64,000 nt of DNA from Chloroflexota bacterium (GTDB lineage Bacteria > Chloroflexota > Anaerolineae > Anaerolineales > UBA4823), in the NCBI GenBank assembly GCA_029782365.1, contig JAKOUW010000160.1:248001-312000 (forward strand), read 5' to 3'. The position numbers and the translations under genes are program-made. How positions within the stretch are numbered: position 1 is the stretch's first letter; each line of letters starts with the position of its first letter. Of this stretch, positions 1-64,000 are shown one piece after another. The notes beneath the pieces are model-generated. The model was not told the DNA's origin and searched no databases. It saw nothing but the letters and a program-made list of their open reading frames with translations.

Positions 1-1
1 G

Positions 2-680
2 CAAGGGGAAATGGGGCTTGGCAAATCTGTCATCGGCGCAGCCGTGATCGAGCTGCTGAACGCCTACCCGGCCCTGGTAATCTGCCCTCCTCACCTGGTG
101 CCTAAATGGATCCGGGAAATCGAGGAAACCATCCCTGGCGCGCATGCTCGTGAGCTGCGGCGAATTGGGAGAAACACGGATGAAGCCGCGGATAGCAACG
201 ATGTTAAAGACTTTCTGGATCAATATCAAGCGGCTTGCATAAAATCCAGTAACGATAGAATGCCCAAATGGGTGGCGGTGGTGGCGCACACCTCGGCCAA
301 ATTCGGAGCGGGCTGGCAGCCGGCCGTCATCCGGCGCAAGGCCAGGCATCCCTTGACCGGAAAGCTGGTTGACGCCTGGGCCTGCCCGAGCTGCGGGTGG
401 ATCGCCACGGCTGAAACGGACGGCATCCTCGTACCGGTGACTGATCCAGCTGAGCTGGCCGAGAAACGCCAGTTCTGCCAGGGGCAGGTTCCCGGATGGC
501 AGCTGGACAGTGATGGTAAGATCAAGAACGATGCCGATGGCAATCCGGTCTGGGGTAAAAGAACCTGTAGAACGCCCTTGTTTGAGTTCAACGGCGCCCG
601 CCGGCACAGCATCGCCGAGTACATCGCTAAGCATGCCTCCGGCGCCTTCAAGCTGCTGATCGGAGACGAAGTGCACCAGT
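2..680 (+). CDS. SNF2-type DNA helicase, first exon (5' partial)
   Basis: N-terminal lobe of a superfamily 2 helicase/translocase. Reading begins off the left edge: the frame is open from base 2 and gives QGEMGLGKS, the Walker A (motif I) signature, so the ATG at 11 is internal. Motif Ia-like ALVICPPHLVPKW follows. A Cys-rich insert (CPSCGW, then Cys residues near 480 and 570) may bind zinc. The segment ends in the DEVH box (motif II, LIGDEVHQ) at about 661-679. Reading straight on meets a stop (TGA at 689-691) inside the group II intron. Joining base 680 to base 3209 restores one frame, with TTC at the junction. The helicase lies in what looks like an integrative element, but its exact job (transfer, maintenance or defence) cannot be told from the sequence. 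Confidence 0.85.
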
Positions 681-1328
681 GTGCGCCGTGAAAGCGGCAC
701 AACTTGAAGCGAGTTGAAATACTCGCTACCGGTTTCCCTAAGACCGGTAAAGACATGGTAGCAGGCGTTTGGTCTGAGCAGACCAGAGGTCTGAAGCCTA
801 CCGGGAAAGTACCTGTGAGGGTGAACTACGCGCCCAAAAGGCAGGGCTATCTTCAAAACCTTCCTATGATCAGGGAGTACAAATGCATGTAAGCGTCGTG
901 AGCTTCGACACCCCAACAAGCGTAGTTGGGGGTGATGGGACCAGCGGGAGGGCTATTGGTTGCCGACCCGTCAGCGCCTTGAGCGCTGGCCGAATGCTAC
1001 AAGGGTATAAGCATTCGGATGACCCCGGCGTAAAGTGCAGATCTAAGGGAAGGGTGTAAAGACAAGTTGTGTTGAACACGGGAACCTTACCAGTCTCACC
1101 CAGCAATGGGTTGGACAGCTGTCGTTGATGTGGACTGGAAGGGGCGGAGCTGCCGTAGTAGTCGTCCGGAGAAATGACAGGGACAAAAGCCCTGTACTTC
1201 GACCGGATCATGGAAGACGGGAAAGCCGTCTGCAGGGCGAAGGGCAGCAGTCACAGGTAACACGTACTTTTAGTAGGCCTCCAAATCCGAAAGGAAAGGA
1301 GGTGGTCGCCATATACACGACACCAGAG

Positions 1329-3080
1329 ATGCAGGCAGAAGCACCGCAAGATCGTATGCAAAGCCTGAACCGATGGATCAAGCGAACACAGGAAGTGTTA
1401 GCACATCGGAGCCTTCAGGGACGCAAGTTCCACCGTCTCTATAACCTAATGCGCACAAAACGTCTGATTGAAGTTTCGTTAGACAAAGTGCTGCGAAATA
1501 ATGGGGCCAGGACGGCCGGTGTCGATGGGGTGTCAAAGGCAGACCTGAAAACGGAGGAAACCCGAAAGCAACTGACGGAAGAAATTTATCGTGAAGTGAA
1601 ACGGATGACCTACCAACCAAAACCAGTCAGAAGGGTATATATCCCAAAAGCCAATGGCGATAAGAGACCACTGGGAATACCGACCATCAAGGATCGGGTT
1701 GTCCAGGAAATGCTGCGAGCCATTCTTGAACCGATCTATGAAGCCAAATTCTATAACCACAGTTATGGGTTTCGACCATTCCGGTCAACACACCATGCTG
1801 CAATGCGGCTGAAAGATCTTATCGGGAAACGTGGTTACAACATAGCCATTGAAGGAGATATACGGAAGTGTTTCGACCGAATTCATCACCAAAAGTTACT
1901 CAGGATTCTACGACGGATGATACAGGATGAACGCATCCTACGTCTGGTCAAGGAGTTATTGAAAGCTGGGGTGATGGAAGATGGAGCGTGGCATATGACG
2001 GATGAAGGCACACCACAGGGCGGGATTGTCTCGCCCTTGTTAGCCAACATTTACTTGAATGAGCTGGATCAATTCATAGCGGAGAAGTGGGCAAACCTGA
2101 GTGAAGTGGAAAGGAATAGGCGAAAACGCCATCGAGAAGCACTGCCTTGTTTTATTGTGCGGTACGCCGATGATTTTGTTGTCATGATCACAGGCACACA
2201 AGAACAGGCGGAAAAGCTCAAAATGGAAATAACCGACTTTCTCAACACGGAACTCCACCTGGAATTGTCAGAGGAAAAGACACTGGTAACAGTAGTGGAA
2301 AAGGGGTTTGACTTCCTCGGTTTCACTATTCGCAAATATCAGCGAGCGACTCTGATAACACCATCCAGGAAAGCGATGGATAAATTTCGTCAAAAGGTGA
2401 GACAAAAAGTTTGGGACGGTTTCAGTAATGACGACGCAACGGGTATCGAATACCTCAACCGGTTTCTGATCGGTTGGGGGATGTACTACCGCCGGGTAAG
2501 TAGTACCAGGGATTTTAGGGATGGGGACTCTTTCGTATGGTGGCGAGTTTTCCGAACCACTCATCGCTTGAGGAACCCAAAACTACATCCTGGGCAGCAT
2601 TATAAAGCACATTACATACCCTACAGGTACGATATCCGGACAAAGAACAGGTGGCGAAAAGGTCGAAACTATGGCGCATGGGCAGATGAAGCCCACGCCA
2701 AAGCCTATATCGTAGTACGACTGGCTTTCATACCGATTCGTTATGCTCGTTTTTACAGCCAACTCAACCCGTTCGTTCGAGAGGACAGAGAACTTCTGGA
2801 GAAAAGGGAAACCTTGGAACAACCTCCAGATGAACTCGTCGAACCCAAATACAACCCTGAATATGGGGTGGAATGGGGAACTCTACGCCGGGCGGCGTTC
2901 AAAATAGCTGGTCAGCGTTGTCAATGTTGTGGTAAGACCTTGAAACTTGAACAAACTCATGTTCATCACCAGGCAAGACGCAAAGGGTACAAACACCGTA
3001 GAAGGGCAAATCTGCTAGAAAACCTCATCGCGCTGTGTCCAACCTGTCATGCAAAGGTTGAAAGACAAACAGCAATCTGA
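1329..3080 (+). CDS. ltrA: Group II intron reverse transcriptase/maturase with HNH endonuclease domain
   Basis: Intron-encoded protein that helps the intron fold and splice, and reverse-transcribes it into new DNA sites. Reverse transcriptase blocks include RPLGIPTIKDRVVQ, GDIRKCFDRIHH, TPQGGIVSPLLANIYL and the catalytic YADD at about residue 279. The maturase domain (FLGFTIRKY) comes next. The C-terminus has an HNH nuclease with two Cys pairs (CQCC and CPTC) and HVHHQ, from about residue 525. The frame is open back to an ATG at 1125, but those codons overlap ribozyme sequence. The only strong ribosome-binding site is GGAGG at 1298-1302. It is 8 bases from an in-frame ATA (1311) and 26 bases from the first suitable ATG (1329), so the true start is uncertain. 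The protein looks intact, so the intron may be mobile. Confidence 0.93.
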   Translation: MQAEAPQDRMQSLNRWIKRTQEVLAHRSLQGRKFHRLYNLMRTKRLIEVSLDKVLRNNGARTAGVDGVSKADLKTEETRKQLTEEIYREVKRMTYQPKPVRRVYIPKANGDKRPLGIPTIKDRVVQEMLRAILEPIYEAKFYNHSYGFRPFRSTHHAAMRLKDLIGKRGYNIAIEGDIRKCFDRIHHQKLLRILRRMIQDERILRLVKELLKAGVMEDGAWHMTDEGTPQGGIVSPLLANIYLNELDQFIAEKWANLSEVERNRRKRHREALPCFIVRYADDFVVMITGTQEQAEKLKMEITDFLNTELHLELSEEKTLVTVVEKGFDFLGFTIRKYQRATLITPSRKAMDKFRQKVRQKVWDGFSNDDATGIEYLNRFLIGWGMYYRRVSSTRDFRDGDSFVWWRVFRTTHRLRNPKLHPGQHYKAHYIPYRYDIRTKNRWRKGRNYGAWADEAHAKAYIVVRLAFIPIRYARFYSQLNPFVREDRELLEKRETLEQPPDELVEPKYNPEYGVEWGTLRRAAFKIAGQRCQCCGKTLKLEQTHVHHQARRKGYKHRRRANLLENLIALCPTCHAKVERQTAI

Positions 3081-3111
3081 GGGCCTACTACAAGTGTGAT
3101 TCTGTGATGGA

Positions 3112-3145
3112 GAGCCGGATGCGTCGAAAGGCGCATGTCCGGTTC
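3112..3145 (+). ncRNA. Group II intron domain V
   Basis: This 34-base hairpin is the catalytic core of the intron. It begins GAGCCGGATGCG, has a GAAA tetraloop, and closes with CGCAT and TCCGGTTC. It includes the AGC catalytic triad near the 5' side and a two-base bulge on the 3' strand. It starts 31 bases after the maturase stop codon, the expected position. Domain VI and the 3' splice site follow within about 60 bases. Confidence 0.9.
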
Positions 3146-3208
3146 GGAGAGGGGGGTGGGGAAACGTGCTCATTGAAAAGTGAGTAACGCGCCCTGCCCC
3201 TACTCTAC

Positions 3209-4629
3209 TCAAGTCCAAGTCCTCTGACAGGGGCGTAGCCTTTCACCAGCTCGTCACTGCTGCCAGATGGACGCTGACCCTGACGGGCACGTTCTTTGGT
3301 GGAAAAAGCTCGTCAATATTCTGGCTGCTGCACCGCTTGAACCATGGCGTGCGGCGCGACTTTGCCTTCCATGACGAGAAGCGCTGGGCCAGGCTGTATG
3401 GGGTTCTCGAAACCACCCGCCGTAGGCGAAGGAACGAAGATGCAGAAGAAGACGGCGTGTTCACCGGCAACAGGCGATACCGCAACCAGGCGAAGGAGCA
3501 ACCCGGCATCAGCCCAGCCATCGTCGGCCGGCTGCTGGATACCACTATCTTTCTCAGCCTGAAAGACCTGAACCTGGCTCTTCCAAGCTACAAGGAAGAG
3601 GTTGTCACCCTGGATATGTTGGACGATCAGGAACAACAGTACCAGAGCATGGACGGCAGCCTCAAACAGCTGGCGATCCAATCCAGCCGGTATCTATCCA
3701 CTTGGCTGCAGTGGAGCCTGGCGCGACCGAACTCGGCCTTCCGGGATGAGGTCGTAATGGTGGATGAAGTTGAAGGTGAAGATGGCAACTCAGCAAGGAA
3801 AGTTCCACTCATGGAGCTACCAGCCATCAATCCCAATGGACACAAATGGCTGCCGAAAGAGGATTGGCTGGCCAGCTTCTGCAAGGCTGAAAAACAGCAG
3901 GAGCGCAAGGTGCTGGTTTATGTGAGACAGACAGGCACCCGAGACATACAAGACCGCGTCCAACTTCCGCTGCAATCGGTGGGGCTGCGGGTGGCAATCC
4001 TGGGTGGGAACGTCGACCCGCGCAAACGGGAAGATTGGATTCTCAAACGGGTCAATTCCATAGACGCCTTGATATGCAATCCGCTCCTGGTCGAAACGGG
4101 GATGGATCTGGTCAGCTTCGCTACGATCGTCTACTTTGAGATCAATTACAGCCTGTACTCGTTATGGCAGAGTTTGCGAAGAGTTTGGCGTCTAGGCCAG
4201 ACCAAACCCGTCAAGGCAGTTTTCTCTATCTACTCATCGACGATGGAGGCGAAAGCTCTCTCGTTAATAGGGAGAAAGATGAAGGCGGCTCAACTCTTAT
4301 TTGGAGATGAGGTGAGTGGCGCAATAGTGCCCGAGGAGGACGGAGATTTCTTGATGCAGTTAGCCAGGGACGTGCTCAATGGCACAAAGTTGGCTGACCT
4401 GCAAACGCTTTTCGCAGATGAAATGCAGGTTTCCAACTCTCTTTTGGGTTGCCCAACCGAAACCAGCCCGCTCATGGTGCCGGTGCTACCTACATCGCAG
4501 ACCTGGGATGAATGGTTGCGACAGCACTCGATTGGGGGGTTGAAACCCTATTCCGGAAGAAACAACAAACAGCGAAATATGGACCAGCCAGGGCAGTTAT
4601 CCATTTGGGGTAACTCGCAAGATGGGTAA
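3209..4629 (+). CDS. SNF2-type DNA helicase, second exon
   Basis: C-terminal part of the interrupted helicase, about 472 residues. It starts right after motif II with FKSKSSDRGVAFHQLV and motif III-like LTLTGTFFGGKSSS. The second RecA-like lobe includes KVLVYVRQTGTRD, ALICNPLLVETGMDL and the arginine-finger motif VI, QSLRRVWRLGQ. That order is typical of SNF2/Swi2 helicases. The last 80 residues are not recognised. Together with the first exon, at least 699 residues are visible. The frame is open from the predicted 3' splice site to the TAA at 4627, and a strong terminator follows 23 bases later, so this is the last gene of its transcript. Confidence 0.85.
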
Positions 4630-4651
4630 CCTGGATCACCCAGTTACTTCT

Positions 4652-4697
4652 AAAACTCCGGTTTCAACAATGTGTTCGTTGAAACCGGAGTTTTTTT
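4652..4697 (+). terminator. Rho-independent terminator after the helicase
   Basis: A perfect stem of about 17 base pairs has arms at 4652-4668 and 4678-4694 and a 9-base loop. The descending arm runs into an unbroken run of seven T. The stem includes CTCCGGTTTCAAC and its complement. It starts 23 bases after the helicase stop codon. Confidence 0.93.
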
Positions 4698-4752
4698 AGA
4701 GGTTAAGACGCATAAGAGACATTTGCAACTGGTTTGATTATGAGGTGTACTG

Positions 4753-4965
4753 ATGGCACAAAAAAATTTAAATCAAAATCCATCTCAAAACCTTGACCTA
4801 CAAGGAACCGGGGTGTCTGGAGATGATATAACCCATCCCCAGGAGCAGCTGATCTTACCGGACAGGCTTCCGAAGAGTCTGGTCGAGTGGCTGGCGCGGA
4901 TTAATCAGCGTTACCTGGCCCTCAACCAGGAAAAGACGAACGATTCCAAGACAACTTCTCTTTGA
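4753..4965 (+). CDS. Small hypothetical protein, 70 aa (copy A)
   Basis: Short polar protein of unknown function. It has an Asn/Gln-rich N-terminus and a C-terminal segment (PKSLVEWLARINQRYLAL) that could form one amphipathic helix. A GAGGTG ribosome-binding site lies 6 bases before the ATG. It is probably real because a diverged copy lies at 13750-13929, where mainly the C-terminal LPKSL-EWLARINQRYLAL segment is conserved at the protein level. A protein-binding or DNA-binding accessory factor of the mobile element is possible, but nothing in the sequence shows a function. Confidence 0.6.
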   Translation: MAQKNLNQNPSQNLDLQGTGVSGDDITHPQEQLILPDRLPKSLVEWLARINQRYLALNQEKTNDSKTTSL

Positions 4966-5096
4966 TAGTTATGTGGAATGGGGATAGTTATAATTCTTGC
5001 AATTTATTAATCACCATACCATTCCTTCATTACCAAACGCTGCAATAAACAAAGTCGGTGTCTGTAAAATTAAATCCGGAAAATAATGAAAGATTG

Positions 5097-6035
5097 TCAT
5101 TTGTTCAATGCAGGTATGACTTCATTAATCAACAATTCGAGCGTGGTCAAGCTGGGGAATCCGCCACAGTCAACCATAAAAGAGTTAACCCCCATGTCGA
5201 TGAAGGGTATCATCTGCTCGATGATTTGTCTGGGCGTGCCGACAAAATCAAATTCTCCCTCCGGATCTCTGCCATATCGATCCCCGGCAATGTGGTCGGC
5301 TTCTTCTTGGGTAGGCATGCAAATGCACCCACCTCCCCATGAACGGCGCACTGTAGATGGGTCGCGGCCTACATCGACGCAGGCACGTTCAAATTCCTCG
5401 ACCAGCCGGTGGTATATGCCAATCCCTGTCGAGGAAACATTCCACTCGTCCGCGTATTTCGCAGTGAGGCGAAGCATCTTCGGCTTAAATGCGCCGATCA
5501 TCACCGGTGGCAGGGGTTGTGGTTTTGGCTCGCAAATCGCTCCATTTACCCGGTAATGAACGCCCGAAAATGTGACTTGCTCCTGGGTCCACATAGCCTT
5601 GATGATTTGAAGCGCCTCTTCCAACTGTTCCACCCGCACGCGAGCTGGTGCAAAATCGTATCCATAAGCCTCGTGTTCGGACTCATCTCCGCCGGCCCCT
5701 ATGCCCAACAGGAACCGCCCGCCGCTCAGGAACTGCAAGGTTGCGCCCATCTTGGCAACCAGCGCGGGATTGCGGAAGGACTGGCAGATCACCGATTGAC
5801 CGCAGTTGAGCTGGGGATGGAGCGCCGCCAGATAAGCCAGAGTGGTGAAGCTTTCGATATCGTCAAGCCCATAGCTGCGAATCTCCATATTCATCAGATG
5901 GTCGATGACCCACACCGAGTCAAATCGCCCGCTGACCAGTTCTAGCGCTCGATTCAGATCTTCGAGGAAGGTCATCCGCATGGCATGGTCCCGTGGAACC
6001 TGGGGTAAGATAAAGCCGAATTGAACTTGCGACAT
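5097..6035 (-). CDS. LLM-class (luciferase-like) flavin-dependent oxidoreductase
   Basis: Predicted TIM-barrel monooxygenase or dehydrogenase of the bacterial luciferase family, using FMN or F420 (312 aa). Family features include the N-terminal FGFILPQ strand, DSVWVIDHL, the SVICQSFRNPALVAKMGATLQFLSGGRFLLGIGAG segment typical of LLM proteins, and WNVSS. The start at 6035 is chosen because GGAAGAG lies just upstream; an ATG 27 codons earlier lacks such a site. It is the last gene of a ten-gene minus-strand block that also encodes a cytochrome c and SnoaL-like proteins, so a role in oxidising a small organic substrate is a reasonable inference. F420 versus FMN use cannot be decided. It ends convergent with the 70-aa gene, with no clear terminator between. 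Confidence 0.88.
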   Translation of the reverse strand: MSQVQFGFILPQVPRDHAMRMTFLEDLNRALELVSGRFDSVWVIDHLMNMEIRSYGLDDIESFTTLAYLAALHPQLNCGQSVICQSFRNPALVAKMGATLQFLSGGRFLLGIGAGGDESEHEAYGYDFAPARVRVEQLEEALQIIKAMWTQEQVTFSGVHYRVNGAICEPKPQPLPPVMIGAFKPKMLRLTAKYADEWNVSSTGIGIYHRLVEEFERACVDVGRDPSTVRRSWGGGCICMPTQEEADHIAGDRYGRDPEGEFDFVGTPRQIIEQMIPFIDMGVNSFMVDCGGFPSLTTLELLINEVIPALNK

Positions 6036-6063
6036 TTCTCTTCCTACGCTCGTTACGCCCGAG

Positions 6064-6444
6064 TCACTTTGGCGAAAGCATTGATGAAGAGTATGAAAGA
6101 TTCTTCCATGTGCCATTCACCTTCATCCAGATAGAGACAAAAGAGGCTTGATAATCGAATGATTTTCCGTTGTTGGTTCCTGCCGCCTTCCAAAGGCCGG
6201 TAACTTCTGCCAATTCGCCATTTATTTTCACAACCAGTTCATCCACTTCTGCACGATTCCAATGCCGATTTCCTGTTCTGTATGAATTTAGCAGATCTTT
6301 CTTGGTTTCGATTTTCCCTTCGGGTTGACCATTGGTAAAATCTTCATGAAGAAGGGCATCGATCGAGCCGATATCTAAAGTTAGATGAGCTTTTGCCAGC
6401 TCTTGCTCTGCTCTGATGATCGATTCAACATCATTTGGTTTCAT
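6064..6444 (-). CDS. NTF2/SnoaL-like (DUF4440-type) small protein
   Basis: A 126-residue cytosolic protein with the alpha+beta cone fold expected of the nuclear transport factor 2 superfamily. Matching features are the N-terminal helix IIRAEQELAKAHLTLDIGSIDALLHEDF and the later strands VTGLWKAAG and YQASFVSIWMKVNGTWK. These proteins bind small hydrophobic ligands or act as hydrolases or isomerases. No catalytic residue can be assigned. It sits 28 bases upstream of the flavin oxidoreductase in the same operon, and a second SnoaL-like gene lies at 9327. Confidence 0.75.
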   Translation of the reverse strand: MKPNDVESIIRAEQELAKAHLTLDIGSIDALLHEDFTNGQPEGKIETKKDLLNSYRTGNRHWNRAEVDELVVKINGELAEVTGLWKAAGTNNGKSFDYQASFVSIWMKVNGTWKNLSYSSSMLSPK

Positions 6445-6477
6445 GCGTTATCTGATCTGGACACCGAATTATATCAA

Positions 6478-7479
6478 TCACTTGACCGGACTTTCCACCA
6501 ACGGCAGGCCGTGTAAATAGGCGTACATCGCTTTCAGGTCATCATCCGTGGTGGAGGCCCGCACCCCTGGCCAGTTCATTCGCGGTTCCGAGAAACCGCT
6601 TTTTAATGTGAGGATCGGCACTTTCGCGCCCCCAGGCATGGTTCCCGAATTGAAGAAGGTCATAAACTGCTCTTCCGTCCACTGAGGGATGATGAGGGTC
6701 AGGTTCGGGCCGCCGGGTGGGCCGATCTGGCTGTCTATCTTGCCCTGCAACTGGCTCCCATGACAATCCCGGCAGCCGATGACGTCTACGAGGTACTTGC
6801 CGTATTCCGGCGTACCCGCCGGGGGCGCGGTCACCCTGCCGACCGGCGGTTGTGCGGTGCGGAAATCGCTCAGATTGTTGAAGATTGCGCCTATCACGCT
6901 CAATGAGCTTTGGGGAGTAGGCCCGCCGGTAGCAGGCTGCGAACGCAGATAGGCTACCAGCGCCTGCACGTCCTCGTCGCTCAGGTTCTTGAAATTGCCG
7001 GCCGGCATGATCAGCAGCGAGCGGCCATTCTTATGCACCCCTTCGCGGATGGCGCGGATGACTTCACCATCCGTCCAATCGCTGATGTCTCCCGAGGGGG
7101 TCAGGTTCGGCGAATAGAGCGCGCCCATCATCGGCGGAAAATCGAATTTCGCCCCGAAGTTGACCCCCGACAGGGGGAGCTTATTTTCAGGCGTGTGGCA
7201 GCTCGTACAGGCGTTGGCCAGCTTCTCGCCGCGGGCGATTTGGGCCGGGGTGCGGGCGACCTGGATGTTGGCGGCCGGGTTGTCGTAATGTCGGTTCAAA
7301 TTTGCGTAGCCGACCAGGGCCAGGACCAGCAGCGCCGCCGGGATCAACGTCAGCAGCCCGCTGAAGAAGACCGCGATCCATTTCAGGATGGCGAGTTTGA
7401 TTTTGAGGGCGCGGGTCGTCAAGAAGCCAAGCCCCGCAACCAGCGCAACCAGTAAGATTACCCCAGGGAAGTCGAACAT
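6478..7479 (-). CDS. Membrane-anchored diheme cytochrome c
   Basis: Electron-transfer protein of 333 residues with two c-type heme sites, CTSCH at residues 91-95 and CRDCH at 236-240. Met in LIMPAG (about 159) and in GTMPGG are candidate axial ligands. The N-terminus has two hydrophobic stretches (about 5-20 and 33-58) that anchor the protein, with both heme domains outside the membrane. The two domains each resemble a class I cytochrome c, as in alcohol or aldehyde dehydrogenase cytochrome subunits. No dehydrogenase partner of that type is adjacent; the nearest enzyme is the flavin oxidoreductase. Maturation requires a cytochrome c assembly system not present in the window. Confidence 0.9.
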   Translation of the reverse strand: MFDFPGVILLVALVAGLGFLTTRALKIKLAILKWIAVFFSGLLTLIPAALLVLALVGYANLNRHYDNPAANIQVARTPAQIARGEKLANACTSCHTPENKLPLSGVNFGAKFDFPPMMGALYSPNLTPSGDISDWTDGEVIRAIREGVHKNGRSLLIMPAGNFKNLSDEDVQALVAYLRSQPATGGPTPQSSLSVIGAIFNNLSDFRTAQPPVGRVTAPPAGTPEYGKYLVDVIGCRDCHGSQLQGKIDSQIGPPGGPNLTLIIPQWTEEQFMTFFNSGTMPGGAKVPILTLKSGFSEPRMNWPGVRASTTDDDLKAMYAYLHGLPLVESPVK

Positions 7480-7505
7480 GGAAATGCCTCCTATATTCAG
7501 GCAGG

Positions 7506-8009
7506 TTATGAATGAAAGAACTTACGAAAAGACAACCCCAACATCGCCACCCACACCACGAAAAAGACAGTTCCTGAGATGACTGGCACGGGTGTGCTAT
7601 ATTCCGGATGGGTGGTGGCAGATAAAAGAATCAGGGTATTGAGCACCAACCAGAGTGGGATTGCCCACATCCCGTACCAGGCCCAGCGTTCTCCACGCCG
7701 GAAGCCGGTGAGACAAATGGCCAAAGTGAGCACAGCGACGATGAAAAGGGTAGCCCCATCCGATCGGAATTTCCATTCGATCAGGTTGGCGGCAGCAGGA
7801 TCGGCCGTCCGCAGCTCGTCCCAGCTCTCGCCGGTGAGGCTGTGCATTAGATTCTTCTCCCCATTTTGCAGGTCGGAGGCGCCGCCCAGCACATCGCCGA
7901 TTCCGAAGAAGCCAATGAAGAGGATCACGACCAGGAGCACGATCCAGGCGTGGCGCTCAAAAAAGGTTACGCTTTTGGGGTTGCTTAGGCTGACCGCTTG
8001 ATTGGTCAT
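7506..8009 (-). CDS. Four-helix membrane protein, unknown function
   Basis: A 167-residue protein with about four transmembrane segments: residues 23-40, 88-105, 115-130 and 143-160. Between helices 1 and 2 is a 45-residue soluble loop. The segment RRGERWAWYGMWAIP recurs in a similar form in the 117-residue protein of this operon (RRGQKWAWWSTWILP), so the two belong to one family. The start codon overlaps the stop of the upstream gene (8006-8009), implying translational coupling. Function is unknown. Confidence 0.75.
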   Translation of the reverse strand: MTNQAVSLSNPKSVTFFERHAWIVLLVVILFIGFFGIGDVLGGASDLQNGEKNLMHSLTGESWDELRTADPAAANLIEWKFRSDGATLFIVAVLTLAICLTGFRRGERWAWYGMWAIPLWLVLNTLILLSATTHPEYSTPVPVISGTVFFVVWVAMLGLSFRKFFHS

Positions 8010-8611
8010 TTATCTCCTCCAGAATATCTGTGCTGCAGGGCTGCCTGCCCTTCAACCAGAACGATTGAAGAAGCCAAGATAATGGCAGCCAGCAAGATGA
8101 TGCCTTTTCCGGTTGCGGGCTGATTGCCCAGGAAAGGGGCATTATGCCCAGGCCCCAGGGCGAAAACAAAGCCTGCCAGAGCTGTTATCAGCGCTGCTCG
8201 CTTCGTTCGCCCGATCAGCCATCCTGCCAGTCCGCCGATCACTGCCGCCGGAAGGAGCAGATCGCGAACAAAAATAACTGCCGCCTGGGCAACGTTTACA
8301 TTGGCGATAACATTCATTCCTGATCCCGTGAATACTGGCGGGCGAAGCTGGGCAATGACAAACGCAGGTGCCAGAGTCAGGCCAATCAGAGCGACCAACG
8401 CGGGAATCGCCCACGGTCGTTTCGGCAAGCGCGGTTGCAATTCACTGTAGGCCCACCCAATGGCCAGCCCGCCTGGGACGGCAATCACCAGGCCAACAGG
8501 CAGGATGAACCAGATGGGTTTGATCCACAGGTGGTGGATCACCAGGAATACCAGCAAGCCGGCTACCCCAGCCAACATCCCTGCAATCAAAGATGCTTTT
8601 CGATCGCTCAT
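8006..8611 (-). CDS. Polytopic membrane protein, unknown function
   Basis: A 201-residue, strongly hydrophobic protein with about five or six transmembrane helices and short loops. Glycines are frequent, as in the first helix pair (ASLIAGMLAGVAGLLVFLVIH). No catalytic or transport motif is recognised. It overlaps the downstream membrane protein gene by four bases. Both belong to the run of small membrane proteins that dominates this operon. Confidence 0.72.
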   Translation of the reverse strand: MSDRKASLIAGMLAGVAGLLVFLVIHHLWIKPIWFILPVGLVIAVPGGLAIGWAYSELQPRLPKRPWAIPALVALIGLTLAPAFVIAQLRPPVFTGSGMNVIANVNVAQAAVIFVRDLLLPAAVIGGLAGWLIGRTKRAALITALAGFVFALGPGHNAPFLGNQPATGKGIILLAAIILASSIVLVEGQAALQHRYSGGDK

Positions 8612-8645
8612 GAGAGAACGGCCCTTATCACCGCAATGATTCTTG

Positions 8646-9293
8646 TCACGATTGTCGTCGAAATACGCGTCCCAGCCAGAATGCCCAAACGGGGAAGCCT
8701 ATATACGAGACCAGGAATACGATCGCACTCCCGGCCAGGAGCATGTAGTTTGACATGAAAACCCGCCAGGCTACCGCCCCGCCCGCTGCTAAAAGCATCA
8801 CCGGTTCTAAAAGGAAGGCGACCCCGGTCGCAATTCCAAGCCAGGCGAGCCGCGACGTTAGGATCCCCTGTCTTAGCCCCAAGATGTTAATCATCACCAA
8901 CCACGAGCCTACTAATGCGGTGGCGAAAACAACTGGCATGACCTCCTGTTCAAAGGTCAAAATATAAAGGCGCAAGAGAATCTGGAGCAGCACAACCCCC
9001 ATCATCCCCACCGCACCAATCAGAAAGCTGATCAGGCTTACTCGGGGGGCGAGAGCTCGCAGCGAAAAATAAAACGCAAGGGCCACAATTAACAAGAACA
9101 GCATCTGGAAGATTAGGGCAATATCGCTAACCGGACCCCAAAAATGCGGAGCCTGGGTTGTGCTCGGTGTTGATTCGAGACTAAAGAAAAAGATTAAGGA
9201 AACCAATCCCAGAATGGCAGCGATACCGCTTAAGATGGCTGCCCATCCGGCATATCGAATCTCTGTAAACCTTTTTGTTGTTGTGAAAGCCAT
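8646..9293 (-). CDS. Membrane protein, DUF4386-like
   Basis: A 215-residue protein with about six transmembrane helices. It starts RYAGWAAILSGIAAILGLVSL, a pattern seen in DUF4386-type membrane proteins; this family assignment is from recollection of the pattern and not a search. The last helix pair (GSAIVFLVSYIGFPVWAFWLGR) is also typical. Family function is unknown. It is preceded by a ribosome-binding site-like AGAGGTATCGC. Confidence 0.65.
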   Translation of the reverse strand: MAFTTTKRFTEIRYAGWAAILSGIAAILGLVSLIFFFSLESTPSTTQAPHFWGPVSDIALIFQMLFLLIVALAFYFSLRALAPRVSLISFLIGAVGMMGVVLLQILLRLYILTFEQEVMPVVFATALVGSWLVMINILGLRQGILTSRLAWLGIATGVAFLLEPVMLLAAGGAVAWRVFMSNYMLLAGSAIVFLVSYIGFPVWAFWLGRVFRRQS

Positions 9294-9326
9294 GCGATAC
9301 CTCTTTCAAAAAGTAGTTTAGTTTTT

Positions 9327-9770
9327 TTATCCTCGGACCGGTGGGACGACCCCGATCTGCTGCAGGATGCCCATCTCGTCGATCAAGGTCCAGTCCTCGG
9401 CAATTTGCCCATTTGAGATACGAGCGAAGATAATTCCCTGTACCATGACCTGTCTGCCGGTGGGCGGATTACCTAGAAACAATCCCTTATGTGTGCCGCG
9501 TAGGATCCAATGAGCGGCAAGCTTATCGCCTTCTCGAATTTCATCCTCAACAGAACAATACAGGTCGGGAAAGGCGGTGCGGAATAGGACGATCAGTCCT
9601 TTGAGTCCTTGCGGGCCATGCGGCCCGCCGGCGAAGGCGTTATGAGCGATATGATCGGAGGTCAATACTTCATCCACAACGGCCAGGTTTCCCTGGTTGA
9701 AGGCTTCCTCGAATAGCCGCCGGATTGGCGTTTGGGTTGGGTTGTCTGGCATAAGCATTCTTGTTTTCAC
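9327..9770 (-). CDS. SnoaL-like ester cyclase family protein
   Basis: A 147-residue protein of the SnoaL/NTF2-like polyketide cyclase group. Diagnostic segments are FNQGNLAVVDEVLTSDHIAHN, the FPDLYCSVEDEIREGDKLAAHW strand pair, THKGLFLGNPPTGRQVMVQGI and DEMGILQQIGV. The histidine and aspartate of the cavity used by SnoaL aldol cyclases have plausible counterparts (DH and the DWTLID region). The gene starts with GTG at 9770, overlapping the stop of the upstream membrane protein gene. The substrate is unknown. Confidence 0.82.
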   Translation of the reverse strand: MKTRMLMPDNPTQTPIRRLFEEAFNQGNLAVVDEVLTSDHIAHNAFAGGPHGPQGLKGLIVLFRTAFPDLYCSVEDEIREGDKLAAHWILRGTHKGLFLGNPPTGRQVMVQGIIFARISNGQIAEDWTLIDEMGILQQIGVVPPVRG

Positions 9771-10153
9771 CGGAGGCTTCCCCAGGCAAGGACCATTAAC
9801 ACAACCTGGATGATGCCAAACAGCGGTCCCAGGGGCAGCGCGAAACCGTACCAGAATATGGCGCTGAGGCCCAAAAGGATGATTTCCAGCACGGCGCCCT
9901 CTTTGCGAGCGCTGCCCAGCCAGTAAGCAGCCAGGAATTTCATTGCGCTGACCATGGTGTACAAGATTCCGGCAACGATCAGGCTTTCCATCCCCAGTTT
10001 CTCAAATGGGCCACCAAGTAGTCGAATGCCGCCCAGGGTGGGCAGCCGTCCGTTTATGAAGGCAAAGTACAGGGTTGGAATCAAGCCAACAACCCACATA
10101 AAGCCATCGAAGGCGGCAACAATAGATAGGACAGTTGTTATTGAGCTGCTCAT
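9767..10153 (-). CDS. Small membrane protein, unknown function
   Basis: A 128-residue protein with about four hydrophobic helices and a short charged loop (GSARKEG). No motif is recognised. It is coupled by a four-base overlap to the SnoaL-like gene. A GGTGG sequence precedes the ATG at 10153. Confidence 0.65.
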   Translation of the reverse strand: MSSSITTVLSIVAAFDGFMWVVGLIPTLYFAFINGRLPTLGGIRLLGGPFEKLGMESLIVAGILYTMVSAMKFLAAYWLGSARKEGAVLEIILLGLSAIFWYGFALPLGPLFGIIQVVLMVLAWGSLR

Positions 10154-10190
10154 CTCGATACCACCATGGATGCCTCCTTCAATTCGATCC

Positions 10191-10628
10191 TCATGCCCGG
10201 CTTTCCAGCATGTTTTTCAGAATGATAAAATTCGCCACCATTTCCCTCTGCAGGTTGGCTGAAATCAGGGGTTCTGCCAGGCTGAAGAACCCCTTTGGCT
10301 GCATCGCAATCGTCGAGGTGAGTTTCATCCCATTTTCTGCGGGTTCGAAACGATAAGACGCCTCCAGCGGTATGGGTCCAGATATTGTTCTGAAGGCTAC
10401 TTTGGTGTGCGGGGTAAATTCGGTGATTTCATTGCTCGCCTCCAGCTTGCGACCTAAAAAGGTGCGGGCAAAGGTATATTGTGTTCCGACCCCTACCGGA
10501 CTCGAAGTGATCTGGCGCACCTCCATCAACCCAGACTGCCATTCGGCCGAATGGGCGAGGTTGCTCACATAATTGAACACTTCATCAATAGATCGATTAA
10601 TGATGATGCTTTTCTCTACGTTGATCAT
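10191..10628 (-). CDS. SRPBCC (START/Bet v 1-like) ligand-binding protein
   Basis: A 145-residue helix-grip protein, the polyketide cyclase/dehydrase and lipid transport superfamily. It begins VEKSIIINRSIDEVFNYVSNLAHSAEWQSGLMEVRQ, the usual strand-helix pattern. The ARTFLGRKLEASNEITEF strands and a C-terminal long helix ending in ILKNMLE follow. Such proteins enclose a hydrophobic ligand. Two SnoaL-like proteins in the same operon also have ligand-binding cone folds, which suggests one pathway for a hydrophobic compound, but no substrate can be named. Confidence 0.85.
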   Translation of the reverse strand: MINVEKSIIINRSIDEVFNYVSNLAHSAEWQSGLMEVRQITSSPVGVGTQYTFARTFLGRKLEASNEITEFTPHTKVAFRTISGPIPLEASYRFEPAENGMKLTSTIAMQPKGFFSLAEPLISANLQREMVANFIILKNMLESRA

Positions 10629-10641
10629 GAGATTTTTCCTC

Positions 10642-10995
10642 TTAGCGATTGGTCGAGAAGAAATCTTTAATCGTCAGGAGCAGCCCCACAGCGAACACGG
10701 CGGCACCGCCGAAATAATAGGGGGCAAATTCCGGGATATATAATCCCGTCAATGCCATGCTGGTCGGGAGGATCCAGGTAGACCACCAGGCCCATTTTTG
10801 GCCTCGGCGGAATGGAATCAACAAGACCAGGAAGCCATACAGGTTGAAGGCAGTATAGGGGGTGAAAAAGGCCGCTCCTTTGTCAACGAAGATCATCACC
10901 AGATAGCTTATCGTTGCGAGCGCGGCCGACGTAAGTATGATGATCCATGCGATTTTGAAGCGGGCCGTTAAGGCTGGAAATGTGCTGGTGGTCAT
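10642..10995 (-). CDS. Small membrane protein, first gene of the cargo operon
   Basis: A 117-residue protein with about four transmembrane helices. RRGQKWAWWSTWILP parallels a segment in the 167-residue protein at 7506-8009, so they are related. AGGAGC lies 5 bases before the ATG at 10995. It is the promoter-proximal gene behind the TTGTCA/TATATT promoter at 11024-11052. Function is unknown. Confidence 0.72.
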   Translation of the reverse strand: MTTSTFPALTARFKIAWIIILTSAALATISYLVMIFVDKGAAFFTPYTAFNLYGFLVLLIPFRRGQKWAWWSTWILPTSMALTGLYIPEFAPYYFGGAAVFAVGLLLTIKDFFSTNR

Positions 10996-11023
10996 CGAGA
11001 GCTCCTTTCTGAATGCAACACGA

Positions 11024-11052
11024 AATATAAAGAGATAGTGATATTATGACAA
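11024..11052 (-). promoter_or_regulatory. Sigma-70-type promoter of the cargo operon
   Basis: On the minus strand, TTGTCA (11052-11047) and TATATT (11029-11024) are separated by exactly 17 bases. The predicted start is about 11017, leaving a leader of about 22 bases that contains the ribosome-binding site. The 195-base gap between the regulator gene and this operon is otherwise AT-rich and non-coding, so LuxR-type regulator sites could lie upstream at 11053-11190. No clear palindrome stood out there. Confidence 0.7.
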
Positions 11053-11190
11053 ATTAGATAGTATTTATCATGGGTAAAAACACGTAATCGAACACGTATT
11101 AAATACCGCTACCGTATGGAATCGTCCATCAGGGTACAATATTGGTTTGTTATGTATAAAAGGGACTTTTCGAGGGAGATCGATTGGCAG

Positions 11191-13662
11191 CTATCCAGAG
11201 GTCTGTGTCACGCCACGTTTCATGAACCAGCGCACAATTTGGGAGCGGCTGGTCAACCCAAGCTTGGATAAGATGTTGCCGATATGCTTCTCTACGGTGC
11301 GAGGGCTGATGACGAGCCGGCCGGCAATCTCGCGGTTCGAGCTGCCTTTGGCGATCAACTCAGCGATTTCCTGCTCACGCGACGTTAAGCCTTCTGAGAT
11401 TGCTACAGACGCCGGCGCAACTTCGGGACTTAGCGGGAGATTTCGAGCATATTCAATGGCTTGCTCAAGAGACATGGCGCGCCCGGCTGCCTGTTCACTC
11501 TGGAACTCAGCTTCTGGCAGCCTGGCGCGAGCCTGGTCGAGGTACCGGTCAACTTCCATGCGTTTTGCAGGCCACACCGATCCGGCCCGCTGCCCACGGA
11601 TCGCCTCGGCTGCGGCGAATAAACGCGTTCCCGCAGTGGGCATTCCACCCACGATCGCGGCTGCCGCCAAACCGTTCAGGCTTTCCGCCATTCCTGGCCT
11701 GTTCAACTCTGCCTGGTGCAGTGACAGGCTTTCAAGGAACAGGGCGCGGGCGCGCTCGATATCACCCAGGTGCAAACAGGCGCGGCCCAGGTTTCGCACA
11801 ATCGCCGCCAGATCGTGCTGTGCGCCAAGCTCGCGCAGCAATGCCACACCCTTTTCATAGGCGTTGGCAGCCTCGGCGAAGTTTCCCTGATAGCGCGCCA
11901 GATCGCCAAATGAATTGAATGCATGCGCCATCCGGAAGGCATCTCCGTCCTCCCGGGCCAGCGCCAGGCCTTCATCCAGCGCAGCCCGGGCGGCATCATA
12001 GGCGCCTAGCTCAAGCGCCACATCTCCATGGGCCAGCAGGCCCATGCCCAGGAAGAATGAAGGTTTAGGGGAGGCGCGCAGCAGTTGGATAACGCGTTCT
12101 CCATGCTTGAAAGCAGTCTGGTAATCGCCCGCCATTCTTGCCGCAGAATCCAGGCCACTCAGGGCAAGGATAAGGACCGGGTTGCCCTCATCCCCGGCTC
12201 CCTCGGCTAAGGTAGCCGCTTCTTTCCCATAGGCGGAGGACGCTGATGTGTTGCCTAAGAACATAGCCATGAAACTGGCATAGACCAGGGCCTGAGCGCG
12301 GACGATCAGAGGCAAGCTGTCATCTGTCCAAGCTAATAAACGCTCGATCCAGGCCATTCCCTCAGGAATATAGCCGCGGATCTCCCAAAACCTGGCAATG
12401 TCTATGGCAATCCGCAACCCCGTTTCAATCTGGCCGCTTTCCAGCGCCCAGGCCAGGGCGGCGCGGAAATTATCTTTTTCCTCTTCCAGCCAGTTTAGCC
12501 AGAGCTGCTGGTAAGCCCCGACCAGTTTTGGCGCAGCTTCCTCTGCCCGCGTGAGTATCAGGGTCAAATGGCGGTCACGCCAGGTTGCTGCTTCGCCAGC
12601 CTGATCCAGTTTCTCCAACAGGTATTCACGGATGGTTTCCAGCAGGCGATAGCGCACCTGGGCTCGCCCGGCGGTATCTGCTACCACCAATGATTTATTA
12701 ACCAGCGAAGTGATCAAGTCGAGGATCGATTCTTCAGGAGGCAGCTCGCCAGAATAAAGGGCTTCGAACAGTTCCAGGCTGCAGCCGGCTTCGAAAACGG
12801 AAATACGGCGCAACAAGGCTTGTTCTTCAACCTTCAACAGGTCATAGCTCCAATCGATGGCCGCGCGCAGGGTGTGGTGTCGCGGATCAATGCCTCTCCG
12901 CATTCCTGAGGTGAGCAGGGTAAACCGGTCTTCCAAACGCTCAGCAATTTGTTGAACAGTCAGAACGTTCGCCCGCGCCCCAGCCAGCTCGAGCGCCAGG
13001 GGCAAACCATCTAACCGCCGGCAAATCTCAACGACGGATTGAGCATTTTCAGGGGTAAGGTTGAAATCTGGCGAGATGGCACGTACCCTCTCAACAAATA
13101 GGCGAACCGCTTCATAATCCATTAAAACTTGAATATGGGAGGCACCACGTTTTACTGATAATGCCTCATCCTTTGGATCCGGCCTGCTCAATCCGGATAC
13201 CGGGTAGATCATTTCTCCGGGTATGGCCAGCGCCTCACGACTGGTCGCCAGGATGCGCAGCTCAGGCGCCTGGGATAACAACTCGCGTGCGAAGTGTGCG
13301 CAGGCATCGCTTAAATGCTCGCAATTATCCAGGACGAGCATTAGCTGCCTGGTGCGCAGAAAAAACAGCAGGGATTCCATAACCGGCTGATCGGCGGGTG
13401 GATGCAAGCCAAGTGTATGGGCTACGAGCTGCGGGATGAGTTCTGGTTCGTGCAGTGGAGCCAGTTCTACAAACCAGACCCCATCTGCAAAGGTATTGCT
13501 CAACCCATTGGCAACCTGAATGGCCAGCCGCGTCTTGCCGCTCCCGCCCACACCGGTGAGCGTAACGAGGCGCGCACTGCCTGCCAGGCACTGGATATCG
13601 GATATTTCGCGCTCGCGCCCGATGAAACTCGTTAACTGAACAGGAAAATTCAATAATCCCAT
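11191..13662 (-). CDS. LuxR-family regulator with NTPase and TPR-like domains
   Basis: An 823-residue signal-transduction ATPase of the LAL/STAND type. The N-terminus holds an NB-ARC-like ATPase: Walker A GVGGSGKT at residues 37-44, Walker B-like LMLVLDNCEHL, and the arginine motif ILATSRE. A winged-helix region follows (LLRRISVFEAGCSLE). The middle is a long alpha-helical, TPR-like array (about 400-720). The last 65 residues are a LuxR helix-turn-helix (LTSREQEIAELIAKGSSNREIA). Such proteins integrate a ligand or partner signal through ATP-dependent oligomerisation. It lies immediately upstream of, and on the same strand as, the ten-gene operon, so it is the likely regulator. The ATG at 13662 begins MGLLNFPVQLTSFIGRE, the usual start of this family. 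Confidence 0.9.
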   Translation of the reverse strand: MGLLNFPVQLTSFIGREREISDIQCLAGSARLVTLTGVGGSGKTRLAIQVANGLSNTFADGVWFVELAPLHEPELIPQLVAHTLGLHPPADQPVMESLLFFLRTRQLMLVLDNCEHLSDACAHFARELLSQAPELRILATSREALAIPGEMIYPVSGLSRPDPKDEALSVKRGASHIQVLMDYEAVRLFVERVRAISPDFNLTPENAQSVVEICRRLDGLPLALELAGARANVLTVQQIAERLEDRFTLLTSGMRRGIDPRHHTLRAAIDWSYDLLKVEEQALLRRISVFEAGCSLELFEALYSGELPPEESILDLITSLVNKSLVVADTAGRAQVRYRLLETIREYLLEKLDQAGEAATWRDRHLTLILTRAEEAAPKLVGAYQQLWLNWLEEEKDNFRAALAWALESGQIETGLRIAIDIARFWEIRGYIPEGMAWIERLLAWTDDSLPLIVRAQALVYASFMAMFLGNTSASSAYGKEAATLAEGAGDEGNPVLILALSGLDSAARMAGDYQTAFKHGERVIQLLRASPKPSFFLGMGLLAHGDVALELGAYDAARAALDEGLALAREDGDAFRMAHAFNSFGDLARYQGNFAEAANAYEKGVALLRELGAQHDLAAIVRNLGRACLHLGDIERARALFLESLSLHQAELNRPGMAESLNGLAAAAIVGGMPTAGTRLFAAAEAIRGQRAGSVWPAKRMEVDRYLDQARARLPEAEFQSEQAAGRAMSLEQAIEYARNLPLSPEVAPASVAISEGLTSREQEIAELIAKGSSNREIAGRLVISPRTVEKHIGNILSKLGLTSRSQIVRWFMKRGVTQTSG

Positions 13663-13749
13663 ATCGCTCGACGGACAATCTCACTGAAAAATAGTGACCA
13701 AATCTATCCAATATCTATTTTATCCGATTTTCAACATTTTTTCTCTATA

Positions 13750-13929
13750 AACCCTGACCCACAAAGAGATGGGCTTCCTGGAGATGATATAACCCCTTCC
13801 CAGGAGCAGGAAACCTTACCGGCCTGCCCCGTGGTGGTTTTACACGGGGACTGGCTTCCGAAGAGCCTGAACGAATGGCTGGCGCGTATCAACCAGCGCT
13901 ACCTGGCTCTTACCAACGACACCGGCTAA
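13750..13929 (+). pseudogene. Start-less copy of the 70-aa gene (copy B)
   Basis: The frame reads NPDPQRDGLPGDDITPSQEQ, then LPKSLNEWLARINQRYLAL, closely matching the protein at 4753-4965, including blocks of near-identical DNA. A 27-base insertion separates the two conserved parts. The first nine or so codons of copy A have no counterpart and no ATG or GTG with a ribosome-binding site precedes it, although the frame stays open. It is therefore a 5'-truncated relic, or it uses a start I cannot see. The rest of 13663-14029 contains only the regulator's upstream region and the ribosome-binding site of the recombinase. Confidence 0.6.
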
Positions 13930-14029
13930 TCACTCAAATGCTGCTCCGGACTGGAGGTGGCAATGGATTATCTCGCTTAGTATTTTCATTTACCCCACAA
14001 CTCAACTTCAAACAAAAGGGAAAAACAAA

Positions 14030-15694
14030 ATGAACAGATTTAGCAAGAAAGAAGATTCTTCACCGCTCCCTGGGGCAGCCTACATCCGTTACTCGTCCGA
14101 GATGCAAAGCGACTCGTTCAGCCTGGATGCCCAACTGCGCCAGATCAAGGAGCAAGCCGCACGAGACGGCGTTGAAATCGTCAAGGTGTTCTCCGATCCG
14201 GCCCAATCGGCTTACCGCAAGAAATTCCGGCCAGGGATCAACGCCATGCGTGATGCGGCCCGCCAGGGTGATTTCAAGATTTTGTACGTTCACAAGGTGG
14301 ACCGCCTGGCACGCCGGCTGGAATGGGCTTTAGAGATTGTTCATGAGCTGCAATCTTTGGACATCAACTTCAAGGCCGTCCAGCAGCCTTTCGACTTAAC
14401 CACTCCAGAAGGCAAACTGCTTTTCCACATGATCAGCTCCCTTGGGGAATTCTTTTCCGATAACCTCTCCAAGGAAACTAATAAGGGTAAATTAGAGAGA
14501 TCATTGCAAGGTTTTCACAATGGCGCCGTTCCCTGGGGTTACACCAGTCAACTTCAAGGCAATCGTAAGGTAGGCGTTCCTGATCCTGAAAGGGCTCCGA
14601 TTGTGTTGGCGCTGTATGAGCGTTATGCTACCGGAAAGTATTCGGATATGGAGCTGACCGAATGGATGAACGATCAAAATTTGCGAACCAGCCGTGGTCA
14701 TCCCTTCGGCAAAGATACTGTGCGGGATATGCTTTGTAACGCCTATTATAAGGGCAAGATATATTACCGCGGTATGACCGTGCGGCCTAAGGGTGTCAGT
14801 TTTCGTTCTACGCCTCCACAAATTGCTGAAGGCCATCATGTAGCAATCGTGAGTGAGGAACTGTGGCAGCAAGTCCAGGCTGCCCGCGCCAGCCGTCGTG
14901 CGGCATGGGATACAAACCAAAAAACAGTTCGAATCAACTTGCTACAGGGATTGGTCGTTTGTGCTCGTTGTGGCCGACGTCTCAGAATACAGACACCGAA
15001 AAATAGTCCAACCTATTATCGAGAAGATTCCCATTTGCGCGGTTATAGGGACTGTGCGGATATCAGTCGGTGTGTTCGAGCCGAATCGATCGACGCCCAG
15101 GTCAGTGAGGTGATCCAATCCCTTAAACTTCCCGACAATTGGGGAGACTCGGTCCGGAGGTTGTGTCAAGAACAACGCGAGGGGCCTGATCCGGAAACCG
15201 AACGAAAAGAAACTCGGACGATGCTCCGTCTAATACGAGAGAATTACGAACGAGGACTGTATGAAGGGGAAGAGTACCAATACTGGCAGAAGGTCAACAG
15301 CTTGAAAGAAAAGCTAGACTTGCTCAACAGGATACCCGAACCAGCCATTGAACGAGCGGCAAGGACATTGCTCGATTTGCGCGAGAGCTGGGAATGGGCG
15401 ACCAAAGAGGAGCGCAAAGAACTGGCGCGCATGATGATCCAGGAAGTTGGCGTCGATGTGGCTGCGAAACGCGTGATATGGATAAAAGCTCGCCCTGATT
15501 TTGAGGTGCTCTTCCAGCTTTTGGATAAGTTACGAGTCGACGAGCAGCGGCGCTTCTGGATTGAGCAACCTTCTGAAGCAAATAAGAACATAAGTGACAC
15601 CAGGGAAGATTTAGGACAAGATGGTATGGAAGTCAAAACTTCTGCCGATTTGTCCCACAATACCTTGACAAGAGTCGAGGAGTACGTAAAATGA
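14030..15694 (+). CDS. Large serine recombinase (site-specific integrase)
   Basis: A 554-residue integrase or excisionase. The N-terminal resolvase domain has YIRYSSEMQ with catalytic Ser22, and the arginines of the VDRLARRLE motif. The Recombinase domain starts at about 165 (GAVPWGYTS). A zinc-ribbon with CARCGRRL follows at about 309 and a coiled-coil (KVNSLKEKLDLLNRI) near residue 430. This is the domain order of phage and ICE large serine integrases. AAAGGG lies 9 bases before the ATG. It reads towards tRNA-Ser, 132 bases away, so it is probably the integrase of the element occupying the left part of the window. Catalytic residues look intact. Confidence 0.93.
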   Translation: MNRFSKKEDSSPLPGAAYIRYSSEMQSDSFSLDAQLRQIKEQAARDGVEIVKVFSDPAQSAYRKKFRPGINAMRDAARQGDFKILYVHKVDRLARRLEWALEIVHELQSLDINFKAVQQPFDLTTPEGKLLFHMISSLGEFFSDNLSKETNKGKLERSLQGFHNGAVPWGYTSQLQGNRKVGVPDPERAPIVLALYERYATGKYSDMELTEWMNDQNLRTSRGHPFGKDTVRDMLCNAYYKGKIYYRGMTVRPKGVSFRSTPPQIAEGHHVAIVSEELWQQVQAARASRRAAWDTNQKTVRINLLQGLVVCARCGRRLRIQTPKNSPTYYREDSHLRGYRDCADISRCVRAESIDAQVSEVIQSLKLPDNWGDSVRRLCQEQREGPDPETERKETRTMLRLIRENYERGLYEGEEYQYWQKVNSLKEKLDLLNRIPEPAIERAARTLLDLRESWEWATKEERKELARMMIQEVGVDVAAKRVIWIKARPDFEVLFQLLDKLRVDEQRRFWIEQPSEANKNISDTREDLGQDGMEVKTSADLSHNTLTRVEEYVK

Positions 15695-15714
15695 AGGATA
15701 AGCGCTTAAAAAGT

Positions 15715-15744
15715 GAGATCGCCCAGCGGACACTGAGCGATCTC
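15715..15744. repeat. Inverted repeat between recombinase and tRNA-Ser
   Basis: GAGATCGC (15715-15722) and GCGATCTC (15737-15744) form a perfect 8-bp inverted repeat around a 14-base loop, 20 bases after the recombinase stop codon. There is no T-run, so it is a poor terminator. Recombinase binding or part of an attachment site is possible, since att sites often lie beside the integrase gene. The rest of 15695-15826 shows nothing recognisable. Confidence 0.5.
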
Positions 15745-15826
15745 TGGCGCAAACCTTCAGCACATTGACATTTGTCTTTCACTAGCATTGCTGCCGGCGA
15801 TATTGCTCTGAAAGTTATACGCTTAG

Positions 15827-15913
15827 CGGAGAGGGTGGGATTTGAACCCACGTACCCTTGCGGGTAACACGCTCTCCAGGCGTGCGCGCTAGGCCGAACT
15901 ACGCGACCTCTCC
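15827..15913 (-). tRNA. tRNA-Ser (anticodon GGA)
   Basis: An 87-base type II tRNA. The acceptor arm GGAGAGG pairs with CCTCTCC. The anticodon loop is CTGGAGA within a CACGC/GCGTG stem, giving anticodon GGA. The long variable arm is TACCCGCAAGGGTA, typical of serine. The T-arm has GTGGG-TTCAAAT-CCCAC. The discriminator base is G and CCA is not encoded. The 3' end faces the serine recombinase gene, so it is a plausible integration site. Confidence 0.96.
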
Positions 15914-15952
15914 ATATGAAATGCTTGCAGGGGTCTATCCGCAAGCGCAGGG

Positions 15953-15961
15953 ATTATACCA
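15953..15961 (-). promoter_or_regulatory. Promoter of tRNA-Ser (extended -10)
   Basis: On the minus strand the sequence reads TGGTATAAT, an extended -10 box, ending about 40 bases before the 5' end of the tRNA. No good -35 box is visible. It lies just past the stop codon of the GH1 gene at 15982. Confidence 0.6.
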
Positions 15962-15981
15962 CAGGTGTATCGAAAAAACGT

Positions 15982-17307
15982 TTAATTTGGAAACAGCCTG
16001 GCGAACACTTTGGGCGCATAGCGGGCGACCATGTCAGCGCTCAGGCCGTTTTCCTGGCAGATTTCGCCGTAAAAAGCGGCGCTCGGGCGTTTGCGCCGCG
16101 CCTGGGTCTCTGGGTCCACTTCCCACAGGCCGAAGCGCTGTGTCCAGCCGCGCTCCCATTCAAAGTTGTCCATCAGCGACCAATGATAGTAACCCGTGAT
16201 CGGGAAGTTGAAATTGATCGCTCGCCAGACCTGGTGGATGTGTTGGGCCAGGTAAGAGGGCCTCATCGCATCATCGCTGTCTTCAACCCCATTTTCGGTG
16301 ATGATGATCGGCAGGTTGAACGAATTCGCCCAGCGAATCGCTTCGTAAAAGCCTTCCGGTTCGTTGGCAATATACTTGGTTTTGCTCAGCTCAGCGTCTT
16401 TGCGAAAATAGCGGTGACCAAACAGGGCGCTGGCATAGCGCAGGTCGAAGGAGATGTAATCACGCGTGTAGTAGTTCAGACCGATAAAATCCTGCGTACC
16501 CCGGGCTTCCGGCAGGCGCGTGTTCCCCAGAGGAGTGCGCATCACTCCATCCACCAGCGCGCCGGAAAAAACCCTGTTGTAGATGGAAGATTGCATATTT
16601 GCCACCATGCGGTCCAGCGGAGACCAGCCCGCTGCAGGCAGAATGCTGCGGTAGTTGATGGCTGTGCCCACCTGGGCCTCCGGCTGCAGGTTGTGGATGA
16701 TATGGTAAGCGGCGGAATGACCACGCACCAGGTTTGCCAACACCCGCAGCGCGGTCTGGATGTCGTGTTTGCCAGGCGGGAACACACCTTCAACGTACCC
16801 TTCAACTGCATACACATTGGGTTCATTGATCGTGCACCAGGTGGTGACATAATCTTTGAAAGTCTCGACGACTTTTTGGGTGAATTTTTCGAAGGCTTGG
16901 ATGGCTACTGGGTTTTCCCAGCCACCGCGTTCTTCCAGCCATAGTGGGTTGGTGAAATGATGCAGTGTCACCATAGGCTGGAGGCCGCGTTCTTTCAGCC
17001 CGCGGAAGATTTCCAGGTAGCGGTCCAGGGCAACTTCGCTCCAGCGGTCCGGTGCGGGCTGGATGCGGCTCCATTCCACAGACAATCGATGAGCATTTTG
17101 TCCGCCTTCTGCCGCCCGATCCAGATCCTCACGCCAGCGCCCACCCCACCAATCGCAGGCCACGCCAGATTTAGACCGATCGATTATATGACCAGGCACT
17201 TCTTCCCAGGCTGTCCAGTTGTTCGTGTTGCCCCCTTCCACCTGATGGGATGATGTGGCTGAACCCCATAAAAACCCGCGCGGAAAATTATAAACTGCTT
17301 GGGCCAT
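15982..17307 (-). CDS. Glycoside hydrolase family 1 beta-glucosidase/beta-glycosidase
   Basis: A 441-residue cytosolic retaining glycosidase. The N-terminus FPRGFLWGSATSSHQVEGG is the family signature. The acid/base glutamate is E162 in TINEPN, and the nucleophile is E337 in IITENG. The sugar-binding residues RLSVEWSRI, HHFTNPLW and the final FEWERGW are present. The length matches the family. AAGGAGAGG lies just before the ATG. It is transcribed divergently from the thiolase operon. The exact sugar cannot be deduced; broad beta-glucosidase or beta-galactosidase activity is typical. Confidence 0.94.
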   Translation of the reverse strand: MAQAVYNFPRGFLWGSATSSHQVEGGNTNNWTAWEEVPGHIIDRSKSGVACDWWGGRWREDLDRAAEGGQNAHRLSVEWSRIQPAPDRWSEVALDRYLEIFRGLKERGLQPMVTLHHFTNPLWLEERGGWENPVAIQAFEKFTQKVVETFKDYVTTWCTINEPNVYAVEGYVEGVFPPGKHDIQTALRVLANLVRGHSAAYHIIHNLQPEAQVGTAINYRSILPAAGWSPLDRMVANMQSSIYNRVFSGALVDGVMRTPLGNTRLPEARGTQDFIGLNYYTRDYISFDLRYASALFGHRYFRKDAELSKTKYIANEPEGFYEAIRWANSFNLPIIITENGVEDSDDAMRPSYLAQHIHQVWRAINFNFPITGYYHWSLMDNFEWERGWTQRFGLWEVDPETQARRKRPSAAFYGEICQENGLSADMVARYAPKVFARLFPN

Positions 17308-17387
17308 AACCTCTCCTTATTGGTTAGAATGTCCTCTGCTTGATTCTACCATTGGATGTGGTATGCTTATGAAGAACAGGAGCTGGC

Positions 17388-18524
17388 ATGAGCGACGAAG
17401 TGTATATCATTTCTGCGGTGCGCACACCCATTGGCATAGGAAAGGCTGGCGGTGCGCTGGCCGGATTTGCGCCAGTCAATCTGGCAGCCCTGGTCATCCG
17501 GGAGTGCCTTCAGCGGTCTGGAGCGCCTGAAACCAGCATCGAAGATGTCATCTGGGGAGTGGTCACGCCAGTGGGCAGCCAGGGCGCCAACCTGGCTCGC
17601 CTGGCGGCGCTCAAGGCCAGCCTGCCGGTGAAGGTGCCGGGCGTGACATTAAACCGCATGTGCGGCTCCAGCCAGCAAGCACTGCATTTTGCCGCCCAGG
17701 CTATCCTGGCTGGCGATATGGATATCGTTATTGCCGGTGGGGTAGAGATGATGTCACAGCAGGCGATCGGAGCAGATTATCCTGCGAAGTGGCCGGCTGA
17801 TTTTCCGTATGAGCTGGTGCACCAGGGCACCAGCGCAGAGATGATGGCGGAGAAATGGCATCTGAGCCGCGAAGAGTTGGATGATTACGCCTATCAAAGT
17901 CACCTGCGGGCGATGCAAGCCATCCAGCAGGGTCGCTTTGACGCACAGCTCTTGCCGCTACCTTTGCCCGATGGGCGAATAGTGAGCCAGGATGAAGGTG
18001 TGCGCATGCCGCCAGACCGGCAGAGGATGGCGAATCTAAAGCCAGCCTTCAAGCCGGGCGGGGTAATAACCGCTGGCAATGCCAGCCAGGTGAGCGATGG
18101 GGCGGCAGCGCTGTTGCTGGCCTCGCCGCGCGCCGTCGGGCGTTACAACCTGATGCCATTGGCGCGCATCGTTGGACGTGTGGTGATTGGTTCAGACCCG
18201 CTGTTAATGCTGGATGGACCGATCGCAGCGACTCGCCTGGTGTTGGAAAAGACTGCTTTAGCGCTGGAAGACATGGATGTGATCGAGATCAACGAAGCCT
18301 TTGCATCGGTGGTGCTGGCCTGGACCTGTGAACTGCACCCTGACCCTGAGCGGGTCAACCCGAACGGCGGGGCGATCGCCCACGGTCATCCCTTGGGAGC
18401 TACCGGTGCAGTGCTGATGACCAAACTGGTTTATGAATTGCAGCGCAGCGCTGGTAAATTTGGTTTGCAAACAATGTGCATCGGCCACGGGCAGGCAACT
18501 GCCACCATCATTGAGAGATTATGA
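17388..18524 (+). CDS. Thiolase (acetyl-CoA C-acyltransferase)
   Basis: Catalyses thiolytic cleavage of 3-ketoacyl-CoA or condensation of acetyl-CoA. The nucleophilic Cys92 is in NRMCGSSQQAL. The active-site His lies in GGAIAHGHPLGATGA, and the general-acid Cys364 is in MCIGHGQ, where family members usually have CIGGGQ. NEAFA is present. At 378 residues it is slightly short, with a trimmed dimer region. AGGAG lies 7 bases before the ATG. It is the first gene of a tight operon with folK and dihydropyrimidinase, not with other beta-oxidation genes, so degradative versus biosynthetic use is open. Confidence 0.92.
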   Translation: MSDEVYIISAVRTPIGIGKAGGALAGFAPVNLAALVIRECLQRSGAPETSIEDVIWGVVTPVGSQGANLARLAALKASLPVKVPGVTLNRMCGSSQQALHFAAQAILAGDMDIVIAGGVEMMSQQAIGADYPAKWPADFPYELVHQGTSAEMMAEKWHLSREELDDYAYQSHLRAMQAIQQGRFDAQLLPLPLPDGRIVSQDEGVRMPPDRQRMANLKPAFKPGGVITAGNASQVSDGAAALLLASPRAVGRYNLMPLARIVGRVVIGSDPLLMLDGPIAATRLVLEKTALALEDMDVIEINEAFASVVLAWTCELHPDPERVNPNGGAIAHGHPLGATGAVLMTKLVYELQRSAGKFGLQTMCIGHGQATATIIERL

Positions 18525-19027
18525 CACGGCAGATTGTTTACCTTGGCCTGGGCACCAACCTGGGCGATCGTTTGGATAATTTGCGCCGGGTTTGCAAAAA
18601 CCTTCCCCCCACAGTCATTGTGCTGCGGGCATCGTCCGTGTATCAAACACCCCCATGGGGATTTACCGACCAACCATATTTCTTCAATCAGGTATTAGAA
18701 GCAGAAACTAGCCTTGAGCCACTGGATCTGTTGAACTATATTAAGAACCTGGAAGTGGAGTTGGGCCGCTTGCCGAGTTTCCATTACGGTCCGCGGCAAA
18801 TCGATATTGACATTTTAATGTATGCAGATCGGGTAGTCAATTTACCCGGCCTGGTGATCCCGCATCCGCACCTGCCCGAACGCGCCTTTGTATTGGTGCC
18901 GTTGGCTGAATTGGCGCCTTTGTACCGGCACCCACAATCTGGCCGGACCATGCAGGAGCTACTATCGCAAGTGAACAGCGCGAATATCACCCGGGTGGAT
19001 GTGGATATCAACACCGCTTACCCATGA
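18521..19027 (+). CDS. folK: HPPK, 6-hydroxymethyl-7,8-dihydropterin pyrophosphokinase
   Basis: Transfers pyrophosphate from ATP to 6-hydroxymethyl-7,8-dihydropterin in folate synthesis (168 aa). The N-terminal LGLGTNLGDRLDNL, the substrate-binding TPPWGFTDQPYFFNQV loop, and the HPPK signature YGPRQIDIDILMY are present. The ATG overlaps the stop of the thiolase gene (ATGA), implying coupled translation. Another folate gene, folC, begins at 63100, far from here. Confidence 0.94.
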   Translation: MTRQIVYLGLGTNLGDRLDNLRRVCKNLPPTVIVLRASSVYQTPPWGFTDQPYFFNQVLEAETSLEPLDLLNYIKNLEVELGRLPSFHYGPRQIDIDILMYADRVVNLPGLVIPHPHLPERAFVLVPLAELAPLYRHPQSGRTMQELLSQVNSANITRVDVDINTAYP

Positions 19028-19042
19028 TGAGGAGTTAATCGT

Positions 19043-20461
19043 ATGGCGATTGTCTTGAAATCTGGCACTTTGGTGACCGCCTCGGAGACTTTTCAGGCGG
19101 ATATCCTGATTGAAGGTGAAAAGATACGCATGTTGGGAAAAAACCTGGAGGTGCCTGGAGCTAAAGTGATCGATTTGCCTGGGAGATTGGTGTTTCCAGG
19201 TGGAGTCGATCCGCACACGCACTTTGCGCTGCCCATGTTCGGCACAGTTTCTTCAGATGATCATTATACTGGCCACAAAGCGGCTGCTTTCGGCGGCACG
19301 ACAACCGTCATGGATTTTGTGCCACACGAACCGGGCCAGATGTCTGCCAGCCTGGCGGTCTGGCACGCCAAGGCGGATCCCATGGCGGCTGTAGATTTTG
19401 GTTTCCATATCAATGTCCAGCGCATGAACGAGCAAGTTGAGGCAGATATCGCCCGCCTGCCGGAAGAAGGCGTCACTTCCCTAAAGGTTTTTTCGGCCTA
19501 CAACGGCCGACTGCGGCTGGACGATGGCGGAATTTTTCGCACGCTGCGCCTGGCCAAGGATCACGGATTGTTGGTTATGATGCATGCCGAAAATGGCGAT
19601 GTCATCGAGCAGCTCACGGCAGAGGCAGTCGCAGCCGGGAAAACATCTCCCGAGTGGCATGCCCGCACTCGGCCAGCATGGGGCGCTGTGGAGGCAGTCT
19701 TACGCGGCGCTGCCCTGGCCGCGCAGGCCAGCGCACCATTGTACATTGTGCATATGAATGCCGCCGGCGAAGTTGACCTGCTCGATTATGCGCGCCAGCG
19801 CGGCGTGCCAGTGATGGGCGAGACTTGCCCGCAGTATTTATTCTTCACAGAAGAGCATTTGCGCCGTCCGGATGGCGCTAAATGGATCTGCTCGCCGCCA
19901 ATGCGGACAACCGCTGATAACCAGCGATTGTGGCAAGGCCTGGCCAACGGCATTATTCAAACAATCGGCACCGACCATTGTCCCTTCTTCTTCGACGGTT
20001 CGAAACCGATCATCTATGAAGGAAAGCCGGTGGCAATCCCAGGCAAAGAATTGGGAAGAGATGACTTCACCAAGATTCCAAATGGACTGCCAGCAGTTGG
20101 CGACCGCCTGCCCATCTTGTGGACGTACGGCGTGCGCGCCGGTCGGCTGAGCGCCAACGATTTTGTCGCCTTAGTCAGCACCAACCCGGCTAAGATTTTT
20201 GGCCTGTATCCCCAGAAGGGCGCTCTCCTGCCGGGCTCAGATGCCGATATTGTGGTATGGGATCCGGAGCGCCGAATCCAGTACGGGGTTGCCCACGCTC
20301 AACACCGCACCGATTACAACCTGTTCGAAGGTTGGGAATTGGTAGGTTATCCTGAAAAGGTGTTCTTGCGTGGTCAGTTGATCGTTGAAAACGAACAATG
20401 GCTGGGCAAGGTCGGCCAGGGGAGATTCATCAAACGCAAGCCGGGAGTCCAGCTTTTGTGA
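19043..20461 (+). CDS. hydA: Dihydropyrimidinase (hydantoinase)
   Basis: Zinc amidohydrolase of 472 residues that opens the ring of dihydropyrimidines or hydantoins. Metal ligands are visible: H58 and H60 in GVDPHTHF, the carboxylated lysine K148 in TSLKVF, histidines in MMHAENG and YIVHM, and the aspartate in IGTDHCPF. FGGTTTVMDFV is typical of the family. GAGGAG lies 8 bases before the ATG. A pyrimidine catabolism role would need dihydropyrimidine dehydrogenase and beta-ureidopropionase, which are not nearby. Related amidohydrolases, such as phenylhydantoinase, remain possible. Confidence 0.92.
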   Translation: MAIVLKSGTLVTASETFQADILIEGEKIRMLGKNLEVPGAKVIDLPGRLVFPGGVDPHTHFALPMFGTVSSDDHYTGHKAAAFGGTTTVMDFVPHEPGQMSASLAVWHAKADPMAAVDFGFHINVQRMNEQVEADIARLPEEGVTSLKVFSAYNGRLRLDDGGIFRTLRLAKDHGLLVMMHAENGDVIEQLTAEAVAAGKTSPEWHARTRPAWGAVEAVLRGAALAAQASAPLYIVHMNAAGEVDLLDYARQRGVPVMGETCPQYLFFTEEHLRRPDGAKWICSPPMRTTADNQRLWQGLANGIIQTIGTDHCPFFFDGSKPIIYEGKPVAIPGKELGRDDFTKIPNGLPAVGDRLPILWTYGVRAGRLSANDFVALVSTNPAKIFGLYPQKGALLPGSDADIVVWDPERRIQYGVAHAQHRTDYNLFEGWELVGYPEKVFLRGQLIVENEQWLGKVGQGRFIKRKPGVQLL

Positions 20462-22104
20462 CCCCGGAATGGCTGACCCATCTGCCAGTTTACCTGGCGA
20501 TCGGGGTGCCTCTGGTGGGCGCGGCACTGATCGTGGGGTTACGCCTGGCTCGGCCTACTTTTCAGGGTTTGTGGTTTCTGGGCATACTCAGCGCATTGCT
20601 CACATTGGTAGCAGTAGTGCTGGCGCGGCCTACCGGATACCATGAAGTTCCACTGCTTCAATGGGGGCCTGCCAGCCTGATTAAATATTCGCCGCTCTTG
20701 CTGGTAGATTCGATTTCCTGGCCATTCGCAGTGAGCCTGGCCACGCTCCTTCTGGCGATTCTGCTAACGGCAGTTGTGCGCCTGACCCCGGGAAGCTGGC
20801 GGGCCTGGGCGGGCAGTCTTGGGTTGACCGGCATCGGGCTGATCGCAGTCCTGGCAGGAAATCCCCTAACCCTGCTGTTAGCCTGGAGCGCTTTGGACCT
20901 GCTTGAACTGCTGGTGCAGTTGTTTCAGGTACGCGACAGCAGCCTGCGGCAGGGAGGTGTGCTGGCTTTCAGCGCCCGGATTATCGGCTCTTTTATCTTG
21001 ATCCTGGCCCTGATTATCTGCCGGGCGCAAAACCAGGAGTTTGGTTTCGAGAACATCCCGGCAGTCATCAGTCCGCTTCTTATTTTATCCGCCGGTTTGC
21101 GGCTGGGGGTCTTACCCATCCAGGCGCCGTTATTAGAGGAAATTCCCATGCGGCGGGGTGTCGGCACTGCTCTGCGTCTTGCCCCGGCAGCCGCAGGTCT
21201 GGTGCTGTTGGCGCGCACCTCTGCAACCTCGCTGGCTCCGATCCTGGTGGTCATTTTCTTGAGCTTTGCCAGCCTTACCGCACTGTACAGTGCAATCGCC
21301 TGGTTGATGGCCAATAACGAGCTTAGCGGCCGGCCATTCTGGATGTTGGGCCTGGCGGCATTAGCAGTAGCTTCGGCAGTGCGCGGTGATCCCCGGGCGG
21401 TGAATGCCTGGGGCCTGGTGCTGCTGCTGGCAGGCTCGCTACTTTTTTTATATTCAGCGAGGCACCCAGGGCTAAATTTGCTTGTTTTGACCGGCTTGTT
21501 GGCCTCCTCTGGCGCGCCGCTGACTCCAGCCTGGGCAGGGACGTGGTTATTCTTGCGCGGCCCCGAAGGCCTGCCGGTCATTTGGAGTTTCCTGACCAGT
21601 GCAATCTACTTCTTTTCACTGGCACTCTTATTGTTGGGCTATCTGCGGCACACGCTCTCGCTGGCTGACAGCATGGAAGGGCGCGAACCGTGGTCGAAGC
21701 TCGTTTACCCTCTTGGGCTGGGCGTGCTGCCAGTTACGCATTTTGCTTTAGGTTGGTTGAACCTCCCTGACCTGAAAGAAATACCCCTGGTTGCCTGGCT
21801 GGCTGGTTTAGTTGTCCTGGCGATAGCATGTCTTGCCTGGTGGTGGAACGAACGCGATCCATTTACATTACCCGGTGAGCAGACATTTCGAGGTTCATTT
21901 GCCTGGGGAGCCAGCTTTTGGGGGCAGTTGCTTTCATTTAATTGGATATACCGCTTTGCCTGGTCACTCTATCACCAGGTAAGCCAGATCCTGGTCTTCT
22001 TGAACGCGCTGCAGGAAGGTGAAGGTGGTTTACTTTGGGCTTTTTTGCTTTTGTTGTTGATCTTTTCCCTGGCCTTCAGCCGAAATATCACAGCTATTCC
22101 ATGA
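20458..22104 (+). CDS. Complex I / antiporter-like membrane subunit (NuoN/MrpD family)
   Basis: A 548-residue protein with about 14 transmembrane helices, related to the proton-channel subunits of complex I, Mrp antiporters and hydrogenase-4. The core has LTLLLAWSALDLLELL, matching the TM5 region with a membrane glutamate, and LGVLPIQAPLLEE, matching the usual PFH-W-LP segment. The loop normally followed by the conserved TM7-TM8 lysines here reads RGVGTALRLAPAAAG, with no lysine. The GTG start at 20458 overlaps the dihydropyrimidinase stop (GTGA); an upstream ATG at 20398 would need a long overlap. The next two genes encode partners. Proton translocation is inferred only from homology. Confidence 0.78.
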   Translation: MTPEWLTHLPVYLAIGVPLVGAALIVGLRLARPTFQGLWFLGILSALLTLVAVVLARPTGYHEVPLLQWGPASLIKYSPLLLVDSISWPFAVSLATLLLAILLTAVVRLTPGSWRAWAGSLGLTGIGLIAVLAGNPLTLLLAWSALDLLELLVQLFQVRDSSLRQGGVLAFSARIIGSFILILALIICRAQNQEFGFENIPAVISPLLILSAGLRLGVLPIQAPLLEEIPMRRGVGTALRLAPAAAGLVLLARTSATSLAPILVVIFLSFASLTALYSAIAWLMANNELSGRPFWMLGLAALAVASAVRGDPRAVNAWGLVLLLAGSLLFLYSARHPGLNLLVLTGLLASSGAPLTPAWAGTWLFLRGPEGLPVIWSFLTSAIYFFSLALLLLGYLRHTLSLADSMEGREPWSKLVYPLGLGVLPVTHFALGWLNLPDLKEIPLVAWLAGLVVLAIACLAWWWNERDPFTLPGEQTFRGSFAWGASFWGQLLSFNWIYRFAWSLYHQVSQILVFLNALQEGEGGLLWAFLLLLLIFSLAFSRNITAIP

Positions 22105-22706
22105 CTTTTACATTTGCCTCACCCTTTTCTTTACCGCTTCTATTGCTTCTCAGCCTGACGAGCCTGCTTCTCCTGCTCAGCCGGAGCTGGCGCCTGATGG
22201 TGGTTGTTCTGGCATTACAATATTTAGGCGCTTTTGGGTTGGTGCTGTTGGCATGGCCGGTCAGCCTGGCACTGGTAAAGCTGGTCGCGGGTTGGATGGC
22301 CTGTCTTGTGATCGCTGCTGCGTTATGGAACACACCAGATTCACTGGGCGAAGAACGCTTTGCGCCTTCGGGGCGCCTCTTTCGCCTTTTCGCCGCCGGG
22401 CTGGTATTTGTGATTATATTTTCAGCGTTCAGCATCTTGCATAACTGGCTTGTCGATGTGAATGGCGAGAGCATCCTGGCCAGCTTGATATTAATCTTGA
22501 TGGGATTGCTGCACCTGGGCTTAACCACACACCCTTTCCGTAGTACAAGCGGCTTATTGACGTCCTATCTCGGGTTTGAAATTGTATATGCCAATCTGGA
22601 AAATTCGGCCCTGGTGGCTGGTTTGTTGGCCGGTTTGACGGTTGGTCTTGCGCTGGTGTGTGCGTACCTTTTAGCCGTGGCTGAACTGGAAGAAGAACAG
22701 ATATGA
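22101..22706 (+). CDS. HyfE/MrpC-like membrane subunit
   Basis: A 201-residue protein with about seven hydrophobic helices. Its second half (LLTSYLGFEIVYANLENSAL followed by GLTVGLALVCAYLLAVAEL) resembles hydrogenase-4 component E, a NuoK-related subunit of similar length. The ATG at 22101 overlaps the stop of the previous gene (ATGA), and its own stop overlaps the next start. This makes the three membrane genes one coupled unit. Assignment rests on pattern and context, so it is moderate. Confidence 0.65.
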   Translation: MTFTFASPFSLPLLLLLSLTSLLLLLSRSWRLMVVVLALQYLGAFGLVLLAWPVSLALVKLVAGWMACLVIAAALWNTPDSLGEERFAPSGRLFRLFAAGLVFVIIFSAFSILHNWLVDVNGESILASLILILMGLLHLGLTTHPFRSTSGLLTSYLGFEIVYANLENSALVAGLLAGLTVGLALVCAYLLAVAELEEEQI

Positions 22707-24091
22707 GCACCTTTTTTGTGTGGGCGGTAATCCCAGCCGTGATTGGTGCCGCCTTGTTCCTGATCCGCCGGTTCTATCTACTGAGCGCCAGCCTGGGATC
22801 CGCCTTCTGCGCGTTAATGGCTTTCCTGGCTTGGCGGCTGCCGATAGATTCAGAGATCAATCTTGGCCGGGTAACGGTTTTTATTGCCAGCTCAATTTCG
22901 ATTTTTGGAAGACAGTTTGCCTTACATGATCATGACCGCCCCCTGCTGATCATCATTTACTTGTTGGCAAGTTTCTGGTTTTTTGCCGCGTACTGGTCGC
23001 GCGCCGGCAGAATGATGGTGCCGTTGGGGATCATTGCGATATCTCTCTTAATAGCAGCTTTTGCTGTTCAACCTTTCCTGTATGCGGGACTGTTGATTGT
23101 CTTGGCTGCATTCGCTTGTGTGCCAATCCTGGCTTCGCCTGGCAGGTTGGCAGGCAAAGGCGTGCTGCGATTTTTGATCTCGGTCAGTCTCGGCGCGCCT
23201 TTTATTTTGTTCACTGGCTGGATGCTGGCGGGCGTTGAGACTCGGCCGGGAGATGTTGAGCTGGTTAACCGTGCAGCGGCCCTGTTGTGTCTGGGTATTG
23301 TCCTATTGATGGGCATCTTTCCATTTCACACCTGGGTGTTGATGTTGAGCCAGGAGGTGCACCCCTATGCAGCCGGTTTTGTGCTGGTTGTATTTCCTTG
23401 GATGGTGTCTTTATTCGGCCTGAATTTCCTCCAGCAGTATGCCTGGTTGAATGCTGGGGAGATCATGTTTGTTTTGCGCTGGATTGGCGTGATCACAGCG
23501 GCGGTGGCAGGAATTTGGGCTGCCTTCGAACGCCATCTGGGCCGCCTGTTCGGCTATGCTGTTTTGATCGAAACTGGCCTGGTCATCGCAGCCGCCAGCC
23601 TGCCTACTGGCCGCGAGCTCGTTTTTGAAATGATCTTGCCACGCACTGTTTCTTTAGGCGTTTGGGCCTTGGCGCTGACAATCGTACGACGCCAGGTAAA
23701 TGACTTACAGTTTCAATCTGTGAGCGGCCTTGGCCGTTCATTTCCGGTCGCTTCGGCTGCCCTCATCCTGGCCCAGCTTTCCGTTGCCGGGGTGCCATTG
23801 CTGGCAGCCTTTCCACTTCGCCTGGCTCTCTGGGATGCTATGGCGCAAACCGATTTCCCTGCCGCATTGAGCCTCTTGGCCGGCTCTGTTGGCCTGGTCA
23901 TTTCCGGCTTGCGTGTCCTGGCAGTATTGGTGACAGGCGAACAGGAAAACCCCTGGAAATTAACCGAACCTGCAGAGGTGTTGACGTTGATGTCGATTGC
24001 GATCTTTTTTCTTTTGGTGAGTGGAATTTTCCCCCAGTTTTTCTTGCCGCTTTTGCTCAATGCTTTACAGGCATTCCCGAAGACATTTTGA
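22703..24091 (+). CDS. Complex I / antiporter-like membrane subunit (second copy)
   Basis: A 462-residue protein with about 13 transmembrane helices, of the NuoL/M/N-MrpD superfamily. IFPFHTWVLMLSQEVHPYAAGF matches the segment that carries the conserved His and the TM7 helix. GRLFGYAVLIETGLVIAA matches the KRLLAYSSISHMG-type TM10 segment. As in the companion at 20458, the lysine expected shortly after PFH-W is not obvious. Expression is coupled to the HyfE-like gene by a four-base overlap. No hydrogenase, quinone-binding or other catalytic subunit is encoded nearby. Confidence 0.75.
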   Translation: MSTFFVWAVIPAVIGAALFLIRRFYLLSASLGSAFCALMAFLAWRLPIDSEINLGRVTVFIASSISIFGRQFALHDHDRPLLIIIYLLASFWFFAAYWSRAGRMMVPLGIIAISLLIAAFAVQPFLYAGLLIVLAAFACVPILASPGRLAGKGVLRFLISVSLGAPFILFTGWMLAGVETRPGDVELVNRAAALLCLGIVLLMGIFPFHTWVLMLSQEVHPYAAGFVLVVFPWMVSLFGLNFLQQYAWLNAGEIMFVLRWIGVITAAVAGIWAAFERHLGRLFGYAVLIETGLVIAAASLPTGRELVFEMILPRTVSLGVWALALTIVRRQVNDLQFQSVSGLGRSFPVASAALILAQLSVAGVPLLAAFPLRLALWDAMAQTDFPAALSLLAGSVGLVISGLRVLAVLVTGEQENPWKLTEPAEVLTLMSIAIFFLLVSGIFPQFFLPLLLNALQAFPKTF

Positions 24092-24127
24092 GAACGAATC
24101 ATCTCTCTAAAACCGACTTGTTGAACG

Positions 24128-24136
24128 TGCTATAAT
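24128..24136 (+). promoter_or_regulatory. Extended -10 promoter for the coiled-coil/selB transcript
   Basis: TGCTATAAT is a perfect extended -10 (TGn-TATAAT). The predicted start is near 24143, giving a leader of about 56 bases that carries TGAGGAG before the ATG at 24199. No matching -35 box is seen, as is usual for extended -10 promoters. Confidence 0.7.
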
Positions 24137-24198
24137 CGGCCTGTCGATTTGAACAGCACAGAACTGGGTCGGTGGAATAGACTTTTGAGGAGTATTGT

Positions 24199-25377
24199 AT
24201 GGAAGTTGATCAGTTGATGAAACGAGTGCAGTGGTTGGAGGAAGAGCGTCGCAAGGAACGAGATATGGTAGCGCTGCTGGACAGCCGCATTTCTGGTATT
24301 GAAAATTCGGTGCAGGCCCTTTCCCAACAAATCAAGGATGTCGGCAGCGAGATCAACCGTTTCACCGCTGTGCTGACGCGCATGGACCAATTCGATGGGA
24401 ACCTGGCCCAGGCGCGCATTGAAGCACGCCAGCAAGTCGATGTTTTGGAAAAAGAAGTCAAAAAGCGTGAAGAGGAAATTGAGAAGGTCCGCCGCCTGGA
24501 AATAAAAAATATCGATGCGACCATCCTTGAAGTGCGCAAGGACACTGAGCCGATTGCACGCTTGGAGAAAGGCCTTGCGCTCCGCCTGGAAGAAGAGGCG
24601 CGGTTGAGACGCATGATCGATGAAACCGGTCAAAAGATCGACGTTCTGCGGCGGGATGAAGAAGAATACACGCGCACATACCGGTTATTAGAAGACGCCC
24701 GCCGGCAGGACGCGAAACGCATCCTGGATTTACAGGGCGAAATGGCTGCTGTGAGGAAACGTGTGGATGATCAACGCGGCCAGACCGAGGTGATCAATAA
24801 TAATATAAAAAAGGTCGAAACTCGCCTGACTGAACTGATATCGGTCGAGGAAGAACGGCGCGAGGCCATGGCGAATTTTATCGATAAACAGACTCTATCT
24901 CAAGTGGAGCGCGACCGGCAGTGGAAAGACTGGCAGGCGCGTTTTGATACCATCGAACGCCAGGCAACCGATATAGAAGCCAAGCTGCTCAGCCTGGACG
25001 CCACCCAAAGGGAAGCGAAGCGTGTGCAAGGAGTGATCGAGGATCTGGCTGGGCGGGTTGACCGGCGCATCAACGAAATTACTGAGATCCAACGTCTTAC
25101 AGAAGACCGCTTCCGCCAGGAATGGGTGACTTTCAAAGCGGATGACCAGAAGCGTTGGACGAATTACACGCTCTCCCAGGAAGAGCTGCGCGGCGAAAAC
25201 TTGCGCCAATACAATAAGCTCGAGGCACGGGCCATCGCACTGGAAGACACACTGCAGCAGGTGCAAGACGTCTTGGAGCAGGCAAATGAAGAGACCAGCA
25301 AACGCTTACAGGCCATTTTGGCTGTAGTGCATGAGGCCGCTTCCTCATTCGAGCGTTCGATAGGTCGCAGTCGATAA
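24199..25377 (+). CDS. Coiled-coil protein, unknown function
   Basis: A 392-residue, highly charged protein predicted to be almost entirely coiled-coil. Heptad-like Leu/Ile spacing and long Glu/Arg/Lys runs extend from MDVDQLMKRVQWLEEERRKE-like N-terminal sequence to residue 380. There is no signal peptide, membrane helix or ATPase head, so it is not an SMC protein. A structural or scaffolding role in the cytosol is possible. GAGGAG lies 8 bases before the ATG. selB starts 13 bases downstream, so the two are probably cotranscribed. Confidence 0.7.
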   Translation: MEVDQLMKRVQWLEEERRKERDMVALLDSRISGIENSVQALSQQIKDVGSEINRFTAVLTRMDQFDGNLAQARIEARQQVDVLEKEVKKREEEIEKVRRLEIKNIDATILEVRKDTEPIARLEKGLALRLEEEARLRRMIDETGQKIDVLRRDEEEYTRTYRLLEDARRQDAKRILDLQGEMAAVRKRVDDQRGQTEVINNNIKKVETRLTELISVEEERREAMANFIDKQTLSQVERDRQWKDWQARFDTIERQATDIEAKLLSLDATQREAKRVQGVIEDLAGRVDRRINEITEIQRLTEDRFRQEWVTFKADDQKRWTNYTLSQEELRGENLRQYNKLEARAIALEDTLQQVQDVLEQANEETSKRLQAILAVVHEAASSFERSIGRSR

Positions 25378-25390
25378 CGAACGGGTCGAA

Positions 25391-27334
25391 ATGCGAGTCA
25401 TTGGCACTGCCGGCCACGTTGACCATGGCAAATCCACATTGGTGCAGGCGCTCACGGGCACACATCCCGATCGATTGAAAGAAGAACGCGAGCGGGAGAT
25501 GACCATCGATCTGGGCTTTGCCTGGCTGACTTTACCCAAAAGCGAGGCGCTGACCGATGGAGAAGAAGTGGGGATTGTCGACGTCCCAGGACATCGTGAT
25601 TTTATTGAGAATATGCTGGCTGGCGTTGGCGGCATCGATGCAGTACTTTTTGTCATCGCCGCTGATGAAGGGGTGATGCCGCAAACTCGCGAGCACCTGG
25701 CAATTTTAGATTTACTGCAGATTCATGCAGGCATTGTTGTTCTCACCAAAATCGATTTGGCGCCTGACGCGGAATGGCTCGAGCTGATCACTGAAGATAT
25801 TCGCTTGCTCATGCGGAACACTGTGCTGGAGAGCGCCCCGATTGCGCCAGTCTCAGCCCGCACCGGTCAGGGCTTGCCAGAACTCAAACAGGTTTTGGCC
25901 GCTTGCCTGGCCGAGCAGCCGCCGCGCCTGGACATGGGACGCCCCCGGCTGCCAGTCGATCGAGTATTTACTATGGCTGGCTTTGGCACGGTGGTGACAG
26001 GCACGCTGTTGGATGGCGTCTTGCAAGTTGGTGATGAAGTGGAATTATTGGCTGGCGAACGCGAGAAATTAACCGGCCGCGTGCGTGGATTACAAACTCA
26101 CAAGAAAAAAGAGAGTGCGGCTGTGCCAGGAAGCCGCACCGCAGCCAATGTCACAGGCCTGGAGGTCAGCGATATCCAGCGAGGTTGCGTGATTGCTCAT
26201 CCCGGTGATTACCAGGCCAGCCGCCGGTTAGATGTCCATTTTCGCTTATTGGCTGACGCCAGCCTGCCCCTCGAACATAGCGCTGAAGTCAAACTGTTCA
26301 TCGGCGCCGCGGAAAAAATTGCTCGAGTTCGCCTGTTAGGTGTAGAACGATTGAACCCTGGCGATTCCGGCTTCTTACAGCTTGAGCTGGAAGCGCCTGT
26401 GGTGACCGTGCGCGGTGATCACTACATCTTGAGGCGGCCATCGCCCGGCGAAACCCTCGGCGGTGGGATTATCCTGGATGCTCATCCCCGCCAGCGTTAT
26501 AAACGCTTTGCTGTGGACACACTGCAATACCTTCAAGCGTTAACAGTTGGTTCGCCGGTTGAAGTCTTTTACCAGGCTCTCGCCAGGTCAGGCGCAGTAA
26601 CCATACAGGAGTGCAGCGACCGGTCTGGGCTGTCTAACGATGCTGCCCGCCAGGCATTGGAAGAGCTGCGTGCCAGTCATCAGGTTCATGTAGTAGATTC
26701 TGATTCGGGCGTGGCGGCGCTGCCTTTTTCTGCGCTGATTTGCACACAAGCATATTGGGATAGTCTGCGCCTGAGAGCACTACAAGAGGTTAAAGCATTT
26801 CACCAGGCATATCCTCTGCGGCGAGGTCTCCCTCGCGAGGAATTGAAAAGTCGTTTACGCCTGGCGCCGCGCATTTTTTCGCCTTTAGTGCGCAGTTTAC
26901 TCAACGATGAAAGACTCGTCGAAGCGGGTTCTCTAATCTGGGATGCCGATCATACGATTCGATTGGATTTGCAGCAGCAGAAACAGGTAGATCGGTTAAT
27001 GGCGCGCTTCATATCTTCGCCTTATGCGCCACCGTCAGTAAAAGAATGCCTGGGAGAAATAAAAGACGATCTGTACACTGCCTTATTGGAACTGGGTGAA
27101 TTGATCCAGCTTTCTCCGGAAGTGGTTTTTCGGCGTAAAGATTATAATCAAATGGTTGCCGGTGTGTGCATGCTGATCCAACAGCACGGCCCAATCACTG
27201 CTGCACAGGTGCGAGATCACTTTAACACCAGCCGCAGGTATGCGCTGGCATTACTTGAACACCTGGACGCCACCGGGATAACTGTGCGGGAGGGGGATTT
27301 TCGCCGCTTAAAAACAAGTCAAAACCCGGTATAA
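25391..27334 (+). CDS. selB: Selenocysteine-specific translation factor SelB
   Basis: GTPase that carries Sec-tRNA(Sec) to the ribosome at a recoded UGA (647 aa). G1 is GHVDHGKST; G3 is DVPGHRDF; G4 is TKIDL. EREREMTIDLGFAWL is the SelB version of the effector loop. Elongation-factor beta-barrel domains follow, with VDRVFTMAGFGTVVTGTL. Winged-helix repeats end in VRDHFNTSRRYALALLEHLD, typical of SelB domain IV, which binds the SECIS RNA. Neither selA, selD nor a tRNA-Sec gene is in the window. The ribosome-binding site is weak. Confidence 0.94.
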   Translation: MRVIGTAGHVDHGKSTLVQALTGTHPDRLKEEREREMTIDLGFAWLTLPKSEALTDGEEVGIVDVPGHRDFIENMLAGVGGIDAVLFVIAADEGVMPQTREHLAILDLLQIHAGIVVLTKIDLAPDAEWLELITEDIRLLMRNTVLESAPIAPVSARTGQGLPELKQVLAACLAEQPPRLDMGRPRLPVDRVFTMAGFGTVVTGTLLDGVLQVGDEVELLAGEREKLTGRVRGLQTHKKKESAAVPGSRTAANVTGLEVSDIQRGCVIAHPGDYQASRRLDVHFRLLADASLPLEHSAEVKLFIGAAEKIARVRLLGVERLNPGDSGFLQLELEAPVVTVRGDHYILRRPSPGETLGGGIILDAHPRQRYKRFAVDTLQYLQALTVGSPVEVFYQALARSGAVTIQECSDRSGLSNDAARQALEELRASHQVHVVDSDSGVAALPFSALICTQAYWDSLRLRALQEVKAFHQAYPLRRGLPREELKSRLRLAPRIFSPLVRSLLNDERLVEAGSLIWDADHTIRLDLQQQKQVDRLMARFISSPYAPPSVKECLGEIKDDLYTALLELGELIQLSPEVVFRRKDYNQMVAGVCMLIQQHGPITAAQVRDHFNTSRRYALALLEHLDATGITVREGDFRRLKTSQNPV

Positions 27335-27350
27335 TCAATAGAAGGCTTCT

Positions 27351-28934
27351 ATGGGATCAAAACAGACATATCAATTGAGATCAATAACACTCTGGTCGCG
27401 CCTGGCTCTAGCAGGATTGGTGCTGTTGGCCATTCTTTCATGGTCGTTTGGCCTGCCATCCGCCCAGGCTGGCAGCGGAATCCCGGCTGCCGGAATAAAC
27501 CAACTCCCGGCGACAGATACAGCTACTCCAACAGCGACGGACACTGCGACCGCTACAGCAACTGAGACAGCCACCGCAACCGCGACGGATACTGCTACGG
27601 CGACATCCACTGCCACCAGCACCGCCACCGCTACCAATACCTCCACCCATACCCCAACGGCCACGGCTACCATCAGCGGCACCGCTACCGTCACAGCTAC
27701 CCCAACCCGCACCGGGACGATCACACCGGCCCCCGCGCTGACGGTGTCCGTCTCTCCAACCAGCGCACATGTGAATGACACTCTGACCTTTACAATCATA
27801 GCCCGCAATAACGGAACTGCTCCAGCGAATAACGCTGTGCTTTCGAATGCCTTCCCGGCATATATTGATGTTACTTCCGTAACCACTACCAAAGGTGTCG
27901 CGGCAAAATCGGCTCATTCGATCAGCGTCACCATCGGCGAGCTGGTCCCAAATGAATCTGTCCAGGTTGTCGTTGTCGTAAAGGTGAACAGCGCTGCCAC
28001 GCGTACGGAGACAGTCAGCAATGCGCCAGTTCTGACTTACAATAACACCTTATCCGTCGTTGCCAGTGTCAATTATACGGTTATTGCCACGGTTGTCCTG
28101 CCAGGTACGGGTGAAATCCCGTTGGATATCCTGCCGCAGACAGGCCTCACACTGCCGCTCGTTGCCCTCGGAGCTACGTTGGCGGCGCTCATCTTGTATC
28201 TGGGTGTGCGGTCGCGGCGGCCAAGCGTGCGTTTCTTCGCAGTTTTATTTGTGATTTTCACCGGGCTTGCCAGCCTGGTGGCTTGCCTGCCTGGAACCCA
28301 GCCTCAGTCAACCGCGGCACTCTCTCCAATACCAGCCACGCCGACCCGCACTTTACTCCCATACCGGCCTGCTTATGAGTTTTCGACCCCTGAAGCTTTG
28401 GTGACTTTGCCTTCATTCCCTGTGCCATCACCGACCCTGGCAAAACCGGTGGAACCTGGTCAGCCTGCTCCTGATACCAGCGGTGTGGTGCGCATTGTGA
28501 TTCCAGCAATGAACCTCGACACAGAGGTCAAATATGTGCCTTTTGACGGCTTGAGCTGGTATATCACCGGTTTGCGCCAAGAGGTCGCCTGGTTGGGTGA
28601 CACCTCGTGGCCAGGTTTGGGCGGTAATACGGTGCTGGCTGCGCACGTGACCGTTGCCGGGTTAGGCGATGGTCCATTCCGCTGGTTGGAGAATCTCAAA
28701 TCGGGCGATGTGATTACCTTGTACACCGAGCAGTATGTTTACACCTACAGTGTGAGGGATCAGATCATCATCGACGCCACAGATATGGGCGTCTCTCAAC
28801 AAACGGTGAAATCACAGTTAACCCTGATAACCTGCACCGGTTGGGATACCGAGTCACAATTTTACCGTTACCGGCGGGCTGTGTTTGCCGACCTGACGCG
28901 CTCAGAACCCTGGAAACAGGCAGATCATAGATAG
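27351..28934 (+). CDS. Fusion of DUF11 surface domain, LPXTG signals, lipobox and class-E-like sortase
   Basis: A 527-residue exported protein with an unusual order. A signal peptide ends near residue 41 (PSAQAGS). A Thr/Ala-rich linker covers about 54-130, and a DUF11/CARDB-like beta domain covers about 130-245. Two sorting-type motifs, LPGTG (250-254) and LPQTG (261-265), are followed by a transmembrane helix and RSRR, as in a complete cell-wall sorting signal. A second hydrophobic stretch ends in a lipobox, LVAC (Cys312). The C-terminus (about 375-520) is a sortase: His432 in AAHVTVAG, Cys495 in ITCTGW and Arg508/509. A TATAAT box lies at 27330-27335. No stop or frameshift separates the parts. 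It may be a true fusion, or an internal start near 28220 could yield a separate lipoprotein sortase. Confidence 0.88.
   Translation: MGSKQTYQLRSITLWSRLALAGLVLLAILSWSFGLPSAQAGSGIPAAGINQLPATDTATPTATDTATATATETATATATDTATATSTATSTATATNTSTHTPTATATISGTATVTATPTRTGTITPAPALTVSVSPTSAHVNDTLTFTIIARNNGTAPANNAVLSNAFPAYIDVTSVTTTKGVAAKSAHSISVTIGELVPNESVQVVVVVKVNSAATRTETVSNAPVLTYNNTLSVVASVNYTVIATVVLPGTGEIPLDILPQTGLTLPLVALGATLAALILYLGVRSRRPSVRFFAVLFVIFTGLASLVACLPGTQPQSTAALSPIPATPTRTLLPYRPAYEFSTPEALVTLPSFPVPSPTLAKPVEPGQPAPDTSGVVRIVIPAMNLDTEVKYVPFDGLSWYITGLRQEVAWLGDTSWPGLGGNTVLAAHVTVAGLGDGPFRWLENLKSGDVITLYTEQYVYTYSVRDQIIIDATDMGVSQQTVKSQLTLITCTGWDTESQFYRYRRAVFADLTRSEPWKQADHR
27513..27730 (+). repeat. Degenerate coding repeat (Thr/Ala-rich linker)
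   Basis: Imperfect six-base units alternate ACx and GCx codons, giving TATDTATATATETA-type protein sequence. The repeat remains in frame within the sortase fusion gene and encodes a flexible, probably wall-spanning linker. It is not a CRISPR or intergenic repeat, but it could vary in length between strains by slippage. Confidence 0.8.
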
Positions 28935-28938
28935 GTCT

Positions 28939-30543
28939 CTACTGCGAGTAAATCCACTCGCCGGCCAGCATGGTTTGCACCGGCGCTATCCTGGCAATCT
29001 CCTCTGGTGAACCGGCAAATGGGTCATTGTCCAAAACGATTAAATCGGCAGCAAAACCTGGGGAAAGCCGGCCGGTGAAATTTTCTGTCCCGGCAGCGAA
29101 TGCCGCGCCGGTGGTAAAACCTGCCATAGCTTCGTGCAAATTCAAGCGTTGAGCTGGATACCAACCCTGAGGACCAGGTTCTCCTGATTGGCGCTGGCGC
29201 GTGACAGCCGCGTGAAGGCCCCAGAAGGGGTTGGGGGATTCGACCGGCGCATCCGAACCAAATGCCAGGCGGGCTCCGTGATCAAGCTGGCTTCGCCAGG
29301 CATAGGCGAATTCTGATCTTTTGCCCCAATGTTCATCTGCCATGGTCATGTCCGAGGTAGCATGAATCGGCTGCATGGAGGCGATTATGTCCAGCGCGCC
29401 CAGGCGGTCAAGATCATCGGGGTGGAGCAGTTGAACGTGTTCGATGCGATGCCTCAGGCGGCCGTGAGCATCGAGTTGGTGCTGGCGTTCATACTCACGC
29501 AGCTGGCTGTAAGCCTGGAGCATTTCATGGTTGGCACGGTCGCCGATGGCGTGGACAGCCATGCTCAAGCCATGGTCGACAGCTTTGCGTCCGTGTTCGA
29601 AAAATTCTTCGCCGTCCAACATCAAAATGCCCAGGTTACTGAGGTCGGTCTCATAACTTTGCAGCATAGCGGCCGTTTGCGGGCCTAAGGCCCCGTCGGC
29701 AAAGGCTTTCACCGACCCAATGCGCAAATAATCATTGCCAAAACCGGTGCGCAGCCCGAGGGCAATGGCGTGGTCCAATTCGCCCAGAGGAATGCTCTTG
29801 GTCACGCGCAGTTTGAGTTGATCGCGAGCTTGAAGCGTTTGCAGAGCGGCGAAACAGCGCGGTCCATCGAAATCATGCAAACCGGTCAAGCCAACCCGCC
29901 ACAAAGTGGGCAGCGCCTGGCGGATTGCCTCCACCAGGTCTTCGTCCCCAGGTTCGGGGATGGCGCATTCTAGCAGGCGCATAGCGCTTTCGTACAATAT
30001 GCCATCCAGGTTGCCTGAGTCATCACGCCCCAGCCGGCCACCGTCAGGATCAGGCGAGCTGGCAGTCAGCCCAGCCTGCCGGAGCGCCAGGGAGTTTGCC
30101 CAACCGGCGTGCAGCGATTTGGCTGTCAGGTATACCGGGTTGCGGGGAGCGCAGGCATCCAGGTCAGAAGCGCTGCCGAAGCCTTCTGGCCAGCCATTCT
30201 GATTCCATCCATGGCCCAATATCCATTCACCTGGCTCCACCTGGCGGGCGCGTTCGGCAACATTGTCGAGGCATGCCTGCCGGGTGGCTGTCTCACAAAC
30301 CACCTTTTGCAGAGAAAGGGCATAATGCATCAGGTGAAAATGGGCATCCGTCAATCCCGGCAAAATTGTTTTCCCGCTGAGGTCGAAAAATTTAGCGCCC
30401 TCGCCGAATTCTGTCAGGATCTGTTGAGCAGTACCCAACGCCAGAACGTGGCCATTGTGAATAGCCATGGCTGAAGCGCGCGGGTAATGTTCATTCATCG
30501 TGTAAATGAGGGCGTGATACAAAACCTGGACATTCTCATTCAT
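28939..30543 (-). CDS. YtcJ-like metal-dependent amidohydrolase
   Basis: A 534-residue amidohydrolase superfamily member. LPGLTDAHFHLMHYAL provides the HxH metal site. Later features include GHGWNQNGWPEG, FADGALGPQTAAM, HAIGDRAN and RHRIEHVQLL, then FGSDAPVESPNPFWGLHAAVTR. These are the marks of the YtcJ/exoenzyme regulatory protein AEP-like subgroup. The substrate is unknown; these enzymes act on N-acyl or imidazolone-type compounds. It follows parB by four bases and may be read through from it. It converges with the sortase-fusion gene. Confidence 0.9.
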   Translation of the reverse strand: MNENVQVLYHALIYTMNEHYPRASAMAIHNGHVLALGTAQQILTEFGEGAKFFDLSGKTILPGLTDAHFHLMHYALSLQKVVCETATRQACLDNVAERARQVEPGEWILGHGWNQNGWPEGFGSASDLDACAPRNPVYLTAKSLHAGWANSLALRQAGLTASSPDPDGGRLGRDDSGNLDGILYESAMRLLECAIPEPGDEDLVEAIRQALPTLWRVGLTGLHDFDGPRCFAALQTLQARDQLKLRVTKSIPLGELDHAIALGLRTGFGNDYLRIGSVKAFADGALGPQTAAMLQSYETDLSNLGILMLDGEEFFEHGRKAVDHGLSMAVHAIGDRANHEMLQAYSQLREYERQHQLDAHGRLRHRIEHVQLLHPDDLDRLGALDIIASMQPIHATSDMTMADEHWGKRSEFAYAWRSQLDHGARLAFGSDAPVESPNPFWGLHAAVTRQRQSGEPGPQGWYPAQRLNLHEAMAGFTTGAAFAAGTENFTGRLSPGFAADLIVLDNDPFAGSPEEIARIAPVQTMLAGEWIYSQ

Positions 30544-30547
30544 AGAT

Positions 30548-31417
30548 TCACTCCGGCAGGAGGCGCTCTACCAGCGCATCCAGTTCTTCATCGGAATAAT
30601 AATGGATCACGATCGTGCCGCCGCTGCGTCCATGTGTTAAGCTGACTTTGGTGCTCAAACCCCGGCGCAGGCGCTCGGCAATGGCATGTAGCTCAGGGGG
30701 AATTGGCCTGGTAGGTCGGGCAGGAGGTTTCTCGCCGCTCAGTTTGCGGACCAGCTCTTCTGTTTGGCGGACGGTTAAATTATTCTTGAGAATGATTTGC
30801 AGAGCAGCCGTTTGCGCCTGAGGATTTGCCAAAGACAACAAGGCCCGGGCATGGCCTTCGCTGATCTCATCGCTTGCCAGGGCTTGCTGGATCGAAGGAG
30901 GCAACTTCAGCAGGCGCAGTGTATTGGTAACCGAGACACGGCTTTTACCAACGCGCGCCGCGATCTGTTCATGAGGCAGGTTAAATTCATCTGCTAACTG
31001 CCGATAAGCTTCTGCGGTTTCCAGCGGACTCAAATCGGCGCGTTGAACGTTTTCTACCAGGGCCAATTCAACCAACTCTTGCTGTGAGGCATCACGCACA
31101 ATTGCCGGCACGCTCAGTAGGCCAGCCTGGCGAGCAGCTAACAGGCGGCGCTCACCGGCGACAAGGATATAATCCTGGTCGCCGTTTTGCGTGACCAGCA
31201 GGGGTTGGATAATTCCGTGTTCCTTAATCGAGGCAGCTAACTCAGCCAGTTCAGCGGAGTCAAAATGACTGCGCGGTTGGCGAGGGTTGGATTGAATCTT
31301 ATCCACCGGAATTTGCAGCATCCCCTGGCGTGTTTCCCCACCAGTGGGCTGGCTGTCAAAATCACTGCCCGGGATAAGGGCGTCCAGCCCTTTACCGAGC
31401 CCACCTTTACGCGCCAT
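30548..31417 (-). CDS. parB: Chromosome partitioning protein ParB
   Basis: DNA-binding CTPase that loads at parS sites and works with ParA in chromosome segregation (289 aa). The N-terminus RKGGLGKGLDALIPG is typical. The CTP/partition motif is ILVAGERRLLAARQAGL. The helix-turn-helix is PHEQIAARVGKSRVSVTNTLRLLKLP, with SEGHARALLSL after it. The start at 31417 follows GGAGG by 6 bases; a longer frame upstream would overlap parA. No parS-like palindrome was recognised in the window. Confidence 0.95.
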   Translation of the reverse strand: MARKGGLGKGLDALIPGSDFDSQPTGGETRQGMLQIPVDKIQSNPRQPRSHFDSAELAELAASIKEHGIIQPLLVTQNGDQDYILVAGERRLLAARQAGLLSVPAIVRDASQQELVELALVENVQRADLSPLETAEAYRQLADEFNLPHEQIAARVGKSRVSVTNTLRLLKLPPSIQQALASDEISEGHARALLSLANPQAQTAALQIILKNNLTVRQTEELVRKLSGEKPPARPTRPIPPELHAIAERLRRGLSTKVSLTHGRSGGTIVIHYYSDEELDALVERLLPE

Positions 31418-31418
31418 G

Positions 31419-32207
31419 TCAAACCTCCACAGGAATCCGGATACCGTCGCCTTCCAGCACCTCACGGGCAAGCGAAGAGTAGGCATGCGCGCCATTTGAT
31501 TCAGGCGCATATGCGACGATCGGCTGGCCATAAGAAGGTGCTTCGGCCAGCCGGATGGAACGAGGAATCATTGCCTTAAACATCTGGTTGGGAAAATGCC
31601 GGCGGACTTCGTTGACCACATCGCCTGCCAACCTGGTGCGCCCGTCATACATGGTCATCACCACCCCGCGCACGCTCAATTCAGGAAAGAGGACGCTGCG
31701 AACTCGTTGGATGGTATTTGTGAGCTGGCCAATGCCTTCCAACGCCAGGTATTCACATTGCACCGGGATGATCACCCCGTGACGGGCGGCTACCAGGCCG
31801 TTTAATGTCAGCAAGCCGAGCGAAGGCGGGCAGTCGATCAAAATGTAATCATAACGATCGATCAGCGGCTTGATCGCCTCGCGCAGGCGGCCTTCGCGCG
31901 CCAATTCCGGCACAAGTTCAACTTCGGCGCCAGCCAGGGCGGTTGAAGCCGGTAGCAGGGAGATTTTTAAGCGAGGGTTATGCAAGATATACGGCCCGGC
32001 GGCAGCCTGGTTGATCAGTGTTTCGTAGGTGCCGCCTTTGACGGAAGTTTTTTCTACACCCAGGCTTGAAGTGGCATTGGCCTGTGGATCCAGATCAATC
32101 AGCAGTACACGCTGTCCAAAGTATGCCAAATAAGCTGCGAGATTGATGGCGGTGGTCGTTTTGCCAACGCCGCCTTTTTGATTGACCAGGGTGTACACAC
32201 GACCCAT
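31419..32207 (-). CDS. parA: Chromosome partitioning ATPase ParA/Soj
   Basis: Deviant Walker-type ATPase of 262 residues. The motif is NQKGGVGKTTTAINLAAYLA; switch segments are LLIDLDPQANATSSLG and DYILIDCPPSLGLLTLNGL. Length and motifs match chromosomal Soj. The start at 32207 is preceded by GGAGG; its ATG overlaps the stop of the PfkB-like gene (TGATG). parB follows with a one-base gap. The pair sits in the usual place near rnpA/yidC/khpB. Confidence 0.96.
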   Translation of the reverse strand: MGRVYTLVNQKGGVGKTTTAINLAAYLAYFGQRVLLIDLDPQANATSSLGVEKTSVKGGTYETLINQAAAGPYILHNPRLKISLLPASTALAGAEVELVPELAREGRLREAIKPLIDRYDYILIDCPPSLGLLTLNGLVAARHGVIIPVQCEYLALEGIGQLTNTIQRVRSVLFPELSVRGVVMTMYDGRTRLAGDVVNEVRRHFPNQMFKAMIPRSIRLAEAPSYGQPIVAYAPESNGAHAYSSLAREVLEGDGIRIPVEV

Positions 32208-33055
32208 CAAAGCACCTCCACCTTGCATTCCTGGATTTCTTCAGGTGTGGGGATACTGGCCAGGCCGACCCGGCTGATCGAATATGCGGCCAGTTGAGTG
32301 GCAAACCGGGCGGATTCCCAGGGATCACGTGTAAGCAGCAAGCGCGTGAAAAACGAAGCAGCAAAGATATCCCCGGCGCCGGTAGCATCAACTTCCTTGA
32401 TGGCGGGCGGACGGAACCGGCGCACATCTCCATTCCAGTACAGGCGAGCCCCCAGGTGGGCTTCGGTGACAGCCAGCACCCGGCTGGCGGAAGCCATTTC
32501 CTCGATTCTCGCCTCATTCCCGCCAACGTCTTCCACGCTAATCACCGCCGCGCCGGCCTGTGAGAGGATAAAACTGGCCTCCGGCCATTCAACGCTCCTC
32601 ACATGGCCATTGCTGTCCCAACCTCTCAGCCAGCCCTGCGGTGTAAGCCCAATCAGCGAGGAGGGAAAGCGGCGCACGATGGCGGGTTCAACTTCCTGGG
32701 CTACCGGCCCCAAGTGGACCAGGGGCGCCTGGCGCCATGGTTCAGGAATCATAAAATAATCCAGCATGGGCGCCACGCAGCGAACGGTCTGAATTCGACC
32801 ATTTTGGGTATAAATATTTTCGAACGTTGTGCTGATCTCAGCCGGAAAATTGGCAACAGGGATATCGCTTAACGCTCCCAGGGGGATCTCTGCGCCCCAA
32901 GAGGTGACAATTCCCACCCGAAATCCCAACGCCGCAGCCGTCAATGCAGCATAAGCCGCCGTTCCTCCCAGGCGCGGCCCATCGGGCGTCAAATCGCGTG
33001 TAAGATGACCGATAACCAGATAATCGATTTTTTCGAGGGTCAGCAGGTTATACAT
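32207..33055 (-). CDS. PfkB-family (ribokinase-like) sugar/nucleoside kinase
   Basis: A 282-residue kinase-like protein. The N-terminal half has the GG-x-AAYAALTAAALGFRVGIVTSWG segment. The C-terminal PfkB signature 2 is DATGAGDIFAASFFTRLL, containing the catalytic Asp and anion hole. The substrate cannot be told. It is the first gene of the parA-parB transcript. The gene begins one base after the predicted transcription start (TATAAT at 33063-33068), with no ribosome-binding site, so the mRNA is probably leaderless. Confidence 0.88.
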   Translation of the reverse strand: MYNLLTLEKIDYLVIGHLTRDLTPDGPRLGGTAAYAALTAAALGFRVGIVTSWGAEIPLGALSDIPVANFPAEISTTFENIYTQNGRIQTVRCVAPMLDYFMIPEPWRQAPLVHLGPVAQEVEPAIVRRFPSSLIGLTPQGWLRGWDSNGHVRSVEWPEASFILSQAGAAVISVEDVGGNEARIEEMASASRVLAVTEAHLGARLYWNGDVRRFRPPAIKEVDATGAGDIFAASFFTRLLLTRDPWESARFATQLAAYSISRVGLASIPTPEEIQECKVEVL

Positions 33056-33062
33056 AAATCAA

Positions 33063-33068
33063 ATTATA
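33063..33068 (-). promoter_or_regulatory. -10 box of the pfkB-like/parA/parB operon
   Basis: TATAAT on the minus strand ends 7 bases before the ATG at 33055. A start 7 bases downstream of the box leaves a leader of at most one base. No purine-rich ribosome-binding site fits between. No -35 is recognisable; its usual position overlaps the terminator of khpB. Confidence 0.65.
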
Positions 33069-33078
33069 CCCAAAATAA

Positions 33079-33111
33079 AAACAAACGGGCGTCAAAGCCG
33101 CCCGCTTGTTT
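33079..33111 (-). terminator. Rho-independent terminator after khpB
   Basis: The core stem CGGGCG/CGCCCG is extended by AAACAA/TTGTTT across a single mismatch, with a 7-base loop. On the minus strand it ends in GTTTGTTTTTATTTT. It lies 4 bases beyond the khpB stop codon and directly upstream of the next promoter, ending the ribosomal/insertase transcript. Confidence 0.85.
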
Positions 33112-33114
33112 GTT

Positions 33115-33873
33115 TCACTCCTCGACCGGTATGATGGTCACCTTACGGAAAGGTTCTTCTCCGATGCTTTCGGTGCGCACCTCGGGAATCTCGCGCAATT
33201 CCATGTGAACAATGCGGCGCTCCGCGGCTGGCATGGGCTCCAAAACTTGCCGCCGGCCAGTTTTAATTGCCTGGTCTGCCATCCGGCGTGCCAACTGCCG
33301 CACCTGGACGGAACGGCGTTCGCGATATTTTTCAACATCGATGACGACCGTCACTGAATGACCGATATGTTTGCTCACAATCAGGCTGGTAATATACTGC
33401 AGAGAGCCTAAAGTTTCAGCGCGCTTGCCGATCAGGATCGAAAGATCCTGCCCGGTAATATTCACCAGAACCGGGGCGGATTTTTGGCGGTCATCCGGTT
33501 CACCATATAGAATATCCAAATTGGCGTCGATGCCCATCAAATCCAGCAGCTCTGCCACGGTCTCACGGGTGACATGCAGGGTGAGATCCTCGATCAAAGC
33601 GCTTTGCATTTCGTCTTGCGGCTCGGCTTGGCTCTCTTCTGCCGCAGATTGGATCGGAGAGCGCTCAGGTTCTGGCGCAGAGGGCTGAACTTCTTTTACT
33701 GTCAGGCGCACACGCGCCTGGCGGGATCCCAGCCCAAACAGACCCCGCGTGCCTTCATCCAACACTTCGATTTCAACAGCGTCGCGCGGCAGACCCAGCT
33801 CTGCCAATCCATTCGCAATCGCTTCATCCGTGGTCGGTGCGATCATTTCAAGAGTGGCGCGTTTTTCAACCAT
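33115..33873 (-). CDS. khpB: RNA-binding protein KhpB (Jag/SpoIIIJ-associated)
   Basis: A 252-residue RNA-binding protein. The Jag-N domain (DEAIANGLAELGLPRDAVEIE and GTRGLFGLGSRQARV) is followed by a charged linker. A KH domain includes NITGQDLSILIGKRAETLGSLQYI, and an R3H domain includes RRSVQVRQLARRMADQAIKTGR. The gene follows yidC, its usual neighbour, with a 12-base gap. The family acts with KhpA on sRNA/mRNA and cell elongation in Gram-positives. Confidence 0.95.
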   Translation of the reverse strand: MVEKRATLEMIAPTTDEAIANGLAELGLPRDAVEIEVLDEGTRGLFGLGSRQARVRLTVKEVQPSAPEPERSPIQSAAEESQAEPQDEMQSALIEDLTLHVTRETVAELLDLMGIDANLDILYGEPDDRQKSAPVLVNITGQDLSILIGKRAETLGSLQYITSLIVSKHIGHSVTVVIDVEKYRERRSVQVRQLARRMADQAIKTGRRQVLEPMPAAERRIVHMELREIPEVRTESIGEEPFRKVTIIPVEE

Positions 33874-33885
33874 GATTTCCCTCTA

Positions 33886-34680
33886 CTATTTCTTTTTTGT
33901 GTTTTTGGTCAATGCAGCAGGCAGTAAATTGGCTGGCAGAATGTTGTTCCAGTTCAAGCGGCCCAAAGCAGCATATTGTAAGATCGTCACCAGGTTACTG
34001 ACCACAAAATACACTGCCAGACCAGCTGAGAGTGTATAGGAAATATAGCCCATCAACAGGGGCATATAGATGTTCATCATCTGCATCGTTTGAGCGCTGG
34101 GATCATTGGGGGTGGCAGATGGCACTGCCATTAATTTTTGCTGCAAGAAGGTGGTGATGACCACCAATACAGCCAGGGTGGGAATGCCGATGCCAAACAG
34201 ATAGACACGCTCTGGTTGACTCAGGTTTTCCATCCACAAGAATTTGTTGTTCAGTGGAATCAGATTGGCGCCATTGATGAAGGGATAGATATGGCGAGAA
34301 AGTTCCGCCAACTGCATGGGTGTCACAGCCAGGGCGCGGATCACAGCCTGGTATAGGCCAATGATGATCGGGAATTGAATCAGGGTAGGCAGGCAGGAGG
34401 CGAAGGGATTGATACCCAATTCCTGGTAAAGCTTCATCTGTTCCTGGGATAGTTTCTCTTTGTCATCTTTGTATTTTTTCTGGACGGCAATCCATTTTTC
34501 GTTGGTCTGCAGATTTTGCATTGCCGAAGCGCCTTTGATTTGTTGAACCATCAAGGGATGGGTCAACAGGCGAATCAGGATCGTAAACAAGATGATTGCC
34601 AGGCCGAAGTTTCCACCTACAGCCGAATAAATCCACAGAAGAACATTGATCATCGGTTCTATAATCAGTGTATCCCACAT
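33886..34680 (-). CDS. yidC: Membrane protein insertase YidC/Oxa1 family
   Basis: Short, Gram-positive-type insertase (264 aa) lacking the large periplasmic domain of proteobacterial YidC. TM segments begin at IINVLLWIYSAVGGNFGLAI-like residues 12-32. ILIRLLTHPLMVQQ carries the conserved arginine of the hydrophilic groove. Further helices follow at about 100-120, 165-185 and 205-245. The C-terminus ends in lysines (KNTKKK), as is typical for ribosome contact. The start at 34680 follows GGAGAG; an ATG five codons upstream lies before that site. Confidence 0.94.
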   Translation of the reverse strand: MWDTLIIEPMINVLLWIYSAVGGNFGLAIILFTILIRLLTHPLMVQQIKGASAMQNLQTNEKWIAVQKKYKDDKEKLSQEQMKLYQELGINPFASCLPTLIQFPIIIGLYQAVIRALAVTPMQLAELSRHIYPFINGANLIPLNNKFLWMENLSQPERVYLFGIGIPTLAVLVVITTFLQQKLMAVPSATPNDPSAQTMQMMNIYMPLLMGYISYTLSAGLAVYFVVSNLVTILQYAALGRLNWNNILPANLLPAALTKNTKKK

Positions 34681-34710
34681 TGTAATTCTCTCCAACTGCC
34701 GGTAAGCGGC

Positions 34711-35796
34711 TTATTTCTTTACACTAAACGTCCAGACATCTGCTCCGCTGCTGCTCAACGCCTGCAACGGGGCATCTGTCTTGTTTAAGGCGACAAGCAG
34801 GTTGCTGCCGCTGCTGACCAGCGGGGCGTACACTTTGGCTGCCAGGGTGCGCATCCATGTTTGTGTACCGGAACTGTTGAAAGCGTATACCGTCTCGGTT
34901 TCGGTGGAAACATAAATGTTGCCCTCCTGAACATAGGGAGTGCTGGCAATGGCGTTGCTGGTGTTGCTGTCTCCAACGACTTTTGTCCACACCTGGCTGC
35001 CATCGTTGGCTTTCAGCTTATACAGGTTGCCTTTCATGTCGCCAAAAATGAGGTTCTCGCCATCCAGCGCAGCGGCTGAAAATATCCAGCCTCCCGCCTG
35101 AAAGCGCCAGCGGATTTCTTTGGACTGGATATCGAACGCCAGCATCTCGCCTTTGAAAGTCCCGATAAACAAAGTGCCATCAGAACCAATGACCGGACGC
35201 GCCACCACAGCGCCGCCCAAATCTGCGCTTTGCCAGATCTGCTGCCCGGTTTTTGCATTGATTGCATATAAATGGTGATCCATAGCCGGCAAGAAGATAC
35301 AATCACAAGACTCGGCGTATGCAGGTGTGCCCCAGAGTTGGTGTTTGGTGGTAAAAGACCACAACAAGTTGCCGGTGAGATCTAGAGCGTACAGTTTTCC
35401 ATCTGAGTTGGGAGCGTAGATTGCGTCTTTGGTCGTGAGTGGGCTGGCAACGAATAAATCTGCCGCTTTATCGAACTGCCATTTTTCTGTACCGGTACTG
35501 GCATCCAGGCTGTACAGCTTATGGTTATAACTGCCGGCGATTAATTGTCCATCCAAAGTAAGGGCAGGTGCAGCATAAAAGGTGATGGCATTATCGATTT
35601 TTTCAGGATAAACCCATTTCTGAGCGCCGCCATCCAGGTTGATCGCATAAATTTGAGGTCCATAAGCCAGGTAAGCGGTGGATTGATCTGTCGTCAGTCC
35701 AGGCCAGCTTGTATTGCCAGCCGAGCCACTGCAGGCGCTGATGAACAAAGCAGCGCTCAAAACCAACAAGAAAAACCAAAGGCGAGAAAATTTCAT
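34711..35796 (-). CDS. PQQ-like beta-propeller lipoprotein
   Basis: A 361-residue secreted lipoprotein. The signal peptide ends in the lipobox ISAC at about residue 22. The rest is a run of PQQ/BamB-type propeller blades with recurrent units such as LYSLDASTGTEKWQF, LYALDLTGNLLWSF and LYAINAKTGQQIWQ, about seven or eight in all. In Gram-negatives BamB belongs to the outer-membrane assembly complex. Here it sits between yidD and yidC in an organism that seems monoderm, so a role in folding exported proteins is a guess from context. No enzymatic PQQ site is visible. Confidence 0.9.
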   Translation of the reverse strand: MKFSRLWFFLLVLSAALFISACSGSAGNTSWPGLTTDQSTAYLAYGPQIYAINLDGGAQKWVYPEKIDNAITFYAAPALTLDGQLIAGSYNHKLYSLDASTGTEKWQFDKAADLFVASPLTTKDAIYAPNSDGKLYALDLTGNLLWSFTTKHQLWGTPAYAESCDCIFLPAMDHHLYAINAKTGQQIWQSADLGGAVVARPVIGSDGTLFIGTFKGEMLAFDIQSKEIRWRFQAGGWIFSAAALDGENLIFGDMKGNLYKLKANDGSQVWTKVVGDSNTSNAIASTPYVQEGNIYVSTETETVYAFNSSGTQTWMRTLAAKVYAPLVSSGSNLLVALNKTDAPLQALSSSGADVWTFSVKK

Positions 35797-35813
35797 GTTA
35801 CATCACTTTGAAT

Positions 35814-36113
35814 TCAAGGAACCGGGTCAAAACCACCCGGGTTAAAAGGATTGCAGCGAAGAACGCGCCAGGCAGCCATCAAGCTGCCTTTGATAACCCC
35901 ATATTTGTAGATAGCTTGGTAGCCATAATGGGAGCAGGTTGGATAAAAGCGGCAGGTGTTGGAAGGCAGAGTCTTCGATAATGTAGCCTGGTAAAGACGA
36001 ATTAAGCCCAATAATGCAATTTTAGGCAGATTCTGCAAGCGCAGTGGCAGATCGCGCAAATTTGGCTCAACTGCATTGTGGTCATGGATGTGTTCAGGCT
36101 CTGTTGTCATCAT
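35814..36113 (-). CDS. yidD: Membrane protein insertion efficiency factor YidD
   Basis: A 99-residue peripheral membrane protein. The family core is [37 protein letters not shown] followed by [18 protein letters not shown], with three conserved cysteines. An extended N-terminus of about 30 residues precedes it. It follows rnpA with a one-base gap, as in most bacteria. Confidence 0.95.
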
Positions 36114-36114
36114 A

Positions 36115-36453
36115 CTACTCTCGCGTCAAGTGAGCGGATTGCAACAGTTTGAAAACCGCGGCGTGAATGGAAGAAAACGGCGCGGCGAGCAGATTCTTGC
36201 GGCATATCAAGATGACATCCCAGCCTGGTTTGATCAACGGATAAGATTGGCGTATTGCTTCGCGTATCAACCTCTTTGCACGGTTGCGCTGGACTGCGCT
36301 GCCCACGGAACGGCTGGCGGTCACGGCGATCCGGCTGCGATCCAGTAGGTTGGGGAGCGCCACCAACACCATAAGCGGGTGGGCAATTGATTTTCCCTGC
36401 TGCCGCACCCGCTTGTAGTCGGTTGTGTTGGTCAGGCGAAACCTGCGCTTCAC
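36115..36453 (-). CDS. rnpA: Ribonuclease P protein component
   Basis: Protein subunit that helps RNase P RNA process tRNA 5' ends. The signature is [20 protein letters not shown], with [19 protein letters not shown] at the N-terminus. The GTG at 36453 makes a 112-residue protein that starts where most homologues start. A second GTG at 36498 would add 15 residues and cannot be excluded. It lies between rpmH and yidD, the standard order. Confidence 0.93.
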
Positions 36454-36518
36454 CAGTTTTCCCGGGCCAGGCTGCTCGCAGGACCACGATCTTCCCACCT
36501 GCCCATAGGGCGTACAGA

Positions 36519-36695
36519 CTATCCGTTCCAGTTCGTGTGTTTAACGTGATTATTGCTAGACACCGTCAATTTGTGGCGGCCTTTGGCGCGGCGAGCTTTG
36601 AGAACTTTGCGGCCATCAGCAGTGGACATCCGGCTTCGGAAGCCGTGCACACGCAAGCGGCGGCGTTTCTTGGGTTGATATGTTCGCTTGGTCAT
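36519..36695 (-). CDS. rpmH: Ribosomal protein bL34
   Basis: A 58-residue, very basic protein of the large ribosomal subunit. It begins [13 protein letters not shown], then [24 protein letters not shown], the near-invariant bL34 core. About 14 extra residues follow the usual end (to HTNWNG). AAGGAAAG precedes the ATG. It is easily missed because it is under 60 codons. It is the first gene behind the strong promoter at 36796-36824. Confidence 0.96.
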
Positions 36696-36795
36696 TACTT
36701 TCTTTCCTTAGCATTATTATAATTTCACTCATCCCGAGTTAGCGGCGCAAACTACTCACCCCGGACGAAGTATTTCTCCAGTCAGGCAGAGCGTG

Positions 36796-36824
36796 ATTAT
36801 ACTAGAAGGGATGAATTTGGTCAA
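36796..36824 (-). promoter_or_regulatory. Strong sigma-70-type promoter of the rpmH operon
   Basis: On the minus strand TTGACC and a perfect TATAAT are 17 bases apart. The predicted start is near 36789, leaving a leader of about 94 bases before rpmH. It also lies just outside the 3' end of the glycerate kinase gene, which ends at 36837 and is read in the same direction. Confidence 0.82.
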
Positions 36825-36836
36825 ACCTGAATTGGC

Positions 36837-38168
36837 TTAAAAAGCGAACAAAAATGCCAGATCATTGACATTCGTCCCGCTTGGCCCCGTTTTTAACAGG
36901 TCCCCCAGCCTTTGGAAGTAATTGTATGAGTCGTTATTCTCTAAAAAAGCGAACGGCGACATTCCTAGAGCTATGCCTCTCTCCAAAGTGTCCTGATTGA
37001 CCACGGCGCCGGCAGCGTCTGTTGGACCATCTTCTCCATCGGTTGCCAGGGTGACGAACATGGATTCGTCAATCCCGGCCAACTTACTCACCGCCGCCAG
37101 GGCTAATTCCTGGTTGCGGCCGCCCTGACCTTGTCCTTTGACTTCCACTGTGGTTTCGCCTCCCGCCACCAGACATAAGGGTCGCGATTCAGTAGCCGCT
37201 GCCAGCAAGGAGCAAAATTCATCAGCGGTTTTGCTGGCCTGCCCTTGCCAGGCATCGCCTAAGGAGCGGGCTTGGAAACCTTCGATGCCAGCCTGTGTCA
37301 ACCCGGCTCGGGCTGCCAAAAGATTGCTGCCCACAATTGTGTTGGTTACCTTATGGAAAAGGGCATCTCCGGGTTTAACTGTTTCTGGCGCGCGCGCCAG
37401 GGTTTGCTGGATACTGGTTGGCACTTGATTGATTAATTTATATTTTTCCAGGATCTGCAACGCATCGACGCGGCTGGTTGGATCGGGGGCGGTTGGACCA
37501 GATGCAATGGCTTCCAGCGGATTTCCTACCACATCGGATAGGATCAGGCTAAAAACGCGGGCAGGGGCGGCGAGGCGCGCCAATCCCCCGCCTTTTAGCC
37601 TATCTAAGTGGCGGCGCAGTGTGTTGATTTCATCAATATGCGCTCCGCAGCGCAACAGAGCTGTGGTGAGTGCCTGGAGATCAGCCAATGTGAGCCCGGT
37701 CTGCGGCGCAGAAAGCAAGGCAGAGCCCCCGCCTGAAATCAGGCAAATTACCAGATCGTTGTCTGTCAGCTTCGAGATATATTGAATCACCTTCCGCCCG
37801 GCGCGCAGGCTGTTTTCATCGGGGACAGGATGCCCACCGGTTTGGATTTCAAGGCCTTGAACAGGCTTCGGCGGCGGATGCTTGGGAATGATTATTCCGT
37901 CTGGCGAATAATCAGCCAGCAGGTTCACCAAGGGCAAAGCCATGGCGACGGCGGCTTTTCCCAGGCTAATGACTCGGATGCGCCCGGTTTGATCCAACCG
38001 GACCTGGCTGCCGTTAATCCACAAGGTGTCCCCCTCGCGCTGGACAAATTTCCCCACGGCGTAGGATGGTTCCACAGCCTGAATCGCCGCGTGCAGAATA
38101 CGCCTCACGGCTGCTCCATGACGATGGCGCTCCAGGGTTGTCGTCTGGAATGAGTCCGGAGTGAGCAT
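36837..38168 (-). CDS. Glycerate kinase type 2 (DUF4147/MOFRL family)
   Basis: Phosphorylates D-glycerate, most likely to 2-phosphoglycerate (443 aa). The N-terminal DUF4147 domain has RVISLGKAAVAMALPL, GGHPVPDENSLRAGRKVI and LVICLISGGGSALLSAPQ. The C-terminal MOFRL domain has GGETTVEVKGQGQGGRNQELAL and LATDGEDGPTDAAGA. Length and motifs fit the family. It lies 50 bases after the ctp gene. Confidence 0.93.
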   Translation of the reverse strand: MLTPDSFQTTTLERHRHGAAVRRILHAAIQAVEPSYAVGKFVQREGDTLWINGSQVRLDQTGRIRVISLGKAAVAMALPLVNLLADYSPDGIIIPKHPPPKPVQGLEIQTGGHPVPDENSLRAGRKVIQYISKLTDNDLVICLISGGGSALLSAPQTGLTLADLQALTTALLRCGAHIDEINTLRRHLDRLKGGGLARLAAPARVFSLILSDVVGNPLEAIASGPTAPDPTSRVDALQILEKYKLINQVPTSIQQTLARAPETVKPGDALFHKVTNTIVGSNLLAARAGLTQAGIEGFQARSLGDAWQGQASKTADEFCSLLAAATESRPLCLVAGGETTVEVKGQGQGGRNQELALAAVSKLAGIDESMFVTLATDGEDGPTDAAGAVVNQDTLERGIALGMSPFAFLENNDSYNYFQRLGDLLKTGPSGTNVNDLAFLFAF

Positions 38169-38217
38169 ACTTGGTTAAGTGCGGCAGAGTTTTTTAAGAG
38201 ACATCCGATCAGTAAAA

Positions 38218-39450
38218 CTACTTCTTCAGAAGTATCTCCACGGCTTTATCAAGTTGAGGGTCTCGGTTGGCTTTCATATCATCTTCTGTTAAATCGATCT
38301 GCACATCCGGTTTAATGCCGACCTCGTGAATATTGCGCTCCTTTGGAGTCAGCCATTTGGCAATCGTGATGCGCACCGCGCCTTCCTGGTTGGCCAGGGG
38401 CAGCCATTCCTGGACGGTGCCTTTCCCATAGGTCACTGTACCCACAATCGTCGCCCGCCCATAATCTTGCAACGCCCCAGCCAGTAGTTCGGAGGCCGAG
38501 GCCGAAAACTGGTTGACCAGCACAACCATCGGTATTTCCGTAGCAATGCCCCCGGGGATTACTTTGTGGATTGTCTCTTTACCGTCTCCGTACTGTTCGA
38601 TCACCAGTGTGCCATCATTGAGAAATTGTGATCCGATCGCAATGGCTGTGGTGAGCAAACCACCGCCGTTATTGCGTAAATCGATAATCAAACCCTTGGG
38701 ATTCTTGGCCAACATTTCCTGGAGTTGGGCTTTCAATTCATCATTTGTCTTCTGCCCAAAAGTGCGCAGTTTGATATAAGCAATGCCATCGGAACGAAGC
38801 TCGCCCTCCACGCTGGGTACATTAATCGTGGCGCGCTGGATACTGATTTCAAACGGTTCCTTTTCACCTCGTTTGATCGTCAAGACAACCGTCGTCCCCT
38901 TCGGCCCGAGAATCTTCTGGCGCACCAGGCTTGGTAAAACACCGGTCATATCCTTGCCATCCACAGCGAGCACCTGGTCGCCCGGCTCAAGTCCGGCTTT
39001 TTCAGCCGGTGAGCCTTTAAAGATTTCCGATACGGTCAGGTAAGCGCCTTCGGTATTGACCAGAACGCCGATGCCTTCGTAATCGCCGGAAGTCAGCGCC
39101 GTCATATCGTTATATTGGATGGGGTCCATATACGATGAATGTTTATCACCTAGTGAATCCATCATGCCGCGCAAAGCGCCCTGCAGCAGTTTGTGGTCGT
39201 CAAGGGGCTGCACCAGGTAATCTTCGTGCAGTTTTTGCCAGGTTTGCCAGAAGGGTGAAAACAGCTTATCGAGGTCAGCCTGTTCAGCCGCACTTAAGTT
39301 GCCAGATTGGGCGGCAGGCAGCCCTATCATTCCCAGGCTGGTTGCCGCATTGCGGACGCCAAATATATAACCGATCAATATACCAATCCCCAATAAAAGT
39401 ATTGTCGTGATGATATTGTTAGCCAGCGAGAAAATCTTCTTTTTATCCAT
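38218..39450 (-). CDS. ctpA: C-terminal processing serine protease (S41)
   Basis: A 410-residue membrane-anchored protease with one N-terminal helix (about 10-32). A PDZ domain covers about 110-195 (GLEPGDQVLAVDGKDM). The S41 catalytic domain follows, with nucleophile Ser in FSASASELLAGAL and the general-base Lys in GTVTYGKGTVQ. The start at 39450 is preceded by AAGAGGTG; an upstream in-frame ATG would overlap the CoA-transferase gene. The substrate is unknown; the family trims exported or tagged proteins. Confidence 0.94.
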   Translation of the reverse strand: MDKKKIFSLANNIITTILLLGIGILIGYIFGVRNAATSLGMIGLPAAQSGNLSAAEQADLDKLFSPFWQTWQKLHEDYLVQPLDDHKLLQGALRGMMDSLGDKHSSYMDPIQYNDMTALTSGDYEGIGVLVNTEGAYLTVSEIFKGSPAEKAGLEPGDQVLAVDGKDMTGVLPSLVRQKILGPKGTTVVLTIKRGEKEPFEISIQRATINVPSVEGELRSDGIAYIKLRTFGQKTNDELKAQLQEMLAKNPKGLIIDLRNNGGGLLTTAIAIGSQFLNDGTLVIEQYGDGKETIHKVIPGGIATEIPMVVLVNQFSASASELLAGALQDYGRATIVGTVTYGKGTVQEWLPLANQEGAVRITIAKWLTPKERNIHEVGIKPDVQIDLTEDDMKANRDPQLDKAVEILLKK

Positions 39451-39481
39451 AAATTCACCTCTTGCGAAATCAGTAATCCTC

Positions 39482-40276
39482 TTACAGCCAGGCATCCAGG
39501 TAGGCCGCTAACGTCGCCGGATCAACCACCCGGTCACAGTAATCCAGCAGTGCTTTTCCATCCAATGCATACAGTGGATGGCACGAAGTCGGCGCTGCGC
39601 CACGCGGGGCATGCACCACGGCGCTGACAACCGGCGCGGTGATGTCGGCGCGCTCCAGGGAAGGCACGATCTCTTCAGCGGTTACGATTAGTTGTCGTGA
39701 AGCTAATGCTAACTCTTCATCGATGCCGCGGTTTTCCCCGATCTGGCAGTTTCCTTCCAGGTCAGCCCGCAGGGCGTGCACCACCGCCAGGTCGGGGCAA
39801 ATGGCGGGGAAGGCCATCAGCTCTTCGCCGGTGTAGGGATCGTGTATGGTGCGCACATCCGGCCGCAGGCTGGGCAGATCTGTGCCCAACCAACCCCGAG
39901 CCGGTATAAAACCCACGTTTGACATTTGGGCGCGCAGGCCTGCAGCAATGCTGGCTTCGGTTTCTTCGATGATTTTTAATTCACCTTTACCAGCCAGATA
40001 GGTGAACATCGGCGCCAGGCCGAAAATCTCCAGGCCAAAATAACAACTGCGCACTGCAGATGCGACGCCTGCGCCCACGAGCAGATCGCTTTCCAAACCG
40101 GCAGTGAATGACAGCAAAGTCAGGTCCTGTGGCTGGCTAAATTGGCGAAAGCGCCGCAGCAGGGCGCGCACGAAGCTAACTGGACGGCGGTAAAGCGTCA
40201 TACCACCCAGGGCGAGCAGGGAGCCTGGAACCACCCGGTCGGCTGCCTCGCTCAGGCTGATCACCTTGTTTGTCAC
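39482..40276 (-). CDS. CoA-transferase subunit A-like protein
   Basis: A 264-residue member of the glutaconate/3-oxoacid CoA-transferase alpha family. SEAADRVVPGSLLALGGMTLYRRPVSFVRALLR is the N-terminal Rossmann-like segment. LTLLSFTAGLESDLLVGAGVA and the later GIDEELALASRQLIVTAEEIV segment are typical of GctA. These enzymes need a beta subunit that holds the catalytic glutamate, and none is encoded next to it. It starts with GTG, overlapping the stop of the small membrane protein gene (GTGA). Confidence 0.82.
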   Translation of the reverse strand: MTNKVISLSEAADRVVPGSLLALGGMTLYRRPVSFVRALLRRFRQFSQPQDLTLLSFTAGLESDLLVGAGVASAVRSCYFGLEIFGLAPMFTYLAGKGELKIIEETEASIAAGLRAQMSNVGFIPARGWLGTDLPSLRPDVRTIHDPYTGEELMAFPAICPDLAVVHALRADLEGNCQIGENRGIDEELALASRQLIVTAEEIVPSLERADITAPVVSAVVHAPRGAAPTSCHPLYALDGKALLDYCDRVVDPATLAAYLDAWL

Positions 40277-40506
40277 AACTTGCTCTCCGGGTTGTTCTCT
40301 TTGAGTTTTTCAACGCGCCGAGACAATTCATCGATTTCGGGAGTTTCGCTGTGCAAAGTCTTATTGAGCGCCTCCATGCTGGCGCGCCAGGCCTGGCCCG
40401 ATTTGCTGCGGCCTTCACGATCCAGGGCGACAAAGATCATCCAGGGTGTGGCAATTGCCAGGCCGATGCCTACGATAACCCATACAAAACCCGGTATTTG
40501 AGGCAT
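40273..40506 (-). CDS. Small single-pass membrane protein
   Basis: A 77-residue protein with one N-terminal helix (about residues 7-25) and a charged C-terminal helix (EIDELSRRVEKLKENN) likely to form a coiled-coil in the cytosol. Function is unknown. It follows the HAD gene by four bases and is coupled to the CoA-transferase gene by a four-base overlap. Confidence 0.72.
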   Translation of the reverse strand: MPQIPGFVWVIVGIGLAIATPWMIFVALDREGRSKSGQAWRASMEALNKTLHSETPEIDELSRRVEKLKENNPESKL

Positions 40507-40510
40507 AACG

Positions 40511-41215
40511 TTATCCTTTCATAGCAGGGTTCGACGATTCATCGTTGGCACCCTTTTTTTGATAAGCTGGTAGGGATTCCCACAACCCGGGAAGAGCCTG
40601 CCTCAGGTCGGTCAGGTAGTGGATGTGGTAGTCAACGCCATTCTGTTCGACAAAAGGGTTCACCAGGAGGGTGATTAAACCCAACTGGCGAGCCGGGAGC
40701 AGATTGCGCAGTGCATCGTCCATGAACAAGGTGCGGTGAGGATCGTTTTCACCAGCCAATTCCAACGCTTTCCAAAAAGCCTGCGGGTCGGGTTTGTTCA
40801 GGAAACCAAGCGCTCGCACATCGATGATGCCGTCAAAGCATTCTTCGAGTTGTAACACCTTGAGGACACGGGTTGCATGCGCCTGATCAGCGTTGGTGAA
40901 GACCCAACGTCTTTGGGGCAAACTGAGCAGTGTCTGGCGGACTGCCTCATTTGGTTGTAAGTATTCAACCAGAGGTAAATCGTGAACATAGGCCAGGAAT
41001 TCCTCCGCATCGACTTCAAATTCGCTCTGCAAGCCGCGCAGTGTGGTGCCATAGGTTTCCAAAAAATGCGGGCGCAGATGGTTTGCCTGCGTATCGCTCA
41101 TCCCCATGCGTTCGACCATGTAGGTGTGCATACGGCCGCGGATAGCCTCCCAAAGGCCGGTTTGGGGCGGGTAGAGTGTATCATCGAGATCGATCAATAA
41201 GGTCCGAACCTGCAT
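40511..41215 (-). CDS. HAD-family pyrimidine 5'-nucleotidase-like phosphatase
   Basis: A 234-residue haloacid dehalogenase superfamily protein. Motif I is LLIDLDDTLYPP, with the nucleophilic Asp; motif II is VFTNAD; motif IV is TLFMDDALRNLLPA. The layout matches SDT1/YjjG-like pyrimidine nucleotidases. The start at 41215 lies inside a perfect palindrome shared with mutL. An ATG five codons upstream (41230) is also in frame, giving the odd peptide MYNCPM in both directions. The -10 box is 6 bases before the ATG at 41215, and there is no ribosome-binding site. Confidence 0.88.
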   Translation of the reverse strand: MQVRTLLIDLDDTLYPPQTGLWEAIRGRMHTYMVERMGMSDTQANHLRPHFLETYGTTLRGLQSEFEVDAEEFLAYVHDLPLVEYLQPNEAVRQTLLSLPQRRWVFTNADQAHATRVLKVLQLEECFDGIIDVRALGFLNKPDPQAFWKALELAGENDPHRTLFMDDALRNLLPARQLGLITLLVNPFVEQNGVDYHIHYLTDLRQALPGLWESLPAYQKKGANDESSNPAMKG

Positions 41216-41254
41216 GGGGCAATTATACATGAGTCATGTATAATTGCCCCATGC
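41212..41254. promoter_or_regulatory. Perfect 43-bp palindrome: symmetrical divergent promoters and starts
   Basis: Arms of 21 bases (41212-41232 and 41234-41254) are perfect reverse complements around the single base 41233. Each arm contains TATAAT followed by TGCCCC and then ATG. The plus-strand box is 41239-41244 with ATG at 41251; the minus-strand box is 41227-41222 with ATG at 41215. A start 7 bases after each box falls on the A of ATG, so both transcripts would be leaderless. No Shine-Dalgarno sequence exists in either direction. Confidence 0.9.
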
Positions 41255-43062
41255 CGATTCGCTTGCTCAGCCCTGAAGTAGCCTCGCAAATTGCAGCCGG
41301 TGAAGTGGTAGAACGACCAGCCTCGGTGGTGAAAGAGCTGGTTGAAAACGCCCTGGATGCCGGGGCACGCCAGCTCACTATTCAAGTAGAAGAGGCGGGG
41401 AAAAGGGTAATTGAAGTCGCTGATGATGGGCTAGGGATACAGCCAGGTGAACTGGAACTGGCGATTGCCCGGCATGCCACCAGTAAACTGAGCAGCGCGG
41501 AGGATCTTTTCCAAATCGCGACCTTAGGTTTTCGGGGTGAAGCGCTGGCTTCGATCGGGTCGGTGTCGCGCCTGTCGATCACCTCTCGTCCGCCGGACCA
41601 AGCAGTGGGACTGCGGCTGAAAGTGGAAGGGGGCTTAAGCAGCCGGCCTGAACCAGCCGGAGCGCCGGTGGGGACGGTGGTGCGGGTGGAGAATCTTTTT
41701 TACAATGTACCGGCGCGGTTGAAATTCCTTAAGCATGACACGACAGAGCGGCGCCAGATTGACAACCTGGTAACCCAATACGCCTTGGCGTATCCCAATG
41801 TACGGGTAATGCTGCGCCAGGAAGGACGAATCTCTTTACAAACCACCGGCAATGGAAACCGGCGGGAAGTTTTGGCGGCGTTGTACGGGGTTGATACCGC
41901 CCGCCAGATGATCGAAGTCATGGCACGCGAAGATGGCATGGAAGTGAGCGGCTTCATCAGCCCTACATCGCTCACACGCTCGAATCGTCGGGAAATCAAT
42001 TTTTTTGTGAACGGCCGGCCTGTGCAAGATAGCACTCTGGCAGCGGCGGTTGTGCAGGCTTACCATACATTGCTAATGGTAGGCCGTTTTCCGTTCGCAG
42101 TCCTGTTCTTGCAGCTTTCCCCCCAGGAAGTGGATGTAAACGTGCACCCGACTAAAGCTGAGATTCGCTTCCGCGATGCCAGCCGGGCTTTTACTGGCGT
42201 GCAGCGCGCTGTGCGCCGGGCTTTGCTAACCCATACACCTGTCCCTGACCTGGAACCGCCCGCGATGCGCTGGCAGTTCCCAACGGCTGGCGAAGCGCTG
42301 CCGGCTGCTTCCACCGATGCAGCCCACCAGGAGTGGAGTGAACACACTGATGATGCAACCCACACACCTCAAGAATGGATTGTCAGAAATGCCATGCCGT
42401 CAACACGATCCGCGGCGGGTAATCCCGCCGCGCCGCCGGCGCCAGCTCAGCCAGGCTTGCACAGCCAATTTCAAGCTTCACTGCTGCGGCTGGTCGGGCA
42501 ATTGGCGAACACGTATCTGGTGGCTGAAGGCCCAGATGGTTTGTACCTGATCGACCAGCATGCGGCGCACGAACGCGTGCTTTTCGAGCGGCTGCTGGCA
42601 CAGCACGAACAGGCCAGCCAGATGCCTGTGCAAACGCTTCTGAACCCGGCAGCGGTGGATTTACCGCCTGCGGCAGCGCGTCTTTTGGCGGACCAGTTAC
42701 CCCTGCTGCAGCACCTCGGTTTTCATGTTGAATCGTTTGGGCTCTCCTCTTTTCTGGTAAGGGCTATACCTTCGTTATTGGCGCGCCTCGACCCGGCGGC
42801 TGCCTTGCGCGTTGTCGTGGAAGATTTTGAGGAAGATGAAACTCCCTTACAGACTGAATTAGAGTCGCGCCTGGCGGCACGAGTCTGCAAACGCGCTGCA
42901 GTAAAAGGCGGGCAGTCATTGACAGTTGAGGAACAGCACGCTTTGTTGGAGGATTTGCAGAAGTGCGCCTCGCCGCGCACCTGCCCTCACGGCCGTCCTA
43001 CTATGATCCACATTTCGGTCGATCTCCTTGAACGCCAGTTTGGGCGTAAAGGAGCGCGTTGA
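41251..43062 (+). CDS. mutL: DNA mismatch repair protein MutL
   Basis: A 603-residue mismatch-repair ATPase. GHKL motifs are EVVERPASVVKELVENALDAGA, DDGLGI, and GFRGEALASI. The C-terminal endonuclease motif is DQHAAHERVLFERL, and CPHGRPT is conserved, so this is the nicking type of MutL. mutS and mutH are not nearby. The ATG at 41251 begins MPIRLLSPEVASQIAAGE, the usual N-terminus. An ATG five codons earlier (41236) is in frame but lies within the predicted -10 region. Confidence 0.96.
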   Translation: MPIRLLSPEVASQIAAGEVVERPASVVKELVENALDAGARQLTIQVEEAGKRVIEVADDGLGIQPGELELAIARHATSKLSSAEDLFQIATLGFRGEALASIGSVSRLSITSRPPDQAVGLRLKVEGGLSSRPEPAGAPVGTVVRVENLFYNVPARLKFLKHDTTERRQIDNLVTQYALAYPNVRVMLRQEGRISLQTTGNGNRREVLAALYGVDTARQMIEVMAREDGMEVSGFISPTSLTRSNRREINFFVNGRPVQDSTLAAAVVQAYHTLLMVGRFPFAVLFLQLSPQEVDVNVHPTKAEIRFRDASRAFTGVQRAVRRALLTHTPVPDLEPPAMRWQFPTAGEALPAASTDAAHQEWSEHTDDATHTPQEWIVRNAMPSTRSAAGNPAAPPAPAQPGLHSQFQASLLRLVGQLANTYLVAEGPDGLYLIDQHAAHERVLFERLLAQHEQASQMPVQTLLNPAAVDLPPAAARLLADQLPLLQHLGFHVESFGLSSFLVRAIPSLLARLDPAAALRVVVEDFEEDETPLQTELESRLAARVCKRAAVKGGQSLTVEEQHALLEDLQKCASPRTCPHGRPTMIHISVDLLERQFGRKGAR

Positions 43063-44033
43063 TGCAGGCCGTGTGGTTGGAAAACCAGCGGTTGACAGTG
43101 CGCCAGGATTTGCCCATTCCTCACCCGGCGCCGGGATTTGCCTTGCTCAAGTTGAGGCTGGCAGGCATTTGCAGTACGGACCTCGAACTGGTGCGCGGGT
43201 ATTATCCCTATAATGGTGTGCCCGGTCACGAGTTCGTCGGTGAGGTGGCTGAAGTCAATGTTGACCAAGCGCTCGCCTTGTCCTGGATTGGCCAGCGCGT
43301 GGTTGGCGAGATTAACTTGACCTGTGGAACCTGCACGGCTTGCCTGGACGGCCGCTCAACCCACTGTGAACAGCGCACTGTACTGGGGATTGCCAACCAT
43401 CCCGGTGTTTTTGCAGAATACCTGACTTTGCCACTGCGCAACCTGCACCGTGTGCCGGATAACATACCAGACGAGGCTGCTGTTTTTACGGAACCCCTGG
43501 CGGCAGCGTTGGAAATCCAACAGCAGGTTCAAATCCATCCATCAGACCGGGTGTTGGTGGTTGGCGCAGGACGCTTGGGGCTATTAATCGCCCAGGCTCT
43601 GGCGCTCACCGGCTGCGACTTGCAGGTGGTGGTGCGCCGACAGGCGCCCAGGGCTCTGCTGCAGGGTTGGGGTATTGCATGCATCGAATCGCAGGCAGTA
43701 TCTGAGGGAAGTATGGATGTGGTGGTGGAAGTTACCGGCTCGCCGGAGGGTTTTGCCCTGGCGCGCAAAGCCGTGCGCACACGCGGAACCCTGGTTTTGA
43801 AAAGCACGTATGCCGGATCGATGCAGGTTAATTTCTCATCGATAGTGGTCGATGAATTGACGTTGATAGGGTCACGATGTGGACCGTTTGCTCCGGCGCT
43901 AAAACTATTAGCTGATAGACGGGTGGACCCTCGACCGTTAATTGTCCAAAGCTATCCCCTAGCCCAAGGAGTTGAAGCTTTTGAACATGCTGGTCGGGCA
44001 GGGGCGCTAAAAATTCTGCTTACATCCCTTTAA
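43062..44033 (+). CDS. Zinc-dependent alcohol dehydrogenase-like (MDR) protein
   Basis: A 323-residue medium-chain dehydrogenase. Catalytic zinc ligands are seen in AGICSTDLEL and GHEFVGEV. The structural zinc site is CGTCTACLDGRSTHC. The Rossmann motif is VLVVGAGRLGLLIAQALAL. It is a little shorter than the usual 340-350. The substrate is unknown; polyol or threonine dehydrogenase-like activity is possible. The ATG overlaps the mutL stop, preceded by AGGAG. Confidence 0.9.
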   Translation: MQAVWLENQRLTVRQDLPIPHPAPGFALLKLRLAGICSTDLELVRGYYPYNGVPGHEFVGEVAEVNVDQALALSWIGQRVVGEINLTCGTCTACLDGRSTHCEQRTVLGIANHPGVFAEYLTLPLRNLHRVPDNIPDEAAVFTEPLAAALEIQQQVQIHPSDRVLVVGAGRLGLLIAQALALTGCDLQVVVRRQAPRALLQGWGIACIESQAVSEGSMDVVVEVTGSPEGFALARKAVRTRGTLVLKSTYAGSMQVNFSSIVVDELTLIGSRCGPFAPALKLLADRRVDPRPLIVQSYPLAQGVEAFEHAGRAGALKILLTSL

Positions 44034-45231
44034 GGGGAATGGCTTTCTGCAAGGGCAGATGAACTGAGAAAGTCGTGCCGACACCCACTTGGCTGGAGAC
44101 TTCAATCCTGCCACGGTGCACGTCGATGATCCGTTTGCAGATTACCAGGCCTAAACCTGTGCCAGCGGCTATTTTCTCAGTGCCAGGGGCGCGGTAAAAT
44201 CGCTCGAATAAGTGCCCAAGGGCTTCAGCGTTCAACCCAGCTCCTGTGTCACTGATGGATATGACCAGATCACCATCATAAGGGATAACTTCGATCGTCA
44301 CCCTGCCATTTTCTTTGTTGTATTTGATTGCATTGCTAAGCAGGTTTAAAAGGACTTGTTTTAATTTGTCGGAGTCTCCCTGAATGGTGGTGAGCTCTGC
44401 AGAGATATTTGTTTGAATTTGAATGCCGCGCTCAGCCGCCCGGCTAGCGATAACTTCAATACAGCTTGTTATCAGGTGACGGATATCCACGCTGCCGCTT
44501 TTGAATTGTACTCGCCCCGATTCCAGCCTTGATAGATCAAGGAAAGCGGTTGCCAGCTCGCTGAGGCGGTTGGTTTCGTCGCCAATCATCCGGAGCAGAC
44601 GCGCGGTTTGGTCGGATGGCGAATCTGGCCGGTTGAGCAAGTGAACGGCTGTATTGAGGGCGCTCATCGGCGTGCGCAGTTCGTGCACTAACTCAGCGAT
44701 CAGGTCGGATTGCAGGAACAGACGTGAATTCTCAATGGCGACTGCCGCCTGACCGCCCAAGGCAGCCAACAAATCGACATCTTCATGGTTAAAAACTCCA
44801 GAGCGCTTGTTAATAGCTTCCAAAACGCCGATCACTTTGCCTTTGGTAATCAAGGGGGCTCCCAACAAAGAGCGCGTGGAGAGCTGGACTGCTTTACCAA
44901 CAGAATTGTACAAACGTGGGTCATGCTGCGCGTCTTCGATGATAACCGGTTCACGATTCGTGACAATCCAGCCGGCGATACTGTTTTCCACAGGCACAGC
45001 AAATCCGCGCATTAAGGGATTATCCATGTTGGTGGCAGCTTCAAAGTGGAGTTCGCCTTTGAGGGCATCATACAACAAAATCGACGCCTGCTCTGCATCG
45101 CAAAGATCGGCCGCGGCCGCCACAATGCGAAACAGGAGTTCATTCAAATTTAGCTGAGAGGCTAAGTCGCAGGAAAGCTCTATCAAGCGTTGGTAGCGTT
45201 CCAGGCTCGAGGAAATTGCAGGTTTATCCAT
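44020..45231 (-). CDS. GAF-domain sensor histidine kinase
   Basis: A 403-residue cytosolic histidine kinase. The GAF domain covers about 25-170 (EQASILLYDALKGELHFEAATN, NSIAGWIVTNREPVIIEDAQHD, KGKVIGVLEAINK). The dimerisation domain has the phosphorylated His in ELVHELRTPMSALN. The ATPase domain has NLLSNAIKYN, DTGAGL and GTGLGLVICKRI. There is no membrane helix. The start at 45231 follows GAGGAGG. It overlaps the end of the Sir2 gene by 8 bases, in an operon with a response regulator fusion. Confidence 0.93.
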   Translation of the reverse strand: MDKPAISSSLERYQRLIELSCDLASQLNLNELLFRIVAAAADLCDAEQASILLYDALKGELHFEAATNMDNPLMRGFAVPVENSIAGWIVTNREPVIIEDAQHDPRLYNSVGKAVQLSTRSLLGAPLITKGKVIGVLEAINKRSGVFNHEDVDLLAALGGQAAVAIENSRLFLQSDLIAELVHELRTPMSALNTAVHLLNRPDSPSDQTARLLRMIGDETNRLSELATAFLDLSRLESGRVQFKSGSVDIRHLITSCIEVIASRAAERGIQIQTNISAELTTIQGDSDKLKQVLLNLLSNAIKYNKENGRVTIEVIPYDGDLVISISDTGAGLNAEALGHLFERFYRAPGTEKIAAGTGLGLVICKRIIDVHRGRIEVSSQVGVGTTFSVHLPLQKAIPLKGM

Positions 45232-46000
45232 GCAATACCTCCTCCGCCAGGCTCGGCATGATTTCAGAGACATCACCGCGCAAGACATAATCCGCACGTT
45301 CATCGATGTAGGTCTCAGTCTGGTTGATCAAGGCCACCTTTGCCCCTGCAGTCAGGGCAGTCAAAGGTAATTTGGCTGACGGCATGACTTCCAGGGATGT
45401 GCCGGCAACCAGTAGTAAATCACATGTTTCACAGGCTTTCTCCGCCCTGCGCCAGGTGGTGTAAGGCAGTTGTTCCTCAAAAAGAATGATATCCGGTTTG
45501 AGGATATTTCCACAAAGCGTGCAGCGAGGAATGGTGCTGTTTCGCAAATAATTATCGATCACTTCAGGGGCTTGGAAACTATGGAAACAACCGACGCATG
45601 TCAGGCTGTTAAATGTCCCGTGAATCTCATACACATTTTTTGATCCGGCGCGATGGTGCAGCCCGTCAATATTTTGGGTAATAACGGCCTTTAAATAGCC
45701 GGCTTGTTCAAGCCGGGCCAGGGCAATATGGGCTTCATTGGGCTGGGCAGAAAGCATGTGACTGGCAAGGGGATGCAGCCAGGCAAAGAACAGCTCCGGG
45801 TTGTGCCGGAAGGTGGACAGCGAAGCGACTTCCATTGGCAGGTATTTGGTCCACAATCCACTGCCCGCAGAACGAAAATCAGGAATGCCAGAAGGCGTCG
45901 AATAACCTGCACCGGTGAGAATAACAGCGTACTGGGCTTTGAGCAGCGCCTGGGCCAGCGACTTTATAACAGGATAAAGTTCATTTTGTGAAAGACTCAT
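45224..46000 (-). CDS. cobB: Sir2-family NAD-dependent protein deacylase
   Basis: A 258-residue sirtuin that removes acyl groups from lysine using NAD+. The NAD site is LTGAGYSTPSGIPDFRSAGSGLW. The catalytic His is in TQNIDGLHHRAG. Two zinc Cys pairs are CVGC and CTLC. The NAD-binding end is VAGTSLEVMPSA. The start overlaps the stop of the response regulator fusion (ATGA at 45997-46000), and it is coupled to the histidine kinase, so a link to that signalling unit is suggested. Confidence 0.94.
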   Translation of the reverse strand: MSLSQNELYPVIKSLAQALLKAQYAVILTGAGYSTPSGIPDFRSAGSGLWTKYLPMEVASLSTFRHNPELFFAWLHPLASHMLSAQPNEAHIALARLEQAGYLKAVITQNIDGLHHRAGSKNVYEIHGTFNSLTCVGCFHSFQAPEVIDNYLRNSTIPRCTLCGNILKPDIILFEEQLPYTTWRRAEKACETCDLLLVAGTSLEVMPSAKLPLTALTAGAKVALINQTETYIDERADYVLRGDVSEIMPSLAEEVLHG

Positions 46001-47157
46001 TGCCTGGTTGTGATATGCCTGGCAACCAGATCAGCCAGCTTGAAAAACTGCTGCGATGTCAGGTGATCTGGCTGTTGAGAGACCAGGGGTATATTGGCGC
46101 GCGCCGCCTGGTAGATCACTTCAGGAGCAGGTGTAAAAACGACGGCGATTGGATGCTTGAACACCTGCTGGACACCGACCAGGGACATATTCAGCTCGGA
46201 GCGAGAGCGGTTGTAGAGCACCGCGTTTACCCTGCCTTCTCCAAAACCACGCTCTGCCAGATCACAAATCAACAAATCTGAACGGGTAAGCACCTGCGAG
46301 GTTGATTCGATTGGCACAACGAGCTCATTGCACAATGGCAAGACCTTTTCTGTGACAGATGTAATGGCTGGTCCAAGATCCAGAACGATGATATTGGCGG
46401 TCAATGCCAGGCTGTGGCAAAGAGCCTCAATTTTCTCTGGCGAGGTCAAACGGGCATCTCCTGGATTGAAGGAAGCGGGCAATAAACGGATATCAGATTT
46501 GTGTAAAAACAGCTCTGCTTCCACGCTTTCCACTGTGATCTCAGATGGTTTCTTGCGCAGCAAGCGCGTCAGCCCCTCTGGTTGGAGGTAACCCAAATCT
46601 AATCCGATAGTTCCTTCTCCCGGTCGAAGTTCCGCCAGCACAACGCTGTTCTTGGTGCGCATGCGCAGGCTGACCGCCAGGTTGGTTGCCAGGGTGGAGC
46701 ATCCCATGCCGCCTTTTGCAGCTAATACACCAATCAGGTACCCTGGTTCGCGTTTGATTGGTTCTGGAGCAGGGGGCCGGCTTTTGTTGACCCGAGCCAG
46801 AATCGCCTTGACATGGGCGATTAATTCGCGCGGCTGGGTGGGCTTGGTCAGGTAGTCATCGACCCCAGCCTCGAAGCCCGTGACTTTGTCATCCACCTGA
46901 GACTTGGCGGTAAACATGATGATCGGAGTGTTTTGAGTGACGGCCAGGGCGCGCAAACGGCGTGTCACCTCATAACCGTCCATATCAGGCATCATCACAT
47001 CCAGGATGATTAAGTCAGGGTTTTCATTGGGAGCCATGGAAATCGCCTGGGCGCCGTTACTGGCAACGACAATTTGATAACCCTGGCGTTGCAGCATTAA
47101 ACCAACCAGCCTCAATGTGTCAACGTCATCATCCACGACGAGAATTTTTTCAGCCAT
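45997..47157 (-). CDS. Response regulator fused to CpaE/MinD-like ATPase
   Basis: A 386-residue protein. The receiver domain (1-125) has KILVVDDDVDTLRL, the phospho-acceptor Asp in LIILDVMMPDMDGYE, and the conserved Lys in DDYLTKPTQP. After a Pro-rich linker, a ParA/MinD-like domain starts GVLAAKGGMGCSTLATNLA, a deviant Walker A. This order is CpaE (TadZ), which localises type IV pilus or Tad machinery. No other Tad gene is in the window. GGAGG lies before the ATG. The downstream Sir2 and histidine kinase are translationally coupled. Confidence 0.92.
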   Translation of the reverse strand: MAEKILVVDDDVDTLRLVGLMLQRQGYQIVVASNGAQAISMAPNENPDLIILDVMMPDMDGYEVTRRLRALAVTQNTPIIMFTAKSQVDDKVTGFEAGVDDYLTKPTQPRELIAHVKAILARVNKSRPPAPEPIKREPGYLIGVLAAKGGMGCSTLATNLAVSLRMRTKNSVVLAELRPGEGTIGLDLGYLQPEGLTRLLRKKPSEITVESVEAELFLHKSDIRLLPASFNPGDARLTSPEKIEALCHSLALTANIIVLDLGPAITSVTEKVLPLCNELVVPIESTSQVLTRSDLLICDLAERGFGEGRVNAVLYNRSRSELNMSLVGVQQVFKHPIAVVFTPAPEVIYQAARANIPLVSQQPDHLTSQQFFKLADLVARHITTRQ

Positions 47158-47249
47158 GAGCTACCTCCATGCGGGTCCAATCGATGGGTGTGAAGATCTC
47201 CTGGCAAGACATCAGGATATCCGTGCAATGTTCTGCTCATATTTTACGC

Positions 47250-47255
47250 TATAAT
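47250..47255 (+). promoter_or_regulatory. -10 box of tilS
   Basis: TATAAT ends 9 bases before the ATG at 47265. Transcription 7 bases after the box starts at 47262, leaving a 3-base leader with no room for a Shine-Dalgarno sequence. No clear -35 box is seen. Confidence 0.6.
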
Positions 47256-47264
47256 CTTTACAAG

Positions 47265-48701
47265 ATGTTAGTGGAATTCCTGCAAAGTTATTCTCAAATC
47301 AGTGGGCCTGGGGATTCGCGACCCTGGTTGCTGGGCGTATCTGGGGGAGCAGACAGTTTATGTTTGCTGCATTTGATGCGCAGCGCCGAAATACCGATCA
47401 TCGCTGCTCACTTTAATCATCAGCTCCGCCAACGAGCAGAGGCTGACGCGGTTCATACCGCGCGAATTATAGAGCGTCTGAAAGTGCCTTTCATCTTGGG
47501 AACGGGCAATGTGCGCCTGGCGGCTGATGAACAGGGAATTTCAATGGAAGCGGCGGCGCGGCGTCTACGTTACGCTTTTCTATTTGAACAGGCGCATGAT
47601 CATAGCGCACAAGGTGTGGTTGTCGCACACACAGCAGATGACCAGGTGGAGACTGTGCTGCTGCACCTGCTGCGGGGAAGCGGCACGACTGGACTGCAGG
47701 GAATGCCAAAACGCTGGCTGCCTAATCCCTGGAGCCAGTCTCTGCCGCTGATTCGGCCGCTGCTTTTTGCCTGGAAACAGGAAACCCTGGCCTATTGTGC
47801 GGAAAACCAATTGGAACCGGTCTTCGATGAAACCAACCTGGATGTTTCGTATACGCGCAACCGGGTGCGTTATGAGCTGATCCCGGCTATGGAACGCTTT
47901 AATCCTGCCATCCGCCAGGCTGTGCTGCGCCTGGCGGAAGTGGCGCACGGCGAGCAAGAACTGATCCAACCGCTGGTAGAGCAAGCCTGGCTGGCCTGCA
48001 GCATAGAATCCGGTGAAGGTTATATCAGTCTCGATCCAGATGCAATAACCAACCAGCCTGTGGGCCTGCGAAGGATGCTGCTCCGGCGCGCTCTTGCTTT
48101 CCTGCGGACAGGTCTGGCGGATATCGATTTTGAACTGGTAGAACGGTTGGGAAGCTGTCTTGAGGCTCCGGCTTGGCGAGGCCCGCTGGAAATGGCAGGA
48201 GGGCTGCGCGCCTGGAAACAGGGCAACCGCCTGTGGCTGGCGACGCGGGAGGCTGATCTACTCAGGCAGGATTGGCCTCAAATCTTGCCGCAGGTGGGCG
48301 AGATTCGATTGACCATTCCGGCACACGTCGCGCTGAAAGGCGGCTGGCTGTTCACCCTGGAGGCAGTTGAAGACCTGGCAGAAGCCCGCAGGCTGGCGTT
48401 TGCAAACCGGGATCCATACTTTGCCTGGCTTGACCTTGACCTGCACGGCACTCAATTCACCCTGCGTCCCCGTTGGGCCGGCGCCCGCTTTCAACCTTTG
48501 GGAATGGCAGGACGTTCGAGGAAAATTTCCGATATTATGATTGACATGAATGTGCCGCAGGCCGCACGGGCCGCCTGGCCACTGCTATGCGCTGGGGAAC
48601 GAATCCTTTGGGTGCCTGGCCTGGCTGCCGGTCATGCCGCTCGCCTGACGGAGAAGACACAGAATGCTGTCCTGGCGAAAATGACAAATATCATTGAGTG
48701 A
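47265..48701 (+). CDS. tilS: tRNA(Ile)-lysidine synthetase
   Basis: Converts C34 of the CAU-anticodon tRNA-Ile to lysidine, so it is essential for AUA decoding (478 aa). The PP-loop is GVSGGADSLCLLHLM. Next come AAHFNHQLR, the VVAHTADDQVETVLLHLLRGSG segment, and FDETNLDVSYTRNRVRYELIP. C-terminal TilS domains follow, ending in FQPLGMAGRSRKISDIMIDMNVP. An upstream in-frame ATG at 47169 lies before the promoter, so 47265 is preferred. Confidence 0.95.
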   Translation: MLVEFLQSYSQISGPGDSRPWLLGVSGGADSLCLLHLMRSAEIPIIAAHFNHQLRQRAEADAVHTARIIERLKVPFILGTGNVRLAADEQGISMEAAARRLRYAFLFEQAHDHSAQGVVVAHTADDQVETVLLHLLRGSGTTGLQGMPKRWLPNPWSQSLPLIRPLLFAWKQETLAYCAENQLEPVFDETNLDVSYTRNRVRYELIPAMERFNPAIRQAVLRLAEVAHGEQELIQPLVEQAWLACSIESGEGYISLDPDAITNQPVGLRRMLLRRALAFLRTGLADIDFELVERLGSCLEAPAWRGPLEMAGGLRAWKQGNRLWLATREADLLRQDWPQILPQVGEIRLTIPAHVALKGGWLFTLEAVEDLAEARRLAFANRDPYFAWLDLDLHGTQFTLRPRWAGARFQPLGMAGRSRKISDIMIDMNVPQAARAAWPLLCAGERILWVPGLAAGHAARLTEKTQNAVLAKMTNIIE

Positions 48702-50277
48702 CCTCGAGAGGTAATTCGACCTGGAATGTTGTCCCCTGATCCCCATGCATGGCCTTAACGGTGCCATGGTGACCCTCCACGATGGCTTTGACGATCGCCA
48801 GACCCAACCCATTGCCCGGGTAATGGTTGGTGTTGCGGCCCCGGTGAAAGCGTCTAAACAGGAGCGGCAAATCTTCGGGAGGAATACCGATCCCAGTGTC
48901 CTGAATTTTTATGAAAACATGGCTTTGCTGCAGTTCAACTATCATCTGAATGGCGCCGCCTGGCGGGGTGAATTTCAGCGCATTCTCGAGTAAATTTTCC
49001 ACCATCCGCTCAATTTGTTGTGCGCTGCCATGGATCCACAATGCCTGGTCTGGCAGATCCACCGTGAACTGCCTCTCGGCCTGTTCGGCTCGGCCGGCAA
49101 AATTTTCTGCGGATTTGCGCAGCAGTATGCCGAGATCGAACATCTGCACCTGTCCAATCGTTTTGCCACTTTCGAGGCGCGAAAGGTCGAGCAGCCCATT
49201 GGTGAGCCGTTCGAGACGATGGCTTTGATCAAGGGCGCGTTCGAAGTATGCGTTCTTTTGTTCCAGGGTTTGGGCGCTGCCAGCCAACTCGAGGTTGGTG
49301 TGCAGAGCGGTCAAGGGTGTATTGATTTCATGCGCGGCATCAGAAATGAACGAAAGTAAAGTTGCTACAGTTTGCCCAATTTGCTCGGCCATGCTGTTAA
49401 ATGCCGCGGAGAGCGTCACAAATTCCTGAGCGGCGCCCTCGCCAAACCCGATTCTTGCGGGTAGAGCCACGCGTACCTCCAGGTCGCCTTGTTCCATTCG
49501 TCTGGAGGCTTCGGTCAGCGCAAGCACCGGCCAAGTAAACTGGCGGCTCGTCATCCAGCCAGCCAGCGCAGCCAACATCACAGCGACAAGGCTGGCAGCC
49601 GCCCAGGCAAGACTGACTGAGCGGAGAATGCCCAATCCATAGGCCGGCCCATTGGATAACTCCAACCATCCGATTGTTTCAGCCTGGTTATTTTCCAGGG
49701 AAATGCGGAATGTCTGACTGGAGCGGCGAGATAAATCATAACGATTGGGATTAAAGAACACATATCCATAGGGAGAGGCGCTGATGGCTACGAATGTATT
49801 TGCGCCAATACCCGGAATCGTCTGGCTGATCGGGACATTTGCATTTGTCTGGGTGATCAATGGCCCATTCACTAAATTTGTTCCGACCAGGCCGCTGACT
49901 GGATTGGTTATGGGCATATTCAAGCTGAGCGTCTGGACGCCGCTTCCTGAAGAAAAACTGAGCGTTTGAGAGAAGTCGGGTAATCCTGAGTCGCTGATCG
50001 TTTTACCATCTATATCTAGCAGGCGGATCTGGGTTTGTGAGAAAAATGCCAGCGATTTCACCTGGTCGGCAAGAACAGCAGCTGCCGGCCTGGAGAGGAG
50101 CAGTTGTTCAATAACGGGTTTCAATCCTTGAGCGTTCGAAAGCAGATAATCTTGCTCTTGAGCGCCATAATAATTGCTCAAGACCAGGAGCATTACCGAA
50201 CCCAGGGACAGGGCTGCCAGCAGAGCTACAACAGCATAGCTGGCTGGCAGGCGCCAGCGAATTGAATCACGCCTCAT
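48691..50277 (-). CDS. Membrane sensor histidine kinase (HAMP)
   Basis: A 528-residue sensor. TM1 is about 13-35, then an extracellular sensor domain of about 175 residues, TM2 about 213-240, and HAMP. The phosphorylated His is in ISDAAHEINTPLTAL. The ATPase domain has NLLENALKFTPPGG, DTGIGI and GNGLGLAIVKAI. It is the last gene of a minus-strand block that begins with a response regulator (54386), so these two are probably partners that control the ABC exporter between them. Confidence 0.93.
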   Translation of the reverse strand: MRRDSIRWRLPASYAVVALLAALSLGSVMLLVLSNYYGAQEQDYLLSNAQGLKPVIEQLLLSRPAAAVLADQVKSLAFFSQTQIRLLDIDGKTISDSGLPDFSQTLSFSSGSGVQTLSLNMPITNPVSGLVGTNLVNGPLITQTNANVPISQTIPGIGANTFVAISASPYGYVFFNPNRYDLSRRSSQTFRISLENNQAETIGWLELSNGPAYGLGILRSVSLAWAAASLVAVMLAALAGWMTSRQFTWPVLALTEASRRMEQGDLEVRVALPARIGFGEGAAQEFVTLSAAFNSMAEQIGQTVATLLSFISDAAHEINTPLTALHTNLELAGSAQTLEQKNAYFERALDQSHRLERLTNGLLDLSRLESGKTIGQVQMFDLGILLRKSAENFAGRAEQAERQFTVDLPDQALWIHGSAQQIERMVENLLENALKFTPPGGAIQMIVELQQSHVFIKIQDTGIGIPPEDLPLLFRRFHRGRNTNHYPGNGLGLAIVKAIVEGHHGTVKAMHGDQGTTFQVELPLEVTQ

Positions 50278-50323
50278 ATCCTACTCCGTTTGTGGTCGGA
50301 ACGAATACTAATTTTGTTTTGCA

Positions 50324-50908
50324 CTACTTTTTAATAACAATCGGATTGCTAAAGGATATCACATCTGCAATCAAGCGGTCGCCGCTTTTTCGCCCCCAGA
50401 CCATCACCATTGTCTGGGTGTTCAATTCATCCAATGTTCCAGGTACGACTTTTTGTTGGACTGCCATCGAATCTGTAGAAGGTTGGGCAGGCATTTCCGT
50501 TGCATCTCGATAAATTTTCGTTTCGTTCGTGATAACGACTTCGATCTTTGGGCCATCACTGCCTGCCGGGCTGATCGATTGGACCTGTCCAGCATCTCCA
50601 CTGCTCACAACCACGGAGCCTCCAGCCACGCCGCCGCTGCCTCCGGCTGCCATCATGGGGATGGTCTGTATCTTTATCGTATTGTCTTGCCGGCTGAGAA
50701 AAGTGCCAGATGCGGTAGGTTCGGCTGCTGGAAGTTCAGGCGCAGGTGTCATTTGTAACGAAAAACTCATCGTTTGCATGCCGTTGCCCAGGGAGAGGAA
50801 ATTCAAGGCGCCTGGACCGCCGTTCACCAGCCTGCCTGCCAAAAATGCGGCGGCTCCAACCACAATCACGACCAGGGCTAAAACGAAGTAAGTCTTTTTG
50901 GTTTGCAT
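50324..50908 (-). CDS. Membrane-anchored extracytoplasmic protein
   Basis: A 194-residue protein with one N-terminal anchor helix (TYFVLALVVIVVGAAAFLAG). An Ala/Pro/Thr linker and a Gly-rich stretch follow. The C-terminal part (IEVVITNETKIYRDATEM, MVMVWGRKSGDRLIADVI) resembles a small beta fold such as DUF5666. There is no lipobox. AAAGGAG precedes the ATG. It lies just after the ABC permease in the same direction, so it may assist the exporter or the sensor. Function is unknown. Confidence 0.72.
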   Translation of the reverse strand: MQTKKTYFVLALVVIVVGAAAFLAGRLVNGGPGALNFLSLGNGMQTMSFSLQMTPAPELPAAEPTASGTFLSRQDNTIKIQTIPMMAAGGSGGVAGGSVVVSSGDAGQVQSISPAGSDGPKIEVVITNETKIYRDATEMPAQPSTDSMAVQQKVVPGTLDELNTQTMVMVWGRKSGDRLIADVISFSNPIVIKK

Positions 50909-50921
50909 AAATTCTCCTTTT

Positions 50922-52214
50922 CTATTCATAACGAAGCGCTTCAATTGGATCCAAAAGGGCCGCCCGCACAGCCGGGTAGAGCCCGAACAAAACACCGGTT
51001 ATCAATGCCACGCCAAATGCAAGGGGTATGCTGCCAGGCAGAAGCAAGGCATTGCCCTGATTGAGAGCTGCTGCCATAGGAATGCTAAATATGCCAAGTA
51101 TGACACCTGCCATGCCACCACCTGCGCTGATTAGCATCGCTTCCAGTAAAAACTGGCGTATGATATCGCCCTGGCGGGCACCCACTGCCAGGCGGATGCC
51201 TATTTCGCGCGTCCGCTCACTGACGCTCACCAGCATAACATTCATAATGCCTATCCCGCCGACTACTAATGAAACCACAGCCATGGCTGCCAGTAAGATT
51301 GAAAAGGTTTGGGCGGCTTCTTGCTGTTGGCCCAAAATATCTTTTCGAGTGGTCATTTCGAAGTCGTCCGCGTATTTTCCTGTTTCATCAATACTTATCC
51401 CGTGTTGTTTGCGCAAATAGTCACTTATTTGCGTTTTGGCTTTATCGATTTGATTGACATCAATAACATGGGCAACGATATAGATCGAAGGTTCTTCCTC
51501 ATACATCGCCTGGATCATCGTGCTGATCGGCATCATCAGGCCTTCGTTGGGATTTGATTGGTAACGATTTTCAAGACTTGTGCTTTCGAGGCGGGCCATC
51601 ACGCCGATCACTGTACAGCGAGTGCGGTCGATCCATATCACCGAACCAAGAGGATCATCTCCTGAAAACAGGTCCAGCGCAGTCTGGTAGCCGAGCACGC
51701 ATACGGGCGCGCCTGCAATTACTTCATCTTCAGTGAAGAAGCGGCCTGCGCCAAGAAATGCTCCGGCAGATAAAGCGGCACCGTCTTTCCAACCGGCAGG
51801 CTGAACGTTTCCTTCCAGCGCCAGGCTATCCAAAGCCGCGGGGGTAGTCCCGGTCAGGCCAACATCCACAGAATTGCGCTGGTAACGAGACTTCACGGAT
51901 TTCCCTACTGACATATCTACCCAGGTTATTAATGGCGCATTTTCTGTTATACCCAATCCATCCGCATAGGTTAATTTCTTACCGGCAGCTTGAAACTGGC
52001 CATCTTTCATAGTGAAACGCTGCCCAATTTGCACCTGGTCAGCGCCTAAAGATTGGAAGGTAGCATCAACAGCAGCGCGAGCACCGTTGCCCAATGCCAG
52101 CATAGCGATAACAGAGGCTACACCGATCACGATGCCAAGCATGGTTAGGATAGCCCGCAGTTTATTAGCAGCGACATTCCGAAAGGCGGTGCGGAACAAG
52201 TCAATTGTGGACAT
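50922..52214 (-). CDS. MacB/FtsX-type ABC transporter permease
   Basis: A 430-residue permease. TM1 is in KLRAILTMLGIVIGVASVIAMLALG, the typical MacB N-terminus. A large extracytoplasmic domain covers about 50-285. Three helices of the FtsX domain follow (SILLAAMAVVSLVVGGIGIMN, then RTREIGIRLAVGARQGDI). It forms a type VII mechanotransmission exporter with the preceding ATPase and the HlyD-like adaptor. The start at 52214 lies inside the end of the ATPase gene. Confidence 0.93.
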   Translation of the reverse strand: MSTIDLFRTAFRNVAANKLRAILTMLGIVIGVASVIAMLALGNGARAAVDATFQSLGADQVQIGQRFTMKDGQFQAAGKKLTYADGLGITENAPLITWVDMSVGKSVKSRYQRNSVDVGLTGTTPAALDSLALEGNVQPAGWKDGAALSAGAFLGAGRFFTEDEVIAGAPVCVLGYQTALDLFSGDDPLGSVIWIDRTRCTVIGVMARLESTSLENRYQSNPNEGLMMPISTMIQAMYEEEPSIYIVAHVIDVNQIDKAKTQISDYLRKQHGISIDETGKYADDFEMTTRKDILGQQQEAAQTFSILLAAMAVVSLVVGGIGIMNVMLVSVSERTREIGIRLAVGARQGDIIRQFLLEAMLISAGGGMAGVILGIFSIPMAAALNQGNALLLPGSIPLAFGVALITGVLFGLYPAVRAALLDPIEALRYE

Positions 52215-52911
52215 CGCGAAACTCGCTTTCCAGTAACACGCCATCGTGCATCAAACATAAGCGGTTGGCGCGGCGGGCAGTCTGGTAATCATGAGTCACC
52301 AAAAGAATAGTACAGCCTTCGGCATGCAGATTGACCAGCAGGTTCAGTATTTCTGCGCCAGTCGCGCTGTCCAGGTTGCCTGTTGGTTCATCCGCTAAAA
52401 TAATCGCCGGTTGTGTGACCAGCGCCCGGGCAATCGCTACCCGCTGCCGCTCGCCTCCTGATAATTCTACTGGCATATGGTTTGCACGCTCTTTCAGACC
52501 TACTCGTTCCAAAGCCTGCAAAGCCCTCGAGCGCTGGGCAGCCGCGCCTCCGGATATGTGCTGGTAAATCAATGGAAGAGCGACATTTTCCCAGGCTTTA
52601 TAGCGCGGCAGTAAATTGAAATTCTGAAAGATGAATCCTATTCGCTGACTGCGCAGAGTGGCCAGGGCGTCTTTGTCGAGCGAGGCAATATCGACTCCTT
52701 CTAACCAGTAGTTTCCACTGGAAGGTCGGTCCAGGCAGCCCAATAAATGGAGCAGGGTCGTTTTTCCACTTCCCGACACACCCATTAGCGCGACAAACTC
52801 ACCTGCGGCCAAGGTCAAATCAACCCCGCGCAAAGCCTGGATCGACCCGCTGCCCATGATGTAGTGACGGGTTAATGCATGTGTGCGAATGACTAGGTTT
52901 TCTGCGCTCAC
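52201..52911 (-). CDS. MacB/LolD-type ABC transporter ATPase
   Basis: A 236-residue ATPase. Walker A is GVSGSGKTT, the Q-loop is FIFQNFNLLP, the signature is LSGGERQRVAIARALV, Walker B is IILADEPTGNLDS, and the switch His is in LLVTHDYQTARRA. The ATG at 52911 overlaps the stop of the HlyD-like gene (ATGA), and its own end overlaps the permease start. Confidence 0.95.
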   Translation of the reverse strand: MSAENLVIRTHALTRHYIMGSGSIQALRGVDLTLAAGEFVALMGVSGSGKTTLLHLLGCLDRPSSGNYWLEGVDIASLDKDALATLRSQRIGFIFQNFNLLPRYKAWENVALPLIYQHISGGAAAQRSRALQALERVGLKERANHMPVELSGGERQRVAIARALVTQPAIILADEPTGNLDSATGAEILNLLVNLHAEGCTILLVTHDYQTARRANRLCLMHDGVLLESEFRDVHN

Positions 52912-54293
52912 TTTGTCACCACCCGTTCGCCTTCTTTTAACCCAGTTTTGATTTCAACATAGGCATCGCCGCGTAACCCAATTTCGATCTGGCGGGAGAG
53001 AATCTGGACGCCATCCCAAACCTGGACGGTTACACTGTTCGATCCGGATGCGCGCACAACCGCCCGCGGCAGGCACAATACGCCAGCCTGCTGAGCGATA
53101 GTAATAGCCGAATCGGTCGTCATCCCATCAACCAGATCTAGTGGCGTTTCATCCAGGTTGATAAAGATATTGTAAAGAGGCCGGTCGCCCTCGATCCGTT
53201 TAGGGATGATGCTTTCGATTTTCCCGTGCATGGTTAAGTCGGCCCGCGCATCGAAATATAATTCCACAGCCTGGCCAACTTTTATTAGGGGATAATCTTC
53301 CTGGGTCACAGTAGCTTTAACTTGTAAGGCTTGCGGGTTGCTGAGTGTTAAGATTGCTGCGCCAACCTGGAGAGGTTCGCCTACTTGAGCGTTGATTTCG
53401 ATCACCACGCCGCTGAATGGGGCCAGGATTTCGCCACTTTGTTGAACCTGCCTGGCTTTTGCCAATTTCGCCTGAGCCTGGGCGAGGGAATTCTTGGCCT
53501 GCGCCTCGCTGATTGGGTCAAGACCGTTCTTCAGACGGTCCAAAGCGGCCTGGGCAGCGGCCGCGTTGGCTTTTGCCAGCTCGACATCTGCATCTGCCTT
53601 GGCCAGTTCCGCAGCGCCAGGAGTGCCCTGGTACCAGGCAAGGTTTGCCTTTGACCGCTCATACTGTTGTTTGGCTGCCGCCAGCATTTGAACCGCGGCC
53701 ATCCGTTCCGGGTTGGTAATTTCCAACTCGCTGACCGACTGATAATAATTCAATGCTTGCTGGTAGGCATCCTGCGCCATGACCAGCTCACCTTCTGCTT
53801 GCTCAAGGGTAGTGCCTTGGGCGCGCGGTTGCGCCAGGGCAGTGCGTTTCTCCTGGGCTTTTTTCAATGCGTCCTGTGCGGCCAACAGATCGACTTTTAA
53901 CTGAGCCTTCCTGGCGGGGGCATTGCGGGTTAAGGCGTCGAGGGTTTCTTGAGCCTGCAGCGTTTCCAATTCCGCCGATGCTGCCTGGGCAGCCAGGTTT
54001 TCAAGGTTGGCCATGCGCGCCAATAGTTGTCCCTGGCTGACATTTTGACCGGGCCGCACCAGGATTTCTGACAACTGACCATCGGTGGGCATTCCAACGG
54101 GCGATGTTTGCGTGTTAATTAACCTACCAGGCGCGGCGACGCTTTGTTGTACATCGCAGATACTGACGCTTACTGTTTGGGGAGATTGAACAACCTTGGG
54201 TGTCGGCCTGGTTGAGTTGAAACCCAGGTAACTGCCAATGGCAATCACCGCTGTCAGAAAGATAGAGAATAAAACGATGACCTTTTTGTTCAT
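52908..54293 (-). CDS. HlyD/RND-type membrane fusion adaptor
   Basis: A 461-residue adaptor. One N-terminal helix (VIVLFSIFLTAVIAIGSYLG) anchors it. A lipoyl-like half-motif, GQLSEILVRPGQNVSQGQLLARM, precedes a long coiled-coil (about 90-275), and the second half-motif is ILAPFSGVVIEINAQVGEPLQVG. A beta-barrel domain follows. The coiled-coil is long, as in adaptors that bridge to an outer envelope layer. No TolC-like gene is nearby. The start at 54293 has GGAG upstream. Confidence 0.92.
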   Translation of the reverse strand: MNKKVIVLFSIFLTAVIAIGSYLGFNSTRPTPKVVQSPQTVSVSICDVQQSVAAPGRLINTQTSPVGMPTDGQLSEILVRPGQNVSQGQLLARMANLENLAAQAASAELETLQAQETLDALTRNAPARKAQLKVDLLAAQDALKKAQEKRTALAQPRAQGTTLEQAEGELVMAQDAYQQALNYYQSVSELEITNPERMAAVQMLAAAKQQYERSKANLAWYQGTPGAAELAKADADVELAKANAAAAQAALDRLKNGLDPISEAQAKNSLAQAQAKLAKARQVQQSGEILAPFSGVVIEINAQVGEPLQVGAAILTLSNPQALQVKATVTQEDYPLIKVGQAVELYFDARADLTMHGKIESIIPKRIEGDRPLYNIFINLDETPLDLVDGMTTDSAITIAQQAGVLCLPRAVVRASGSNSVTVQVWDGVQILSRQIEIGLRGDAYVEIKTGLKEGERVVTK

Positions 54294-54385
54294 TGAACAC
54301 TCCGGCGATACCAATTTTCTGCGGGCTGTCTTGGCCCACGAAAATCAGTATATCCGGTGCAGATTTCAATGAAGTAATGGCTGGA

Positions 54386-55096
54386 TTACGGTTTCGTAAT
54401 CTCGAGGGCTAACCGGTAACCCAACCCGGGCACGGTGAGCAGTAAAACAGGCCGGCTGGGGTCATTTTCGATTTTTTCTCGCAGGCGGCGAATGTGCACA
54501 TTTACAGCCTGCTCGCTGTCTGGATCGGTGTTGTGCCCCCAAACCGCTTCCACAATTTGTGCCCGGCTGAGCACCAGTCCGCGGTGGCGCGCCAGGTAGG
54601 TGAGCAGGCGGAATTCAGTGGGCGTCAGATTGACAGGTTGTGCATCGCGCAGCGCTTGCCCGCTGGCGAGATCCAGCAGTAAATCGCCGATGTATTGGTG
54701 GTTGGTGTCGGGCTGGGCAAACTCGCCATAGGCTCGCCGGATTTGGGCGCGGATGCGAGAGATTAGCTCTCGTAAAAGGAAGGGCTTCGTGACATAATCA
54801 TCAGCACCCATTTCCAGGCCGAGGATTTTATCCATTGGATCATGCTGTGCTGTCAGCATGATTACCGGCATGTTCAAGCCGCGCTGGCGCAATCGGCGGC
54901 AGAAATCAAAACCAGAACCATCTGGCAGGCGAATATCCAATAAAACCAGGTGAGGTGGATTTTTTGTGGCCTGCTCGACGCCCTCGGCGCCTGAAGTGGT
55001 CCATGCGGCTGCAAAACCCTCCAGGTTTAATCCATCCACAAGCCCCTCAGCTACAGCAGGATCATCCTCGATCGTCAAAATCCTATAATTGGTCAT
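54386..55096 (-). CDS. OmpR/PhoB-family response regulator
   Basis: A 236-residue regulator. The receiver has RILTIEDDPAVAEGL, the phospho-acceptor Asp in VLLDIRLPDGSGF, and Lys in DDYVTKPFLLRE. The winged-helix effector has PTEFRLLTYLARHRGLVLSRAQIVEAVWG and VNVHIRRLREKI. It heads the exporter block that ends with the histidine kinase at 48691. A TATGAT sequence lies 9 bases before the ATG, hinting at another short leader. Confidence 0.94.
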   Translation of the reverse strand: MTNYRILTIEDDPAVAEGLVDGLNLEGFAAAWTTSGAEGVEQATKNPPHLVLLDIRLPDGSGFDFCRRLRQRGLNMPVIMLTAQHDPMDKILGLEMGADDYVTKPFLLRELISRIRAQIRRAYGEFAQPDTNHQYIGDLLLDLASGQALRDAQPVNLTPTEFRLLTYLARHRGLVLSRAQIVEAVWGHNTDPDSEQAVNVHIRRLREKIENDPSRPVLLLTVPGLGYRLALEITKP

Positions 55097-55167
55097 CGTC
55101 GAATAATCATAACAAACAAGCGGAAGTTTGCGCAGGTTAAAATTTTCATGGATTTCACGGCTGGATG

Positions 55168-55173
55168 TATAAT
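55168..55173 (+). promoter_or_regulatory. -10 box of the zinc-ribbon gene
   Basis: TATAAT in the context GATGTATAATG. The predicted start near 55180 leaves a leader of about 35 bases that includes AGGAGG. This gene therefore differs from the leaderless group in the window. Confidence 0.55.
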
Positions 55174-55214
55174 GATTCTGAGAACAATTCGTCCACTTTC
55201 TTAGGAGGTCCAGG

Positions 55215-55979
55215 ATGTCAGAACCGTCTCAAATGCCCAGATATGATGTGCGCAATGATGGCGTTGGCCCTTACGCAATTTTTTACTGCGACCGCTGTGG
55301 TAGAGAATTTCGCAGCCAGCCGAATGTTGTCAGTACGGTTACAAGCGATATTGGACGTAAAGCGGTCGGCGGATTACTGCGCAATATCCCCCTGGTGGGC
55401 GGTGCAATTGCCGATAATGTGGCAGGTCAGGATCCTCGCTACACTTACAATCTGACACCTGCGCAGCTTCAAGCGGCCTGGAGTCAGGTCAAAGAGCGCT
55501 TTCGGGAATGTCCCACCTGCCACCAGATTGTGTGTGTCTCGGATTTTGATGACCAGAGCGGCTTTTGCCAGGATGACAGCCCGCGTAAAAACCAGATCGC
55601 AGAAGCGCAGGGTGAGCAGGCTGGCCGGGCGCTAAAAGGGATTGCATCGGCATTTGGCCTTGACCAGGCTTTCAAGCAAGCTGGTGATTCAATCAAGCAG
55701 GCCAGCTCAGCAGCTCAGCAGGCAGCCAACCAGATGGCGCGCTGCGCCAACGGCCACCTGGCGAAACCAGGCACCAGGTTCTGCCCCGAATGCGGGGAAG
55801 CGATGGCTCAACCTGTCAGCGCGACCTGCCCCAAATGCGGGGAACCAACCTTAGGAGCAAAGTTTTGCCCCAACTGCGGCACAAAGATCGAGACCACGCC
55901 GACCACCTGCAAGAATTGCGGCGCAGAACTCAAAGGAGCAAAATTCTGCCCTGAGTGCGGCACCAAAGCCAGCGCATAA
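55215..55979 (+). CDS. Multi zinc-ribbon protein
   Basis: A 254-residue cytosolic protein. An N-terminal zinc-knuckle (YCDRCGREF) is followed by a Gly-rich hydrophobic segment (about 48-72). A CPTCHQIVC motif comes next, then an Ala/Gln-rich helix. The C-terminus is a series of zinc ribbons: C-x8-FCPECGE, CPKCGEPTLGAKFCPNCGT and CKNCGAELKGAKFCPECGT. These double zinc-ribbon tails are common in Chloroflexota and Firmicutes proteins of unknown role. TATAAT at 55168-55173 and AGGAGG 6 bases before the ATG give ordinary expression signals. Confidence 0.85.
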   Translation: MSEPSQMPRYDVRNDGVGPYAIFYCDRCGREFRSQPNVVSTVTSDIGRKAVGGLLRNIPLVGGAIADNVAGQDPRYTYNLTPAQLQAAWSQVKERFRECPTCHQIVCVSDFDDQSGFCQDDSPRKNQIAEAQGEQAGRALKGIASAFGLDQAFKQAGDSIKQASSAAQQAANQMARCANGHLAKPGTRFCPECGEAMAQPVSATCPKCGEPTLGAKFCPNCGTKIETTPTTCKNCGAELKGAKFCPECGTKASA

Positions 55980-55998
55980 GTTGGAAAGTCCGGGATAG

Positions 55999-56019
55999 GC
56001 GCACACTTGGGGCGTGCGC
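55999..56019. terminator. Possible bidirectional terminator hairpin
   Basis: GCGCAC (55999-56004) and GTGCGC (56014-56019) form a GC-rich stem with a 9-base loop between two converging genes. Neither side has a good T-run, so termination is only a possibility. Confidence 0.35.
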
Positions 56020-56034
56020 TTATTGAACTGCCGA

Positions 56035-56937
56035 TTATTCCCCTTTGGCCAAGGTTTGCAGTTTATTCGCCACTTCGCGCCATTGGATCTTGGAAATGCC
56101 GAGCTTCTGGCGAATTTTGTTTGGTTCCACGCCAGACAGCCAATCGGTGAGTGCACAAGTCCACCGGCACATGTCAAAAGAAAGGTGTTTAGTCAAACCA
56201 GCGGCGTTGCCCAGGTCTTCCAGCAGGTATTCTAAACGACGCTGAGACCAGGGGAATACTTTTTCATCAAGCGGGTACTGAGCAATATATTCCTGGTAGG
56301 CGGCGATCCATTCCGGTGTAAGCGCAATTTTGCGCTCTTTGTAACGGTTCTGTGGGCTGGCGTAACGCACAAACAGGTAAGGGCCTTCCGGCGCCTCCAG
56401 GGCCAGGTGATTGGGATGTATGTTCAGGGTTTCAACTTTCTTGATGCCAGTGATCAACAGCAAACTGACCAGTGTATAGGTGCGGGCATCCGGTTTTTGA
56501 GCGCGGCGCATACGGTCGGCTGTATCCAACACAGCCTGGGTTTCATCAGGCGTGAGCGCCTGGGGCAAGGGACTGATTGCTGAAAACTGAACGACTTTCT
56601 CTGCCGGATCCGCCAGGATGACGCCATATTGGGTAAGCCAGCGAAAGAAGGCCTTGAGCGAGGTAATACGGCGTGAAAGGCTTTTGGGGCTGCAAGGCAC
56701 ACCGCGGCCTTCTTGCAGCCATTTGAGAAAATTATTGAGATCGGTTGTGCTGAAGCTGCCAACGCCTCGATCAGGCGGCATATGGCCTGCCAGCAGAAGG
56801 ATATCAGCGGCAAAAGCCTTCACCGTGTGCGGTGAATTTCCCTGGTCGGCCAGATAAATTCGCCAGGCGCTGACTGCACCCGCCAAGGGAGTCGCAGCAT
56901 TGATATGAGCGCTGGGCGGAATGGGAGAGTCGGGCAT
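56035..56937 (-). CDS. Xer-like tyrosine recombinase lacking catalytic residues
   Basis: A 300-residue protein with the two-domain layout of XerC/XerD. The SAM-like N-terminal domain (AWRIYLADQGNSPHTVKAFAADI) is followed by the catalytic fold (about 120-300). Key residues are changed. The first Arg of TGLR is Lys (TGIKK). HxxR reads SFDMCRW, with Asp for His and Arg retained. LGH reads LGI, and the Tyr nucleophile position is Ala (QWREVANKL). The YKER hairpin Lys is present. The frame is intact, with GAGGA before the ATG, so it is probably a DNA-binding protein and not a pseudogene. Alignment to XerD was done by eye. Confidence 0.82.
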   Translation of the reverse strand: MPDSPIPPSAHINAATPLAGAVSAWRIYLADQGNSPHTVKAFAADILLLAGHMPPDRGVGSFSTTDLNNFLKWLQEGRGVPCSPKSLSRRITSLKAFFRWLTQYGVILADPAEKVVQFSAISPLPQALTPDETQAVLDTADRMRRAQKPDARTYTLVSLLLITGIKKVETLNIHPNHLALEAPEGPYLFVRYASPQNRYKERKIALTPEWIAAYQEYIAQYPLDEKVFPWSQRRLEYLLEDLGNAAGLTKHLSFDMCRWTCALTDWLSGVEPNKIRQKLGISKIQWREVANKLQTLAKGE

Positions 56938-57003
56938 AGAATCCTCGTTTCTGCAATCAATAAATTGCGTATAGAAGAATTTTAGCCCAAATGTTCGGTA
57001 TTG

Positions 57004-57573
57004 TCAAGAAGTTGTTACACCAACAAGTCCCAATTCAGGGGCAATGGTGCGCATGGCTGTGATGACGTTGCCCACATGCTCCCATAATTCGACGCCGAAA
57101 TCAGCCGCTGCTTTGGCCATATCTGCTCGATCTGTGCCGGCTGCAAAAGCTTTATCCTTCCATTTCTTCTTGACCGAAGATGGCTCCAGGTCATAAAGTG
57201 ATCGTGAGGGGCGCACGAGCGCAACTGCAGTTACCAACCCGGTAATTTCATCGCAGGCGAGCAGGGCTTTTTCCATGCGACTCTGGCGCGGCACTCCCGT
57301 GTGATCAGCATGGCTGAGCACAGCGCGCACGATCAACTCAGGCACGCCTCGTTCTCGCAGAATTGGTGCACCTGCCTGGGGATGCTCATCCAGGGTTGGA
57401 TGGATTTCCCAATCAAAATCGTGGATCAGGCCGGTCAATCCCCAAGTTTCGACATCTTCGTTATGAAGATTGGCGTAAAAGCGCATGCAGGCCTCCACCG
57501 AGAGCATGTGGCGCACCAGGCTTTCATTTTTCACAAATTCGCGCACGAACGCCAGGCCTTCATCGCGAGTCAT
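57004..57573 (-). CDS. HD-domain phosphohydrolase-like protein
   Basis: A 189-residue protein of the HD superfamily. ESLVRHMLSVEACMRFYA supplies the first His, GLIHDFDWE the HD pair, and AVLSHADHTG a further metal-binding His. Substrates of this group of small stand-alone HD proteins are unknown; nucleotides are likely. The C-terminal region has a conserved-looking SVKKKWKDKAFAAG. It overlaps the upstream YdcF-like gene by 14 bases. Confidence 0.85.
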   Translation of the reverse strand: MTRDEGLAFVREFVKNESLVRHMLSVEACMRFYANLHNEDVETWGLTGLIHDFDWEIHPTLDEHPQAGAPILRERGVPELIVRAVLSHADHTGVPRQSRMEKALLACDEITGLVTAVALVRPSRSLYDLEPSSVKKKWKDKAFAAGTDRADMAKAAADFGVELWEHVGNVITAMRTIAPELGLVGVTTS

Positions 57574-58252
57574 AAGAGTCCTCCAATAGAATTTCGCTTG
57601 TGTTCTCGAAGATCGGTTCCGGCTTTCCGAGGATAGGAGCCGGGTGGGTAATATGCACTTCTAGCATCGCCGTCAGAGTGGCAGGAAACTCACGCAAATC
57701 CCACCAGAGCAAGGCTGAACGACGGTATGCCTGGCGATCGGCAGGCACACCGTAAGCTTCCAGACCCAGCGCCTGGCAGGTATACAAGGCGCGTGGTAGA
57801 TGAAAGTTTTGTGTTACCAGAATGGCTGACCGCAAGCCGAAAATTGCCTGTGCACGATAGCAGGTGTCGTATGTGCGCCGTCCGGCGTAGTCCAGCACAA
57901 TGGCTTGCTCGGGTACGCCGAGATCGAGCGCATGCTGCCGCATGGCAGCCGGCTCATTATAACTATCTGTGCTGTTATCGCCGCTCATGAGAAGCTTTTC
58001 AATTTTTCCTGCGAAGTACAATTCTGCCGCAGTTGCTACGCGGTCACTCAGCACCGGCGTTGGGCTGCCGTCGCGCCACAGTCCGGCCCCGAATACAATC
58101 GCGGCGCGCTGAGCTGGCACATCCTGAACTGTATATAACCTCGGTAAGGCTGCCAGAGAAGTGATCAGACGGGAGATCAGCAGGGATGCCAGCCCTAACC
58201 CCGCGCTCCAGGCGAGCAGGTGAGTGAAAAAGGAAAGGGATTTCTTTAACAT
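57560..58252 (-). CDS. YdcF/SanA/ElyC-family (DUF218) protein
   Basis: A 230-residue membrane-anchored protein with one N-terminal helix (about 8-30). The DUF218 core has AAIVFGAGLWRDGSPTPVLSDRVATAAELY, LLMSGDNSTDSYNEP, and ILVTQNFHLPRALYTCQALG. Homologues act in envelope or polysaccharide metabolism (SanA, ElyC). The ATG at 58252 was preferred because the protein then begins with KK and the helix; a longer start at 58279 is possible. Confidence 0.9.
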   Translation of the reverse strand: MLKKSLSFFTHLLAWSAGLGLASLLISRLITSLAALPRLYTVQDVPAQRAAIVFGAGLWRDGSPTPVLSDRVATAAELYFAGKIEKLLMSGDNSTDSYNEPAAMRQHALDLGVPEQAIVLDYAGRRTYDTCYRAQAIFGLRSAILVTQNFHLPRALYTCQALGLEAYGVPADRQAYRRSALLWWDLREFPATLTAMLEVHITHPAPILGKPEPIFENTSEILLEDSYDSR

Positions 58253-58283
58253 GAGTAAGATTGTACTATAAGGCTGCATCTGT

Positions 58284-59426
58284 TCAGGTCAAGCGTTTGC
58301 GCACTTCCGCGCTGAGGAAGTCCATCGTCCAAACCACGATGACAATCATCCAAATCGCAGTGCCTGCAGCCTGGTATTTAAAGCCGTTGATCGACTGACT
58401 GAGGAAGTAACCGATGCCACCGCCGCCAACATAGCCGATAATAGTCGAGATGCGCACGTTGATATCCCAATGATAAATGATGTAAGAGACAAAATCTGGC
58501 ACGATCTGTGGAATCACAGCGAAGACAACCGTTTGGATGCGGTTGGCGCCGGTGGCGCTGAGGGCTTCGATTGGTCCAGGATCTATGTTTTCAACTGCTT
58601 CTGAGAAGAGCTTACCCAGCGAGGCCACGGTGACAACCGTCAGCGCTAACACACCAGGGAACGGCCCGAAGCTCAGCCAGAAGCCGAAAATAGTTGCCAT
58701 CACGAGCGGGTCGTAGGAACGCAGGAGGTTAAAGAAAGAGCGGGCGCCAAAATACACAGCAGTGCCTAGTGGGCCACGGCGGGTGATGTTAGACGCCGCC
58801 AGAAAGGATAATGGCGCGGCGATCAAGGTGGCAGCGGTGGTAGAGATCAGCGCCATGAAAATAGTCACGAACATGGCTTGCATTACGTCCTTAAGCGCCT
58901 GGGACGGCATGAGCGTGCCAAAGGGAGTCAGAGCTTCAATTTGCAATTTGCTGGCAATGCCACCTTGAGAGGCTGCGATAGGACGCGCCTCGACAGGAAC
59001 ACTGAAATGCCCGGTAGAATCGGTCTGGGTGCGGATGGCGGCCAACTGGCGACCATCCGGAAAGACCCAGCGAACTATTATTTCGGAGTTGGCCTGCAGC
59101 TCGTATCCCTCCAGGGTAAACTTGTCACGGACATTGGCGCAGGGCACCGAAGGTACCAGGCGAGGTCCAGAAGCCAGCGCCGGCGAGGGGCTGGCCGAAC
59201 TGCAAGGGATAGGAAAATCGATCCCGATGGTGGTAGTGGTGACTTCGCGTGTCACCAGATCCGGGGTCAGAAACGCTTTGAAGATTTTTTCGCCCTTGGG
59301 CAAATCAACCAGCAGGCGGACAAAATCGATTTCCGTCACCCGCCAGGAAATGCCGATCGCCGCCACGATTAAAATCGCCAGCAGGATATTTCGCATGATA
59401 GGGAGTTTGGGCAAGCGTTCGGACAT
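58284..59426 (-). CDS. phnE: Phosphonate-type ABC transporter permease with extracytoplasmic insert
   Basis: A 380-residue PhnE-like permease. Family features are AMFVTIFMALISTTAATLIAAPLSFLAA, LFSEAVENIDPGPIEALSATGANRIQ (the EAA loop contacting the ATPase), and the final TIIGYVGGGGIGY. Between TM1 and TM2 is an insert of about 110 residues (about 70-185) with Ser/Pro-rich sequence and a beta-rich part (FTLEGYELQANSEIIVRWVF), outside the membrane. Usual PhnE is about 270 residues. The second permease has a comparable insert. Substrate could be phosphonate, phosphite or phosphate. Confidence 0.92.
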   Translation of the reverse strand: MSERLPKLPIMRNILLAILIVAAIGISWRVTEIDFVRLLVDLPKGEKIFKAFLTPDLVTREVTTTTIGIDFPIPCSSASPSPALASGPRLVPSVPCANVRDKFTLEGYELQANSEIIVRWVFPDGRQLAAIRTQTDSTGHFSVPVEARPIAASQGGIASKLQIEALTPFGTLMPSQALKDVMQAMFVTIFMALISTTAATLIAAPLSFLAASNITRRGPLGTAVYFGARSFFNLLRSYDPLVMATIFGFWLSFGPFPGVLALTVVTVASLGKLFSEAVENIDPGPIEALSATGANRIQTVVFAVIPQIVPDFVSYIIYHWDINVRISTIIGYVGGGGIGYFLSQSINGFKYQAAGTAIWMIVIVVWTMDFLSAEVRKRLT

Positions 59427-59428
59427 AG

Positions 59429-60808
59429 TTAGGTCAGGTTGCTGCGAATGCGTGCACTGATGGTATCGAGGGCGATAACAATGATGGCGATGGCGATAAA
59501 GACGGTGCTGACCCCGCGCATTTCGTTAATGCGGATCAGCTCGATCAGCAAGAAGCCCAGCCCACCTCCGCCCACCAACCCAATCACTGTGGCTGAACGT
59601 ACATTGATATCCCAACGGTAGATGGTGAATGCGGTAAAAGGTGGGATAATTTGCGGGATGACGCCGTAGCGCACGGTTTGTACCCAGGTAGCGCCGGTTG
59701 CATGAATAGCTTCAATCGGCCCGGGGTCAATACCTTCGATCACTTCAGAATATAACTTGGCCAGAGCGGCGATCGAGTGAACCGCCAGGGCTAAAACCCC
59801 AGCGAAAGGCCCCAGGCCGACAATAACGACAAAAATAATGGCAATGATCAGCGATTCGATCGAGCGCACCAGATTGAGCAGAGTGCGAACCACAAGGTAA
59901 ACGCCAAAAGTGAACGGGTTGGAACTCATAAGGTTGTGAGCGGCTAAAAAGCTAATGGGAATGGCGATCACCATTGCTAATATGGTGGCGATCAGCGCCA
60001 TACCCACGGTGACCAACGCTCCCTTGACCACCTCATTTCCAATAAATGACAGCTCAATTCCACCGAGCGGGCGATATTGGCGATAATAAATGCGGTGCGG
60101 GTCTGCGATGCTCGGATCAGGTACAGCGATCAAGGCGGTGGTCGGCACATGGATCATAACAGTGAGCTTGCCTTCGCTGTCAGTGGTCAGCTTAAGCATC
60201 GTCGATTCTCCCTCACCGATCATTTTGTCCTGCCCAGAGGGGTCTTCCCACCAGATCTCGGTCTCTGTATTGGGCCACATACCTGAGATTGTCGAGATGA
60301 CTGGTTCCGAGATACCTGCACAAGATGGGGTGACTGTGACAGTTTTGCCGTCAATCGTGTTGGTGCCAGGTGGAGGGTTTTTCTCGCAGGGCACCTGGAT
60401 TTCTACCCAGGCGGTATTCTGTTCGCGGTGCTGTTGAATAAAATCAGGGCTGAACATCGGGCGCATGATCTGCACGGCGCGGTTGAAATCTGCGGTGCTG
60501 AAATCGATTTGCAAAACCTGCCAGCCAATACCGTAGGTGGCAATCAGGCCGAAAATCACAGGCCAAACGATCGAGATGGAACGGCCTCGGGCCGCGGAGG
60601 CAGCATCTACGCTGTTCCATATCCAGATCGCCACAGGGGAAAGATACCAGAGGGGCTGACCGTACCAGAGAACCATGCCTAGAATGACCAGGGTGGTGAG
60701 CAAGATAACTACGCCGCGGTAAGCATGGCGGGCATAGATCTGCCCGGCGCCAGGCACCACGAGGGAAAGCAGACCGGCAATGATGGGAGAGCGAGCAGAT
60801 GTCTTCAT
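59429..60808 (-). CDS. phnE: Phosphonate-type ABC transporter permease, larger variant
   Basis: A 459-residue permease. Two extra N-terminal helices lie at about 10-50 (SLVVPGAGQIYARHAYRGVVILL). The core has VGMALIATILAMVIAIPISFLAA, KLYSEVIEGIDPGPIEAIHATGATWVQ and TVIGLVGGGGLG. A large extracytoplasmic insert (about 110-260) includes four cysteines-to-prolines stretches such as CEKNPPPGTNTIDG. It overlaps no neighbour, lying two bases from the other permease gene and 8 from phnC. The two permeases probably form a heterodimer. Confidence 0.92.
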   Translation of the reverse strand: MKTSARSPIIAGLLSLVVPGAGQIYARHAYRGVVILLTTLVILGMVLWYGQPLWYLSPVAIWIWNSVDAASAARGRSISIVWPVIFGLIATYGIGWQVLQIDFSTADFNRAVQIMRPMFSPDFIQQHREQNTAWVEIQVPCEKNPPPGTNTIDGKTVTVTPSCAGISEPVISTISGMWPNTETEIWWEDPSGQDKMIGEGESTMLKLTTDSEGKLTVMIHVPTTALIAVPDPSIADPHRIYYRQYRPLGGIELSFIGNEVVKGALVTVGMALIATILAMVIAIPISFLAAHNLMSSNPFTFGVYLVVRTLLNLVRSIESLIIAIIFVVIVGLGPFAGVLALAVHSIAALAKLYSEVIEGIDPGPIEAIHATGATWVQTVRYGVIPQIIPPFTAFTIYRWDINVRSATVIGLVGGGGLGFLLIELIRINEMRGVSTVFIAIAIIVIALDTISARIRSNLT

Positions 60809-60816
60809 TCGGCAGG

Positions 60817-61578
60817 TTATAATGTGGCGGCGCGCACTTCTTGCGCTTCTTCACCGTAAATTTCTTTAAATTTGGGACGATCGATCTCTTTGGCGCTGCC
60901 TTCAAATACCTTCATACCATTTTTGAGCGCCACCACCCGGGTAGCGTAGCGATGCACTAGATCCAGGAAGTGCAGCGAACAAATAACCGTAATGCCTTCT
61001 TTATTCAATTGTTCGAGATACTGCAGGATGGAATGGGACAAAACCGGGTCCAGGCTGGCTACCGGCTCATCGGCAAGTAGAATCTTGGGCTCTTGCATCA
61101 AGGCACGGGCAATGCTGACGCGCTGCTGCTGGCCACCTGAAAGGGCGTCGGCCCGGCTGGTGGCTTTGTCGGCGATGCCAACGCGTTCCAGGGCTTTCAA
61201 AGCGCGCTGTTTTTCTATGACAGGCCAGATGCCCAGCAGGCTGGCCCAGGGATTGACATAACCCAGCCGCCCAGATAACACATTGGTCATTACACTCGAA
61301 CGTTTGACAAGGTTAAACTGCTGGAAGATCATGCCGATGTTGCGCCGTATACTGCGCAGCTCGGCTTGGGAGGCTGAGGTGATATCCTGGCCGTCCCAAT
61401 AAATTTTTCCGCTGGTGGGTTCGATCAGGCGGTTGATACAGCGCAGCAGTGTGGACTTGCCAGAGCCAGACAGCCCGATCACCACCATGAATTCGCCATC
61501 GGGCACATCAAAGCTGACGTTTTTTAACGCCTGCGTGCCGTTTGGATAAACCTTAGTCAAGTTTTCAATTCGCAGCAT
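60817..61578 (-). CDS. phnC: Phosphonate-type ABC transporter ATPase
   Basis: A 253-residue ATPase. Walker A is GLSGSGKST, the Q-loop is MIFQQFNLVKR, the signature is LSGGQQQRVSIARALM, Walker B is ILLADEPVASLDP, and the switch His is in ICSLHFLDL. RSSVMTNVLSGRLGY is a PhnC hallmark. The start at 61578 is preceded by AGGGA; an ATG two codons upstream is possible. Confidence 0.95.
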   Translation of the reverse strand: MLRIENLTKVYPNGTQALKNVSFDVPDGEFMVVIGLSGSGKSTLLRCINRLIEPTSGKIYWDGQDITSASQAELRSIRRNIGMIFQQFNLVKRSSVMTNVLSGRLGYVNPWASLLGIWPVIEKQRALKALERVGIADKATSRADALSGGQQQRVSIARALMQEPKILLADEPVASLDPVLSHSILQYLEQLNKEGITVICSLHFLDLVHRYATRVVALKNGMKVFEGSAKEIDRPKFKEIYGEEAQEVRAATL

Positions 61579-61587
61579 AAGCATCCC

Positions 61588-61637
61588 TAACGAAAAGCTT
61601 CGTTAAGCAGAGAGGGAGGGCCGAAAGACCCTCCCTC
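61588..61637 (-). other. Two hairpins between phnD and phnC
   Basis: TAACGAA and TTCGTTA (61588-61605) form a small perfect stem. GAGGGAGGG (61612-61620) and CCCTCCCTC (61629-61637) form a strong GC-rich stem with an 8-base loop. No T-run follows on the minus strand. Such hairpins often protect the 3' end of a binding-protein mRNA and lower expression of downstream genes, which fits the gene order here. Confidence 0.6.
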
Positions 61638-61653
61638 CAAAAAACACCTAATT

Positions 61654-62775
61654 TTACTTGAAGCTGGTCACATCGTAGCCAGCGGCTTGCAGGTAAACAC
61701 GGAAATTATCGTAGAAAGTGTCATCGACAGCCTTCAGACCGCCGATATCATACCCGCCGTTCTTTAACAGGGTGCGGCCCTCTTCAGTGTTGGAAAGCTC
61801 GAGCAGGGCATTGGACAGCTTCGTGCGGATGTCCGCAGAAACATTGGCGGCAAAAGAGACATTGTCGTTCGGGATGATCGGGTCAGAGACGTAAATGACC
61901 TGGACCTTATCGTTGACATCGGGAAAGGTCTTCACAACCGCAGTGCGGGCGTCGATGTAGGTGGCGCCGAAATCGCAGATTTCACCGTTCGGGCTCAGGT
62001 AAACAGAATTGATCACAGTCGGGTGACCCTGGACCCAGGCGCCTGCTTTGGGTTTGGCACCGCTCGAATTGAGGAGGCCGGAAGGCAAAACATAGCCGGA
62101 GGCAGAGAGTGGATCTGTCCAGCAGGGTTTCTTGCCTGCAAATTGAGCCAAGGCAGTCTTGGCATCTGCGGTGCTCTTGCCAGTGGCAGGATCAAAGTAA
62201 GAAGTGAACATCGGCTTGCCATCAGCGGTCTTGCGGGCGGCATTGGCGACGTACTGGAAACCATAGTGATCCGATCCGGCGCGCAAGACAACCAGACCGA
62301 CATCCGCATAGCCTTTATACTTGGCAAGCATGTAAGCCAACGGGGGCAGCCAGCCTATGTGAGCATTGCCAGAGCCCATCGCTTCCACGAGAGCAGCATA
62401 ATTGGTGGGGACGAGGGTCTTGATCTTTAAACCGGTCATTTCGGACAGCTTGGCAGCGATTGCATCGCCCCCAGTTTGCAATTCCTGGGTGGTGGCAGAA
62501 GGAGCCAACGCCATAATGATCGGATTGGCGTCAGTGCCAACGGCGACGGGCTCGGGAGTGGCAGTCGCGGGAACTGGTGTCGGGGTGACCTGAACAATTT
62601 TCTCAACTTCCACCGTCGTGACGACCTGTTTTTCAACTTCCACCGTCTGGACAACCGGTTTTTCAACCTCGACAGTCTTAATCACTTCCACTGTCTGGGG
62701 AGCGCAGGCGGAAAGAATCATCGACAAGATGATTACAACCGCCAGCATGAGAAATGGGAAACGATTTTTGCTCAT
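61654..62775 (-). CDS. phnD: Phosphonate/phosphite/phosphate-type ABC transporter substrate-binding lipoprotein
   Basis: A 373-residue lipoprotein. The signal peptide ends in the lipobox LSAC at about residue 23. A linker with repeated VEVEK units (TVEVEKPVVQTVEVEKQVV) sets the domain away from the membrane. The PhnD fold has ANPIIMALAPSATTQ, GNAHIGWLPPLAYML, and KPCWTDPLSASGYVLPSGLL. The family binds phosphonates, phosphite or similar oxyanions. Phosphonate lyase genes are absent. AGGAG precedes the ATG at 62775. It is the first gene of the phn operon. Confidence 0.94.
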   Translation of the reverse strand: MSKNRFPFLMLAVVIILSMILSACAPQTVEVIKTVEVEKPVVQTVEVEKQVVTTVEVEKIVQVTPTPVPATATPEPVAVGTDANPIIMALAPSATTQELQTGGDAIAAKLSEMTGLKIKTLVPTNYAALVEAMGSGNAHIGWLPPLAYMLAKYKGYADVGLVVLRAGSDHYGFQYVANAARKTADGKPMFTSYFDPATGKSTADAKTALAQFAGKKPCWTDPLSASGYVLPSGLLNSSGAKPKAGAWVQGHPTVINSVYLSPNGEICDFGATYIDARTAVVKTFPDVNDKVQVIYVSDPIIPNDNVSFAANVSADIRTKLSNALLELSNTEEGRTLLKNGGYDIGGLKAVDDTFYDNFRVYLQAAGYDVTSFK

Positions 62776-62837
62776 ATATTTTCTTCTCCTTTTTTTATAT
62801 TTGTTCGGAATGAGCATTCCTATACATTCAATCTAAA

Positions 62838-62866
62838 ATGATACTCCCCTTTAAAGAAAGGGGCAA
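62838..62866 (-). promoter_or_regulatory. Promoter of the phn operon with inverted repeat in the spacer
   Basis: On the minus strand TTGCCC and TATCAT are 17 bases apart. The spacer and -35 overlap an 18-base inverted repeat, CCCCTTT-AAAG-AAAGGGG (62846-62863). A regulator bound there would compete with RNA polymerase. The leader is about 55 bases. The rest of 62867-63061 is AT-rich, with no gene seen. Confidence 0.6.
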
Positions 62867-63061
62867 GCTAAAAATTAAATTTCATCGCTGCTTTGCCTTT
62901 ATACTGTACAGATCTCGCCCCACTTTGTGCAGATATTTAGCCTTGGTTTGGGAAAGACATGCAATTATTAGCGGGTTTTTGTTAATACATTCCCACTTTG
63001 CCGAATGGTAAAAACACTTTCCACAATTGGAACGTTCAGGATGATTTGGATTGGTTAATCC

Positions 63062-63090
63062 TTGCATACTGCATCAGAGGCGGTTACAAT
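63062..63090 (+). promoter_or_regulatory. Promoter of folC with a very short leader
   Basis: TTGCAT (63062-63067) and TACAAT (63085-63090) are 17 bases apart. The predicted start near 63097 leaves a leader of about three bases before the ATG at 63100, too short for a Shine-Dalgarno site. Confidence 0.65.
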
Positions 63091-63099
63091 CCCAGCAAG

Positions 63100-64000
63100 A
63101 TGATAGATTCCGATACTGCCTACCAGTCTTCCCTGGACTATTTATACAGTTTTGTGGATTACTCCATGCAGCGCAATTGGACTTTTAGCCCTGAACAGTT
63201 TGAGCTGGGCAGGATGTATGACCTGGTAGAAGCTTTCGGTAATCCTCACCATAAATATCCAATCTTGCACATTGCTGGGACGAAAGGCAAGGGCTCCACC
63301 GCCGCTCTGTGCGCCAGCAGCCTGCACAGCGCCGGCTACCGGGTTGGTTTATATACCTCGCCGCACCTGGATGATTTCGCCGAGCGAATCCAGGTGGATG
63401 GCACGCCGATTTCACATGCCGATTTTGTCGCTTTGATCGATGAAATGAAACCGGTCATTGCCAAAATTCCGAAACTGACCACTTTCGAGATCGCTACTGC
63501 TCTAGGATTTCTGTTTTTTGCACGCCAGGGTGTGACAGCGGCGGTGATAGAGGTGGGTTTGGGCGGACGCCTGGATGCGACCAATATCGTCCAACCTGTG
63601 GTTTCGATCATAACCTCCATTTCGTACGACCATATGCAGATATTGGGCAGCACCCTGGCAGAAATTGCCGTAGAAAAAGCAGGCATTATAAAACACAAAA
63701 CACCGGTTGTGATCGCGCCTCAACAACCTGAAGCACGCCAGGTGTTTATCGATGTCGCTGCCGAGCGCCAGTCGCCTTTGACACAGGTGGGCTTGGATGT
63801 CCATTTTGCACCTCTCGATCACAGCCTGGATGGACAGCGCCTGCGCATTTGGCCAAAATCTCAGCGTGAGGTGAATGATTTCCTCGATATCGAGCTCAAT
63901 TTATTAGGAGCGCACCAGCTCGAAAATGCGGCGACAGCCTTTACCGGTCTGCAAATTGCTCGCCAGCAAGGTTTGGAGCATCTAGATAATGCCGCGGTTG
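63100..64000 (+). CDS. folC: Dihydrofolate/folylpolyglutamate synthase (3' partial)
   Basis: Adds glutamate to dihydropteroate or folates. The first 300 residues are in the window and the frame runs off its end. The N-terminus has LDYLYSFVDYSMQRNW. The P-loop is ILHIAGTKGKGSTAALCASSL. TSPHLDDFAERIQVDG is the FolC signature. Mur-ligase-like VIEVGLGGRLDATNIV and ITSISYDHMQILGSTLAEIA-EKAGIIK segments follow, then LLGAHQLENAATA. The ATG at 63100 has no ribosome-binding site. folK lies elsewhere, at 18521. Confidence 0.95.
   Translation, partial: MIDSDTAYQSSLDYLYSFVDYSMQRNWTFSPEQFELGRMYDLVEAFGNPHHKYPILHIAGTKGKGSTAALCASSLHSAGYRVGLYTSPHLDDFAERIQVDGTPISHADFVALIDEMKPVIAKIPKLTTFEIATALGFLFFARQGVTAAVIEVGLGGRLDATNIVQPVVSIITSISYDHMQILGSTLAEIAVEKAGIIKHKTPVVIAPQQPEARQVFIDVAAERQSPLTQVGLDVHFAPLDHSLDGQRLRIWPKSQREVNDFLDIELNLLGAHQLENAATAFTGLQIARQQGLEHLDNAAV

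What the first reader, a model, noticed from the sequence alone, without database searches (positions are those of the whole stretch)
56035..56937. Intact Xer-like protein with its catalytic pentad removed
By eye, the recombinase residues R-H-R-H-Y read K-D-R-I-A in this frame, while fold and length are kept and there is no stop. A tyrosine recombinase without its nucleophile could only bind DNA or a partner. It may have been repurposed for chromosome architecture or regulation.
Basis: partly seen in the sequence, partly recalled or inferred. Interest (0 to 1): 0.58.

Follow-up and report, generated by a model that had tools for sequence, protein, structure and literature searches.

The report
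Conserved dead Xer recombinase of Anaerolineae
A DNA-cutting enzyme of the Xer type has lost its cutting residues but has been kept for a very long time as a core gene in a large group of bacteria, nearly always behind the same short DNA tag in its own promoter, which suggests it now works as a self-controlled DNA-binding protein.

Summary
The 300-aa ORF is on the minus strand (56937 to 56035), has the tyrosine-recombinase fold, and reads K166-D255-R258-I281-A290 where a recombinase has R-H-R-H-Y. It is not decay: 115 aligned rows of the order keep K166, K167 and R258 in 115 of 115, never have His at 255 or 281, and never have a Tyr in the 16 residues after 281. The ten closest pairs have dN/dS about 0.02 to 0.11. 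The gene is found in 263 of 297 near-complete genomes of the class and in all 37 listed from its own order. Diverged relatives with the same losses occur elsewhere in the phylum and form one side of a 100/100 branch against intact Xers.

New here: 80 of 81 orthologues carry a 9-bp element, CTAYRCGMA, on or just after the -10 box of their own promoter (shuffles 2.9%). In 14 of 14 relatives tested, the promoter-plus-element arrangement sits at this gene; other hits stay below control. It is not the LexA box. A separate intact Xer with its own dif-like palindrome is present in most genomes of the order.

Best reading: a domesticated, non-catalytic DNA-binding protein that represses its own promoter, working like MrpR/YopR. 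Binding and main role are unproven.

The parts
56035..56937 (-). Coding sequence of the catalytically dead Xer-like protein (300 aa, P0001)
   Evidence: 81-row alignment
56629..56868 (-). Core-binding (N-terminal SAM-like) domain, residues 24-103
   Evidence: Pfam PF02899 1.4e-9; AlphaFold2 model
56089..56559 (-). Catalytic-type domain, residues 127-283, without the catalytic His and Tyr residues
   Evidence: Pfam PF00589 3.4e-6
56440..56442 (-). Codon of K166, in place of catalytic Arg I (TG-I-K-K)
   Evidence: 115/115 K in the order
56173..56175 (-). Codon of D255, in place of catalytic His (HxxR becomes DMCR)
   Evidence: 109/115 D, never H
56164..56166 (-). Codon of R258, the catalytic Arg II, kept
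   Evidence: 115/115 R
56095..56097 (-). Codon of I281, in place of catalytic His/Trp (LGH becomes LGI)
   Evidence: V/I/L in 115/115
56068..56070 (-). Codon of A290, in the place of the nucleophilic Tyr (+9 from column 281)
   Evidence: variable column S/F/G/N/K/H/R/L/A; 0 Tyr in 281-298 of 81 rows
57002..57007 (-). -35 box TTGACA
   Evidence: 17-nt spacer, 11 of 12 matches
56979..56984 (-). -10 box TAAAAT
56966..56974 (-). Conserved 9-bp promoter element CTATACGCA (consensus CTAYRCGMA), putative operator
   Evidence: specific to this gene

Best explanation
This is a vertically inherited chromosomal Xer paralogue that has stopped being a recombinase and now works as a sequence-specific DNA-binding protein. 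Shown: fold, loss of both catalytic His and the Tyr, retention of basic residues in the old active site (K166/K167, R258) and many invariant K/R, strong purifying selection, near-universal presence in its order, and a conserved private 9-bp element (CTAYRCGMA, sometimes in two copies 13 or 18-19 bp apart) overlapping or just downstream of the -10 box of its own promoter. Inferred: the protein binds this element through its clamp-shaped core-binding and catalytic-type domains without cutting, blocks RNA polymerase, and so holds its own level constant (autorepression). Because no other promoter with this arrangement was recognised in the 15 genomes inspected, its main work is probably not a promoter regulon read through this motif; it may be a dosage-controlled binder at a few non-promoter sites or of a partner protein. 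That last step is the least certain.
For: Dead-site conservation: 115/115 K166, K167 and R258; 0/115 His at 255 or 281; 0/115 Tyr within 16 residues after 281. dN/dS median 0.216 over 515 pairs with dS<1.5, and 0.02-0.11 in the ten closest pairs. 18 of 61 invariant columns are K/R although only 35 of 300 residues are K/R (Fisher p 1.1e-5). Prevalence: 263 of 297 class genomes, nearly always one copy, including all 37 listed from the order; 36/36 order genomes in the phylum scan. Fold: AlphaFold2 pLDDT 88.6; XerA Z 20.0, XerH 19.4, and the non-recombinase regulators SroF 14.6 and MrpR/YopR 13.0-13.5. MrpR is a repressor with this fold that lost recombinase function (PMC10516654, passages). Element: 80/81 rows against 2.9% in shuffles, second copy in 27 rows at spacings 13, 18 or 19 only; 79 of 80 are full CTAYRCGMA and 76 of 80 have a sigma-70-like promoter, the element starting at -2 from the -10 end in 40 and at +3 to +18 in 36. 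Specific to the gene: 14/14 relatives have the hit at this gene and the 46 other hits stand against 169 control hits; own genome 9 hits against 16 control; tandem pattern in 151 genomes, 23 of 30 fetched matches lie at this gene. Not the LexA box: 0 of 11 parsed lexA upstream regions have it, 9 have an SOS-type box. Not at the active Xer gene: 0/19.
Against: No binding, repression or phenotype was or could be tested. A private element could be read by another dedicated regulator. The element is absent upstream of L041 and L118, and is replaced by AGAACAYNTGTGC or nothing recognisable in more distant branches. Tandem-site hits away from the gene exist (7 of 30 fetched; L232-L234 conserved in three related genomes), so other targets are possible. 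Nothing identifies the main biological role.
Confidence: 0.58

Rival explanations
1. It is the non-catalytic partner of the active Xer in chromosome dimer resolution: a heteromeric synapse in which only the active subunit cuts, the dead one placing or regulating it.
For: An intact Xer family exists in 28 of 36 order genomes, with R, K, H, R, H and Y in all 19 distinct aligned rows. XerC/XerD-type pairs are the textbook two-subunit arrangement (recalled).
Against: The dead gene is in 36/36 order genomes, the intact family in 28/36 (the first look scored at most 5 candidates per genome, so absences are soft). The active gene has its own near-symmetric dif-like palindrome (GATAA-N6-TTAT in 14/19 upstream regions, 0.06 expected) that is nearly absent at the dead gene (1/81), and CTAYRCGMA is absent at the active gene (0/19). 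The tail after column 281 is short (median 20 residues against 28-31.5 in intact Xers) and the model has one helix there, so the usual C-terminal helix exchange would be missing.
Confidence: 0.15
2. The protein binds DNA or a partner for some other purpose (target selection, nucleoid organisation, replication or repair), and the promoter element is read by an unrelated dedicated regulator.
For: No other promoter with the arrangement was recognised. Two distant branches carry an SOS-like box AGAACAYNTGTGC at this gene in 8/8 genomes, and one other such site lies upstream of what reads as dnaN, hinting at a DNA-damage link there. TnsF shows a dead tyrosine recombinase used for target selection (PMC10293859, passages).
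Against: A dedicated external regulator with one target, conserved across the order, is less parsimonious than autoregulation. The SOS-like box ends GTGC rather than GTTC and was not shown to be a LexA site.
Confidence: 0.2
3. It is still a recombinase with altered chemistry.
For: Arg II, Glu169 and a basic residue at the first Arg are kept.
Against: Both catalytic His positions are non-His in every dead or half-dead row examined and no Tyr is available in the order (0/115).
Confidence: 0.02
4. A decaying pseudogene or a stray mobile-element integrase.
For: The Phage_integrase score is only just over cutoff.
Against: dN/dS far below 1 and 61 invariant columns, one copy in nearly all class genomes that have it, conserved neighbours such as a convergent PP-loop (TilS-like) gene at +1 in 79 of 164 loci; no confirmed relative in IMG/VR, only matches under 60% identity in plasmids (the five listed are 23.5-30.2%) and two at 21.9% in phages.
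Confidence: 0.01

Closest known systems
Xer recombinases (XerA, XerH, XerC/XerD)
   Same: Two-domain fold, length, core-binding plus catalytic-type domain, chromosomal single-copy gene.
   Different: Arg I is Lys, both catalytic His and the Tyr are gone, short tail; far below the XerC cutoff (73 against 335 bits).
MrpR/YopR, SPbeta prophage master repressor (PDB 8A0A, 8BJ6, 8BPZ)
   Same: Tyrosine-recombinase fold with lost catalysis turned into a DNA-binding regulator. Its Table 3 lists V137/S138, N254 and V291 at Arg I and the two His; the Val-to-Tyr distance is 13, as in the f57 branch here.
   Different: Prophage gene with about ten target promoters and a 15-bp motif, and it keeps the Tyr (needed for binding); here a core chromosomal gene of another phylum, no Tyr, and a 9-bp element recognised only at its own promoter. 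No sequence match to it was reported at E<=0.001.
SroF of phage phi3T (PDB 9RD5, 9RGL)
   Same: Same fold, described in PDB titles as bound to DNA and as a repressor with an antirepressor.
   Different: Phage protein; only the PDB titles were seen, no paper was found.
TnsF of Tn6022
   Same: Inactivated tyrosine recombinase domain reused for DNA targeting (PMC10293859, passages).
   Different: Transposon-borne, zinc-finger N-terminus, works with TniQ; no sign of these here.
Ndc10 of yeast CBF3 and Crypton-derived host proteins
   Same: Recombinase-fold proteins recruited for DNA binding (recalled; PMC3212892 seen in listing only).
   Different: Eukaryotic; no sequence relation tested.

Membership tests
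Tyrosine recombinase fold (CB + CAT domains) | N-terminal SAM-like plus catalytic-type domain | tested here: met
   Pfam hits; XerA Z 20.0 over 253 residues, XerH Z 19.4 at 4.5 A over 277 residues
Active Xer / tyrosine recombinase | R-H-R-H/W-Y catalytic set | tested here: not met
   K-D-R-I-A; 0/115 His at 255 or 281, 0/115 Tyr after 281
Active Xer / tyrosine recombinase | C-terminal extension for helix exchange between subunits | tested here: inconclusive
   Tail median 20 residues against 28-31.5; single helix in the model; oligomer not modelled
XerC/XerD equivalogs (TIGR02224, TIGR02225) | Score over the curated cutoff | tested here: not met
   73 against 335 and 69 against 330 bits
MrpR-type recombinase-fold repressor | Recombinase fold with lost catalytic residues | tested here: met
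MrpR-type recombinase-fold repressor | Retained Tyr needed for DNA binding (Y304) | tested here: not met
   absent in the order (0/115); a Tyr within 16 residues after 281 in 10/10 f57-type and 15/16 large-genome rows, at +12/+13 in the rows printed
MrpR-type recombinase-fold repressor | Binds an operator and represses | not testable with these tools
   Only a conserved private promoter element was found
Mobile-element integrase | Carried by phages, plasmids or islands | tested here: not met
   0 confirmed relatives in IMG/VR, 16 plasmid records all under 60% identity, 2 phage records at 21.9%, single-copy core distribution

The most novel reading that the evidence does not exclude
A phylum-level, vertically inherited class of host-encoded dead Xer proteins arose once by loss of the catalytic His pair and Arg I, first keeping and then losing the Tyr. 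In Anaerolineae it became a self-titrating chromosomal DNA-binding factor with its own 9-bp site, a bacterial counterpart of the Ndc10-type reuse of this fold for chromosome maintenance.
Probability: 0.3. Interest if true: 0.75.

Novelty: new variant of a known kind. Interest (0 to 1): 0.6.

Why it matters
The dead tyrosine recombinases in bacteria that I came across belong to phages or transposons. Here one is a core gene of a whole bacterial class, with relatives that show intermediate states of the loss, and with a short candidate operator that makes its function directly testable by one gel shift. It also means that genes of this family annotated as XerC-like recombinases in Chloroflexota are not recombinases. 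No paper describing this family turned up in searches of the open-access library; most subscription papers were not searchable.

Tried and rejected
Rejected: decay, mobile element, LexA control through CTAYRCGMA (8 of 19 lexA loci could not be parsed by my script; of the 11 parsed none has the element and 9 have an SOS-type box), and a shared operator with the active Xer.

My first notes said the large-genome branch (f31/f49/f23/f47) had no Tyr; one search corrected this (15 of 16 keep one). I first read K200 as the catalytic beta-hairpin Lys; the canonical Lys aligns nearer 197-198, so that residue is left open. My note counted 7-8 tandem sites at the gene; the right count is 6 of 19 places (7 of 20 matches).

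Led nowhere: the neighbourhood gave no functional hint beyond a frequent convergent PP-loop gene and an upstream same-strand neighbour that I took by eye for LCP-family (the piece submitted had no Pfam hit). Relatives outside the phylum were not searchable after the single genome-contig scan (which kept the best 80 of 187). SroF paper not found.

Rows dropped: one search left out L223 (a different integrase), and L197 duplicates L217. A1 used 64 of the 81 rows. The tree used 90 hand-picked rows. L353 is a cut locus.

Full report
WHAT IS THERE. The ORF 56035-56937 lies on the minus strand and encodes 300 aa. It matches the N-terminal SAM-like domain of integrases clearly and the catalytic domain only just above cutoff. 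Alignment with intact Xers places K166, D255, R258, I281 and A290 in the R-H-R-H-Y positions. The AlphaFold2 model (64-row alignment, pLDDT 88.6, pTM 0.64) matches XerA (Z 20.0, with a large rmsd of 14.6, probably from domain movement), XerH (Z 19.4, 4.5 A over 277 residues), Cre and lambda Int.

IT IS CONSERVED, NOT DECAYING. One search found 187 relatives in genome contigs and kept the best 80 (60-70% identity; every title names Chloroflexi/Chloroflexota or a taxon of it such as Anaerolineales or Thermanaerothrix). In 81 rows, 61 columns are invariant and 18 of these are K/R, against 35 K/R in all 300 residues (p 1.1e-5). In 115 rows of the order, positions 166, 167, 169, 198, 200, 258 and 259 are each one residue throughout, 255 is D in 109, and 281 is V/I/L in all. 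dN/dS by Nei-Gojobori was 0.02-0.11 for the ten closest pairs, median 0.216 and maximum 0.43 over 515 pairs with dS under 1.5 (larger values at larger dS are affected by saturation). The gene is in 263 of 297 class genomes at least 90% complete (207 of 235 with low contamination), nearly always once, and in all 37 listed from the order. It is missing from 34, including several genomes of family f9.

A CLADE WITH INTERMEDIATE STATES. A phylum scan (400 genomes) gave strong matches in the order (36/36), other Anaerolineae families, large-genome families f31/f49/f23/f47, and families f51/f57/f67/f73/f83. A 90-row tree separates all 54 of these from 36 intact Xers at 100/100 (L155 and L188 are long branches, and the root is not determined). 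No row of the 164 dead or half-dead ones has His at 255 or 281. Position 166 is K in all but the f57-type rows, which have T/S/N there and R at 167. A Tyr within 16 residues after column 281 is kept in 10/10 f57-type and 15/16 large-genome rows, in 1/5 of the f51/f73 rows, in 1/18 of the other Anaerolineae and in 0/115 of the order; in the rows printed it stands at +12/+13. In intact Xers the Tyr is at +9; in MrpR the listed V291 to Y304 distance is 13. So the His pair and Arg I were lost first and the Tyr last, if the tree is read from the intact side (inference).

A PRIVATE PROMOTER ELEMENT. Upstream of 80 of 81 orthologues (all but L041) lies CTA[CT][AG]CG, against 2.9% in shuffled sequence. 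79 of 80 are full CTAYRCGMA, and 76 of 80 have a sigma-70-like promoter, the element overlapping the -10 box in 40 and starting 3-18 bp after it in 36. In the window: TTGACA 57007-57002, 17-nt spacer, TAAAAT 56984-56979, CTATACGCA 56974-56966. 27 rows have a second copy, only at spacings of 13 (17), 18 (7) or 19 (3). Since the element can lie inside the -10 box, it acts as DNA rather than RNA (inference). It also stands at L119, L125 and L127 of other families, and reversed at L117, L123 and L124 (by eye).

IT IS SPECIFIC TO THIS GENE. TTGAC-N16..44-CTAYRCGMA gave 9 hits in the own genome against 16 for the reversed control, and only the one at this gene looks like a promoter by eye. In 14 relatives, 14 of 14 have a hit at this gene (coordinates compared); the other 46, which include a 16S rRNA stretch in several genomes (recognised by eye), stand against 169 control hits by my sums. 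The tandem form gave 20 matches in 61 genomes, 14 in control, of which 6 of 19 places are at this gene. A tighter tandem form gave 38 matches in 151 genomes against about 74 control hits; 23 of 30 fetched matches are at this gene, 3 more by coordinates (G005, G112, G377), 7 are elsewhere and 5 were not examined. lexA is present in 19 of 19 genomes; 9 of 11 parsed lexA upstream regions have an SOS-type box and none has CTAYRCGMA.

THE ACTIVE XER. 0 of 61 order genomes pass the XerD cutoff (4 of 14 control genomes do), but a distinct intact family with R, K, H, R, H, Y in 19 distinct rows exists, in 28 of 36 order genomes. 14 of 19 of its upstream regions hold GATAA-N6-TTAT, usually inside a longer palindrome such as ATGCTTTTGATAAGTATCATTATCAAAAGCAT, a likely dif or operator. 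The dead gene has it in 1 of 81. The two paralogues therefore seem to have different sites, which speaks against simple partnership.

HOW IT MOST LIKELY WORKS. Shown: fold, dead site, selection, private element. Inferred: sequence-specific binding and autorepression. Precedent: MrpR, a repressor with this fold that lost recombinase function, whose authors think such recruitment probably more widespread (PMC10516654, passages read); TnsF (PMC10293859, passages). What it does beyond controlling itself is open.

LIMITS. Literature searches were confined to the open-access library.

Noticed in passing
L204-L222, upstream of the active Xer gene (e.g. L215, L209, L217, L210): A dif-like near-perfect palindrome (TTTTGATAA-GTATCA-TTATCAAAA type) lies directly upstream of the catalytically intact Xer gene of the order in 14 of 19 regions (0.06 expected), reminiscent of single-Xer systems whose dif is next to the gene (recalled).
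   Followed up: partly
L130-L132, L135, L161-L163, L165 upstream regions; L259, L267: AGAACAYNTGTGC, resembling an SOS box, stands at the dead or half-dead Xer gene in 8 of 8 genomes of two distant families (16 hits against 2 control); other copies lie upstream of what reads as dnaN (L259) and of a small gene that reads as SWIM-like (L267) (by eye).
   Followed up: partly
L232, L233, L234 near position 1500: A tandem CTATACGCA pair conserved in three genomes of one family, upstream of a gene whose product reads as a LysM-like protein and not next to the dead Xer gene; a candidate second target.
   Followed up: no
L155 (G364:C10): A second, very divergent dead copy in a 13.7-Mb genome, with C at the position of Arg II and a long branch.
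   Followed up: no
window 57004-58279: HD-domain and DUF218 genes just upstream on the same strand; the -35 box of the dead Xer promoter overlaps the stop codon of the HD gene.
   Followed up: no
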